IMG/VR virus record: IMGVR_UViG_3300045452_000041
Coordinates: 1-36,678 of that record
Reading direction: 5' to 3' (one strand)
Source of the DNA: a virus
DNA: 36,678 nt
Shown: positions 1 to 36,678 of the stretch, piece by piece
How the letters are laid out: every line of letters begins with the position of its first letter
Numbering within the stretch: position 1 is the stretch's first letter
Made by a program: the position numbers and the translations under genes
The notes under the pieces: generated by a model
Databases searched by the model: none
The model's input: only the letters and a program-made list of their open reading frames with translations
Told to the model about the DNA's origin: nothing

Positions 1-1
1 G

Positions 2-232
2 ATCCGGCGCTTCCCACCCAGCCCCGAGGCCATCGAGCGCATGCTCGAGACCATGCGCTGGGTCTTGTGGCTGGAGGAAGAGGAACGCCACCTGGTATGG
101 ATGCGCGCCGAGCGCCACCGCTGGCGCGACATCTGCGCCCGCTTCGGCTGCGATCGGAGCACGGCGTGGCGGCGGTGGCAGCGGGCGTTGGGGGTGGTGG
201 TCGATCGGCTGAATACCAGACCGTCCATTTGA
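2..232 (+). CDS. DUF6362-like phage protein, 5' end outside window
   Basis: The reading frame is open from base 2, so the gene starts to the left of the window; only its C-terminal 76 residues are seen. The first Met codon in view (41) is internal. The segment is rich in Trp and Arg, with a helix-turn-helix-like stretch near the end (RFGCDRSTAWRRW). This arrangement is typical of DUF6362, a family found in prophages of alpha- and betaproteobacteria next to methylase and terminase genes. Its molecular role is unknown; the helix-turn-helix suggests DNA binding, which is inference. In related prophages it sits just before the DNA-modification genes, but here a toxin-antitoxin pair and a gene-less stretch lie between. 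Confidence 0.7.
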   Translation: MRRFPPSPEAIERMLETMRWVLWLEEEERHLVWMRAERHRWRDICARFGCDRSTAWRRWQRALGVVVDRLNTRPSI

Positions 233-268
233 CTTGAAATGTATTGCACTAGGTGATACACTTTCGCC
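229..268 (+). promoter_or_regulatory. Toxin-antitoxin promoter and autoregulatory operator
   Basis: A sigma70-like promoter reads TTGAAA (234-239), a 17-bp spacer, then TACACT (257-262). An imperfect palindrome overlaps the spacer and -10 box: TGTAT (240-244) and CAC (247-249) mirrored by GTG (253-255) and ATACA (256-260). Such a site suits repression by the helix-turn-helix antitoxin. The transcription start expected 6-8 bases after the -10 box falls on the toxin ATG at 269, and no Shine-Dalgarno sequence precedes that codon, so the mRNA may be leaderless. The promoter assignment is inference from sequence. Confidence 0.55.
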
Positions 269-655
269 ATGAATCGCGTGTTTCGGACCCGCAGCTTTAC
301 CCGCTGGATGCGCAAAGCGGGTCTGACCGATGAAGTTCTGTGCGTCGCCGTTTCGGAGATGGCGCAAGGATTGATCGATGCCGATCTCGGTGGCCATCTG
401 GTCAAGAAGCGTCTCGCACTGCCCGGTCAAGGCAAACGTGGTGGCGCACGAACCATCGTGGCCACCAAGATGGCGGACCGCTGGTTTTTCGTGCTTGGCT
501 TTGCCAAGAACGAACGGGCCAACATCGAAGCGGCAGAGCTCAAGGCGTTGCAAGAGCTGGCCAAGCACTACTTGGGATTCGATGATCTGCAGATCGAACA
601 AGCGATCGACAGTGGAGTATTGACGGAGGTGCGTCATGACGACGAAAAAGCGTAA
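269..655 (+). CDS. Type II toxin, RelE/HigB family
   Basis: This 128-residue protein matches the RelE-like toxin family of PF06296 type: an N-terminal TRSFTRWMRKAGL segment, the central LVKKRLALPGQGKRGGARTI stretch rich in Lys and Arg, and a conserved RWFFVLGFAKNERANI strand and helix. Members are ribosome-dependent mRNA interferases that stop growth when the antitoxin is lost. The gene is first in a two-gene operon and overlaps the antitoxin gene by 20 bases, which couples their translation. The toxin-first order is that of HigBA systems. It has no ribosome binding site and its start lies about where transcription should begin. It lies among phage genes and may stabilise the prophage or act in phage exclusion; that role is inferred. 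Confidence 0.85.
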   Translation: MNRVFRTRSFTRWMRKAGLTDEVLCVAVSEMAQGLIDADLGGHLVKKRLALPGQGKRGGARTIVATKMADRWFFVLGFAKNERANIEAAELKALQELAKHYLGFDDLQIEQAIDSGVLTEVRHDDEKA

Positions 656-956
656 GAGCCGGATCCTGCAAGAGGTTCATGAGATGGCCTCTGATCTGCA
701 TCGGATCGGTCTGATCGACAAGCGCCGTATGCGCGAGTTCGATGCATTGTGTCACCTCGACGTTCATGAAATGCCGCCGCAAAAGATCAAATCGCTGCGC
801 GAGCAAGCTCACGTCAGCCAAGCGGTGTTTGCGGCGGTGCTCAATACCAGCATCTCTACCGTTCAGAAGTGGGAAATCGGAGACAAGAAGCCGAGCGGTC
901 CCTCGTTGAAGTTGCTCAACCTCATCGAACGCAAGGGGCTGGAGGCCGTGCTCTGA
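636..956 (+). CDS. Antitoxin, NadS/HigA-like XRE-family DNA-binding protein
   Basis: This 106-residue protein has an N-terminal helical arm (residues 1-45), probably the toxin-binding part, and a Cro/C1-type helix-turn-helix at about 50-95 (LREQAHVSQAVFAAVLNTSI followed by STVQKWEIGDKKPSGPSLKL). The motif and the LLNLIERKGLEAVL ending are those of NadS-like antitoxins paired with RelE/HigB toxins. It should neutralise the toxin encoded upstream and, with it, repress the promoter at 229-268. The ATG lies inside the 3' end of the toxin gene, so synthesis is translationally coupled. Its pairing with the preceding toxin is the strongest support for the call. Confidence 0.87.
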   Translation: MTTKKRKSRILQEVHEMASDLHRIGLIDKRRMREFDALCHLDVHEMPPQKIKSLREQAHVSQAVFAAVLNTSISTVQKWEIGDKKPSGPSLKLLNLIERKGLEAVL

Positions 957-1267
957 AGTCACGGGGCACGAGCGCACCGCCATTGCGCCTGCGTGTTTTG
1001 GCGTGATTTGGCGGGTGCGGTCGCGCATCCGCGCGCATCGGCGGCGAAATGCGGCTTTCGCCACTGCAACAGATCCGCCCGTTTGGGGGTAGCATTTCGG
1101 CTAAGGTCTGGACAGCGGTGACGGTCGAGGAAGCCGCCCGGGCATCGACGGGTCCTTCCTGGCCAATAGCCCATGCGGGGGGGACGAGCGCAGCATTCGC
1201 CTAGCGTCCGATTGCAAACCGAGGTTTGCGGAGTTTGCAGGTTTGCAGCCCGGTCCTTTCTAGCCCC

Positions 1268-1288
1268 GCCAGCGATGCGATCGCTGGC
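1268..1288. repeat. Perfect 9-bp inverted repeat, 3-base loop
   Basis: GCCAGCGAT (1268-1276), loop GCG, ATCGCTGGC (1280-1288). It lies four bases before a second hairpin at 1292-1312. The pairing is exact; whether it acts as an RNA hairpin or a protein site cannot be told from sequence. Confidence 0.6.
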
Positions 1289-1291
1289 CCG

Positions 1292-1316
1292 ACGCCTCCC
1301 TCGCGGAGGCGTTTCT
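1292..1316 (+). terminator. Terminator-like hairpin after the toxin-antitoxin operon
   Basis: ACGCCTCC (1292-1299), loop CTCGC, GGAGGCGT (1305-1312), then TTCT. The 8-bp stem is perfect and GC-rich, but the T-run is short, so intrinsic termination would be weak. It could end toxin-antitoxin transcription before the methyltransferase genes, or be a mobile palindromic repeat. Confidence 0.4.
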
Positions 1317-1384
1317 CCATCTGACTTCGCGGCACGAGACAGGCTGATCCTGTCCCGGGCTGCGCATCCTTTGAGGCCTCGATT

Positions 1385-2806
1385 CTGAACCCGCTGAACG
1401 TCGAGTACCGCAAGATCGACGCGCTGATCCCCTACGCCCGCAATCCGCGCACGCACACCGAGGCGCAGGTGGCCAAGATCGCCGCCAGCATCGTCGAGTA
1501 CGGCTGGACCAATCCGGTGCTGGTGGACGGGGACAACGGCGTCATTGCCGGCCATGGGCGGCTCGCTGCCGCGCGCAAGCTCGGTTTGACCGAGGTGCCG
1601 GTGATCGAGCTGGCGCACCTGTCGCCGACGCAAAAGCGCGCCTACGTCATCTCCGACAACCGCCTGGCGCTGGATGCAGGGTGGGACGAGGAACTGCTGG
1701 CGCTCGAGCTGGAGGAACTCCACGGGGCGGGCTACGATCTCGCGCTGACCGGCTTCGAAGACGCGGAGGTCGAAGCACTGGTGCTTGGCCAGGTCGCCGG
1801 CGAGGTTGACGCGGAGAAGCAGGACCAGGAGCCGGACGACGGCAGCCCGGACGCTGCAGACGATGTGCCAGCCGCTCCTGGCGTACCGGTGTCCCGCACG
1901 GGCGACGTGTGGGCGCTAGGCTCGCATCGTCTGGTCTGCGGCGATGCCAGCGATTCCAGCGTGATCGTTGCACTCATGCAAGGCGAAACGGCCACCTTGT
2001 GCTTCACCTCACCGCCCTACGGCAACCAGCGGGACTACACCAGCGGCGGCGTCGCCGATTGGGATGGCCTGATGCGAGGCGTATTCGCCCGCGTGCCGAT
2101 GTCCGACAACGGCCAGGTGCTGGTCAATCTCGGCCTGATCCATCGTGACAACGAAGTGGTCCCGTATTGGGACGGCTGGCTCGCGTGGATGCGCACGCAG
2201 GGCTGGCGGCGCTTTGCCTGGTACGTCTGGGATCAGGGGCCGGGCATGCCCGGCGACTGGGCGGGCCGCTTTGCGCCCAGCTTCGAGTTCGTCTTCCACT
2301 TCAATCGCGCCAGCCGCAAGCCGAACAAGATCGTGCCCTGCAAGCACGCGGGCCACGAGTCGCATCTGCGGGCGGACGGATCGTCGACGGCGATGCGCAG
2401 CAAGGATGGCGAGGTCGGAGGTTGGACGCACGCTGGCCAGCCCACGCAGGATCACCGCATTCCCGACTCGGTGATCCGGGTGATGCGGCACAAGGGAAAG
2501 ATAGGCCAGGGCATCGACCATCCCGCAGTGTTCCCGGTGGCGCTGCCGGAGTTCATCTTCGAGGCGTACTCCAACCCGGGCGACGTCGTGTTCGAACCGT
2601 TCGGCGGCTCCGGCACTTCGATGCTTGCCGCGCAGCGCACGGGCCGTCAGTGCCGGTGTGTCGAGATCGCGCCGGAGTATGTGGACGTCGCCATCAAGCG
2701 CTTCCAGCAGAATTTCCCCGGCGTGCCGGTGACGCTGCTTGCGACTCGCCAGCCCCTCGATGAAGTTGCAGCCGAGCGACTGCGAGTCGCCGAGGTGCCG
2801 GCATGA
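1385..2806 (+). CDS. ParB-like domain fused to beta-class DNA methyltransferase (SPPY type)
   Basis: About 473 residues. An N-terminal ParB/Srx-like domain (about 1-110; GHGRLAAA near 55) precedes an S-adenosylmethionine-dependent DNA methyltransferase. Catalytic motif IV is TSPPYG at 2006-2023 (near residue 208) and the cofactor motif FGGSGT is near residue 406; catalytic motif before cofactor motif is the beta-class order. SPPY favours N4-cytosine methylation, though N6-adenine is possible. The start is unusual: the frame opens after a stop at 1322 and has no ATG, GTG or TTG before GTG 1469, which would cut about 28 residues from the ParB fold. CTG 1385 (or ATT 1382) follows a GAGG at 1373-1376 and is where homologues begin; either it is a non-standard start or the 5' end is damaged. 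The last four bases overlap the next gene. Confidence 0.8.
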   Translation: MNPLNVEYRKIDALIPYARNPRTHTEAQVAKIAASIVEYGWTNPVLVDGDNGVIAGHGRLAAARKLGLTEVPVIELAHLSPTQKRAYVISDNRLALDAGWDEELLALELEELHGAGYDLALTGFEDAEVEALVLGQVAGEVDAEKQDQEPDDGSPDAADDVPAAPGVPVSRTGDVWALGSHRLVCGDASDSSVIVALMQGETATLCFTSPPYGNQRDYTSGGVADWDGLMRGVFARVPMSDNGQVLVNLGLIHRDNEVVPYWDGWLAWMRTQGWRRFAWYVWDQGPGMPGDWAGRFAPSFEFVFHFNRASRKPNKIVPCKHAGHESHLRADGSSTAMRSKDGEVGGWTHAGQPTQDHRIPDSVIRVMRHKGKIGQGIDHPAVFPVALPEFIFEAYSNPGDVVFEPFGGSGTSMLAAQRTGRQCRCVEIAPEYVDVAIKRFQQNFPGVPVTLLATRQPLDEVAAERLRVAEVPA

Positions 2807-4077
2807 CCGCATCCTGGCTGGCCGACAAGATCGAGCAGTGGCCAACGGCCAGACTGCTGCCGTACGCAAGGAACGCGCGCACCCACTCCGGCGACCAAGT
2901 GGCGCAAATCGCCGCGTCGATCGCCGAGTTTGGGTTCACCAATCCGATCCTGGCCGGCAGTGATGGCGTCATCGTCGCCGGGCACGGCCGACTGGCAGCC
3001 GCCCACAAGCTGGGGATGGAGAAGGTGCCGGTGGTGGTGCTGGACCATCTGAATGCCACGCAGCGGCGCGCATTGGTGATCGCAGACAACCGGATTGCGG
3101 AGAACGCCGGCTGGGACGACGCGATGCTGCGCATCGAGCTCGCGGCGCTGGCCGACGACGACTTTGACGTCTCACTCACCGGGTTCGACGCGGACGCCTT
3201 GGCCGAACTGATGGCTGGCGACGAACCTGACGCAACCGGTCAGACCGATGACGACGCGGTCCCCGAGGTCGGTGAGACCCCGGTGTCACGTCCCGGGGAC
3301 GTGTGGTTGCTGGGCGGCCACCGGCTGCTGTGCGGTGACGCCACGGTCGCTTCGAGCTACGAGCGACTACTGGCGGGTGAGAAGGCGGACATGGTGTTCA
3401 CGGACCCGCCGTACAACGTGAACTACGCCAACAGTGCCAAGGACAAGATGCGCGGCAAAGATCGCGCGATTCTGAACGACAACCTCGGCGACGGCTTCTA
3501 CGACTTCCTGCTGGCGGCGCTGACGCCCACCGTGGCGCATTGCCGGGGCGGGATCTACGTGGCAATGTCGTCCAGCGAACTCGATGTGCTGCAGGCTGCC
3601 TTCCGCGCAGCGGGCGGCAAGTGGTCGACGTTCATCATCTGGGCCAAGAACACTTTCACGCTCGGCCGCGCCGACTACCAGCGCCAGTACGAGCCGATCC
3701 TGTACGGCTGGCCTGAGGGGGCGCAGCGTCACTGGTGCGGCGACCGGGACCAGGGCGACGTCTGGAACATCAAGAAGCCGCAGAAGAATGACCTGCATCC
3801 GACGATGAAGCCGGTGGAGCTGGTCGAACGCGCGATCCGCAATTCCAGCCGTCCGGGCAACGTGGTCCTCGACCCATTCGGCGGCTCCGGCACAACGCTG
3901 ATCGCTGCCGAGAAGTCGGGGCGCTTGGCGCGGTTGATTGAGCTTGACCCGAAATACGTCGACGTGATCGTCCGCCGCTGGCAGGACTACACCGGAAAAG
4001 AGGCCACAAGCGAGGCTACTGGAAGCACGTTCAGGGAAATTGCAGCCGCGGCGCAAGGCTTTCCTGCGGTGGCATGA
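2803..4077 (+). CDS. ParB-like domain fused to beta-class DNA methyltransferase (DPPY type)
   Basis: This 424-residue paralogue of the preceding gene starts at an ATGA overlap and is translationally coupled to it. Residues about 14-120 form the ParB-like domain (LLPYARNARTH, GHGRLAAAHKLG, RALVIADNR). Catalytic motif IV is TDPPYN at residues 200-205, and the cofactor loop FGGSGTT is at about 359-365, followed by LIELDPKYVDVIVRRW. The DPPY form usually marks N6-adenine methylation. Phages use such enzymes to escape host restriction; no matching nuclease gene lies nearby, so these look like orphan methylases. The role of the ParB-like part is unsettled: it may guide DNA binding or bind a nucleotide. 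The two genes share the domain plan but differ in the catalytic motif, so they probably differ in specificity. Confidence 0.88.
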   Translation: MTASWLADKIEQWPTARLLPYARNARTHSGDQVAQIAASIAEFGFTNPILAGSDGVIVAGHGRLAAAHKLGMEKVPVVVLDHLNATQRRALVIADNRIAENAGWDDAMLRIELAALADDDFDVSLTGFDADALAELMAGDEPDATGQTDDDAVPEVGETPVSRPGDVWLLGGHRLLCGDATVASSYERLLAGEKADMVFTDPPYNVNYANSAKDKMRGKDRAILNDNLGDGFYDFLLAALTPTVAHCRGGIYVAMSSSELDVLQAAFRAAGGKWSTFIIWAKNTFTLGRADYQRQYEPILYGWPEGAQRHWCGDRDQGDVWNIKKPQKNDLHPTMKPVELVERAIRNSSRPGNVVLDPFGGSGTTLIAAEKSGRLARLIELDPKYVDVIVRRWQDYTGKEATSEATGSTFREIAAAAQGFPAVA

Positions 4078-4100
4078 AGCAGACCTTGCTGCGAGCCCCG

Positions 4101-4117
4101 GCGGCGTGTGTCGCCGC
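4101..4117. repeat. GC-rich hairpin between convergent genes
   Basis: GCGGCG (4101-4106), loop TGTGT, CGCCGC (4112-4117). It lies in the 61 bases between the 3' end of the second methyltransferase and the 3' end of the small minus-strand gene. Its place suits a bidirectional terminator, but neither side has a T-run. Confidence 0.3.
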
Positions 4118-4138
4118 TGATGCTGGGCGGTGTTCGGA

Positions 4139-4327
4139 TTACCGATCGTCGTCCTCGGCCATGCGCCGCAGTTCCTCGTCGAAATCGAAGCCGTCACGCT
4201 TGATCTGCTCGCGCTTGTGCTCGCGGATTTGCTCGTCGAGGAGTTCATCCCCTCGGGGCGCCCTGTCGAACGCGTCGGAGGAGCGATCTTCGTCGTCCGA
4301 GGACTTCTTGCTGAATGGCCACACCAT
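4139..4327 (-). CDS. Small highly charged phage protein, unknown
   Basis: This 62-residue protein starts at ATG 4327, eight bases after a clear AGGAG (complement of 4336-4340). An upstream in-frame ATG would extend it but has no better ribosome site. The first residues (MVWPFSKK) are hydrophobic then basic; the rest is almost all charged, with many Asp, Glu, Arg and Lys (residues 11-62), and is probably helical or disordered. No family was recognised. It is the last of four minus-strand genes lying against the direction of the late phage operon, and it lacks the repeat that precedes the other three. A gene is likely from the ribosome site and the acidic composition, but this is the least certain of the group. 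Confidence 0.5.
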   Translation of the reverse strand: MVWPFSKKSSDDEDRSSDAFDRAPRGDELLDEQIREHKREQIKRDGFDFDEELRRMAEDDDR

Positions 4328-4396
4328 GGTGTTCACTCCTTGTCCAAGAAATGAGCATACGCCGGACGCCGCCACCGTGGGCGCCGCTGCAACTGA

Positions 4397-4762
4397 TCAA
4401 TAGGAGACGCTGTCCTCAACAATGGCGCAGTGAATCACGAAGCCCGTCAGGTAAGGCAGGCCGCGCGGGATGCCGTAGTCCTTGCTGGTTTGGCATCCCA
4501 TCGTCCAAGCCATCCACCGGTGGGTGGCCGCCTGGATCGCGTCCGCGACGCTGCGGCCGCCGTGCATCTGATTCCAAACGTCGTCAGCGAAGTGGCGACC
4601 ATGGCGGCTGTCCAGGAAGATCCGCACCATCTCGAGCGGCTGGCCGGTGGCGTCCGAGACGGCGGTCATGGCCACAGGCCACGCGGCTTCGGCGTGCTCG
4701 TTCATCATGCCCCAGAAGCCCCAGGTGTCGTTCTGGGTGGCGGGGATCTGCTGGTTGGTCAT
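4397..4762 (-). CDS. Conserved phage-type hypothetical protein
   Basis: This 121-residue protein starts at ATG 4762 after GGAGG (complement of 4769-4773, spacing 6). It has many Trp, Met and His residues (WGFWGMMNEHAEAAWPVAMT; HRWMAWTMGCQT) and no signal peptide or clear membrane span. The pattern suggests a compact globular protein; no domain was recognised and no function is proposed. It stands second from the left in a four-gene minus-strand group between the methyltransferases and the terminase, where phages often carry accessory genes. One of the three leader repeats (4804-4845) lies about 40 bases upstream of its start, so it probably has its own promoter rather than depending on the gene before it. 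Confidence 0.7.
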   Translation of the reverse strand: MTNQQIPATQNDTWGFWGMMNEHAEAAWPVAMTAVSDATGQPLEMVRIFLDSRHGRHFADDVWNQMHGGRSVADAIQAATHRWMAWTMGCQTSKDYGIPRGLPYLTGFVIHCAIVEDSVSY

Positions 4763-4803
4763 CTCGGGCCTCCGTGAGGTTTGATCGTTGCGACACCCGT
4801 AGT

Positions 4804-4845
4804 AACGCGCTGGTCGATTGAGAAGCCAAGCGGGTGCTGGCTTCT
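4804..4845 (-). repeat. Leader repeat copy A, upstream of the 121-residue gene
   Basis: Read on the minus strand this holds CGCTTGGCTTC, then CAGCGCGTT, shared with copies B and C. A stem forms from AGAAGCCA (4821-4828) and TGGCTTCT (4838-4845). A promoter-like TTGGCT is followed after exactly 17 bases by GTTACT, the same spacing as in the other two copies. Confidence 0.65.
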
Positions 4846-4862
4846 TTCCGGGTTCTTTTCGA

Positions 4863-5390
4863 TCAGGCGATCCGATAGATGCGCTCTTCGCCTTTGGCCT
4901 TCTGCGACACGATGGTCAGCCCGAGTTTCTTCTTGAAGGCTCCTGCGAAGGTGCCGCGCACCGTGTGCGCTTGCCATCCGGTGAGTTCGACGATCTGGGC
5001 GATCGTGGCGCCTTCGGGCCGCTTGAGCATTTCGATGATGGTGGCCTGCTTGCTGTTCTCGCGGGTGCGCGGTTTCGGCTGCGCCTGGGCAGGTTCCTTG
5101 TCCTTCGCCCACTCGGCTTCTGCCGCCGCAACGGCGGCGTCCAGCTCGGGGTCTGCGGGCCCGGGTGCCGGCGTGGGCCGCGCGCGGCCCATCGCGTCGT
5201 AGCCCTCGTCGGTGACGATCCAGTCGTTGCCATCGGCAGCGATCAGCGCGCGGTTGGCCAGGCCTTCGAGCACCTTCTTGCGCGCGCCGCCCTTTATGTT
5301 GTCAGGAAACCAAGAGATCTTGCCCTCGGTGTGTTCGAGGGCGTACGCCAGGATGGCGTGCTGGGCGAGGGTCAGTTGGTTGGTGGTCAT
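4863..5390 (-). CDS. DUF3489 domain protein
   Basis: This 175-residue protein starts at ATG 5390, six bases after AAAGGAG (complement of 5397-5403). Residues about 1-70 look like a winged-helix unit (LTLAQHAILAYALEHTEGKI, then a turn and LIAADGNDWIVTDEGYDAMG). A Pro/Ala-rich linker follows at about 71-112. Residues about 113-175 match DUF3489: SKQATIIEMLKRPEGATIAQ followed by IVELTGWQAHTVRGTFAG and a final IYRI. DUF3489 resembles a helix-turn-helix and is common in prophages and integrative elements of Proteobacteria; DNA binding is inferred, and no target is known. It could be the factor that acts on the nearby repeats, but nothing in the sequence proves this. Repeat copy B lies just upstream. 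Confidence 0.85.
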   Translation of the reverse strand: MTTNQLTLAQHAILAYALEHTEGKISWFPDNIKGGARKKVLEGLANRALIAADGNDWIVTDEGYDAMGRARPTPAPGPADPELDAAVAAAEAEWAKDKEPAQAQPKPRTRENSKQATIIEMLKRPEGATIAQIVELTGWQAHTVRGTFAGAFKKKLGLTIVSQKAKGEERIYRIA

Positions 5391-5420
5391 CTGCTGCTCC
5401 TTTGGAAAGTTGATCGGTGG

Positions 5421-5476
5421 ACGTGATGAACGCGCTGTTCGCCAGTGAAGCCAAGCGCTTTCTGCTTGGCTCCGCG
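5421..5476 (-). repeat. Leader repeat copy B, upstream of the DUF3489 gene
   Basis: 56 bases aligned without gaps to copy C at 5778-5833: the first 20 are identical and a second block of about 22 (from GAAGCC) is also identical. A perfect stem AGCCAAGC (5449-5456) with GCTTGGCT (5464-5471) lies within it. On the minus strand TTGGCT and GTTCAT are 17 bases apart, like a promoter. It lies 31 bases before the DUF3489 start codon. Confidence 0.75.
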
Positions 5477-5483
5477 CTGCGCT

Positions 5484-5750
5484 TCAGCGCTTGCGCAACG
5501 CGGCGATGCCGGCCTGTGCCAGATCGAGGGCGGCGGCGTGGAACGCGGCTTCGGCCACCCATGGCGCGTCGCGCGCGTCGTCGAGCAGTTGCCCCATCAC
5601 CGCGTGGCTCTTGGCGCGCATTGCGGCGCAGGCTGCTTCAAGCTCGTCCCGGCTGGCGGCCGCCACTTCCTGGCGGCAGGTGCGCACCAGCACCGTGAGC
5701 GCCGCCTCGGCCAGCTTGGTGGCGAGGGTGTCGGGGCATGTGGAGTTCAT
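5484..5750 (-). CDS. Small helical phage protein, unknown
   Basis: This 88-residue protein starts at ATG 5750, chosen because GGAAGGA precedes it at normal spacing; a longer frame to 5843 would run through the repeat. It is rich in Ala and Leu with regular Glu/Arg spacing (LATKLAEAALTVLVRTCRQE, LDLAQAGIAALRKR), indicating an almost wholly helical protein, perhaps a helical bundle. There is no membrane span or signal peptide, and no family was recognised. It is the first gene of the minus-strand group and diverges from the terminase operon; the 160 bases between them must hold promoters for both directions. Repeat copy C lies 28 bases upstream of its start. Confidence 0.6.
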   Translation of the reverse strand: MNSTCPDTLATKLAEAALTVLVRTCRQEVAAASRDELEAACAAMRAKSHAVMGQLLDDARDAPWVAEAAFHAAALDLAQAGIAALRKR

Positions 5751-5777
5751 CGATGGTCCTTCCTCGTTGGTTGCGCG

Positions 5778-5833
5778 ACGTGATGAACGCGCTGTTCCAG
5801 ACAGAAGCCAAGCGCTTTCTGCTTGATTCCGCG
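5778..5833 (-). repeat. Leader repeat copy C, between divergent operons
   Basis: Matches copy B over 56 ungapped bases. The stem is weaker (AGCCAAGC 5806-5813 with GCTTGATT 5821-5828, one mismatch and one wobble). TTGGCT and GTTCAT are again 17 bases apart on the minus strand. No minus-strand gene ends just before this copy, so the repeat is not simply a terminator of an upstream gene; a promoter or operator role fits all three copies. Confidence 0.75.
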
Positions 5834-5909
5834 GCGTGTGCAATCAAACCCGTCGCCGATCGCGAGCTGCACCCCCTGCCGGACACTGAACAAATGATTG
5901 AAAAGACCG

Positions 5910-6434
5910 ATGGGAATCTCGATCCGCGCCTACGCACGTCACCGCGGGGTCACCGACACCGCCGTGCACAAGGCGATTCGCGCCGGTCGGATCACGCCCG
6001 AGGCGGACGGCTCAATCGATCCGGACCGAGCCGACCTGGAATGGGCGCGTAACACTGACACGCCGAGGGCGGGTACCCGCACACAAGCTGTGAAGGTGGC
6101 AGTGCCGGAGGCCAGCGCCGATGCGCCGGCGCCACCGGCGGGCGGCACCTCGCTGTTGCAGGCGCGCACCGTCAACGAGGTCGTCAAGGCGCAGACCAAC
6201 AAGGTCCGACTCGCCCGCCTCAAAGGCGAGCTGGTCGACCGGCCGCAGGCGATCGCGCATGTCTTCAAGCTGGCGCGTACGGAGCGCGATGCCTGGTTGA
6301 ACTGGCCGGCGCGGATCTCCGCGCAAATGGCCGCCGCGCTGGCATGCGATGCGCACGCCATGCACGTGGCCCTGGAAGCCGCGGTGCGGGAACACCTGCA
6401 GGAATTGGGCGAGCTGCGCCCGCGAGTGGATTGA
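5910..6434 (+). CDS. Phage terminase small subunit-like protein
   Basis: This 174-residue protein is encoded just before the large terminase and overlaps it (TGATG at 6432-6436). Residues 1-45 form a helix-turn-helix that opens ISIRAYARHRGVTDTAVHKA, as in Nu1-type DNA-recognition subunits. A Pro/Ala-rich linker (about 48-85) joins it to a helical C-terminal half (about 90-174) with LARLKGELVDRPQAIAHVFK and EHLQELGELRPRVD. Nu1-type subunits bind the packaging start site and bring the genome to the motor; that role is assigned from position and fold. ATG 5910 was chosen over an upstream TTG at 5898 because family members begin with a short hydrophobic run like MGISIRAY. The ribosome site is weak (GAAAAGA). 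Confidence 0.72.
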   Translation: MGISIRAYARHRGVTDTAVHKAIRAGRITPEADGSIDPDRADLEWARNTDTPRAGTRTQAVKVAVPEASADAPAPPAGGTSLLQARTVNEVVKAQTNKVRLARLKGELVDRPQAIAHVFKLARTERDAWLNWPARISAQMAAALACDAHAMHVALEAAVREHLQELGELRPRVD

Positions 6435-8431
6435 TGCCGGAGGCGAACACCATCGAGAACTACGAAGGCGCCGCCGAGATCGAGCGCGCCTGGCGGGAGG
6501 GTTTGACGCCGGATCCGTTGCTCACAGTCTCCGAGTGGTCGGACCGGCATCGCATGCTCTCCAGCAAGGCGTCCGCGGAACCCGGCCGCTGGCGCACCAG
6601 CCGCACGCCTTACCTCAAGGCCATCATGGACTGCCTGTCGCCGACTTCGCAGGTCGAGCGGGTGGTTTTCATGAAAGCGGCGCAGCTCGGCGCTACTGAA
6701 ATGGGATCGAACTGGATCGGCTACGTGATCCACCACGCACCCGGCCCGATGATGGCAGTGTGGCCGACGGTGGACATGGCAAAGCGCAACTCCAAGCAGC
6801 GGATCGACCCGCTGATCGAGGAGTCGGCGGCGCTCACGGAGCTTATCGCGCCGGCACGCTCGCGCGACTCGGGCAACACCATCCTGGCCAAGGAGTTTCG
6901 CGGCGGCGTGCTGGTCATGACCGGCGCCAACAGCGCGGTGGGCCTGCGTTCCATGCCGGTGCGCTACCTGTTCCTCGACGAGGTCGACGGCTATCCGCTG
7001 GACGTCGAAGGCGAAGGCGACGCGATCTCGCTGGCCGAAGCGCGCACGCGCACCTTCGCGCGCCGCAAGATCTTCATCGTCTCGACGCCGACCATCTCTG
7101 GAGCGAGTGCCATCGAGCGGGAGTACGAGGCATCCGACCAGCGCCGCTACTTCGTGCCGTGTCCGCATTGCGAGCACCGGCAGTGGCTGCGGTTTGAGCA
7201 GCTGCGCTGGGACAAAGGCGCACCGGAAACCGCCGTCTACGTCTGCGAAGCCTGCGAGACACCAATCGCCGAGCACCACAAGACATGGATGCTGGAGCAC
7301 GGCGAGTGGAGATCCATGGTCGCAGACGGAGGCGGCAAGAGCGGGACAAAAACGGCAGGCTTTCACCTGTCTTCGCTGTACAGCCCAGTGGGCTGGCGCA
7401 GCTGGCGCGACACCGCCGCAGCGTGGGAGGCCGCGGTGAACAAGGAATCCGGCTCCGCGGCGGCGATCAAGACGTTCAAGAACACCGAGCTGGGCGAAAC
7501 CTGGGTGGAGGAAGGCGAAGCGCCGGACTGGCAGCGCCTGGTGGAACGCCGGGAGGACTACCGCATCGGATCCGTCCCCGCCGGCGGCCTGCTGCTGGTG
7601 GGTGGCGCCGACGTGCAGAAGGACCGCATCGAGGCTTCGATCTGGGCGTTTGGGCGCGGCAAGGAATCGTGGCTGGTTGAACACCGGGTGCTGATGGGCG
7701 ACACCGCACGCGACGCAGTCTGGAAGCGGCTGGCCGAGATGCTCGTCGAGACCTGGACCCATGCGTCGGGTGCGGCGCTGCCGCTGGCCCGCTTCGCGCT
7801 CGACACCGGCTTCGCCACCCAGGAGGCCTACAGCTTCGTGCGCGCCTGCCGCGACCCGCGCGTGATGCCGGTCAAGGGTGCGGCGCGTGGAGCCGCCCTG
7901 ATCGGCACCCCTACGGCGGTGGACGTGACGCAGGGCGGCAAGAAGCTGCGCCGCGGCATCAAGGTGTTCACGGTTGCCGTCGGCATCGCGAAGCTGGAGT
8001 TTTACAACAACCTGCGCAAGGCGGCCGACATCACGGAGGACGGTGTCACCACCGCCTTTCCGGCCGGCTTCGTGCATCTGCCGAAGATCGATGTGGAGTT
8101 CATACAGCAGCTGTGCGCCGAACAGCTGATCACCCGGCGAGATCGCAATGGCTTCGCCATCCGCGAGTGGCAAAAGATGCGCGAGCGCAACGAGGCGCTG
8201 GACTGCTACGTCTACGCACGTGCGGCCGCATCGGCGGCGGGCCTGGATCGCTTCGAGGAGCGCCACTGGCGCGAGCTGGAACGACAGCTCGGCATCGCGC
8301 AGGAGCCTGAAAGACCGCCGTCCATCCAAGCACTCGATTCGGACAAGGCCACCGACTCCGGTGGCCTTGCTGCTTCTGGGCCCCGCACACCAGGACGGCG
8401 CGTGATTAAGAGCCGCTGGCTCACCCGATGA
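6434..8431 (+). CDS. Terminase large subunit, lambda GpA family
   Basis: This 665-residue protein is the packaging motor, close to lambda gpA in length (641). The ATPase domain has a Walker A-like loop KAAQLGATE at residues 81-89 and a Walker B LFLDEVDG at about 179-186. Two CxxC pairs (Cys243/246 and Cys271/274) probably hold a zinc ion. The C-terminal half, with LLLVGGADVQKDRIEASIWA and FALDTGF near residues 385-460, is the endonuclease that cuts concatemers at the cohesive ends; the Asp residues in these strands are likely metal ligands. ATG 6434 overlaps the small subunit stop. Longer in-frame starts exist upstream but lie inside the small subunit gene. GpA-type motors usually make cos ends, so this phage is probably a cos phage. 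Confidence 0.93.
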   Translation: MPEANTIENYEGAAEIERAWREGLTPDPLLTVSEWSDRHRMLSSKASAEPGRWRTSRTPYLKAIMDCLSPTSQVERVVFMKAAQLGATEMGSNWIGYVIHHAPGPMMAVWPTVDMAKRNSKQRIDPLIEESAALTELIAPARSRDSGNTILAKEFRGGVLVMTGANSAVGLRSMPVRYLFLDEVDGYPLDVEGEGDAISLAEARTRTFARRKIFIVSTPTISGASAIEREYEASDQRRYFVPCPHCEHRQWLRFEQLRWDKGAPETAVYVCEACETPIAEHHKTWMLEHGEWRSMVADGGGKSGTKTAGFHLSSLYSPVGWRSWRDTAAAWEAAVNKESGSAAAIKTFKNTELGETWVEEGEAPDWQRLVERREDYRIGSVPAGGLLLVGGADVQKDRIEASIWAFGRGKESWLVEHRVLMGDTARDAVWKRLAEMLVETWTHASGAALPLARFALDTGFATQEAYSFVRACRDPRVMPVKGAARGAALIGTPTAVDVTQGGKKLRRGIKVFTVAVGIAKLEFYNNLRKAADITEDGVTTAFPAGFVHLPKIDVEFIQQLCAEQLITRRDRNGFAIREWQKMRERNEALDCYVYARAAASAAGLDRFEERHWRELERQLGIAQEPERPPSIQALDSDKATDSGGLAASGPRTPGRRVIKSRWLTR

Positions 8432-8450
8432 AAGAACACAAGGACAAGAG

Positions 8451-8657
8451 ATGCCCTACACCACCGCGCAGCTGGATGCGCTCAAGCGCGCGCTGGCCAC
8501 CGGCGAGCGCCGCGTGAGCTTTGGCGACAAGACCGTGGAGTACCGCTCCGTGGAGGAGCTGCAGTCTGCCATCCGCACCGTGGAGACCGATCTGGCCCGC
8601 CAGGCCGGGGCAATGCCGAAGCGCCAGATCCGGCTCACGACCTCCAAGGGGTTCTGA
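8451..8657 (+). CDS. Head completion protein, gpW family
   Basis: The 68-residue length is exactly that of lambda gpW. The pattern YTTAQLDALKRALATGERRV, a short beta hairpin (SFGDKTVEYRS), then a helix (VEELQSAIRTVETDL) is the family fold: two helices and a hairpin. gpW joins filled heads and forms the platform on which the connector and tail assemble. The gene follows the terminase by 19 bases, with AAGGA before the ATG, and its stop overlaps the portal start (TGATG). The basic, disordered tail (KRQIRLTTSKGF) is needed for activity in lambda. Position and length leave little doubt. Confidence 0.9.
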   Translation: MPYTTAQLDALKRALATGERRVSFGDKTVEYRSVEELQSAIRTVETDLARQAGAMPKRQIRLTTSKGF

Positions 8658-10153
8658 TGTCCTGGACCTCTAAACTGCGCAGCCTGTTGGGTCAGCCTCC
8701 CGTCCATGAGGCGGCGGGCCGCGGTCGCCGCTCGCTCGCGTGGGCGCCCGGCAACCCGGGCGCGGTGGCGGCGCTGCTCGCGACCAACGCCGAGCTGCGC
8801 AGCAAGAGCCGCGATCTGGTGCGCCGCAATGCCTGGGCGCAGGCCGGGATCGAAGCCTTTGTGGCCAACGCGGTCGGCACGGGGATCAAGCCGCAAAGCC
8901 TCTCCAGCGACGAGCACTTCAAGACCGAGGTGCAGACGCTATGGCGCGATTGGACGGAAGAAGCGGATGCGGCGGGCCAGACCGACTTCTACGGCCTGCA
9001 GGCACTCGCCTGCCGCGCGATGCTCGAAGGCGGCGAGTGCCTGATTCGCCTGCGCGCGCGCCGTCCCGAGGACGGCCTGGTCGTACCGCTGCAGTTGCAG
9101 CTGCTGGAGCCCGAGCACCTGCCGATGAACCTCAACATCGACCTGGAGTCCGGCAACGTGGTGCGCTCCGGCATCGAGTTCGACGCGCTTGGCCGCCGTG
9201 TGGCCTACCACCTGTACCGCTCGCACCCCGATGACGGCCGGCTCGCGCCGATGTCTGGCCAGGGCGGTCTGGAGACGGTGCGCATCGACGCGCGGGAGAT
9301 CATCCACCTGTATCGGGTGCTGCGTCCCGGCCAGATCCGCGGCGAGCCGTGGCTGTCGCGGGCCTTGGTCAAGCTCAATGAGCTGGACCAGTATGACGAC
9401 GCGGAGCTGGTGCGCAAGAAAACCGCCGCCATGTTCGCCGGCTTCGTGACCCGCCAGAGCCCCGAAGACAATCTGATGGGCGAGGGCGGCGCCGACAGCG
9501 GTGGCGTTGCGCTTGCGGGCCTGGAGCCCGGGACGATGCAGATCCTGGAGCCGGGCGAGGACATCAAGTTTTCCGATCCGGCGGACGTCGGTGGCTCCTA
9601 CGCTGAATTCCTGCGCACGCAGTTCCGCGCCGTGGCCGCTGCGATTGGCATCACCTACGAGCAACTCACGGGCGACCTGAGCGGCGTGAACTACTCGTCC
9701 ATCCGTGCCGGGCTTCTGGAGTTCAGGCGGCGCTGCGAGACGATCCAGCACTCGGTGCTGGTCCACCAGCTGTGCCGCCCGGTCTGGGCCGCCTGGATGA
9801 AGCAGGCGGTGCTGGCCGGGGCGATCAAAGCGCCCGGGTTTGCGCGTGGCGGCGTGGCGCGTCGCCGCCAGTACCTGCAGGTCAAGTGGATTCCGCAAGG
9901 CTGGCAGTGGGTCGATCCGCAAAAGGAGTTCAAAGCCATGCTGACAGCGATCCGCGCCGGCGTGATGAGCCGCTCCGAAGCGATCTCCGCCAACGGCTAC
10001 GACGCCGAGGACGTGGACCGCGAGATCGCTGCCGACAACGCCCGCGCCGACGCGCTCGGCTTGATCTTCGACTCCGATCCGCGCCGCACTTCGAGGTACG
10101 GCGACAGCTCCGAGCCGAACGCGCACCTGGACGACAACCAGTCGACCACCTGA
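8657..10153 (+). CDS. Portal protein, lambda gpB family
   Basis: The 498-residue protein should form the dodecameric ring at the head vertex through which DNA passes and to which the terminase docks. Family hallmarks seen: the basic N-terminal SKSRDLVRRNAWAQAGIEAF followed by GTGIKP (about 50-78); the WRDWTEEADAAGQTDFYGLQ segment (about 95-115); and IHLYRVLRPGQIRGEPWLSR at about 215-235. A later stretch near 325-365 has GITYEQLTGDLSGVNYSSIR, very typical of lambda-type portals. It is translationally coupled to the gpW-like gene by a TGATG overlap and followed after 9 bases by the protease. The final residues (about 475-498) are polar and probably disordered. Confidence 0.93.
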   Translation: MSWTSKLRSLLGQPPVHEAAGRGRRSLAWAPGNPGAVAALLATNAELRSKSRDLVRRNAWAQAGIEAFVANAVGTGIKPQSLSSDEHFKTEVQTLWRDWTEEADAAGQTDFYGLQALACRAMLEGGECLIRLRARRPEDGLVVPLQLQLLEPEHLPMNLNIDLESGNVVRSGIEFDALGRRVAYHLYRSHPDDGRLAPMSGQGGLETVRIDAREIIHLYRVLRPGQIRGEPWLSRALVKLNELDQYDDAELVRKKTAAMFAGFVTRQSPEDNLMGEGGADSGGVALAGLEPGTMQILEPGEDIKFSDPADVGGSYAEFLRTQFRAVAAAIGITYEQLTGDLSGVNYSSIRAGLLEFRRRCETIQHSVLVHQLCRPVWAAWMKQAVLAGAIKAPGFARGGVARRRQYLQVKWIPQGWQWVDPQKEFKAMLTAIRAGVMSRSEAISANGYDAEDVDREIAADNARADALGLIFDSDPRRTSRYGDSSEPNAHLDDNQSTT

Positions 10154-10162
10154 AAGATTTCC

Positions 10163-11452
10163 ATGACCTTGCTGCCCCACGTGGCGGCGCGCCTGTTTGG
10201 TGCGCCGCTTCTGATCCATCGCCACAAGCTCGACGTGATCCTGTCGGTGCTGGGCCCGCGGGTCGGCGTCACCGATCTAGCCGCGCCGGGAAGCTTCCTG
10301 CCGGCCGGCCGCGCCGCCACCACCACCGCCGCTGCGGGAGCCAACGACAAGATCGCCGTCATTCCGGTGCACGGCACGCTGGTGCGTCGCACCGTCGGTC
10401 TGGAAGCGGAGTCGGGGCTTGCCAGCTACGCCGCGATCGCCAGCCAGTTGGACGCGGCGCTGGCCAGCCCGAAAGTGGCCGCGATCCTGCTGGACATCGA
10501 CAGCCCAGGGGGCGAATCCGGAGGCGTTTTCGACCTGGCGGATCGCATCCGCGCGGCCGCCGGTGTGAAGCCGGTGTGGGCGGTGGCCAACGACATGGCG
10601 TTCTCCGCCGCCTATGCGCTGGCGTCGGGCGCATCGCGCATTTTCGTCTCCCGCACCGGCGGCGTCGGCTCGATCGGTGTCATTGCGATGCACGTCGACC
10701 AGTCGGCCAAGGACGCCCAGGACGGCGTGCGCTACACGGCCGTCTTCGCCGGCGACCGCAAGAACGACCTCAACCCGCACCAGCCGATCACCGGCGAAGC
10801 ACAAGCCTTCCTGCAGGCCGAGGTGAACCGGGTCTACGCCCTGTTCGTAGAGACCGTGGCCAGGCACCGCGGGCTCGATGCGGAAGCTGTGGTCGCCACG
10901 CAGGCGGGCCTCTTCTTCGGCCGGGACGCCGTGGCAGCGGGCCTGGCCGATGCGGTGGGCAGCTTCGAAGACGCCTTCACACAGCTGCACGCATCCATTT
11001 CCTCAGCTCCGACGCTGCTTGCCAGTGACCCAGGCACTTCACTCCACCTCCAAAAGGACCACCCCATGAATGCACAACCCGAGGTCGGCGCGCCAGCGCC
11101 GAATGCTCCGCCGGCAACCGCCGCTCAGATCCAAGCGCCGCCGGCGACCGCCAGTGCGGCCCCCGCCGCCGCGGCGGATACCTTCAGCGTCGCTGACGCG
11201 GTCGAGATCGCGCAGACCTGCGCGCTGGCCGGCCGCACCGACCTGGTCGCCGGCTTCCTCGAGGCCAAGGTGCCGCCCGCCAAGGTGCGCAGCCACCTGC
11301 TCGCAGTCCAGGCCGACAGCGCGCCGGAGATCGTCAGCCGCATCGATCCGAATGCGGCTGTCAAGGCCGCTGCCACCGCGGCCAACCCGGCCTCTCCCGA
11401 CAACCCCCTGATCCAGGCCATCAAGAGCCGCCTGGGCACTTCCAACACCTAA
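10163..11452 (+). CDS. Capsid maturation protease with C-terminal scaffold, S49 family
   Basis: This 429-residue protein resembles lambda gpC. Residues about 65-275 are an S49 (SppA-type) peptidase: IAVIPVHGTLV, ILLDIDSPGGESGG, and the nucleophile Ser148 in NDMAFSAAYALASGA. Lys200 in GDRKND lies 52 residues after it, the same spacing as the Ser147/Lys199 pair of Bacillus SppA. Residues about 300-429 are Ala/Pro-rich then helical, as in a scaffold; a second start at 11066 would make this part alone. The enzyme should trim scaffold and connector proteins during prohead formation. A run of Thr and Ala around residues 52-60 is unstructured. The first start (10163) has only a weak GAAAGA ribosome site. 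Confidence 0.9.
   Translation: MTLLPHVAARLFGAPLLIHRHKLDVILSVLGPRVGVTDLAAPGSFLPAGRAATTTAAAGANDKIAVIPVHGTLVRRTVGLEAESGLASYAAIASQLDAALASPKVAAILLDIDSPGGESGGVFDLADRIRAAAGVKPVWAVANDMAFSAAYALASGASRIFVSRTGGVGSIGVIAMHVDQSAKDAQDGVRYTAVFAGDRKNDLNPHQPITGEAQAFLQAEVNRVYALFVETVARHRGLDAEAVVATQAGLFFGRDAVAAGLADAVGSFEDAFTQLHASISSAPTLLASDPGTSLHLQKDHPMNAQPEVGAPAPNAPPATAAQIQAPPATASAAPAAAADTFSVADAVEIAQTCALAGRTDLVAGFLEAKVPPAKVRSHLLAVQADSAPEIVSRIDPNAAVKAAATAANPASPDNPLIQAIKSRLGTSNT
11066..11452 (+). CDS. Nested scaffold protein (Nu3-like), in-frame start in protease gene
   Basis: An in-frame ATG at codon 302 of the protease gene is preceded by a strong AAAAGGA (11052-11058) at a spacing of seven bases. Starting there gives a 128-residue protein: an Ala/Pro-rich first part, then helical segments (FSVADAVEIAQTCALAG, AKVRSHLLAVQAD) and a charged C-terminal tail (LIQAIKSRLGTSNT). 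In lambda the scaffold Nu3 is made in the same way from inside gene C and is degraded by gpC after assembly. The ribosome site is better than that of the full-length gene, which fits the greater need for scaffold. Expression is inferred; it would share its sequence with the C-terminus of the longer product. Confidence 0.7.
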   Translation: MNAQPEVGAPAPNAPPATAAQIQAPPATASAAPAAAADTFSVADAVEIAQTCALAGRTDLVAGFLEAKVPPAKVRSHLLAVQADSAPEIVSRIDPNAAVKAAATAANPASPDNPLIQAIKSRLGTSNT

Positions 11453-11464
11453 GCGGAGCTCCTG

Positions 11465-11842
11465 ATGCCCGAAGTCAAACAAGCCCTGAACCTGGGCGAC
11501 CTCCTCAAGTACGAGGCACCCAACCTCTATTCGCGCGACCGCGTCACGATCGCTGCTGGTGAAACCCTGCCGCTGGGTGCCGTGCTCGGCATGGTCACTG
11601 CCACCGGCAAGATCAAGCAGATCGACCCGTCTGCCACCGACGGCAGCCAGTACGCCGCCGGCGTGCTGATGCAGCCGGCTGACGCCTATCTCGCCGACCG
11701 CGATGACGGCCTGATGCTTGCGCGCCACGCCATCGTCTCCGACCACGCCCTCAGCTGGCCCGCGGGCATTGCCCAGGCCGAGCGGCAAGCCGCCATCGCG
11801 CAACTGAAGGCGCTGGGCATCCTGGTGCGCGTCGGCGTCTAA
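11465..11842 (+). CDS. Head decoration protein, gpD family
   Basis: This 125-residue protein matches the lambda gpD family (gpD has 110 residues). The N-terminal part has LNLGDLLKYEAPNLYSRDRV, then VTIAAGETLPLGAVLGMVTA, and ends with a conserved helix and strand (AIAQLKALGILVRVGV). Trimers bind the outside of the expanded capsid at its three-fold points and hold it together against DNA pressure. The ATG follows GGAG (11455-11458) with six bases between. It sits in lambda order between the protease/scaffold and the major capsid gene, so both products should be made in large, matched amounts. Confidence 0.92.
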   Translation: MPEVKQALNLGDLLKYEAPNLYSRDRVTIAAGETLPLGAVLGMVTATGKIKQIDPSATDGSQYAAGVLMQPADAYLADRDDGLMLARHAIVSDHALSWPAGIAQAERQAAIAQLKALGILVRVGV

Positions 11843-11875
11843 CCCAGGTCACCCCCGGTACACCAGGAGATCCCT

Positions 11876-12898
11876 ATGCCGATCAACAACCCATTCGACA
11901 ATCCCGCTTTCGGAATGGCCTCCCTCACGGCGGCCATCAACCTGCTGCCCAACCGCTATGGCCGGCTGGAGGAGCTGGGCCTGTTCAGCCCCAAGCCGGT
12001 GCGCACCCGCACCGTGGTGGTTGAAGAAAGGGCCGGCGTTTTGACGCTGCTGCCCAGCCTGCCGCCCGGCTCCCCCGGCACCGTGGGCGTGCGTGGCCAA
12101 AGAACGCTGCGCAGCTTCGTGATTCCGCACATCCCGCACGATGACGTGGTGCTGCCCGAGGAAGTGCAGGGCCTGCGCACCTTCGGCTCGGAAAACGAAT
12201 TCGCCTCCATCGCTTCGGTGCTGGCCGAGCACCTGGAGACCATGCGCACCAAGCACGCGGCCACGCTGGAGTACCTGCGCATGGGTGCGCTCAAGGGCAT
12301 CGTGCTCGACGCCGATGGCCGCGAACTGGTGAACCTCTACTCTGAGTTCAAGATCACGCCCAAGACGATCAATTTCAAATTGAACGTCGAGACCACCAGC
12401 GTGCTGGACAAGTGCCTGGAGCTCAAACGCTGGATGACCAAGCACCTGGCCGGCGAGCGCATGAGCACCATCCATGTTCTGGTCTCGCCCGAGTTCTTCT
12501 CCGCGCTGGTGAACCACGCTTCGGTCAAGGAAGCCTACAAGCTGTGGCAGGACGGCCAGGCGCTGCGCTCGGACATGCGCTCTGGCTTTCCGTTCGCTGG
12601 CGTCACCTTCGAGGAGTACGCGGGCGAAGCCAGCACCGCCGACGGCAATGGCGGCTGGGTGAGCAAGCGCTTCATCGATGAAGGCGAAGCCCACGCCTTC
12701 CCGCTGGGCACCATCGACAGCTTCGCCACCTACTTCGCGCCGGCGGACTTCAACGAGACGGTCAACACGCTCGGCCAGCCGATCTACGCCAAGCAGGAGC
12801 CCAGGCGCTTCGATCGCGGCACCGATCTGCACACCCAATCCAATCCGCTGCCGATCTGCCAGCGCCCGGGGCTGCTGGTCAAGCTGACGGCGAGTTGA
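11876..12898 (+). CDS. Major capsid protein, gpE family
   Basis: The 340-residue length almost equals lambda gpE (341). Family features include NPFDNPAFGMASLTAAINLL and NRYGRLEELGLF at the N-terminus, TRTVVVEERAGVLTLLPSLP (about 42-61), and PHIPHDDVVLPEEVQGLR near residue 90. The C-terminal part has TYFAPADFNETVNTLGQPIY and ends KRPGLLVKLTAS-like (QRPGLLVKLTAS). The protein should adopt the HK97 fold and build the icosahedral shell. AGGAG lies at normal distance before the ATG, fitting high expression. The N-terminus is not followed by a long delta domain, as expected when a separate scaffold exists, which supports the nested scaffold call upstream. Confidence 0.94.
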   Translation: MPINNPFDNPAFGMASLTAAINLLPNRYGRLEELGLFSPKPVRTRTVVVEERAGVLTLLPSLPPGSPGTVGVRGQRTLRSFVIPHIPHDDVVLPEEVQGLRTFGSENEFASIASVLAEHLETMRTKHAATLEYLRMGALKGIVLDADGRELVNLYSEFKITPKTINFKLNVETTSVLDKCLELKRWMTKHLAGERMSTIHVLVSPEFFSALVNHASVKEAYKLWQDGQALRSDMRSGFPFAGVTFEEYAGEASTADGNGGWVSKRFIDEGEAHAFPLGTIDSFATYFAPADFNETVNTLGQPIYAKQEPRRFDRGTDLHTQSNPLPICQRPGLLVKLTAS

Positions 12899-12901
12899 GC
12901 C

Positions 12902-13204
12902 ATGGGCTTGCTGGAGCAACTCTACGAAGCAGCCGGCAACGCCGGTTTGCTCAAGACCTGTACCTGGCGCCCCTCAACGGGCGCGCCAGCGCAGACCCAT
13001 CGCGTCGGCTTTGCCGCTCCGGACGGCACCGCCTTCGACGGCCTCACCACCAACACCGACTACACCATCTCCTATCCGGACACCGCCTTCACGGCGCTGT
13101 CGGTGCGGGAGAACGTGGAGATCGACGGCGTCACCTACCAGGTGCGCGAGATCCGGGCGGTCGGTGACGGCTCGGAGATGCGCGCCAGGCTCACCCGCCT
13201 GTAA
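12902..13204 (+). CDS. Head-tail connector, gpFII-like
   Basis: This 100-residue protein has the C-terminal beta pattern of the lambda gpFII/Gifsy-2 family: YPDTAFTALSVRENVEIDGV, TYQVREIRAVGDGSEMRA, and LTRL at the end. The N-terminal half (about 1-45) is expected to be flexible, as in gpFII, and orders itself when the tail binds. The protein sits on the head connector and gives the tail its docking surface. The gene begins three bases after the capsid stop; there is no strong ribosome site, so translation is probably coupled to the capsid gene. Position between capsid and tail genes agrees with lambda order. Confidence 0.8.
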   Translation: MGLLEQLYEAAGNAGLLKTCTWRPSTGAPAQTHRVGFAAPDGTAFDGLTTNTDYTISYPDTAFTALSVRENVEIDGVTYQVREIRAVGDGSEMRARLTRL

Positions 13205-13207
13205 CGC

Positions 13208-13654
13208 ATGGCCGCCAACTCGATCCGCGAGCAGATCCTGCAGGCGGTGGTGGCGGCGCTGCATCCGGGCGCTGCCAGGCTGGGTGCCACGCTGCACCGC
13301 TCGCCCACGGTCGCCATCTCGCGCGAGCAATGTCCGGCGCTGGTGGTGTTCCCGGAGTCGGAGGCCATCACCGAGCGCGCCAATGCCCGCGTCACCCGCG
13401 AACTGACGCTGAGAATCACAGCGCTGGCGCGCGCCGTCGCTCCCGCAGCACCGGAGACCGAAGCCGACCAGCTGTTGACGGCGGCGCACGCGGCCCTCAT
13501 GGCCGACGTCAACCTGGGCGGCCTGGCACTCGGCATCAAGGAACTCGAGTGCGAGTGGGATGTGGAAGATGCGGATGCCGTGGCTGCGGCCATTCCGGCG
13601 CGCTACTGCATCACCTACCGCACGCTGGCCGCCGATCTCGCCGCGTCAGCCTGA
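13208..13654 (+). CDS. Tail completion/terminator protein (gpU/gpZ position)
   Basis: This 148-residue protein begins with a helix (SIREQILQAVVAALHPGA) and continues with alternating strands (CPALVVFPESEAI, RELTLRITALARA) and the ending ARYCITYRTLAADL. This alpha-beta plan is that of small phage proteins which cap the tail tube and connect it to the head. Sequence identity to a named family is too low to choose between terminator and completion protein; the order in the operon (connector, this gene, a small gene, tube) is the main argument. Starts four bases after the connector gene with no strong ribosome site, so coupling is likely. Confidence 0.65.
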   Translation: MAANSIREQILQAVVAALHPGAARLGATLHRSPTVAISREQCPALVVFPESEAITERANARVTRELTLRITALARAVAPAAPETEADQLLTAAHAALMADVNLGGLALGIKELECEWDVEDADAVAAAIPARYCITYRTLAADLAASA

Positions 13655-13657
13655 CCC

Positions 13658-13858
13658 ATGAAAACTCAACTCCTGCTCACTCGCCCGCACACCCATGCGG
13701 GGCGCAGGCGCCAGCCTGGCGAGCGCATCGAGCTCGATGCCGACCTCGCCCGGTGGCTGGTGTCCATCGGCAGCGCCCGTGCGCTGCCACCCACCCGATC
13801 AGGAATGCCGCCGGCGCGTCCGGCGCCGTCCACCCAACGTAAGGAACCCAAGCCATGA
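13658..13858 (+). CDS. Small phage protein, DUF7210-like
   Basis: The 66-residue protein has the pattern LLTRPHTHAGRRRQPGERIE followed by LDADLARWLVSIGSA, which occurs in a family of small phage proteins found between the tail terminator and tube genes (I associate it with DUF7210). These have a beta unit with the conserved HTHAG motif and a short helix; the function is unknown. The last 20 residues are rich in Pro, Arg and Lys and unlikely to fold. The gene starts four bases after its neighbour and overlaps the next by four bases (ATGA at 13855), so it belongs to the tightly coupled tail operon. Confidence 0.7.
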   Translation: MKTQLLLTRPHTHAGRRRQPGERIELDADLARWLVSIGSARALPPTRSGMPPARPAPSTQRKEPKP

Positions 13859-14628
13859 GCACCTATGCGAGTTTCCAGGGCCGAGTCTTTCTCGGCAAAC
13901 GTGACGCCGCCGGCCTGCCGATCGAAGTACGCTCGCCCGGCAACGTCGCCGAGCTCAAGCTCGCCCTCAAGACCGACGTGCTGGAGCATTACGAGAGCCA
14001 GACCGGCCAGCGCACGCTGGACCACCGCATGGTCAAGCAGAAGTCAGCGACGGTGAACCTCACGCTGGAGGAGTTCACCAAGGAGAACCTGGCGCTCGCC
14101 CTGTACGGCAACCACGTCACTGCCGTCCCCGGCACCGTCACCGACGAACCAGTCGGCGGCGTCACGCCGGCAGTGGGCGACCGCTACTTTCTGGCGCACC
14201 CCAAGATCTCCAGCTTGGTGGTCAAGGACAGCAGTGCCACGCCCGCCACCCTGGTGGCCGGCGTCGACTACACCGCGGACCTCGATTTCGGCGCCCTGCA
14301 GTTCCTGCGCCTGGACGACGGCGGTTCGCCCGCAGTGCCTTACGTCGCCCCCTTCAAGGCCAGCTACGGCTTTGGCGCCGCCACCGAGATCGGCATCTTC
14401 ACCCAGCCGCTGCCCGAACGCTATCTGCGCCTGGAGGGTCTGAACACCGCGCAGGGTAATGCCAAGGTGCTGGTCGAGCTGTACCGGGTGGCCTTCGATC
14501 CGCTCAAGGAGATCTCCTTCATCTCGGACGAATACAACAAGTTCGAGATGGAAGGCTCGCTGCTGGCCGATGCCAGCAAGCCTTTCGACGCGGTGCTGGG
14601 CCAGTTCGGCCGCATCGTCCAACTCTGA
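13855..14628 (+). CDS. Major tail tube protein
   Basis: This 257-residue protein has the features of siphophage tube proteins: an N-terminal strand (YASFQGRVFLGKRD), the ATVNLTLEEFTKENLALALY segment near residue 65, and a C-terminal half that ends in DEYNKFEMEGSLLADASKPF, a widespread tube motif. Hexamer rings stack to form the tail tube around the tape measure. The GGAA at normal spacing and the ATGA overlap with the preceding gene suit high, coupled expression. A loop at about 75-130 contains VTDEPVGGVTPAVGDRYFLA and may be an added surface domain. The next gene is the tail assembly chaperone, as in most siphophages. Confidence 0.87.
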   Translation: MSTYASFQGRVFLGKRDAAGLPIEVRSPGNVAELKLALKTDVLEHYESQTGQRTLDHRMVKQKSATVNLTLEEFTKENLALALYGNHVTAVPGTVTDEPVGGVTPAVGDRYFLAHPKISSLVVKDSSATPATLVAGVDYTADLDFGALQFLRLDDGGSPAVPYVAPFKASYGFGAATEIGIFTQPLPERYLRLEGLNTAQGNAKVLVELYRVAFDPLKEISFISDEYNKFEMEGSLLADASKPFDAVLGQFGRIVQL

Positions 14629-14638
14629 GGCATGAGGC

Positions 14639-15043
14639 ATGAGTGATCTGGAGACCCTGATCCCGCAGGCGGTCGAACTGACGATCGGCGGCGAAGCGCT
14701 GGCGATCAAGCCCTTGAAGGTGGGCCAGATGCCGGCCTTCCTGCGGGCTGTTTCGCCGGTGATGGAGCACCTCACCCGCGGCGAGATCGACTGGCTGCTG
14801 CTGTTCGGCGACCATGGCGATGATCTCCTGTCCGCCATCGGCATCGCGGTTGGCAAGCCGCGTCCTTGGGTCGATGAACTGGCGGCGGATGAAGCCATCC
14901 TGCTGGCGGCCAAGGTGATCGAGGTGAATGCGGATTTTTTTACGCGGACGGTGCTCCCGCGGCTGGACGGACTGTTCGCGCAGGCCAAGAGCCTGGCGCC
15001 GGGCAGCGTGCCGGTGCCTGGTTCGACGCCGTCCAACGGCTGA
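14639..15043 (+). CDS. Tail assembly chaperone, short form (gpG-like)
   Basis: The 134-residue protein comes between the tube and tape measure genes, where siphophages encode chaperones that coat the tape measure during tail assembly. It begins with a beta unit (AVELTIGGEALAIKPLKVGQ) and continues with helices (MPAFLRAVSPVMEHLTRGEI, AADEAILLAAKVIEV). The T7 run at 14935-14941 lies at codons 100-101, in the frame needed for a -1 slip, so most ribosomes make this form while a minority makes the longer one. The last 33 residues after the slip site are low in structure (SLAPGSVPVPGSTPSNG), as often seen for the part of gpG beyond the slippery site. Confidence 0.85.
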   Translation: MSDLETLIPQAVELTIGGEALAIKPLKVGQMPAFLRAVSPVMEHLTRGEIDWLLLFGDHGDDLLSAIGIAVGKPRPWVDELAADEAILLAAKVIEVNADFFTRTVLPRLDGLFAQAKSLAPGSVPVPGSTPSNG

Positions 15044-15240
15044 TCGACCACGGGCATCGCCTGCCAGACGTCCTCGACTACACGCTCGGTCAGTTCCGCG
15101 GCTTCCTCGCGGCCTGCGAACGCTCGGAAGCCGCGCGCGATGCGCGGCTGCTGTCGCTGGTGGCCACCGGCGCCCGCGGCGATGCCCGGCACCTGGACCA
15201 GGCGCTGGACCGACTGGCCGAACGCGCCCGCCCGACATGA
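14639..15240 (+). CDS. Tail assembly chaperone, -1 frameshift fusion (gpGT-like)
   Basis: A -1 slip at T TTT TTT (14935-14941) moves ribosomes into a frame that has no usable start of its own and stays open to TGA 15238-15240. The fusion joins 14639-14941 to 14941-15240 and has about 200 residues. The added part is clearly coding: AWFDAVQRLIDHGHRLPDVL, DYTLGQFRGFLAACERSEAA, then a helical ending. In lambda the GT fusion binds the tape measure and recruits tube subunits, and the ratio G:GT matters for assembly. The next gene begins at the stop of this frame (ATGA at 15237), which shows that the frame is truly translated to that point. Confidence 0.85.
14935..14941 (+). promoter_or_regulatory. 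Programmed -1 frameshift heptamer T TTT TTT
   Basis: Seven T residues are read as GAT TTT TTT ACG, the exact X XXY YYZ phase for simultaneous slippage of two Phe tRNAs. The -1 frame continues as TAC GCG and runs for 99 more codons. No strong stimulating hairpin was found just downstream, though CCGCGG lies 19 bases on. Confidence 0.85.
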
Positions 15241-15884
15241 AGATTTCCATCCGCATCGACAGTACTGCCGCGCGGGCGCAACTGCGCCGCTGGGGCGGCG
15301 AATTCCGCGAGAAGGCGCACAAAGCCGCGGCCCGGGCCCTCGCCAGCGAGGCGGCGGAGATCAAGCAGGAGGTGCGTGGCCACGTCGCCGGAAAGATGGC
15401 GGTCGTCAAAAGGTCCTTCCTCAAAGGCTTCAATGCCAAGGTGCTGGCCAAGGACACCAAGCGCCTGCCGGCGCTGTACGTCGGATCGCGCATTCCCTGG
15501 TCGGGGATGCACGAATCCGGCGGTCAGATCGGCGGCCGGATGCTGATCCCGCTGCATGGGCGCGTTGGGCGCAAACGCTTCAAGGCGCAGGTCGCTGAGC
15601 TGATGCGCGGCGGCAATGCCTATTTCATCAAGAACGCCAAGGGAAACATCGTGCTGATGGCCGAGAACATCAAGGAACACGCGCAGCCCCTGGCCGGCTT
15701 CAAGCGGCGCTACCGCAAGGCCGAGGGCGTGAAGCGCATCAAGCGTGGTGCCGACGTGCCGATCGCCGTGCTGGTGCCCCGGGTGGTGCTGAAGAAGCGC
15801 CTGGACGTCGTGCGCTTGGTGACCGGCCGCATCCCGCGCCTGGCGGCCGCCGTCGAAAAACAGCTCGCCGCGCTGGATCGATAG
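15237..15884 (+). CDS. Phage minor tail/morphogenesis protein, DUF6441-like
   Basis: This 215-residue basic protein starts at an ATGA overlap with the chaperone fusion frame and ends just before the tape measure start. The N-terminal region is helical and Ala-rich (KAHKAAARALASEAAEIKQE), followed by a strand-rich core with YVGSRIPWSGMHESGGQIGG and a Lys/Arg-rich C-terminal half (FKRRYRKAEGVKRIKRG). I associate the pattern with DUF6441, a phage family found beside tape measure genes. The role is not established. Its place and basic charge would allow it to act in tail completion or tape measure handling, but that is inference. A longer frame that starts at 14928 was rejected because it runs through the chaperone. 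Confidence 0.75.
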   Translation: MKISIRIDSTAARAQLRRWGGEFREKAHKAAARALASEAAEIKQEVRGHVAGKMAVVKRSFLKGFNAKVLAKDTKRLPALYVGSRIPWSGMHESGGQIGGRMLIPLHGRVGRKRFKAQVAELMRGGNAYFIKNAKGNIVLMAENIKEHAQPLAGFKRRYRKAEGVKRIKRGADVPIAVLVPRVVLKKRLDVVRLVTGRIPRLAAAVEKQLAALDR

Positions 15885-18800
15885 ATGGCCAAACGCATTT
15901 CCATCCTCGTCGCGCTCGAAGGCGCCGACGAGGGGCTCAAGCGCGCCATCACTTCGGCCGAGCGCAGCCTGGGGGAGCTCTCTAGCAGCGCCAAGACAGC
16001 AGGCGCCAAGGCCGCCGCCGGCATGGCTGAAGTCAAAGCCGGCATGTCCGCCTTCGGCGATCAGGTGGCTACCGCCAAGACTCAGCTGCTCGCGTTCCTG
16101 TCCATCAGCTGGGCCGCCGGCAAGGTGCAGCAGATCGTCCAGGTCGCCGATGCCTGGAACATGATGTCGGCGCGCCTGAAGCTGGCGACTGCCGGCCAGC
16201 AGGAATACACGACGGCCCAGAAGGAACTGTTCGACATCGCCCAGCGCATCGGCGTGCCGATCCAGGAAACCGCCACGCTGTACGGGCGGCTGCAGCAGGC
16301 GGTACGCATGCTGGGCGGCGAGCAGCAGGATGCCCTGTCGATCACCGAGAGCATCTCGCAGGCGCTGCGCCTCTCGGGTGCTTCGGCCACGGAAGCGCAG
16401 TCGGCGCTGCTGCAGTTCGGCCAGGCACTCGCCTCGGGCGCGCTGCGCGGCGACGAATTCAACTCGGTGGTCGAGAACAGTCCGCGCCTGGCCCGCGCGC
16501 TGGCCGACGGCCTGAACGTGCCGATTGGGCGGCTTCGCAAGCTTGCGCAAGAGGGGCAGCTCACCGCCGACGTGGTGGTCAATGCGCTGATGTCGCAAAA
16601 GGACAGGCTCGCCGCCGAATACGCGCAGCTGCCGCAGACCGTGACCCAGGCTTTGGAGCGCCTGCGCAACGCCTTCGGCCAGTGGATCAGCCGCCTGGAC
16701 GAGTCGACCGGCATCACCCAAAAACTCGCGCAGGCGCTGACATGGCTGGCGCAGAACCTGGAGGCGGTGATGCAGTGGTTCAAGCGCATCGCCGAGGTCG
16801 GCCTGGCGGTCCTGATCTACCGCCTGATCCCGGCCCTCATCACCGCGTGGCAGACCGCGGGGGCAGCGGCGGTGACCGCCGCCAGCGCCACAACCGCCGC
16901 CTGGAGCACGGCCAAGCTGTCGGTGTCGGCGGCGGTGGCCAGCGTCGGCCTGCTCAAAACCGCTTTCGCCGGGTTGGGCGCCTTCCTGGTGGGTTGGGAG
17001 ATCGGCACCTGGCTGTCTGAGAAATTCGAGATCGTGCGCAAGGCCGGCATCTTCATGGTGGAGGTGCTGGTCAAGGCGGTGGAGCAACTGCGCTTTCGCT
17101 GGGAGGTGTTCGCCGCGGTCTTCACCTCCGACACCATTGCCGCGGCCACGCAGCGGCACCAGGCGCGCCTCGCGGAGATGAACCAGATCTTCGCGCAGAT
17201 GTATGCCGAAGCCTCCAGGGGTGCGGACGCCGCCAGGGGAGCCATGAGCGCTGCGGGCTCCGCTGCCGAGGAGATCGCCAGGCGGCTGGAAGCGGTGCGT
17301 CAGGGCACACAGGAAGCAGTCGTGCGCGGCATCGAAGCCGTGCACGCGGCCCTGGAGAAACTGAAATCCCGCCTCGGTACGGTCGAACAGGCCGTGGGCA
17401 AGGCCAACCAGACGGTCACCGATGCCACCGCCAAGATGGCCGAGGCGTACAAAGGCCTGACCGCCATCGCCGAGGCCAGCCTGCAGCGGCAGATCGAAGC
17501 CATCAAGGCGCGCTACCAGCAGGAGCAGGCCGCTCTCGATCAGGCCAAGCAGGCGCAAGCGTCTCTGATCGCCACATCGACCCAGCTTCTGACCGATGCC
17601 CTCGCCCAGCAGACGACGCTGCGCCGGCAAGCCACCGCCGACACACTCAAAGGGATCGACGAGGAGTCGAAGGCCAGGCTCGAAGCCGCGCGGCGCCAGG
17701 GGCTCACGGAGGAGGAGCGCCGCACCAACGTTCAGCGGGTGGAAAACGAGATCCTCGCCACCAAACGCCAGACCCTGACGCAGGCACTCACCGAGTACCG
17801 GCAGCACATCGACGCGCTCAATGCCGAGGCGAATCGGCACCTGTCCGAGGTCAAGCGCATCGAAGAGGAAAAGCGCCAGCTTTCGCTTTCAACCGAGGAG
17901 CGCATCCGCGAGATCCGGCGCGCCGGCCTCTCCGAGTTCGAAGCGACCGAGGACCGCAAGCGCCAGATCGCCGAATACCAGCAGAAAGCGCGCGCGGCGC
18001 TGGCGCAGGGCGAATTCGAGCAGGCCCGGCAACTGGCGCAAAAGGCGATGGACCTAGCCGCACAGGTGGCCAGCAGCCAGACCAGCGAGGCCAAGCGGGC
18101 GCAGGAGGCGCGCAAGCAGTCGGAGCAGGGCGCTTCCCAGATCACGCAACTGGAGGCGCAGTCGCGTGAGGCCTACCGCAAGCAGGAGTACGCCCAGGCC
18201 GAAGCCCTGATGCGCCAGGCCGACCAGCTGCGTGCCGATCTGGCCCAGAAGACGCGGGAGGCGGATGCGCAGGTGGTCCAGGGCAAGGACGGCGTCAACC
18301 AGGCGATCCAACGCATCCGGGACTCGCAGGAGATCCTCAACAGGACCTTGGACGCAGAAAGCGCGGCGCACCAGAAAGCCGCGCAGTCGGCGCTGACCGC
18401 GCGCGACGGGATCAAGCAGACCCTCGCGCAGACCGAGCGCCAGATTGACCAGATCACGGCCAAGCTCAAAGAGGGGCTGAAGGTCACGCTGGATGCCGAC
18501 AGCACGCGCTTGGAGAAAGCGATCGCCGATCTCGACAAAGCCCTGGCCGAAAAGGACCGGCTGCTGGTGATCGGGGCCGATCTGGAGCAGGCGCGCAAGG
18601 ACCTGCAGGAGTACGAGCAACTCCTGAAAGACGGCAAGACCCTGCCGGTCGATGCTGACTCGTCCAAGGCCAAGGCGGCGCTGGACCAGCTCAAGGCCTA
18701 TGCCCAGGAGACTTCCCAGCTGGAGATGAAAGTGTCGACCGAGAAGGCGCAGGCGGCGGTCACGAACATCGAGAGTCAGATCCGAGCGCTAGATCGCATC

Positions 18801-19928
18801 CGCACCGAGTCGCAGCACACGGCGAGCAGCAACGTCGATGCGGTGCGCCGTGAGATCCAGAGCCTCAACAGCATGAACACCGCCAGCACCCACACCGTCA
18901 CGGTGCGCAAGGTGGAGGCGAATGCCAGCGGCGGCCTGGTCGGGCAAGGCGTGCGCCACTTTGCGGCGGGCGGCGCCGTCGCCTCCGCGTTCCCGCGCAT
19001 GACGGGCGGCTCAGTGCCGGGCTCCGGCCACCACGACAGCGTGCCGCGCACGCTGGAGGCCGGCGCCTTCGTTCTGCGTAAGGCAGCGGTGCGCAAGTAC
19101 GGCGGCGGCGCCCTGTCGAAACTCGCCAGCGGCATCGCCAGATTCGCGAGCGGCGGGTCGGTAAACGCGGGTAACGCGGGCGCAGGTATCAAGGACCCTC
19201 GGGCCCGCATCGGCGGCGGTGCGGACGGCAGCGTCAAGCGCAACCGCGAGGCGGTTGAAGCCCAGAAGATGATCGAGCTCGGCCTGCGCGGCCTGGACGA
19301 GTATTCGCGCTGGCTGGAATGGAAGTACGGCGCCGCTGTGAGCCTGGACATGCGCTGGAAGACCATGGACAACTACGGCAAGCAGGCGCACCGGGACCGG
19401 CAGGTGCTCGCGACCCTGCTGCACCGCAAGACGCTCACCGGCAACGAGCGCCAGCAGCTCGATCAGATCAAGCAGACCTGGCGCCAGGCGATGGCGCAGC
19501 CGCTCCTCATGGGCAAGGACCTGGAGCGGGAGCTGATCGACTACATGGAGCGCAACCAGGGGCAGTTCTTCCGGGGCGGCGGCATGGCCAGATCGGACAC
19601 CGTTCCGGCGATGCTGACGCCTGGCGAGTACGTGGTGAACAAGAACGCGGTGGGCCGCTACGGCGCCGGCTTTTTCGAGGCAATCAACAGCCTGTCGCTG
19701 CCGGCACGCGCGCTCGCCGAGCGGGTGCAGGGCTTCGCCTCGGGCGGCCTGGTCTCGCCTGTGACGTCCGGCCTGTCGCGCCCGGTGCTGCCGGAAGCCG
19801 CTGGGCCCACCCGCACCGTGCGGGTCGAACTGGCCGCTGGCGAGCGCCGCGTCGAGGCCACCATCGACCAGCGCGACGAATCACGCCTGCTGCAGATCCT
19901 CGAGCTGGCTCGGGCCCGGGCGGCCTGA
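15885..19928 (+). CDS. Tail tape measure protein
   Basis: The largest gene here (1347 residues). Residues about 75-265 are a tape measure N-terminal domain (TMP_2 type: ADAWNMMSARLKLATAGQQE, DEFNSVVENSPRLARALADG, LNVPIGRLRKLAQEGQLTAD). A hydrophobic stretch at about 305-375 (Ala-rich, then LLKTAFAGLGAFLVGWEIGT) could insert in the membrane during DNA entry. Residues about 440-1000 are a long coiled coil rich in Ala, Gln, Glu and Lys. Two copies of a surface motif close the protein: GHHDSVPRTLEAGAFVLRK near 1047 and ARSDTVPAMLTPGEYVVNK near 1236. With about 0.15 nm of tail per residue in known siphophages, the length implies a tail near 200 nm; this is an estimate. Confidence 0.95.
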   Translation: MAKRISILVALEGADEGLKRAITSAERSLGELSSSAKTAGAKAAAGMAEVKAGMSAFGDQVATAKTQLLAFLSISWAAGKVQQIVQVADAWNMMSARLKLATAGQQEYTTAQKELFDIAQRIGVPIQETATLYGRLQQAVRMLGGEQQDALSITESISQALRLSGASATEAQSALLQFGQALASGALRGDEFNSVVENSPRLARALADGLNVPIGRLRKLAQEGQLTADVVVNALMSQKDRLAAEYAQLPQTVTQALERLRNAFGQWISRLDESTGITQKLAQALTWLAQNLEAVMQWFKRIAEVGLAVLIYRLIPALITAWQTAGAAAVTAASATTAAWSTAKLSVSAAVASVGLLKTAFAGLGAFLVGWEIGTWLSEKFEIVRKAGIFMVEVLVKAVEQLRFRWEVFAAVFTSDTIAAATQRHQARLAEMNQIFAQMYAEASRGADAARGAMSAAGSAAEEIARRLEAVRQGTQEAVVRGIEAVHAALEKLKSRLGTVEQAVGKANQTVTDATAKMAEAYKGLTAIAEASLQRQIEAIKARYQQEQAALDQAKQAQASLIATSTQLLTDALAQQTTLRRQATADTLKGIDEESKARLEAARRQGLTEEERRTNVQRVENEILATKRQTLTQALTEYRQHIDALNAEANRHLSEVKRIEEEKRQLSLSTEERIREIRRAGLSEFEATEDRKRQIAEYQQKARAALAQGEFEQARQLAQKAMDLAAQVASSQTSEAKRAQEARKQSEQGASQITQLEAQSREAYRKQEYAQAEALMRQADQLRADLAQKTREADAQVVQGKDGVNQAIQRIRDSQEILNRTLDAESAAHQKAAQSALTARDGIKQTLAQTERQIDQITAKLKEGLKVTLDADSTRLEKAIADLDKALAEKDRLLVIGADLEQARKDLQEYEQLLKDGKTLPVDADSSKAKAALDQLKAYAQETSQLEMKVSTEKAQAAVTNIESQIRALDRIRTESQHTASSNVDAVRREIQSLNSMNTASTHTVTVRKVEANASGGLVGQGVRHFAAGGAVASAFPRMTGGSVPGSGHHDSVPRTLEAGAFVLRKAAVRKYGGGALSKLASGIARFASGGSVNAGNAGAGIKDPRARIGGGADGSVKRNREAVEAQKMIELGLRGLDEYSRWLEWKYGAAVSLDMRWKTMDNYGKQAHRDRQVLATLLHRKTLTGNERQQLDQIKQTWRQAMAQPLLMGKDLERELIDYMERNQGQFFRGGGMARSDTVPAMLTPGEYVVNKNAVGRYGAGFFEAINSLSLPARALAERVQGFASGGLVSPVTSGLSRPVLPEAAGPTRTVRVELAAGERRVEATIDQRDESRLLQILELARARAA

Positions 19929-19970
19929 GCCGCTTTGGTTTTTTTCGCTTTCGCCTTCCTTCCTTTCCCG

Positions 19971-20378
19971 ATGCAACTGAAGAACCTCGCCGACGAGGTG
20001 GCCCTGCTGCTGCCCGACGATCTGCTGTGGACCGACGAGCACGCCTGGTCCCCGGCGGTCGCCTCGACGTCTTACCTGATCACCGGTGCTTTGCTGATCC
20101 AGTCGGCGCTGCGGCAGTCGGGCCGACCCATCACGCTGGTGGGCGCCCCCGACATGGCCTGGGTGACGCGCGCCGCGGTGGAGCAGCTGCGCGCCTGGGC
20201 TGCCCTCCCGGTGGGGGCGAGCTCCGGCCGCTTTGCCCTGACCTTCGCCGATGGCCGCGTCTTCGCCGTCGCCTTCCGCCATGGTGACGGCGCCCTCGAG
20301 TGCGAGCCGGTGCTTGGCATCCCGGCCCGCGTCGACAGCGACTTCTACCGTCTGACCCTGCGTTTTCTGGAGATCTGA
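19971..20378 (+). CDS. Conserved phage tail-operon protein, unknown
   Basis: This 135-residue protein starts at ATG 19971; an upstream GTG would add only MVFFAFAFLPFP from the intergenic T-rich run, and no good ribosome site supports it. The protein has an N-terminal LKNLADEVALLLPDDLLWTD, a short Trp-containing segment (EHAWSPAVASTSYLITGALL), then strands and a final VDSDFYRLTLRFLEI. There is no signal peptide. The family occurs in related prophages after the tape measure gene, but I know of no assigned role. By position (where lambda has gene M) it would be a tail-tip component; this is inference. Three bases separate it from the large structural gene that follows. Confidence 0.7.
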   Translation: MQLKNLADEVALLLPDDLLWTDEHAWSPAVASTSYLITGALLIQSALRQSGRPITLVGAPDMAWVTRAAVEQLRAWAALPVGASSGRFALTFADGRVFAVAFRHGDGALECEPVLGIPARVDSDFYRLTLRFLEI

Positions 20379-20381
20379 ACC

Positions 20382-23300
20382 ATGCCCATCCAATCGGGCG
20401 ACGTGAAGCTGCTCAAGTCCGCCGTCATGGCCGACGTGCCGGAAGGCGGCGGCGCCCCCACCGGCAACGTCATCGCCGACGGCGTTTCCAACGCGATCTT
20501 TCCCGACATCAGCGAGCTCGATCGGGCCGGTGGCCGGGTAAACCTGCGCAAGGTCTTCGTGTCGGTGCAGACGAACGACACCGATACCTACTTCGGCGGC
20601 AACGTCATCGTGGCGGAGCCACCGACTGACCCGCGCGTGAGCGTGACGCTCTTTTCCACCAGGAGCACCTTCGATGCGCGCAGCCAGGCGGCCTCGCGCG
20701 TGGAGTCCTACCTGACACGCGGGCCGGAGTGGGGCGGCTACCTCTATGAGAACCACATCGCCGGCCAGCGCGTCATCCAGCTGTTCCAGCGCCCGGCCGA
20801 GCAGATCCCGAACGTCGGCCAGACGCTGGTGCTGATCCAGAACGAGGGCGCCGCCAACGAAAAGGTGCAGTACGTGCGCGCCACCGCCGTAAGTGTCAAG
20901 GAGCGCACCTTCACCTTCGACCAGTCGGGTGCTGCCACCGACTACAAGGCCAACATCGTCACGATCGAACTGAGCGACGCGCTGCGCTACGACTTTGCCG
21001 GCTCGCCCGCCAGTCGCTATTTTCAGCGCGCGGCCAGCGGGACCCGGATCCGTGACACCACGGTGGCCGATGCTGGCACCTACGTGGGCGTGGTGCCGCT
21101 GCTGGATGCCGCAAGCCTGGGCGACCTGACGGTCAAGGCCCAGAGCATGTTCACTCAGCTAGTGCCCAGCGCCCAGACCGAGACGCCGATCGCCGATGTG
21201 CGCTCCAATGGTGTCAATGCCGCGCTGGTCGCCACGGGCGATCCGATCACGCGCACGCTGAACTCGGTGTTCAGCAGCACGCAGGCGATGCATGTCGGTG
21301 CACCGATCTATCCCGGCACCCTCACCATCGTCCGCGGCGGGGTGACGCTCAACGACGTCGGCGGTCGGCTGATGAACGTCGGCGCCGAGGTGGGTAACGT
21401 CGACTACGGCAACGGTATCGTGACGCTGACGGTGCCCAGCGTCTTCTCCAATGAAGGCGCCAGCGCCACCCACACGGTGACCTTTACCCCGGCTGACGTG
21501 CCGGACCTCATCACCGATCAGCGCGCCATTCCGGTCACGATCGAGTCGCGCAGCCAGAGCTATGCGTTCGTGCTGGAGGACGTGCCGCTCAAGCGGACCG
21601 TGTCCATCAGCTATCTGGCGCAGGGCCGCTGGTACACGCTGCGCGAGGACGGCAGTGGTGCGATCAAGGGGCTGGATTCCGCCTACGGGATTGGCACCCT
21701 GAGCTTTGCCACCGGCTCCGTGGTGGTCACGCTCGGCGCGCTGCCGGACGTGGGCAGCCGCATCATCATCCAGTCGGCCTCGGCGGCCAACACGGTCCCG
21801 GCCAGCAACTCGCTGCTGTCGCACGGCAGCAAGGTTTACTTCCCGCTGAACACCGACGGGGCGCTGAGCGAAGAAAAAGGCTCCAAGGCGATCAAGATCG
21901 GCAGCGCCGTGATCAAGTGGGACAACAACGGCCTGAAGACCGCCACCGACAACGGGCTGGGCCAGCTGACCGGCGACGCCACCGGCGCGGTGGACTACTC
22001 CGACGGCGTGGTGCGAATCAGCCCCAACAGCCTGCCGCCGCTGGGGACCGTGTTCCTGCTGGACATCGACGGCGATCTCACGACTTACGCCAACGTGGAT
22101 GTCATGAGCGGCTACCTGGGTGCCACCAACATCCGGCCCGGATCCTTGCGCTTTTACATGAACGTCAAGTTCGTCTACAGCTACGGCTACCTGACCAGCC
22201 AGTTGACGTTCAAGGAGCGCACCCAGAGCGTGCTGGTGCGCGACAACGGTGCGGGCGTCCTCTTCTTCAAGGACCCCGGCAACAACCTGAGCGTCAACTG
22301 CGGCACCATCGACTACGCCGCGGGGACGATCGAGAACAACGCCCTGGTCACCGTCTCCGAATTCGATATCTCGGGGCCGCTTCGCACCTACAGCTGGGCG
22401 TATGTCGGCGGCTGGAGCTCGGGCAGTGTCCAGACCCCCTGGAACCAGCTGTACGAAGGCGGCGGCCTGCATCGGGGCCGCCAGTGCGAGGTCGTTCCTG
22501 GCGCCGTGAGCGTTGCCTACGCCAACTCCACCGCGAGCGCCGACTCCATCAGCATCACGGCCAACCGGTGCCGCCTGCGCACGGAGATGGTGCCGAACTA
22601 CTCCCTGCGCGGCGCCAACTTCGTCGTGGGCGGCGTCCTGTACCGGCAGCTGCCAGACAACACGCTGGTGCGCGATCCCAGCCCCACCACCGGCGGTGGC
22701 TCCCCTGCGGGTTCGGTCGCCGCCTCCTCCGGCGTGGTGGAGCTCAGTTACTGGGTGGCTGGCCAGCCGCCGGCGGTGAGCAACTGGCGCGGCGTGATCG
22801 CCCCGCCCACGGCTGGACTGGAGGCGCCGTTTGCCACCAGCTACACGGTGTTTCGCACGGCGGCGGCGCCGCTTCGGCCCGGCAGCCTGTCGGTGCTCGG
22901 CACCTTGATCGACGGCGCGACCTTCAACGTCACCGCCGGCGTGGACGGCAAGATCAATGGCACCCGAGTGAAGGGCCGCGTGGACTACGAGTACGGCGTG
23001 GTGGAGCTGTACTTCGTCAACCCCGGGGGGCCCCCAGACCTCAACGTGGACCTGTCGCACCTGCAGATCACCGGCCTCACGCAGATCCCGGCCGACCTGG
23101 TGATGATCAACAGCATCCGCTACAACACGGTGAGCTACAGCTATCTGCCGCTGGATGCGGAGTTGCTGGGGATCGACCCGGTGCGGCTGCCATCGGACGG
23201 ACGGGTGCCCATCTTCCGCCCAGGCGGATTCGCGGTGGTCGGCCACACCGGCGGCATCACCGCCACGGTCAGCAACGGCCAGACGATCAACTGCGCCCGA

Positions 23301-24005
23301 GTGCGTTTGAGCCGCGTGCGCGTCGTCGGCGCAAACGGCCAGGTGATTCACACCGGCTACAGCGCGGACCTGGAGGCCGGGACTGTCATCTTCACCGATG
23401 TGAGCGGCTACTCGCAGCCAGTGACGGTGCAGCACCGAATCGAGGACATGGCGGTGATTCGGGATGCGTCCATCAATGGCGAGATCAGCTTCACGCGCGC
23501 GCTGACGCACGACTACCCGGCAGGCAGCTACATCTCCAGCGCTCTGATCACCGGCGACCTGTTCGCCCGTGTGCACCTGGTGTGGGACCAGGCATCCTGG
23601 GACGGCAGCTGGCAGGACACTCTCAAGGGCAGCGCGGCAACGGCCACTTACAACACCTCCCAGTTCGCGATCGCGGTGTCCAACCGCGGCGCTATCAGCG
23701 AGCGCTGGGTCGTGCGCTTCACCAACACCACCTCGTTCGAAGTGATCGGTGAGAACGTGGGCGTGATCGCCACCGGCACCACCGCCGCCGAGTGCGCGCC
23801 GGTCAATCCCGCGACCGGCGTTCCCTACTTCCGAATCGACCCGCTCGGGTGGGGTGCTGGGTGGGCCACTGGCAACGTTCTGCGCTTCAACACCATCGGC
23901 AGCATGTTTCCGGTCTGGGTGGTGCGCACCGTGCAACAGGGCCCGGAGACCGTTCCTGACGACCAATTCACCCTTCTCATCCGTGGCGACGTCGACACCC
24001 CATGA
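20382..24005 (+). CDS. Large virion structural protein, tail tip/baseplate
   Basis: The 1207-residue protein is almost wholly beta-strand in character, with many Val/Thr/Ser/Gly repeats and repeated strand-turn units of the kind VDYGNGIVTLTVPSV, VDYSDGVVRISPNSL, IDYAAGTIENNALVTV and VDYEYGVVELYFVNPG. These four share a pattern of V/I-D-Y-x-x-G followed by V and a strand, spaced through residues about 340-880, and probably mark repeated immunoglobulin-like or hub-type domains. No signal peptide or catalytic motif was seen. No lambda-type gpL, gpI or gpJ match was recognised, although this is the place for them. The gene overlaps the next by four bases (ATGA), so it is part of the structural operon. 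A role as tail-tip scaffold or side fibre is inferred. Confidence 0.75.
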   Translation: MPIQSGDVKLLKSAVMADVPEGGGAPTGNVIADGVSNAIFPDISELDRAGGRVNLRKVFVSVQTNDTDTYFGGNVIVAEPPTDPRVSVTLFSTRSTFDARSQAASRVESYLTRGPEWGGYLYENHIAGQRVIQLFQRPAEQIPNVGQTLVLIQNEGAANEKVQYVRATAVSVKERTFTFDQSGAATDYKANIVTIELSDALRYDFAGSPASRYFQRAASGTRIRDTTVADAGTYVGVVPLLDAASLGDLTVKAQSMFTQLVPSAQTETPIADVRSNGVNAALVATGDPITRTLNSVFSSTQAMHVGAPIYPGTLTIVRGGVTLNDVGGRLMNVGAEVGNVDYGNGIVTLTVPSVFSNEGASATHTVTFTPADVPDLITDQRAIPVTIESRSQSYAFVLEDVPLKRTVSISYLAQGRWYTLREDGSGAIKGLDSAYGIGTLSFATGSVVVTLGALPDVGSRIIIQSASAANTVPASNSLLSHGSKVYFPLNTDGALSEEKGSKAIKIGSAVIKWDNNGLKTATDNGLGQLTGDATGAVDYSDGVVRISPNSLPPLGTVFLLDIDGDLTTYANVDVMSGYLGATNIRPGSLRFYMNVKFVYSYGYLTSQLTFKERTQSVLVRDNGAGVLFFKDPGNNLSVNCGTIDYAAGTIENNALVTVSEFDISGPLRTYSWAYVGGWSSGSVQTPWNQLYEGGGLHRGRQCEVVPGAVSVAYANSTASADSISITANRCRLRTEMVPNYSLRGANFVVGGVLYRQLPDNTLVRDPSPTTGGGSPAGSVAASSGVVELSYWVAGQPPAVSNWRGVIAPPTAGLEAPFATSYTVFRTAAAPLRPGSLSVLGTLIDGATFNVTAGVDGKINGTRVKGRVDYEYGVVELYFVNPGGPPDLNVDLSHLQITGLTQIPADLVMINSIRYNTVSYSYLPLDAELLGIDPVRLPSDGRVPIFRPGGFAVVGHTGGITATVSNGQTINCARVRLSRVRVVGANGQVIHTGYSADLEAGTVIFTDVSGYSQPVTVQHRIEDMAVIRDASINGEISFTRALTHDYPAGSYISSALITGDLFARVHLVWDQASWDGSWQDTLKGSAATATYNTSQFAIAVSNRGAISERWVVRFTNTTSFEVIGENVGVIATGTTAAECAPVNPATGVPYFRIDPLGWGAGWATGNVLRFNTIGSMFPVWVVRTVQQGPETVPDDQFTLLIRGDVDTP

Positions 24006-25291
24006 CCACCGTTAAGTATTTCCACCCCGCCATGGGCGGCGCTCCGGTCGTGAACAACAGCTGGGGCGACCTCACAAACCTGCTGGACGCCTGTCTGGTC
24101 AACGGCTTCAACCTGCGCAGCCCCAGTGGCGTTACGCGCGAGGGCCAGACCGTCACCATCACCTACGCGACGGCGCACGGCTACGAAACCAACCAGGTGA
24201 TCGAAGTCGCAGGGGCGGATCAGCCCGGCTACAACGGCCAGCACCGGGTGACCTTCACCACCGCGCAAAGCCTTCAGTTCGTCTTGCCGCAAGACGTGGC
24301 GCCAGTCACGCCTGCCACCGGCACCATCAGCACCAAGGCGGCTGCGCTCGGCTTTCAGACGGTGTTCACGGGCGCGAACAAGCGCGTCTACCGCTCGCCC
24401 AACATCCTGGGCAGCCGCCCCTTCATCCGCGTGGACGACAGCCTGCCCAATGGCTACACCACGACTTGGGCGAAGTTCGCGCGCGTCACCATCGCAGAAG
24501 CGATGTCGGACATCGATACCTTCCTGCCGGGCGGGCGCGCGCCCTTCAACCCCGACAACACCAATCAGAATGAGCTGGGAAACGGCGTGACCGGTACCGG
24601 CGGCGCTTACGGCTGGTACAAGTGGTACTACGCCACGGCTTACTCGAACAACGGCAACTCCATATCCGAAAGCTCCGGCGACGGCGGCAGCGTCGTCAAG
24701 CAATGGTTTCTGATTGGCGATGACCGGGGCTTCTATCTGCTGACTCCGCCGCGGAACAACTACGACTGCCGCTTCCTGTACGCGGCGGGCGAGTTCACCA
24801 GCTACAAGGTCGGGGACCAGTACAACTCGCTGCTGTGGGCGACCGACCGGTACGTGACAGCCGCGAGCACGCAGCAATATTGGCAGGACAGCGGCGGGCG
24901 CGCCACCCTGTTCGATTACGCCGGTCACGTCTGCATGAAGGCGTGGCACCAGACCGGCTACCCGATCCGCCTGGCCATGATGTCGCTGGTGCCGGCCGCG
25001 GTTCAGTACAACCTGGGCAATGTCGGTGGCGGCACCTTCCCTAACGGGCCGGACATGAGCCTGATCGCGCACCCCATCTACCTGCGCGAGGAGAACCCGT
25101 ACAACGTGCGCGGCGTGCTGCCCGGAGCGTACTTCGTGCTGCACGACAACCCCTACGCGCATCGGGAGGTTCTGGACAACGTACTGGGCATTCCCGGTCG
25201 CAAGATGATCTACGTCACGGCGGGTGGAACCGGAATCACCTACGGCAACAACGCGGGCATCCTGCTCGACCTGAGCGGGCCATGGAGGTAA
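24002..25291 (+). CDS. Virion structural protein, probable tail tip, unnamed family
   Basis: This 429-residue protein is coupled to the preceding gene by an ATGA overlap. It is rich in Gly, Asn, Tyr and Trp (YGWYKWYYATAYSNNGNSIS), as in phage surface proteins. An N-terminal module (about 36-100) has TREGQTVTITYATAHGYETN and VIEVAGADQPGYNGQHRVTF, which looks like a small beta domain found in phage tip proteins. The rest has no recognised domain. No transmembrane segment or signal is present. Together with the large gene before it and two smaller genes after it, it would form the distal tail structure; position is the main support, and receptor contact is possible but unproven. Confidence 0.68.
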   Translation: MTTVKYFHPAMGGAPVVNNSWGDLTNLLDACLVNGFNLRSPSGVTREGQTVTITYATAHGYETNQVIEVAGADQPGYNGQHRVTFTTAQSLQFVLPQDVAPVTPATGTISTKAAALGFQTVFTGANKRVYRSPNILGSRPFIRVDDSLPNGYTTTWAKFARVTIAEAMSDIDTFLPGGRAPFNPDNTNQNELGNGVTGTGGAYGWYKWYYATAYSNNGNSISESSGDGGSVVKQWFLIGDDRGFYLLTPPRNNYDCRFLYAAGEFTSYKVGDQYNSLLWATDRYVTAASTQQYWQDSGGRATLFDYAGHVCMKAWHQTGYPIRLAMMSLVPAAVQYNLGNVGGGTFPNGPDMSLIAHPIYLREENPYNVRGVLPGAYFVLHDNPYAHREVLDNVLGIPGRKMIYVTAGGTGITYGNNAGILLDLSGPWR

Positions 25292-25294
25292 TGC

Positions 25295-26305
25295 GTGCCC
25301 TATCCGCTCGACGAAACCTTCGCCACGGGAATTCCTGCCGGCTTCGCCCAAGTCGGCGGAAACGGCGCCGGCTTTTCCGCCACGCATAACGCGGCACAGG
25401 AGGCCGCGGACCTCGTCTTCGCTTCCAACCAGTCGTTCTGGCAAATCCTCCAAGCGGAGTTCGCCATCGACTTCTGGTTTGAGCTCGACGTCGAGTTGGT
25501 GGCCAAGACCATCTCCCAGTGGCACTTCGGCTTCTGGTTGTACTCCAACCAGGGCACCAACAACACGGGCAACTACGAAGGACACCGCGTTGCGTACAAC
25601 GCTTACAGTGGGTCGAACCACTCATGGCAGCGATGCTCCTGGACCAACGGCGGGTCGGAGTACAACAATCTTCACAGCGCGGAGTTCTTTGACAACTGGG
25701 TCGCTGCTGGTGCCGGGCAACGGCGCACCATTCGCCTCGACGCGCGCCGCACCGGAGTCGGCGGCAACAACTGGTGGGTGCTGCGCGTGTCCCACAGCTG
25801 CCAAGTGGTGGCCTACGAGTACCGGCGCGACTTCGGCGCGCTGCGGCCCGCAATCTTCGGCTACGGCTGCACCCTGCGCATCCACAGCGTCAAAGGCGCG
25901 CTGGACAGCGTCATCACGGAAACGGAGTTGCCCAAGGCGATCGCCAACACGGGTGGGCCAGACCACCTCCACATCCGAAAACAGGAGCGGGTGGAAACCA
26001 CGGTTCGGGCCCGACGCCACGACCAGGTGCTGCCGCGAGTCCATCAATTCCTCAGCGGTAATGGCAAGGTCGAGGGGACCGTGAAGCAGAAGGGCAGTCC
26101 AACCAACATCCCGGTGTGGCGGCGCGTCGTGCTGATCGACGAGAAATCCCAGACGCTGTTTCGCGAGACCTGGAGCGACCGCACCACAGGCGCGTACTGC
26201 TTTGATCAGGTCGCGCTCGGGCGCAATTACGCCGTTCTCAGCTACGACCACACCGGCGCTTTCCGCGCCGTGGTGGCCGACTCTGTTCAGGCGGTGCCGC
26301 GATGA
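25295..26305 (+). CDS. Virion structural protein with lectin-like and Ig-like parts
   Basis: This 336-residue protein uses GTG 25295, placed six bases after GGAGG (25284-25288). Residues about 1-200 resemble a concanavalin-like sandwich: SFWQILQAEFAIDFWFELDV, then aromatic strands with WHFGFWLYSNQGTNNTGNYE and GNNWWVLRVSHSCQVVAYEY. Such folds often bind sugars. Residues about 245-336 have the pattern of a carboxypeptidase-regulatory/Ig-like domain (GNGKVEGTVKQKGSPTNIPV, RETWSDRTTGAYCFDQVALG). Both are recognised by pattern only. A role in binding host surface glycans is a reasonable inference for a tail protein of this type. The end overlaps the next gene by four bases. Confidence 0.65.
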   Translation: MPYPLDETFATGIPAGFAQVGGNGAGFSATHNAAQEAADLVFASNQSFWQILQAEFAIDFWFELDVELVAKTISQWHFGFWLYSNQGTNNTGNYEGHRVAYNAYSGSNHSWQRCSWTNGGSEYNNLHSAEFFDNWVAAGAGQRRTIRLDARRTGVGGNNWWVLRVSHSCQVVAYEYRRDFGALRPAIFGYGCTLRIHSVKGALDSVITETELPKAIANTGGPDHLHIRKQERVETTVRARRHDQVLPRVHQFLSGNGKVEGTVKQKGSPTNIPVWRRVVLIDEKSQTLFRETWSDRTTGAYCFDQVALGRNYAVLSYDHTGAFRAVVADSVQAVPR

Positions 26306-26694
26306 TCACCATCACCACCAACCACAACATCTACCGCCTCAGCGGCTCGCTGCAGTTCCTGAGTGCCGGCGCCGGTAACCCTGGCGTGCGGATCTACGGT
26401 GGTGTGCGCCCGGCGGCGGCGAGCGATGCGCCGACGAGCGACATGCTGGCAGAGATTCCGCTTACCAAGCCCGCTGGCGTGATCGAAGGCGGCGTACTCA
26501 AGCTCACCCAAGCGAGCAACGGCTTCATCGTTGTCACAGGCGTTCCCACCTGGGCGCGGTTCGTGAGCGGCGACGGTGAAACCGCCTTCGATGCGGACGC
26601 GGGCGTTGGCGCAGGCGCCTGGGAGGTTGAGTTGGACAAGGACACCCTTTATGCGGGCGGCGAGGTCATGTTGGTGAACGCCCTGCTGGGGTGA
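26302..26694 (+). CDS. Small tail-operon protein, unknown
   Basis: This 130-residue protein is coupled to its neighbours: ATGA overlap at 26302 and a single base before the next ATG. It is mostly beta and hydrophobic (ITITTNHNIYRLSGSLQFLS, VVTGVPTWARFVSGDGETAF, AGGEVMLVNALLG) with a net negative charge. Many phages that carry this set have a gene of about this size here, but I do not recognise a named family. It may be a small Ig-like or tip-cap domain. No catalytic motif or membrane segment is visible. Confidence 0.62.
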   Translation: MITITTNHNIYRLSGSLQFLSAGAGNPGVRIYGGVRPAAASDAPTSDMLAEIPLTKPAGVIEGGVLKLTQASNGFIVVTGVPTWARFVSGDGETAFDADAGVGAGAWEVELDKDTLYAGGEVMLVNALLG

Positions 26695-26695
26695 G

Positions 26696-28627
26696 ATGAC
26701 CGATCTCGTCTTTGGAGGTGCGCAAGAGCGCGACCCACACCTGGTATTTGGGACTGCCGACGAAGTCACGATCCCGCTCACCTCGGCGACGATCTCCGGG
26801 ACGCTGCCGCTGCCGCGCTTGTCGGCGCGGATCGGATGGATTGCGCAGGCGCGAGTCGTCGCCACGCTTCCGCCACCGACCCTGAAGGCGCAGGTCTGGC
26901 GGGTTGCGCAGGCGCAAGCCCTCGCGCAATTGCCTGGTCTCAGCCTGGCTGCGTCGGCCAAGTACCTAACCAACACCCAGCGCCCGACGGTTCGCGCCAT
27001 GAACGCAACGTGGCAGGAGACGGACGGCCAGCTTCGGGGCGTCGGCACCGGGCACAGCGATACGCGCGCAGCGCCGCAGGGCTGGGCACCACCGTGGCAG
27101 GCCGCTCGTGCGATCCCCACCGGCATCGCGGCGCGCCGTCCTGGCCGTGTGGACCGCACGCCCGTTCGGCACGCGGCGCCGTTCCAGCGAGGTGCTGCGC
27201 GCGGCGTGTCCATCCATTTCACGCACCAGGACGCGACGCCGCGTTGGCGCAGCCTTCACGGTCATTTCCAAGACGGCCACGACGTGCGCAATGCGACGCG
27301 CTTTTCGCATCAGGACGGCCACCGTGGCGCCCGCCCGCATCGGGATGGTCGCCAGCAGGTTGCGACGGCGCTGCACCGGAAATTCGGCGCGGCCTACCAG
27401 ACCGCAGCCTATTTCGGCCAGGGCTGGGCGAGCCGTTTCCAAGCTGGCGCGCCGCCCCTGACAGGCGTTTCCCTTCGCCCGGGGAAGCCGCCCCCGCCAA
27501 ATGCGCCGCCGATTTACTCGGGCGACCTGCTCTTCCAGTTCCCGTTGCGCCATGGCCACGTACACCTGGTCTTCGGTGAGCACCTCGGCACTGATGCACC
27601 TGCGCCTGGCGAGCCCACTGTCGTTCCGATCCGAAAGGTCTATCTCGTGATCAACAACGTCAGCCTGCATCGCGTCGCTGATGGTGCGCTGGTGCCTGCT
27701 TTTTCTCTGACGCTGAGCCTGGACGCCGACAGTTGGACCTGGGGCTTCAGTGCGTCGCTACCGGCAAGTGCGCAGGCTCTGATCGAAGCCGCCACCGGCC
27801 CGGTGGAGCTGCGGGCCCTGGTCAATGGCACCGAGTTCCGGGTGCTTTCCGAGAACATCAGCCGGGAGCGCAGCTTCGGGGAGGCCAGCATCCGAATCTC
27901 CGGGCGTGGGCACAACGCCGTGCTCGCCGCGCCCTATGCACCGGTGATGACCTTCTCCAACGCCGAAGGCCGCACCGCTCGCCAGCTGATGGACGACGTG
28001 CTCACCTTGAACGGCGTCCCGCTCGGCTGGACGGTCGACTGGGAGCTCGCAGACTGGAATGTGCCGGCGCGAGCCTTCTCTCACCAGGGCACCTGGGTGG
28101 AGGCGCTCGCGAGCATTGCGGGCGCCGCCGGTGGCTACCTCCTGCCGCACGCTTCGGCTAAGGAGATCCGAGTACGTCACCGGTACCCGACTGCGCCGTG
28201 GCACTGGGATACCGTCACTCCCGACTACGTGCTACCAGTCGATGCCGTCGCGCGCGAGTCGCTGCGCTGGCTCGAGAAGCCAGCCTACAACCGGGTGTTC
28301 GTGTCCGGGCAGGATGTGGGCGTCCTCGGGCAGGTGACGCGCGCCGGTACGGCCGGAGACGTCCTGGCGCCCATGGTGGTTGACACCCTGATCACCGAGG
28401 CGGCCGCGGCGCGGCAGCGTGGCCGGGCTGTGCTGGCTGACACGGGGCCTCAGTTCGAAGTGAGCCTGCGGCTACCAGTGCTGGAAGAGACGGCAATTAT
28501 CGAGCCTGGCGCCTTCGTCGAGTACCAGGACGGAAGCGTGACGCGCCGCGGGGTTGTGCGCTCCACCCAGATCGAGGCCGGCATGCCGGAGGTCTGGCAG
28601 ACGCTGGGGGTGCAAGGCCGTGCATAA
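26696..28627 (+). CDS. Tail hub-like structural protein with His/Arg-rich insert
   Basis: This 643-residue protein has three parts. Residues 1-85 begin with MTDLVFGGAQERDPHLVFGT and have beta repeats with alternating Leu/Pro. Residues about 100-260 are Arg-, His- and Gln-rich and low in complexity, with recurring FTHQDATPRW, HFQDGHDVRN and FSHQDGHRGA units. From about 310 to the end is a well-ordered part (VYLVINNVSLHRVADGALVP, FRVLSENISRERSFGEASIR, GRTARQLMDDVLTLNGVPLG) that resembles the hub/baseplate proteins of other siphophages, which fold into beta barrels with inserted domains. VHLVFGEHLGTD near 285 echoes LVFG at the N-terminus. The final GTG start of the next gene overlaps this gene by eight bases. 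Function as tail-tip hub is inferred. Confidence 0.68.
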   Translation: MTDLVFGGAQERDPHLVFGTADEVTIPLTSATISGTLPLPRLSARIGWIAQARVVATLPPPTLKAQVWRVAQAQALAQLPGLSLAASAKYLTNTQRPTVRAMNATWQETDGQLRGVGTGHSDTRAAPQGWAPPWQAARAIPTGIAARRPGRVDRTPVRHAAPFQRGAARGVSIHFTHQDATPRWRSLHGHFQDGHDVRNATRFSHQDGHRGARPHRDGRQQVATALHRKFGAAYQTAAYFGQGWASRFQAGAPPLTGVSLRPGKPPPPNAPPIYSGDLLFQFPLRHGHVHLVFGEHLGTDAPAPGEPTVVPIRKVYLVINNVSLHRVADGALVPAFSLTLSLDADSWTWGFSASLPASAQALIEAATGPVELRALVNGTEFRVLSENISRERSFGEASIRISGRGHNAVLAAPYAPVMTFSNAEGRTARQLMDDVLTLNGVPLGWTVDWELADWNVPARAFSHQGTWVEALASIAGAAGGYLLPHASAKEIRVRHRYPTAPWHWDTVTPDYVLPVDAVARESLRWLEKPAYNRVFVSGQDVGVLGQVTRAGTAGDVLAPMVVDTLITEAAAARQRGRAVLADTGPQFEVSLRLPVLEETAIIEPGAFVEYQDGSVTRRGVVRSTQIEAGMPEVWQTLGVQGRA

Positions 28628-28841
28628 CCTCTACGAGCAATTCCGCCAGTTGATTCCGAACCCGTCGCTGCAGGTGGGCACCGCTATCGAAGTCGGAGCC
28701 GTCGTGATCACCGTGCAGTTGCCTGGTGGCGGCCGCATCAAGGCCCGTGGTAACGCTGCCCTCGGACAGAACGTGTTCGTGCGGGACGAGACCATCGAAG
28801 GCGTGGCGCCCGCCTTGCCCCTGGAGCTGATCGAGATCTGA
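28620..28841 (+). CDS. Small tail-tip protein, unknown
   Basis: A 73-residue protein starting at GTG 28620, inside the 3' end of the hub-like gene, after the G-rich run at 28606-28610; it ends just before a terminator. A longer frame from 28554 was rejected because it lies in the end of the preceding gene. The sequence has a short helix (NLYEQFRQLIPNPSL) and two or three strands (VVITVQLPGGGRIKARGN, VFVRDETIEGVAPALPLELI), giving a small barrel-like pattern seen in phage tip and spike cap proteins. No named family was identified. It is the last gene of the structural operon before the lysis genes. Confidence 0.68.
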   Translation: MHNLYEQFRQLIPNPSLQVGTAIEVGAVVITVQLPGGGRIKARGNAALGQNVFVRDETIEGVAPALPLELIEI

Positions 28842-28872
28842 ACCGCCCCGGTTCGACCTTTTACCCCTTGAG

Positions 28873-28909
28873 ACCCGCCCCTGCTTCCGCATCGGGCGGG
28901 TTTCGCATT
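28873..28909 (+). terminator. Intrinsic terminator after structural genes
   Basis: ACCCGCCC (28873-28880), a 13-base loop, GGGCGGGT (28894-28901), then TTCGCATTT. The 8-bp stem is perfect and GC-rich, with a mixed T-run after it. It lies between the last tail gene and the lysis genes, 22 bases before the next start codon, so it would lower rather than abolish lysis gene transcription. Confidence 0.6.
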
Positions 28910-28923
28910 TCTGGAGACCACCA

Positions 28924-29226
28924 ATGACTGAACCTGATCACAAGCCTGCGCTCGTGGAGAACATGCTCCTGCTGCGCAAAGAGGACTTCGACGAACTTCT
29001 CGACAGCGCTGCCGCGCGTGGGGCCGAGCGGGTCCTTGCCCATCTCGGCCTGGAAAGCGGCCACGCCGCGCGCGACATTCGCGAGCTGCGCGACCTGCTC
29101 GATGCCTGGCGCGACGCGCGCCGCACCGCGTGGCAAACGACCATCAAGGTCATCACCACCGGCATGCTCGCAGCGCTGCTGGTTGGCGCCGCCATCAAGC
29201 TGAAACTGCTCGGAGGTGGTCAATGA
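28924..29226 (+). CDS. Single-span membrane protein, lysis module (DUF6127-like)
   Basis: This 100-residue protein starts after CTGGAG at normal spacing. Residues 1-70 are soluble and helical (KEDFDELLDSAAARGAERVL, ARDIRELRDLLDAWRDARRT), and residues about 73-96 form one membrane span (IKVITTGMLAALLVGAAIKL). The form, a cytosolic helix pair plus one C-terminal span, is shared by holin partners of the XhlA type and by a phage family I associate with DUF6127. The next gene is a probable holin and the one after it a lysozyme, so this product probably takes part in timing or forming membrane holes. Its stop overlaps the next start (ATGA). Confidence 0.75.
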   Translation: MTEPDHKPALVENMLLLRKEDFDELLDSAAARGAERVLAHLGLESGHAARDIRELRDLLDAWRDARRTAWQTTIKVITTGMLAALLVGAAIKLKLLGGGQ

Positions 29227-29699
29227 TCGAGACTCTGCTTGGCGGCCTCCTCGGTGGGGCGTTCCGGCTGGCGCCCGAAATCCTCAAGTGGTTAGACCGC
29301 AAGGGCGAACGCGGGCACGAGCTCGCCATGCAGGACAAAGCGCTGGAGTTCGAGAAATTGCGCGGTGCGCAGCGGATGGCAGAGATCGGTGCCAGCGCGG
29401 ATGCCGCATGGAACGTCGGCGCGATCGAAGCTTTTCGCGAGGCCACGCGTGCGCAGGGTGAGCAGTCTGGTGTGCGCTGGGCCGACGCACTGTCCATCAG
29501 CGTCCGGCCGGTAATCACCTACTGGTTCATGGCGCTGTACTGCGCAGCGAAGACCGCGGCCTTCGCTGCGGCGGCGACCGGCGGCGCCGGTTGGGGCGCA
29601 GCAGTCCTGCACGGTTGGACCGATGCGGATCAGGCGCTGTGGGCGGGGGTGCTGAACTTCTGGTTCCTGGGGCGGGTGTTCGAGAAGGTGCGGTCTTGA
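29223..29699 (+). CDS. Probable holin (GTA 3-TM holin-like)
   Basis: This 158-residue protein starts at the ATGA overlap with the gene before it. The N-terminus has a Gly/Leu-rich amphipathic or membrane segment (IETLLGGLLGGAFRLAPEIL), followed by a charged helical region (LKWLDRKGERGHELAMQDKA, about 22-85). The C-terminal half has hydrophobic segments near 97-120 (VRPVITYWFMALYCAAKTAA) and 130-152 (ending AGVLNFWFLGRVFEKVRS). The arrangement resembles the three-span holin family first seen in gene transfer agents. It should form the pores that let the lysozyme, which has no signal peptide, reach the cell wall. A longer frame beginning at 29130 lies in the previous gene and was rejected. Confidence 0.75.
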   Translation: MIETLLGGLLGGAFRLAPEILKWLDRKGERGHELAMQDKALEFEKLRGAQRMAEIGASADAAWNVGAIEAFREATRAQGEQSGVRWADALSISVRPVITYWFMALYCAAKTAAFAAAATGGAGWGAAVLHGWTDADQALWAGVLNFWFLGRVFEKVRS

Positions 29700-30166
29700 T
29701 CGCCGTGCCGCAGGCGGCCATCGAGTTGGCCAAACGGTTCGAGGGCTTTCATCGCGTGCCGAAAGCCGATCCCGGCCGTGCGTATCCATACGTCTGCCCG
29801 GCCGGCTACTGGACGATTGGGTATGGTCGTTTGTGCGATCCAAAGCATCCTCCGATCACTGAAAGGGAAGCCGAGGTCTATCTCATGGCCGACCTGGCGA
29901 CCGCGCTCAATGCCACGCTGCGCTATTGCCCGGTGCTCGCAACTGAAACGGCAGGTCGGCTCGCAGCCATCGTGGATTTCACCTTCAATCTTGGAGCCGG
30001 CCGGCTGCAGACGTCGACGCTGCGAAGACGGATCAATCAGCGGGACTGGGCGGGTGCAGGGATTGAGTTGCGGCGGTGGGTCTACGGCGGCGGAAAGGTG
30101 CTGCCAGGGTTGGTTGCCCGGCGCGCTGCCGAAGCGACTTTGCTGACATGTCGCGCTTCTGACTGA
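29696..30166 (+). CDS. Endolysin, GH24-type lysozyme
   Basis: This 156-residue muramidase cuts the glycan strands of peptidoglycan. The family pattern begins IELAKRFEGF with the catalytic Glu16; Asp25 lies nine residues on, and Cys34 and Thr40 (CPAGYWTIGYG) match the second part of the Glu-x8-Asp/Cys-x5-Thr signature, with an insert between. Which of Asp25 or Cys34 serves as the second acid or nucleophile position is not clear. The C-terminal lobe has NLGAGRLQTSTLRRRINQRD and LPGLVARRAAEATLL. The start is TTG 29696, overlapping the holin stop (TTGA) and seven bases after AAGG; a GTG at 29705 is an alternative. No signal peptide or anchor is seen, so export depends on the holin. Confidence 0.9.
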   Translation: MIAVPQAAIELAKRFEGFHRVPKADPGRAYPYVCPAGYWTIGYGRLCDPKHPPITEREAEVYLMADLATALNATLRYCPVLATETAGRLAAIVDFTFNLGAGRLQTSTLRRRINQRDWAGAGIELRRWVYGGGKVLPGLVARRAAEATLLTCRASD

Positions 30167-30440
30167 CGGGCCCTCACGCAGCGGCCATTCTCCAGCGGCT
30201 CGTGGCCGGGCTCGGCATCGCTCTGCAGCAGCGATCCCCACGAAGGCCTCCCCTCCAGCGAGTGAAGAGATCGCCTAGTACCTGTCATGTTGCGACAAAC
30301 TCAGCCCGGGTTTCGGCTGCACCTGCCAATGGCATGGATGATCTCGTGCAGCAGACCTGCAGTGCTTCGGGTGCCGATTAACGGTTTTGTGGTGCTCGCA
30401 GAACTTGCTTGACAGCGACCGAACGCTGGATTGTTTTCCC
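30167..30440 (+). other. Gene-less stretch, probable right edge of prophage
   Basis: About 270 bases after the lysozyme with no convincing gene and no Rz/Rz1 spanin pair. The bases carry no tRNA and no repeat that can be matched within this window, but the prophage-to-chromosome change must fall near here because genes on the right are not phage-like. An attachment site could lie here; its partner would be outside the window. Confidence 0.4.
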
Positions 30441-30458
30441 TAGACCGACCTGTCTATT
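30431..30458 (+). promoter_or_regulatory. NemR-type operator within promoter
   Basis: TAGACCGACCTGTCTA at 30441-30456 differs at one base from the known palindromic NemR box TAGACC-N4-GGTCTA. It lies between a -35-like TTGTTT (30431-30436) and a -10-like TCTATT (30453-30458), with a 16-bp spacer, so bound repressor would block the promoter. The TetR-type gene just downstream is broken. Confidence 0.65.
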
Positions 30459-30472
30459 TAGTCCGCCCGGCC

Positions 30473-30843
30473 GTGGCCACCCACACCAAACAGCAGCTTC
30501 TCGAACAGGGCATGGCCATGCTGCTCAAGCATGGCTATCACGACCTCGGGATCACGGCCGTCCTCGCCACGAACATTCCCAAGGGCTCCTTCTATCTCAC
30601 TTCGCGTCGAAGGAAGACTTCGGACGGCAGGTCATCGACCTGTACATGAGTATCGTGCATGCCGGTCTGGACGCGACGCTCGGCGACCGTAGCTTGCCGC
30701 CACTCCAGCGCGTTCGGCGCTTTTTCGAGAAGACCGAGGAGAAGTATCGCGGCGAGGGCTATCTCGGTTGTCTATTAGGCGGCTTGGGTCAGGAGCTGTC
30801 CGGCGTCAGCGAGGAGTTTCGCCGCAAGGTGGAGCAGTGCAAG
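30473..30843 (+). pseudogene. TetR/AcrR-family regulator (NemR-like), frameshifted and truncated
   Basis: The N-terminus reads ATHTKQQLLEQGMAMLLKHG then a TetR helix-turn-helix ending NIPKGSFY, from GTG 30473. At 30596-30597 one base is missing: restoring it (TAT CAT CAC TTC) gives the standard SFYHHFASKEDFGRQVIDLY. The frame then continues through KYRGEGYLGCLLGGLGQELS and breaks off near 30840 after KVEQC, where family members have about 60 more residues. The lost portion is the dimer and ligand-binding end, so the product cannot work. NemR/AcuR regulators sense reactive electrophiles and control reductase genes; no such target follows. The remains meet the tail of the DUF202 gene, which points to a deletion joining the two. 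Confidence 0.8.
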
Positions 30844-31163
30844 GCGACGCCGAGAATCCCCGCCGCACTCGCAACCAGGGTTGCGAGTGACATGGCAAGC
30901 GGGGCAAGATGCGGAACTTCCATGTCCAGTCGCACGCCTGTCAGCAACTGGCGATGCCGATGCCTGCCGAACAGGAAGGCCGCAGCCGACGCACCCAGCA
31001 ACGCGACCGAGAGGGCCAGCAGCGGCCTCGACTCGTAAACAACGGCGGCGCGCAGGTGCAGCACTGCATTGAGCAGCAATCCCGATGCGGTGCGTGTCCA
31101 GGACAGCGCCGTGCGCTCAGGCTGCAGGCCAGGGTCGGCGGGTATCGGGGAAGACAGCAGCAA
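30789..31163 (-). CDS. DUF202 membrane protein, C-terminus altered
   Basis: A 124-residue protein with the DUF202 pattern: DPGLQPERTALSWTRTASGL at the start, then three membrane spans (about 22-40, 44-66, 86-110). It starts at TTG 31163, four bases after the stop of the other DUF202 gene, so the two are probably translated together. Such pairs (YidG/YidH in Escherichia coli) are inner-membrane proteins of unknown function. The last 15 residues (CSTLRRNSSLTPDSS) come from antisense reading of the broken TetR gene, showing that the normal end was lost at a junction near 30840-30846. The membrane part seems whole, so the protein may still be made. Confidence 0.75.
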   Translation of the reverse strand: MLLSSPIPADPGLQPERTALSWTRTASGLLLNAVLHLRAAVVYESRPLLALSVALLGASAAAFLFGRHRHRQLLTGVRLDMEVPHLAPLAMSLATLVASAAGILGVALHCSTLRRNSSLTPDSS

Positions 31164-31166
31164 AGC

Positions 31167-31574
31167 CTAGCCCCAGCGGGTGAAAGCGGCAATGAGCCCT
31201 GCAATGACGGCGCTTGCTGCGGACACCATGAGAGCAAGCATCCCGAGCGCCCGGGAATGGGGAAGCGGCCGCCTGTGTCGCATGGCTTGCTCATTCACCG
31301 ACCAGCGCTGGTAGGCGACCCAGGAAAGTCCCGCAGCCAGCAGGCACATGATGGCGGCGACGGCGACCACGATGGCATGCGGCTGAAGCTTGGTCGAAAA
31401 CTGGTCGAGCAGCACCCCCGCAGCCAGGATCGCCAGGGCCGTGCGGACCCAGGCAAGAAAAGTCCGCTCGTTCGCCAACGTGAACCGGTAGTCGGGCTCT
31501 TCGCCCAGTTGTCGCCATGCAGGCGTTCGTGGCTTGGCCACAAGTGACTGGCCACCTGGCGCGTTACGGTTCAC
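31167..31574 (-). CDS. DUF202 membrane protein, YidH-like
   Basis: A 135-residue protein. After a polar N-terminus comes the family hallmark PDYRFTLANERTFLAWVRTA, then three spans: about 43-60 (LAILAAGVLLDQF), 65-85 (AIVVAVAAIMCLLAAGLSWV) and 110-130 (ALGMLALMVSAASAVIAGLI). YidH-type proteins are small inner-membrane proteins of unknown function. GTG 31574 was chosen because family members have a short N-terminus; a longer open frame reaches 31676 without support. Directly before this start lies a run of seven GA pairs on the coding strand, where the ribosome site should be. The second DUF202 gene follows after three bases, so they form an operon. Confidence 0.78.
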   Translation of the reverse strand: MNRNAPGGQSLVAKPRTPAWRQLGEEPDYRFTLANERTFLAWVRTALAILAAGVLLDQFSTKLQPHAIVVAVAAIMCLLAAGLSWVAYQRWSVNEQAMRHRRPLPHSRALGMLALMVSAASAVIAGLIAAFTRWG

Positions 31575-31577
31575 TTG

Positions 31578-31591
31578 TCTCTCTCTCTCTC
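31578..31591 (-). repeat. Dinucleotide repeat (GA)7 at the ribosome site
   Basis: Seven GA pairs on the minus strand, three bases upstream of the proposed GTG at 31574. A repeat in this place can change length by slippage and alter ribosome binding. No other Shine-Dalgarno sequence is visible for the gene. Confidence 0.6.
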
Positions 31592-32034
31592 TTCCTTGTC
31601 GTTGCTCAATCCCTGCACAGGCATCGGGCAGCAACGCGGTTGCAGCCTGCAGGCACCTTCCTCGAGAGTGAACCACCGCAGCGACGCTGGGACGCCAACT
31701 GGTGCCTTTGCGCCCGGATCTGAGCCGGATCCTGAGGTTTCCGCCTCACCCGTGAGCAGCCCGCCAAAGCGTGTTCCTCCTAGGCGCGCAGCGGGCGGAA
31801 TCACTGCACTTGCCGGTCGGGGGGCTGCGTGCAGCGGGCGCGGGGAAAGGTATACCCCCCTGGCCGCCGCCAACCAGTTCGACCCGGCTCAGATTTGGGC
31901 CACTTGACGCAACTTTGTTCTCGATAGCGCGAGCGCCCGCTTCCGAGGGGGCTGGGGCGCAACCGCGTCGATACCATGACCCAGGACATTTCAATACGAG
32001 CGGCGTCCACCCGCTCGACGAACGAGGCAGCGCG
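31592..32034 (+). other. Intergenic region between divergent operons
   Basis: About 440 bases with no convincing gene; an open frame from 31771 continues into the dehydrogenase but codes for no known N-terminus. It must hold the promoters for the DUF202 pair (minus) and the dehydrogenase cluster (plus). Notable: two near-identical 11-12 bp direct repeats (CCGGATCTGAG 31714-31724, CCGGATCCTGAG 31725-31736), alternative hairpins at 31733-31748 and 31745-31756, and the palindrome GGTATACC at 31849-31856, about 180 bases before the dehydrogenase. Confidence 0.45.
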
Positions 32035-33639
32035 ATGGAAGAGTTTGACTTTGTAGTGGTTGGAGCCGGCTCGGCAGGCTGCGTGCTGGCCAGCCGGCTC
32101 ACGGAAGGCGGCCGCCACACCGTGAAGCTGCTGGAATCCGGACCCCGTGATTCCTACCCCTGGATTCACATCCCGATTGGCTATGCCAAGACGATGTTCA
32201 ACAAGAAATACAACTGGGGTTTCCAGAGCGAACCGGAGCCGGAGCTGAACGGGCGAAGCATCTACCAGCCTCGCGGCCGGGTCCTGGGCGGCTCGAGTTC
32301 GATCAATGGCTTAATGTACATCCGCGGCCAGGCCCGCGATTACGACGAGTGGGCGCGCCTCGGCAACCCGCTGTGGTCCTGGGACCAATGCCTACCCTAT
32401 TTCCGCAAGCTCGAACACAACGACATCGGCCCCGGGCCGACCCGCGGGCAGGACGGCCCGCTCTGGGCAACAACAGTCCCGGGGAACAACGAACTGGTGG
32501 ATGCCTTCATCGAAGCCGGCCACTCGCTGGGCGTGCCAAAGGTGAACGATTTCAACAGCGGACCGCAGGAAGGCGTGGGCTACTACCAGCTGTCCACGCG
32601 AAAGGGCTTCCGGTGCTCGACGGCAACCGCATACCTCAAGCTGGCGCGCAGTCGCGAGGGCCTGAGCATCGAAGTCGAAGCGCATGCGACGCGCATTCTG
32701 TTCCATGGAACACGGGCGATCGGGGTCGAGTACAGCCAGGGCGGCCAGCTGAAGCAGGTGCGTGCGCGCCGGGAAGTGCTGCTGTCCGCGGGCGCCGTGC
32801 AGTCGCCCCAGATCCTGCAGGTTTCCGGCGTTGGCAACCAAGACCACCTGAACCCGTTGGGCATCAAGATGGTCGCGCACCTGCCGGGTGTCGGCGAGAA
32901 CCTGCAGGACCACCTGCAGGTGCGATTGATGTACGAGGTGTCGAAACCCATCACGACCAACGATGCCTTGCGCTCGATGACCGGGCAGGTCGGGATGGGT
33001 CTGCAGTGGCTGTTGAAGCGCTCCGGCCCGCTGGCCGTGGGCATCAACATGGCCGGCATGTTCTGCAAGGTCCTGCCGGAAAGCCGGACCCCTGACATCC
33101 AGTTCCACTTCGGCACCTTGTCAGCGGACCAGGCCGCTGGAAAGCCGCACGATTTCCCCGGCTGCACCTACTCGGTCTGCCAGTTGCGTCCCGAGTCGCG
33201 AGGGCACGTGCGCATCGTGTCGAAGGACACTCGTGATGCACCGAAGATGCTCTTCAACTACCTGTCCACGGAGCTGGATCGCCGCACCATGATCGAAGCC
33301 GTCAAGTATGCGCGCAGGGTGGCCGGCGCCAGCCCCATCGCGCACTTGATGAAGCGGGAAGTCAGGCCCGGCACGCAGCTGCGCACCGACGACGAGGTGC
33401 TCGAATTCTGCCGCCAGTACGGGACCACGATCTTCCACCCCTCCTGCACCGCGAAGATGGGCAGCAGCTCGGACCCCATGGCGGTCGTGGATGAGCGACT
33501 CCGCGTTCACGGCCTCACCGGACTGCGCGTCGTCGACTGCTCGGTCATGCCGACGCTGGTGTCAGGGAACACGAACGTGCCGGTCGTGATGATTGCCGAG
33601 AAGGCCGCCGACATGATCCTGGCCGACCTGAAGGCCTGA
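32035..33639 (+). CDS. GMC-family FAD-dependent alcohol/choline dehydrogenase-like
   Basis: This 534-residue flavoprotein starts at ATG 32035 after GAGG (32024-32027, spacing 7). The FAD loop is FVVVGAGSAGCVLASRL at residues 6-22. The GMC signature GRVLGGSSSINGLMYIRGQ lies at about 82-101, followed by DYDEWARLGNPLWSW. The second signature (AGAVQSPQILQVSG) is near 257. The catalytic pair should be His468 in HPSCTAKMG and Asn512 or Asn514 in SGNTNVPVVM. Members oxidise primary alcohols such as choline, aliphatic or polyethylene glycols and pass electrons to the respiratory chain; the substrate here cannot be read from sequence. It heads a three-gene set with a split thiamine-diphosphate decarboxylase, which suggests oxidation of an alcohol as part of a small catabolic route. 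No signal peptide or transmembrane span is seen. Confidence 0.9.
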   Translation: MEEFDFVVVGAGSAGCVLASRLTEGGRHTVKLLESGPRDSYPWIHIPIGYAKTMFNKKYNWGFQSEPEPELNGRSIYQPRGRVLGGSSSINGLMYIRGQARDYDEWARLGNPLWSWDQCLPYFRKLEHNDIGPGPTRGQDGPLWATTVPGNNELVDAFIEAGHSLGVPKVNDFNSGPQEGVGYYQLSTRKGFRCSTATAYLKLARSREGLSIEVEAHATRILFHGTRAIGVEYSQGGQLKQVRARREVLLSAGAVQSPQILQVSGVGNQDHLNPLGIKMVAHLPGVGENLQDHLQVRLMYEVSKPITTNDALRSMTGQVGMGLQWLLKRSGPLAVGINMAGMFCKVLPESRTPDIQFHFGTLSADQAAGKPHDFPGCTYSVCQLRPESRGHVRIVSKDTRDAPKMLFNYLSTELDRRTMIEAVKYARRVAGASPIAHLMKREVRPGTQLRTDDEVLEFCRQYGTTIFHPSCTAKMGSSSDPMAVVDERLRVHGLTGLRVVDCSVMPTLVSGNTNVPVVMIAEKAADMILADLKA

Positions 33640-33681
33640 ACCCCACGCACATGACCGCCAACTTCAGCCGAGCAGTATCCG

Positions 33682-34218
33682 ATGACCATTGACCATTCCC
33701 AGTTCGCTGTCCCCGCCAGCGCGTTCGTCGAAGCATTCGAACGTTGCGGCGTCGAGTATGTGACCACCGTGCCCGACATGCTCCAGATCGCATTACACGG
33801 CGCACTCGAGGCACCCGGCTCCACGATCCGCAGCATCAACTGCTCGACGGAAGACCAGGCCGTCGAGACAGCGGCCGGCCTGTATGCAGGGGGTAAGAAG
33901 GCTGCCATCCTTGTCCAGAACCAGGGCTTCCTTGCAGCGATCAACAGTATTCGGGCGCTCGGCCTCGACGGTCGCATCCCCCTGTTCATGGTGATGGGGC
34001 AGTTCGGGCGCGAATGGGCCAATCTTGGCAAGGACCCCCGCGAGTCAAAACGTCGGATGGTTCGCATGTTGGAGCCGCTCCTTGAGACGCTGGACATCCC
34101 CTACTGGCGCATCGAGGGCCCGGGTGATGCTGGGAACATCGAGGTGGCGTGCAACGCCGCCTTCGAGCAGAGCCGCCCCACGGCTCTCATCGTCGGCCAT
34201 TTCGTCGCCTTCGGTTGA
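33682..34218 (+). CDS. Thiamine-diphosphate decarboxylase, PYR subunit (ComD-like)
   Basis: This 178-residue protein is one half of a thiamine-diphosphate enzyme. It resembles ComD, the alpha subunit of sulfopyruvate decarboxylase, and the N-terminal part of phosphonopyruvate decarboxylase: FERCGVEYVTTVPDMLQIAL, INCSTEDQAVETAAGLYAGG and KKAAILVQNQGFLAAINSIR. Glu57 is the likely conserved Glu that activates the cofactor. Members decarboxylate 3-sulfopyruvate, 3-phosphonopyruvate or similar 2-oxoacids to the aldehyde. The gene lies 42 bases after the dehydrogenase and 49 before the gene for the other half, so the three are probably co-transcribed. The exact 2-oxoacid is unknown, and related uncharacterised pairs exist, so sulfopyruvate is only a candidate. 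Confidence 0.78.
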   Translation: MTIDHSQFAVPASAFVEAFERCGVEYVTTVPDMLQIALHGALEAPGSTIRSINCSTEDQAVETAAGLYAGGKKAAILVQNQGFLAAINSIRALGLDGRIPLFMVMGQFGREWANLGKDPRESKRRMVRMLEPLLETLDIPYWRIEGPGDAGNIEVACNAAFEQSRPTALIVGHFVAFG

Positions 34219-34267
34219 CCCTGCGAGAGGGCAACGCATCCCGCACTTGATTGACAGGAAGTCCCCC

Positions 34268-34867
34268 ATGAGCATGAATGCAAAGAAGGTCTGTGAGATC
34301 GCGAACGAGTTGCGCGAAAACGCGGTGGTTGTGAATACCATGGGGGCCATGGCCGCATTCGACCAGTTGCCGCGCCACGAATTGACCGTCTCCTGCGTGC
34401 CCCTGATGGGCGGTGCGGCGTCGCTGGGGCTGGGACTGGCACTGGCTCGCCCCGAGCGCAACGTGATGGTTTTCGATGGCGACGCAAGCCTGCTGATGGA
34501 ACTCGGCGGCCTGGTCTCGGTGGGGCAGGCGGCACCCGACAACCTCGTCCACGTGCTCCTGAACAACGGGGTGCAGTTCGCCGGCCTTGGCAATCTCCCG
34601 ACGCCCGGGGCGACGGGCGTCGACTTCGTCGGGATGGCCAGGTCCTGCGGATACGCCAGTGCAGTTCACTGTGCCCATGAAGAGGATTTCAGGCGGGAGC
34701 TGTCGGCCGCGCTGTCAGGCAAAGGCCCGGCTTTCATCGAAGTCGACACCGGATATGCCCCCGCAACACTCGGCGAAAAGATGCCGGCCGTCGAGATGAC
34801 CGACGAGCGCTTCACTCGCATGGGTGACGAGCTGAGGAAGATCCGCTCCGCGCTCCTCGCAACTTGA
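34268..34867 (+). CDS. Thiamine-diphosphate decarboxylase, PP subunit (ComE-like)
   Basis: This 199-residue protein is the partner that binds the diphosphate of thiamine diphosphate. The motif is clear: FDGDASLLMELGGLVSVGQ with Gly71-Asp72 and, 28 residues on, Asn99-Asn100 in VHVLLNNGVQF; these residues hold the magnesium ion. The entry CVPLMGGAASLGLGLALARP is typical of the ComE/PP family. ATG 34268 follows AGGAA (34256-34260) at seven bases; a long upstream extension was rejected because it runs over the previous gene. Together with the ComD-like subunit it should form an alpha/beta tetramer or larger complex, with the active site at the interface. A hairpin just after the stop may end the operon. 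Confidence 0.8.
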   Translation: MSMNAKKVCEIANELRENAVVVNTMGAMAAFDQLPRHELTVSCVPLMGGAASLGLGLALARPERNVMVFDGDASLLMELGGLVSVGQAAPDNLVHVLLNNGVQFAGLGNLPTPGATGVDFVGMARSCGYASAVHCAHEEDFRRELSAALSGKGPAFIEVDTGYAPATLGEKMPAVEMTDERFTRMGDELRKIRSALLAT

Positions 34868-34883
34868 GGCCGGTCGCTCGGCC
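34868..34883. terminator. Weak hairpin between convergent genes
   Basis: GGCCG (34868-34872), six-base loop, CGGCC (34879-34883), directly after the stop of the PP-subunit gene and 22 bases from the end of the IclR gene. There is no T-run, so termination here is uncertain. Confidence 0.3.
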
Positions 34884-34905
34884 GCGTTGCGCAGGCTCGC
34901 CTTGG

Positions 34906-35685
34906 TCAGGCTGGCGGCATGAGGATCGAGGACAGGCGCTTGGCTGCCAGCTTGAGGGTCGGCACGTTCCCGGACAGCTCGCGCAAGGACGCGCGAGCGG
35001 CTGCCGCATGGCAGACGAGGGCGGCGACCGCTTCTGCGCGATCCGGTGAAAGCACGGGTACAGCGACGCCAACCATGCCGGCGACGAATTCCTCGTTGTC
35101 CTCGCCCCAGCCCCGCGCCTTGATCCGCTCCAGTTCCAGCGTCAACTCACGCGGGGTCACGATGCTGTGAAGCGTCATCCGCTCCAGCCGCAGCATGCCG
35201 ACCAGGCGGGTTCTTTCAGCAGGCTCCATGTGCGACAGCAGCAACTTTCCACCTGCGGTGCAATGCAGGGGCGCCCGGGCTCCTGGCTCAAGATGCATCC
35301 GCAGCGGTGCATCGGTCTCCACCCGCTCGATATAGAGCACACAGTCGCCGTCCATCGCGACCAGGTTGCACGTCTCGCCCAGCTTGTTGACGACTTCGCG
35401 CAGCACCGTGCGGCACTCTCGCCGGAAGTAGCCATTCCCAAGTGTGCGCAGCGCGGCCCGCACCGAGCGAGGGCCAGGCACCAGAACGCGTTGGCCGGGG
35501 ATGAAGGACAGATACCCCGTGGCCACGAGGTTCGCGACCAGCCGTGCCAGCGTGGCCTTGGGAATCTCGACGCGCTGCGCAAGCTGAGAGATGCTGACGG
35601 GGATGGAAGCATCGCCAACCGCCTCGATGACCCGCATGGCGCGGAGCATCCGGACGCCACTGTTCAGTCCGCCTTCACCTTCCAT
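34906..35685 (-). CDS. IclR-family transcriptional regulator
   Basis: A 259-residue DNA-binding protein. Residues about 10-70 form the winged helix-turn-helix (MRVIEAVGDASIPVSISQLA, VEIPKATLARLVANLVATGY). Residues about 85-255 are the IclR effector domain: LVAMDGDCVLYIERVETDAP, MHLEPGARAPLHCTAGGKLL, then ITPRELTLEL-like sequence and WGEDNEEFVAGMVGVAVPVL. IclR proteins sense small aromatic or organic acids and control the genes near them. The gene lies convergent to the dehydrogenase and decarboxylase set, so it probably regulates that set or a neighbouring route. No strong ribosome site is seen before ATG 35685; only a G-run precedes it. The usual effector residues cannot be checked by eye. 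Confidence 0.9.
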   Translation of the reverse strand: MEGEGGLNSGVRMLRAMRVIEAVGDASIPVSISQLAQRVEIPKATLARLVANLVATGYLSFIPGQRVLVPGPRSVRAALRTLGNGYFRRECRTVLREVVNKLGETCNLVAMDGDCVLYIERVETDAPLRMHLEPGARAPLHCTAGGKLLLSHMEPAERTRLVGMLRLERMTLHSIVTPRELTLELERIKARGWGEDNEEFVAGMVGVAVPVLSPDRAEAVAALVCHAAAARASLRELSGNVPTLKLAAKRLSSILMPPA

Positions 35686-35799
35686 CGAACCCCCACAGCT
35701 GGTCAGACCTGGAGCGCCGGCGAGCGGCGCGACTTGCCCCTTGCCAGGGGACGTGGACCGTCGATGCGCTTTCCGCGTCGCGGCTCCGGCTTCAGGATA

Positions 35800-36648
35800 C
35801 TAGCGTGCATGCACCTTCCGGCTGCCGACCTCGAGCCGGCGCACGTCGGGCGGGATGTAGATGCGCTGGAACGACACCGGCTCCGCGTGGTGCGAGAACG
35901 AGTACACCTCGGCGACGATGCCGAAGCGCCGCTTCTTCGGCAACTGCAGCAGTTCGCCCACTTCGTCGTTGAACTGCGAGGCGTGCATGTGCTGCGTGAG
36001 GGACAGTGTCGGGGCGTTGAACCGCTCAGCCAGGACGGTCCGCAGCAACACCCGGTGCAGCTGCTGCATCGGCATGGTCAGGACGTCACGAAAACGCGTG
36101 CCGTCGATGTAGAACTCCGACAGGCACGCAAACTCGTCGGCGACATTGATCAGCCGCCGCACGCGAATGAACTCCTTGCCGCCACCCAGGAAGGTGGCGC
36201 ACGGCGGCGGGCCCTCGACCAGCGTGCGGTCGATCGCCTCCGCGTACACCGGCATGAGGGCGACGCCGTCGTCCCCGACGAAGCGGAAGTGCAGGAGCTG
36301 GTCCGACTGGCTGGATGCGCTGATGAATGTTCCATGGCCGTGGCGGCGGACCACCACGTTGTCCGCCGCCAGGCTCGAGAGCGTGCGCTGGACGGTGCCC
36401 AGGCTCAGGCCCACGGCGTCAGCGATCTCCCGCTCGGGCGCCAACTTGTCCCCGGGGGCCCAGATGCGCCGCGCCAGGAGATCGAGCATGGCCGCGCGCA
36501 GCCGCACGTGGCGCGCCCCGTCGCTGCCGACACTCGCGTCGAGCGCCTGCTTCAGCAACACAAGCGCGTCCCTGGCGCCGCCGGCCGGGGCCCGCGGCTT
36601 GCCCGCCGTTTCCTGCGCCGCGAGGGTTGCCTTTTGCGCTTTCCGCAT
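35800..36648 (-). CDS. GntR-family regulator with UTRA domain
   Basis: The protein has 282 residues from ATG 36648. That ATG was chosen over 36654 because GGAGG (complement of 36657-36661) lies eight bases from the former but only two from the latter. The first 40 residues are a basic, low-complexity arm. The winged helix-turn-helix follows at about 45-112 (RLRAAMLDLLARRIWAPGDK, LAPEREIADAVGLSLGTVQR, HGHGTFIS). The rest (about 130-280) fits a UTRA ligand-binding domain, with FIRVRRLINVADEFACLSEF and PVSFQRIYIPPDVRRLEV. UTRA regulators bind small molecules such as sugars, urocanate or amino acids and usually repress. A perfect palindrome directly upstream suggests that it controls itself. Confidence 0.88.
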   Translation of the reverse strand: MRKAQKATLAAQETAGKPRAPAGGARDALVLLKQALDASVGSDGARHVRLRAAMLDLLARRIWAPGDKLAPEREIADAVGLSLGTVQRTLSSLAADNVVVRRHGHGTFISASSQSDQLLHFRFVGDDGVALMPVYAEAIDRTLVEGPPPCATFLGGGKEFIRVRRLINVADEFACLSEFYIDGTRFRDVLTMPMQQLHRVLLRTVLAERFNAPTLSLTQHMHASQFNDEVGELLQLPKKRRFGIVAEVYSFSHHAEPVSFQRIYIPPDVRRLEVGSRKVHAR

Positions 36649-36662
36649 GTACATTTCCTCCG

Positions 36663-36676
36663 AAGCTATATAGCTT
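36663..36676. promoter_or_regulatory. Perfect 14-bp palindrome, probable GntR operator
   Basis: AAGCTATATAGCTT is exactly self-complementary and lies immediately before the ribosome site of the GntR gene. GntR-family sites are usually short palindromes near their own promoter. It contains TATA-like bases that may be part of the -10 box on the minus strand. The window ends two bases later, so the rest of the promoter is not seen. Confidence 0.6.
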
Positions 36677-36678
36677 AG

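Follow-up and report, generated by a model that had tools for sequence, protein, structure and literature searches.

Does the gene that lies between the major tail protein and tape measure genes of this viral DNA encode one tail assembly chaperone or two? A run of seven T residues falls within this gene in the window (the whole stretch of 36,678 nucleotides that was analysed), and the sequence-only reading had proposed that a −1 shift at this run links two tail chaperone frames. A single DUF6441 gene separates the chaperone gene from that of the tape measure, and the gene order is tail tube, chaperone, −1 frame, DUF6441, tape measure:

13855..14628, + strand: major tail (tube) protein, upstream of the chaperone (PHROG 807, NCBIfam NF052337)
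14639..15043, + strand: 0-frame tail assembly chaperone (gpG-like), 134 aa (PHROG 1442, E 1.1e-32; dN/dS 0.14; AlphaFold pLDDT 78.9)
14935–14941, + strand: slippery heptamer T TTT TTT in X XXY YYZ phase (sequence, relatives, codon bias)
14941..15240, + strand: −1 frame, putative T half of GT, 99 codons and a stop, which would be read only after the shift (sequence, relatives, PHROG 13355 with E 1.8e-19, PHROG 14432 with E 1.7e-8)
15237..15884, + strand: DUF6441 (PF20039) gene, its start overlapping the −1 stop (E 6.7e-77)
15885..19928, + strand: tape measure protein of 1347 aa (similar at the DNA level to genes annotated as tape measure in D3112-like and other phages)

The 0 frame starts with an ATG at 14639 and reads GAT TTT TTT ACG across the run, so that the run opens with the last base of an Asp codon and goes on through two Phe codons. 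After a −1 slip at 14935–14941 the next codon would be the TAC at 14941, base 14941 being read twice, and the −1 frame stays open for 99 sense codons up to the TGA at 15238–15240, which overlaps the ATG at 15237–15239. The exact slip phase of the heptamer, GA(T TTT TTT), and a 99-codon frame whose stop overlaps the next start had both been claimed from the letters alone, and both are borne out.

Taken by itself, the window provides little evidence. TTTTTTT occurs twice, with 0.50 occurrences expected, and 14 of 100 shuffles reach two, so that the mere presence of the run is not remarkable. The second run (19939–19945) lies after the tape measure stop (19926–19928) and before the likely ATG of a PHROG 4408 gene at 19971, and looks intergenic. 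The −1 frames of seven large genes of the window contain 43 stops in 5159 codons, which puts the chance of 99 open −1 codons in this DNA at about 0.44; the open frame alone is therefore weak evidence in GC-rich DNA. Both single-sequence signals are weak; it is the relatives that decide.

Relatives were searched for with patterns that were back-translations into degenerate DNA, one of them spanning Phe–Phe, and TTT was thus not required by the search. The window, 80 loci from a scan of viral contigs (the best 80 of 165 confirmed loci) and 46 loci from a scan of bacterial and archaeal genomes make up 127 rows. With these best 80 of 165 viral loci included, the site is TTTTTTT in 119 rows and TTTTTTC in six (L033, L034, L091, L125, L126 and L127), while an N stands in one row and a T is missing from another. 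Loss of the heptamer in functional relatives had been named beforehand as the outcome that would count against the shift; instead, a slippery heptamer is kept in 125 of the 127 rows (best 80 of 165 viral loci included). The two exceptions, L101 (N in the site) and L121 (one T missing), come from one assembly, CP059256.1; the missing T of L121 breaks the frames, and the anomaly of this assembly may come from misreading of the homopolymer during sequencing, or from decay of the prophage. Nine rows were dropped: L031, L077 and L107 at contig ends, the partial L124, L101, L121 and the distant L125–L127, which are all TTTTTTC. This leaves 118 complete loci, including genomes of named bacteria, of which 99 are distinct (L081 is the window and was counted once). 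The same arrangement is found in all 118. The distance between the slip site and the 0-frame stop ranges between 91 and 133 nt, changing by multiples of three, and the −1 frame is open throughout, over 95 to 112 codons.

The constraint extends to the choice of codons. Among the 99 distinct complete loci the site reads TTT TTT in 97 and TTT TTC in two, and GAT always precedes it, whereas elsewhere in that frame Phe is encoded 57 times by TTT and 210 times by TTC, and upstream Asp 258 times by GAT and 506 times by GAC. All 26 representatives with less than 85% identity have TTT at codon 100 and again at codon 101, against a background of 0.35 (p = 1.1e-12 each, relatedness ignored), and all 26 have GAT at codon 99. 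When the bias in synonymous choice is ranked over 78 columns, codons 100 and 101 take the first two places and codon 99 the third (these p-values likewise ignore relatedness).

The site is also found in phages that have been named. A tblastn search of a phage collection with the 0-frame protein gave no match at E 0.01; phage relatives were found instead via the −1 frame and the tape measure, and PHROG 1442 ties the 0-frame protein to phage proteins. We opened the records of six of the 26 phages that match the −1 frame and of JBD93, which is among the 43 that the DNA search gave. All seven have an in-phase slippery T run at the homologous Phe–Phe followed by a long −1 continuation: TTTTTTT in Summit, DLP_3 and SM1, and TTTTTTC in HXX_Dennis, pAN, PotUPM1 and JBD93. 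A frameshift product is annotated in two of the seven (Summit and HXX_Dennis) and is lacking in the other five. Six of the 0-frame proteins were scanned against PHROG 1442, which is matched by those of JBD93, Summit, HXX_Dennis, pAN and PotUPM1, and not by that of SM1. In the Stenotrophomonas phage Summit (Delepquintavirus), T TTT TTT lies at the same Phe–Phe and the product is annotated as a 'tape measure chaperone frameshift product', although the protein sequence is distant and the tape measure gene directly follows the chaperone. The D3112-like phages, whose tape measure genes share DNA similarity with that of the window, are represented by JBD93. Its gp44 belongs to the same chaperone family (PHROG 1442, E 1.2e-62) and carries T TTT TTC at the homologous Phe–Phe, and its −1 frame of 86 codons ends just before the tape measure gene. 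The D3112-like phages differ from the window in having T6C rather than T7, and the window in having the DUF6441 gene between chaperone and tape measure.

These T6C variants bear on how the frame is changed. RNA polymerase could add or drop a U on the T run, so that ribosomes would read an altered mRNA in the second frame; T7 is indeed a homopolymer, and poly-A/T runs are described as slippery for polymerases too. However, the run is T6C in six of the 127 rows (best 80 of 165 viral loci included) and in four of the seven named phages, even T7 is shorter than the length cited for T runs in polymerase slippage (n above 8), and the feature that is kept is the tandem X XXY YYZ pairing and not the length of the run. 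The T6C variants have a shorter run and yet keep the tandem pairing, which makes joint slippage of two Phe tRNAs the better reading, and slippage of the polymerase is very unlikely.

Selection on the −1 frame was then considered together with its composition, in which two parts can be distinguished:

14941–15018, + strand: variable linker of the −1 frame (alignment, low pLDDT)
15019..15237, + strand: conserved helical T domain, from an invariant Trp at −1 codon 27 on (alignment, AlphaFold model, dN/dS)

Past the 0-frame stop the median dN/dS of the −1 frame is 0.20, which indicates purifying selection, compared with 1.3 and 3.0 for the same DNA in the other two frames; the value for the 0-frame chaperone upstream of the slip site is 0.14. 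Where both frames overlap, selection is relaxed (0.73 and 0.86), as may be expected of a linker that serves two frames. After the variable stretch the alignment gives a consensus WFDAVQxLIxHGHRLPDILDYTLAQVRGF and on. The AlphaFold model of the −1 product has helices at residues 22–36, 41–78 and 82–96, with block means of pLDDT of 91–97 for residues 31–90 and of 44–48 for residues 1–20, and the model of the T domain found no match in the PDB using Foldseek.

The −1 product matches PHROG 13355 and PHROG 14432, both annotated as of unknown function, which suggests that these families are the T halves of GT fusions. PHROG 13355 is a family of 58 residues that covers only the later part of the −1 product, and it has probably been truncated by gene callers. 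This short family, together with the short separate ORF that some phage records annotate for the second frame, could also be taken to mean that the second frame is a small gene of its own, started internally and coupled to the end of the chaperone ORF, with no frameshift. Yet none of the 99 distinct loci has an ATG, GTG or TTG after the slip site and before the Trp with which the domain begins, and one of them lacks any start; past the heptamer, the −1 frame of the window offers a single such codon, a GTG at codon 74, late in the frame. A start in the second frame upstream of the heptamer does exist in 27 of the 99 loci, but the window has none that would give an ORF of 60 aa, and a separate gene would leave the frozen TTT TTT codons unexplained. 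We thus consider it highly improbable. The claims that the −1 frame has no start of its own and would be missed by simple gene calling hold in practice, the late GTG being the sole candidate after the heptamer.

Heptamer conservation and purifying selection on the −1 frame both go beyond chance. That the run and the open frame coincide by accident, or that a sequencing error has split a single gene, has a negligible probability and is already refuted by relatives: a T7 run is expected about 0.5 times per window and 99 open codons have a chance of 0.44, but the same arrangement recurs in 118 complete loci, genomes of named bacteria and named phages.

The 0-frame protein is a tail assembly chaperone by sequence and by its surroundings. 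Among 98 distinct relatives the tube gene is a neighbour in 97, the tape measure gene in 96 and a downstream DUF6441 gene in all 98. It may be observed that this DUF6441 gene, of unknown function, separates chaperone and tape measure in the window as in each of these 98 relatives. Elsewhere in the window, two adjacent and overlapping ORFs (1469–2806 and 2803–4077) both match PHROG 498 (DNA methyltransferase) and ParB-like families, and look like tandem paralogues. Against predicted viral structures, the model of the chaperone has several matches, which include one in Stenotrophomonas phage DLP_5 (E 3e-7) and, in Xylella phage Sano, the 'Pre-tape measure frameshift protein G' (E 8.2e-4). Among solved structures, none of 140 Foldseek matches in the PDB reached E 0.001 or better, and sequence searches gave no credible relative (a single match at E 0.21 in one search and, in another, chiefly helical repeat proteins of artificial design besides one with HEAT repeats). 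In VIA-align, the HK97 chaperone (2ob9_A) ranked second of the 728 chains aligned, with a Z of 4.2 and an rmsd of 5.0 over 85 residues at 11% identity, where a Z below 8 may equal a common arrangement. An HK97-like (2ob9) fold of the N-terminal domain is suggested by this model comparison, which is not proof.

Programmed −1 ribosomal frameshifting at the T7 run thus very probably makes two tail assembly chaperones from one gene, and the proposed link between two tail chaperone frames is supported by PHROG 1442, by the site kept in 125 of the 127 rows and by selection on the −1 frame. Most ribosomes would make the 134-aa gpG-like protein. In a minority, the tRNA-Phe molecules in the P and A sites on TTT TTT would slip back by one base at 14935–14941, giving a fusion of 200 aa (101 + 99 residues), for which the predicted junction tryptic peptide is VIEVNADFFYADGAPAAGR, its counterpart in the unshifted product being VIEVNADFFTR. 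Binding of the tape measure protein would fall to the N-terminal domain that both products share, and the helical domain added at the C-terminus would bring in tail tube subunits, as with gpG and gpGT in lambda; this division of labour, in which the G part acts on the tape measure and the T part on the tube protein, is taken from a review on lambda. The gene position, the short product with its −1 extended form and the assumed roles are the same as for lambda G/GT in that review. We infer the slippage itself, its rate and the chaperone roles from the observed site, phase, conservation, second-frame selection and homology, and the rate of shifting could be low.

The slip site of lambda G/GT is GGGAAAG. 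The window has T TTT TTT in its place, and its 0 frame goes on for another 33 codons past the slip; the comparison with lambda covers layout and slip site. In the literature, Xu 2013 is cited for lambda G/GT and Christie 2002 for the P2 frameshift. That the T7 run differs from GGGAAAG is correct, as the sequence-only reading had stated, but it is not unusual, judging from publications on P2-like and D3112-like phages. A shift at T TTT TTC has been proposed for the D3112-like Pseudomonas phage PaMx73 (PMC4378225), and T-run slip sites are described in tail genes of P2-like phages, T6G in P2, and T7G and T7C in Smp131 and related prophages (PMC3931495). P2 E/E′ and the Smp131-like phages resemble the window in these T-run sites in tail genes, but they are P2-like myophages and are likened here by slip site only. 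In the collection of papers that we searched for T-run slip sites in tail genes, 'T TTT TTC' together with tail assembly and frameshift was found only in PMC4378225, and 'T TTT TTT' was not found.

We may wonder at this stage what stimulates the shift. No strong downstream stem had been seen in the letters, and folding agrees: downstream of the site the z-scores of the window are −0.80 and −0.70, not stronger than shuffles, the mean over the 99 loci is −0.10 compared with −0.90 for control windows, with no excess structure, and 33 sequences gave no consensus base pairs. A downstream stimulatory stem in the form of a simple stem-loop is rejected on these results. A dnaX-type −1 signal joins a Shine–Dalgarno-like stretch upstream to a downstream stem, of which the stem-loop is lacking here. 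A candidate for the upstream part is present:

14921..14927, + strand: candidate upstream stimulator, Shine–Dalgarno-like GAGGTGA, ending 7 nt before the heptamer (GAGG conservation, codon 95 bias)

GAGG lies 10 nt before the T run in 95 of the 99 distinct loci and also in JBD93. Codon 95 is GAG in 23/24 against a background of 0.57 and ranks sixth of the 78 columns, a rank that unrelated columns also reach. The duplex with the 16S tail is much stronger here than in the rest of the gene, its energy being attained by 0.9% of control windows (the control sampled 40 of the 99 loci), whereas a per-locus synonymous null gives a median p of 0.23, with none of the 99 loci below 0.05. Of nine distant relatives, four (L126, L127, L130 and L131) have a Shine–Dalgarno-like stretch matched by at most 7% of control windows and five have no notable match. 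Amino acid content and conservation account for part of the signal, and GAGGTGA is a candidate stimulator that is suggestive only and not clearly selected. A minimal signal can be tentatively drawn from these elements, although we regard it as doubtful: a U-run heptamer with GAGGTGA pairing to the anti-Shine–Dalgarno 7 nt upstream and no downstream structure, where rRNA–mRNA pairing would tune the ratio of G to GT and PHROG 13355 and 14432 would be the T halves.

The locus almost certainly holds a real, deeply conserved −1 frameshift of the G/GT type, which is ordinary for long-tailed phages, and the T-run type of slip sequence is already reported for the related D3112-like group. What the analysis contributes is the comparative evidence across the family and the likely assignment of two orphan PHROGs, 13355 and 14432, as T halves. 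The annotation of the window is corrected by a predicted 200-aa fusion that is invisible to simple gene calling. Moreover, the relatives amount to a deep alignment, made by nature, around a U-run slip site in phages of high GC content, which would be useful for asking what sets the rate of shifting when downstream structure is absent.
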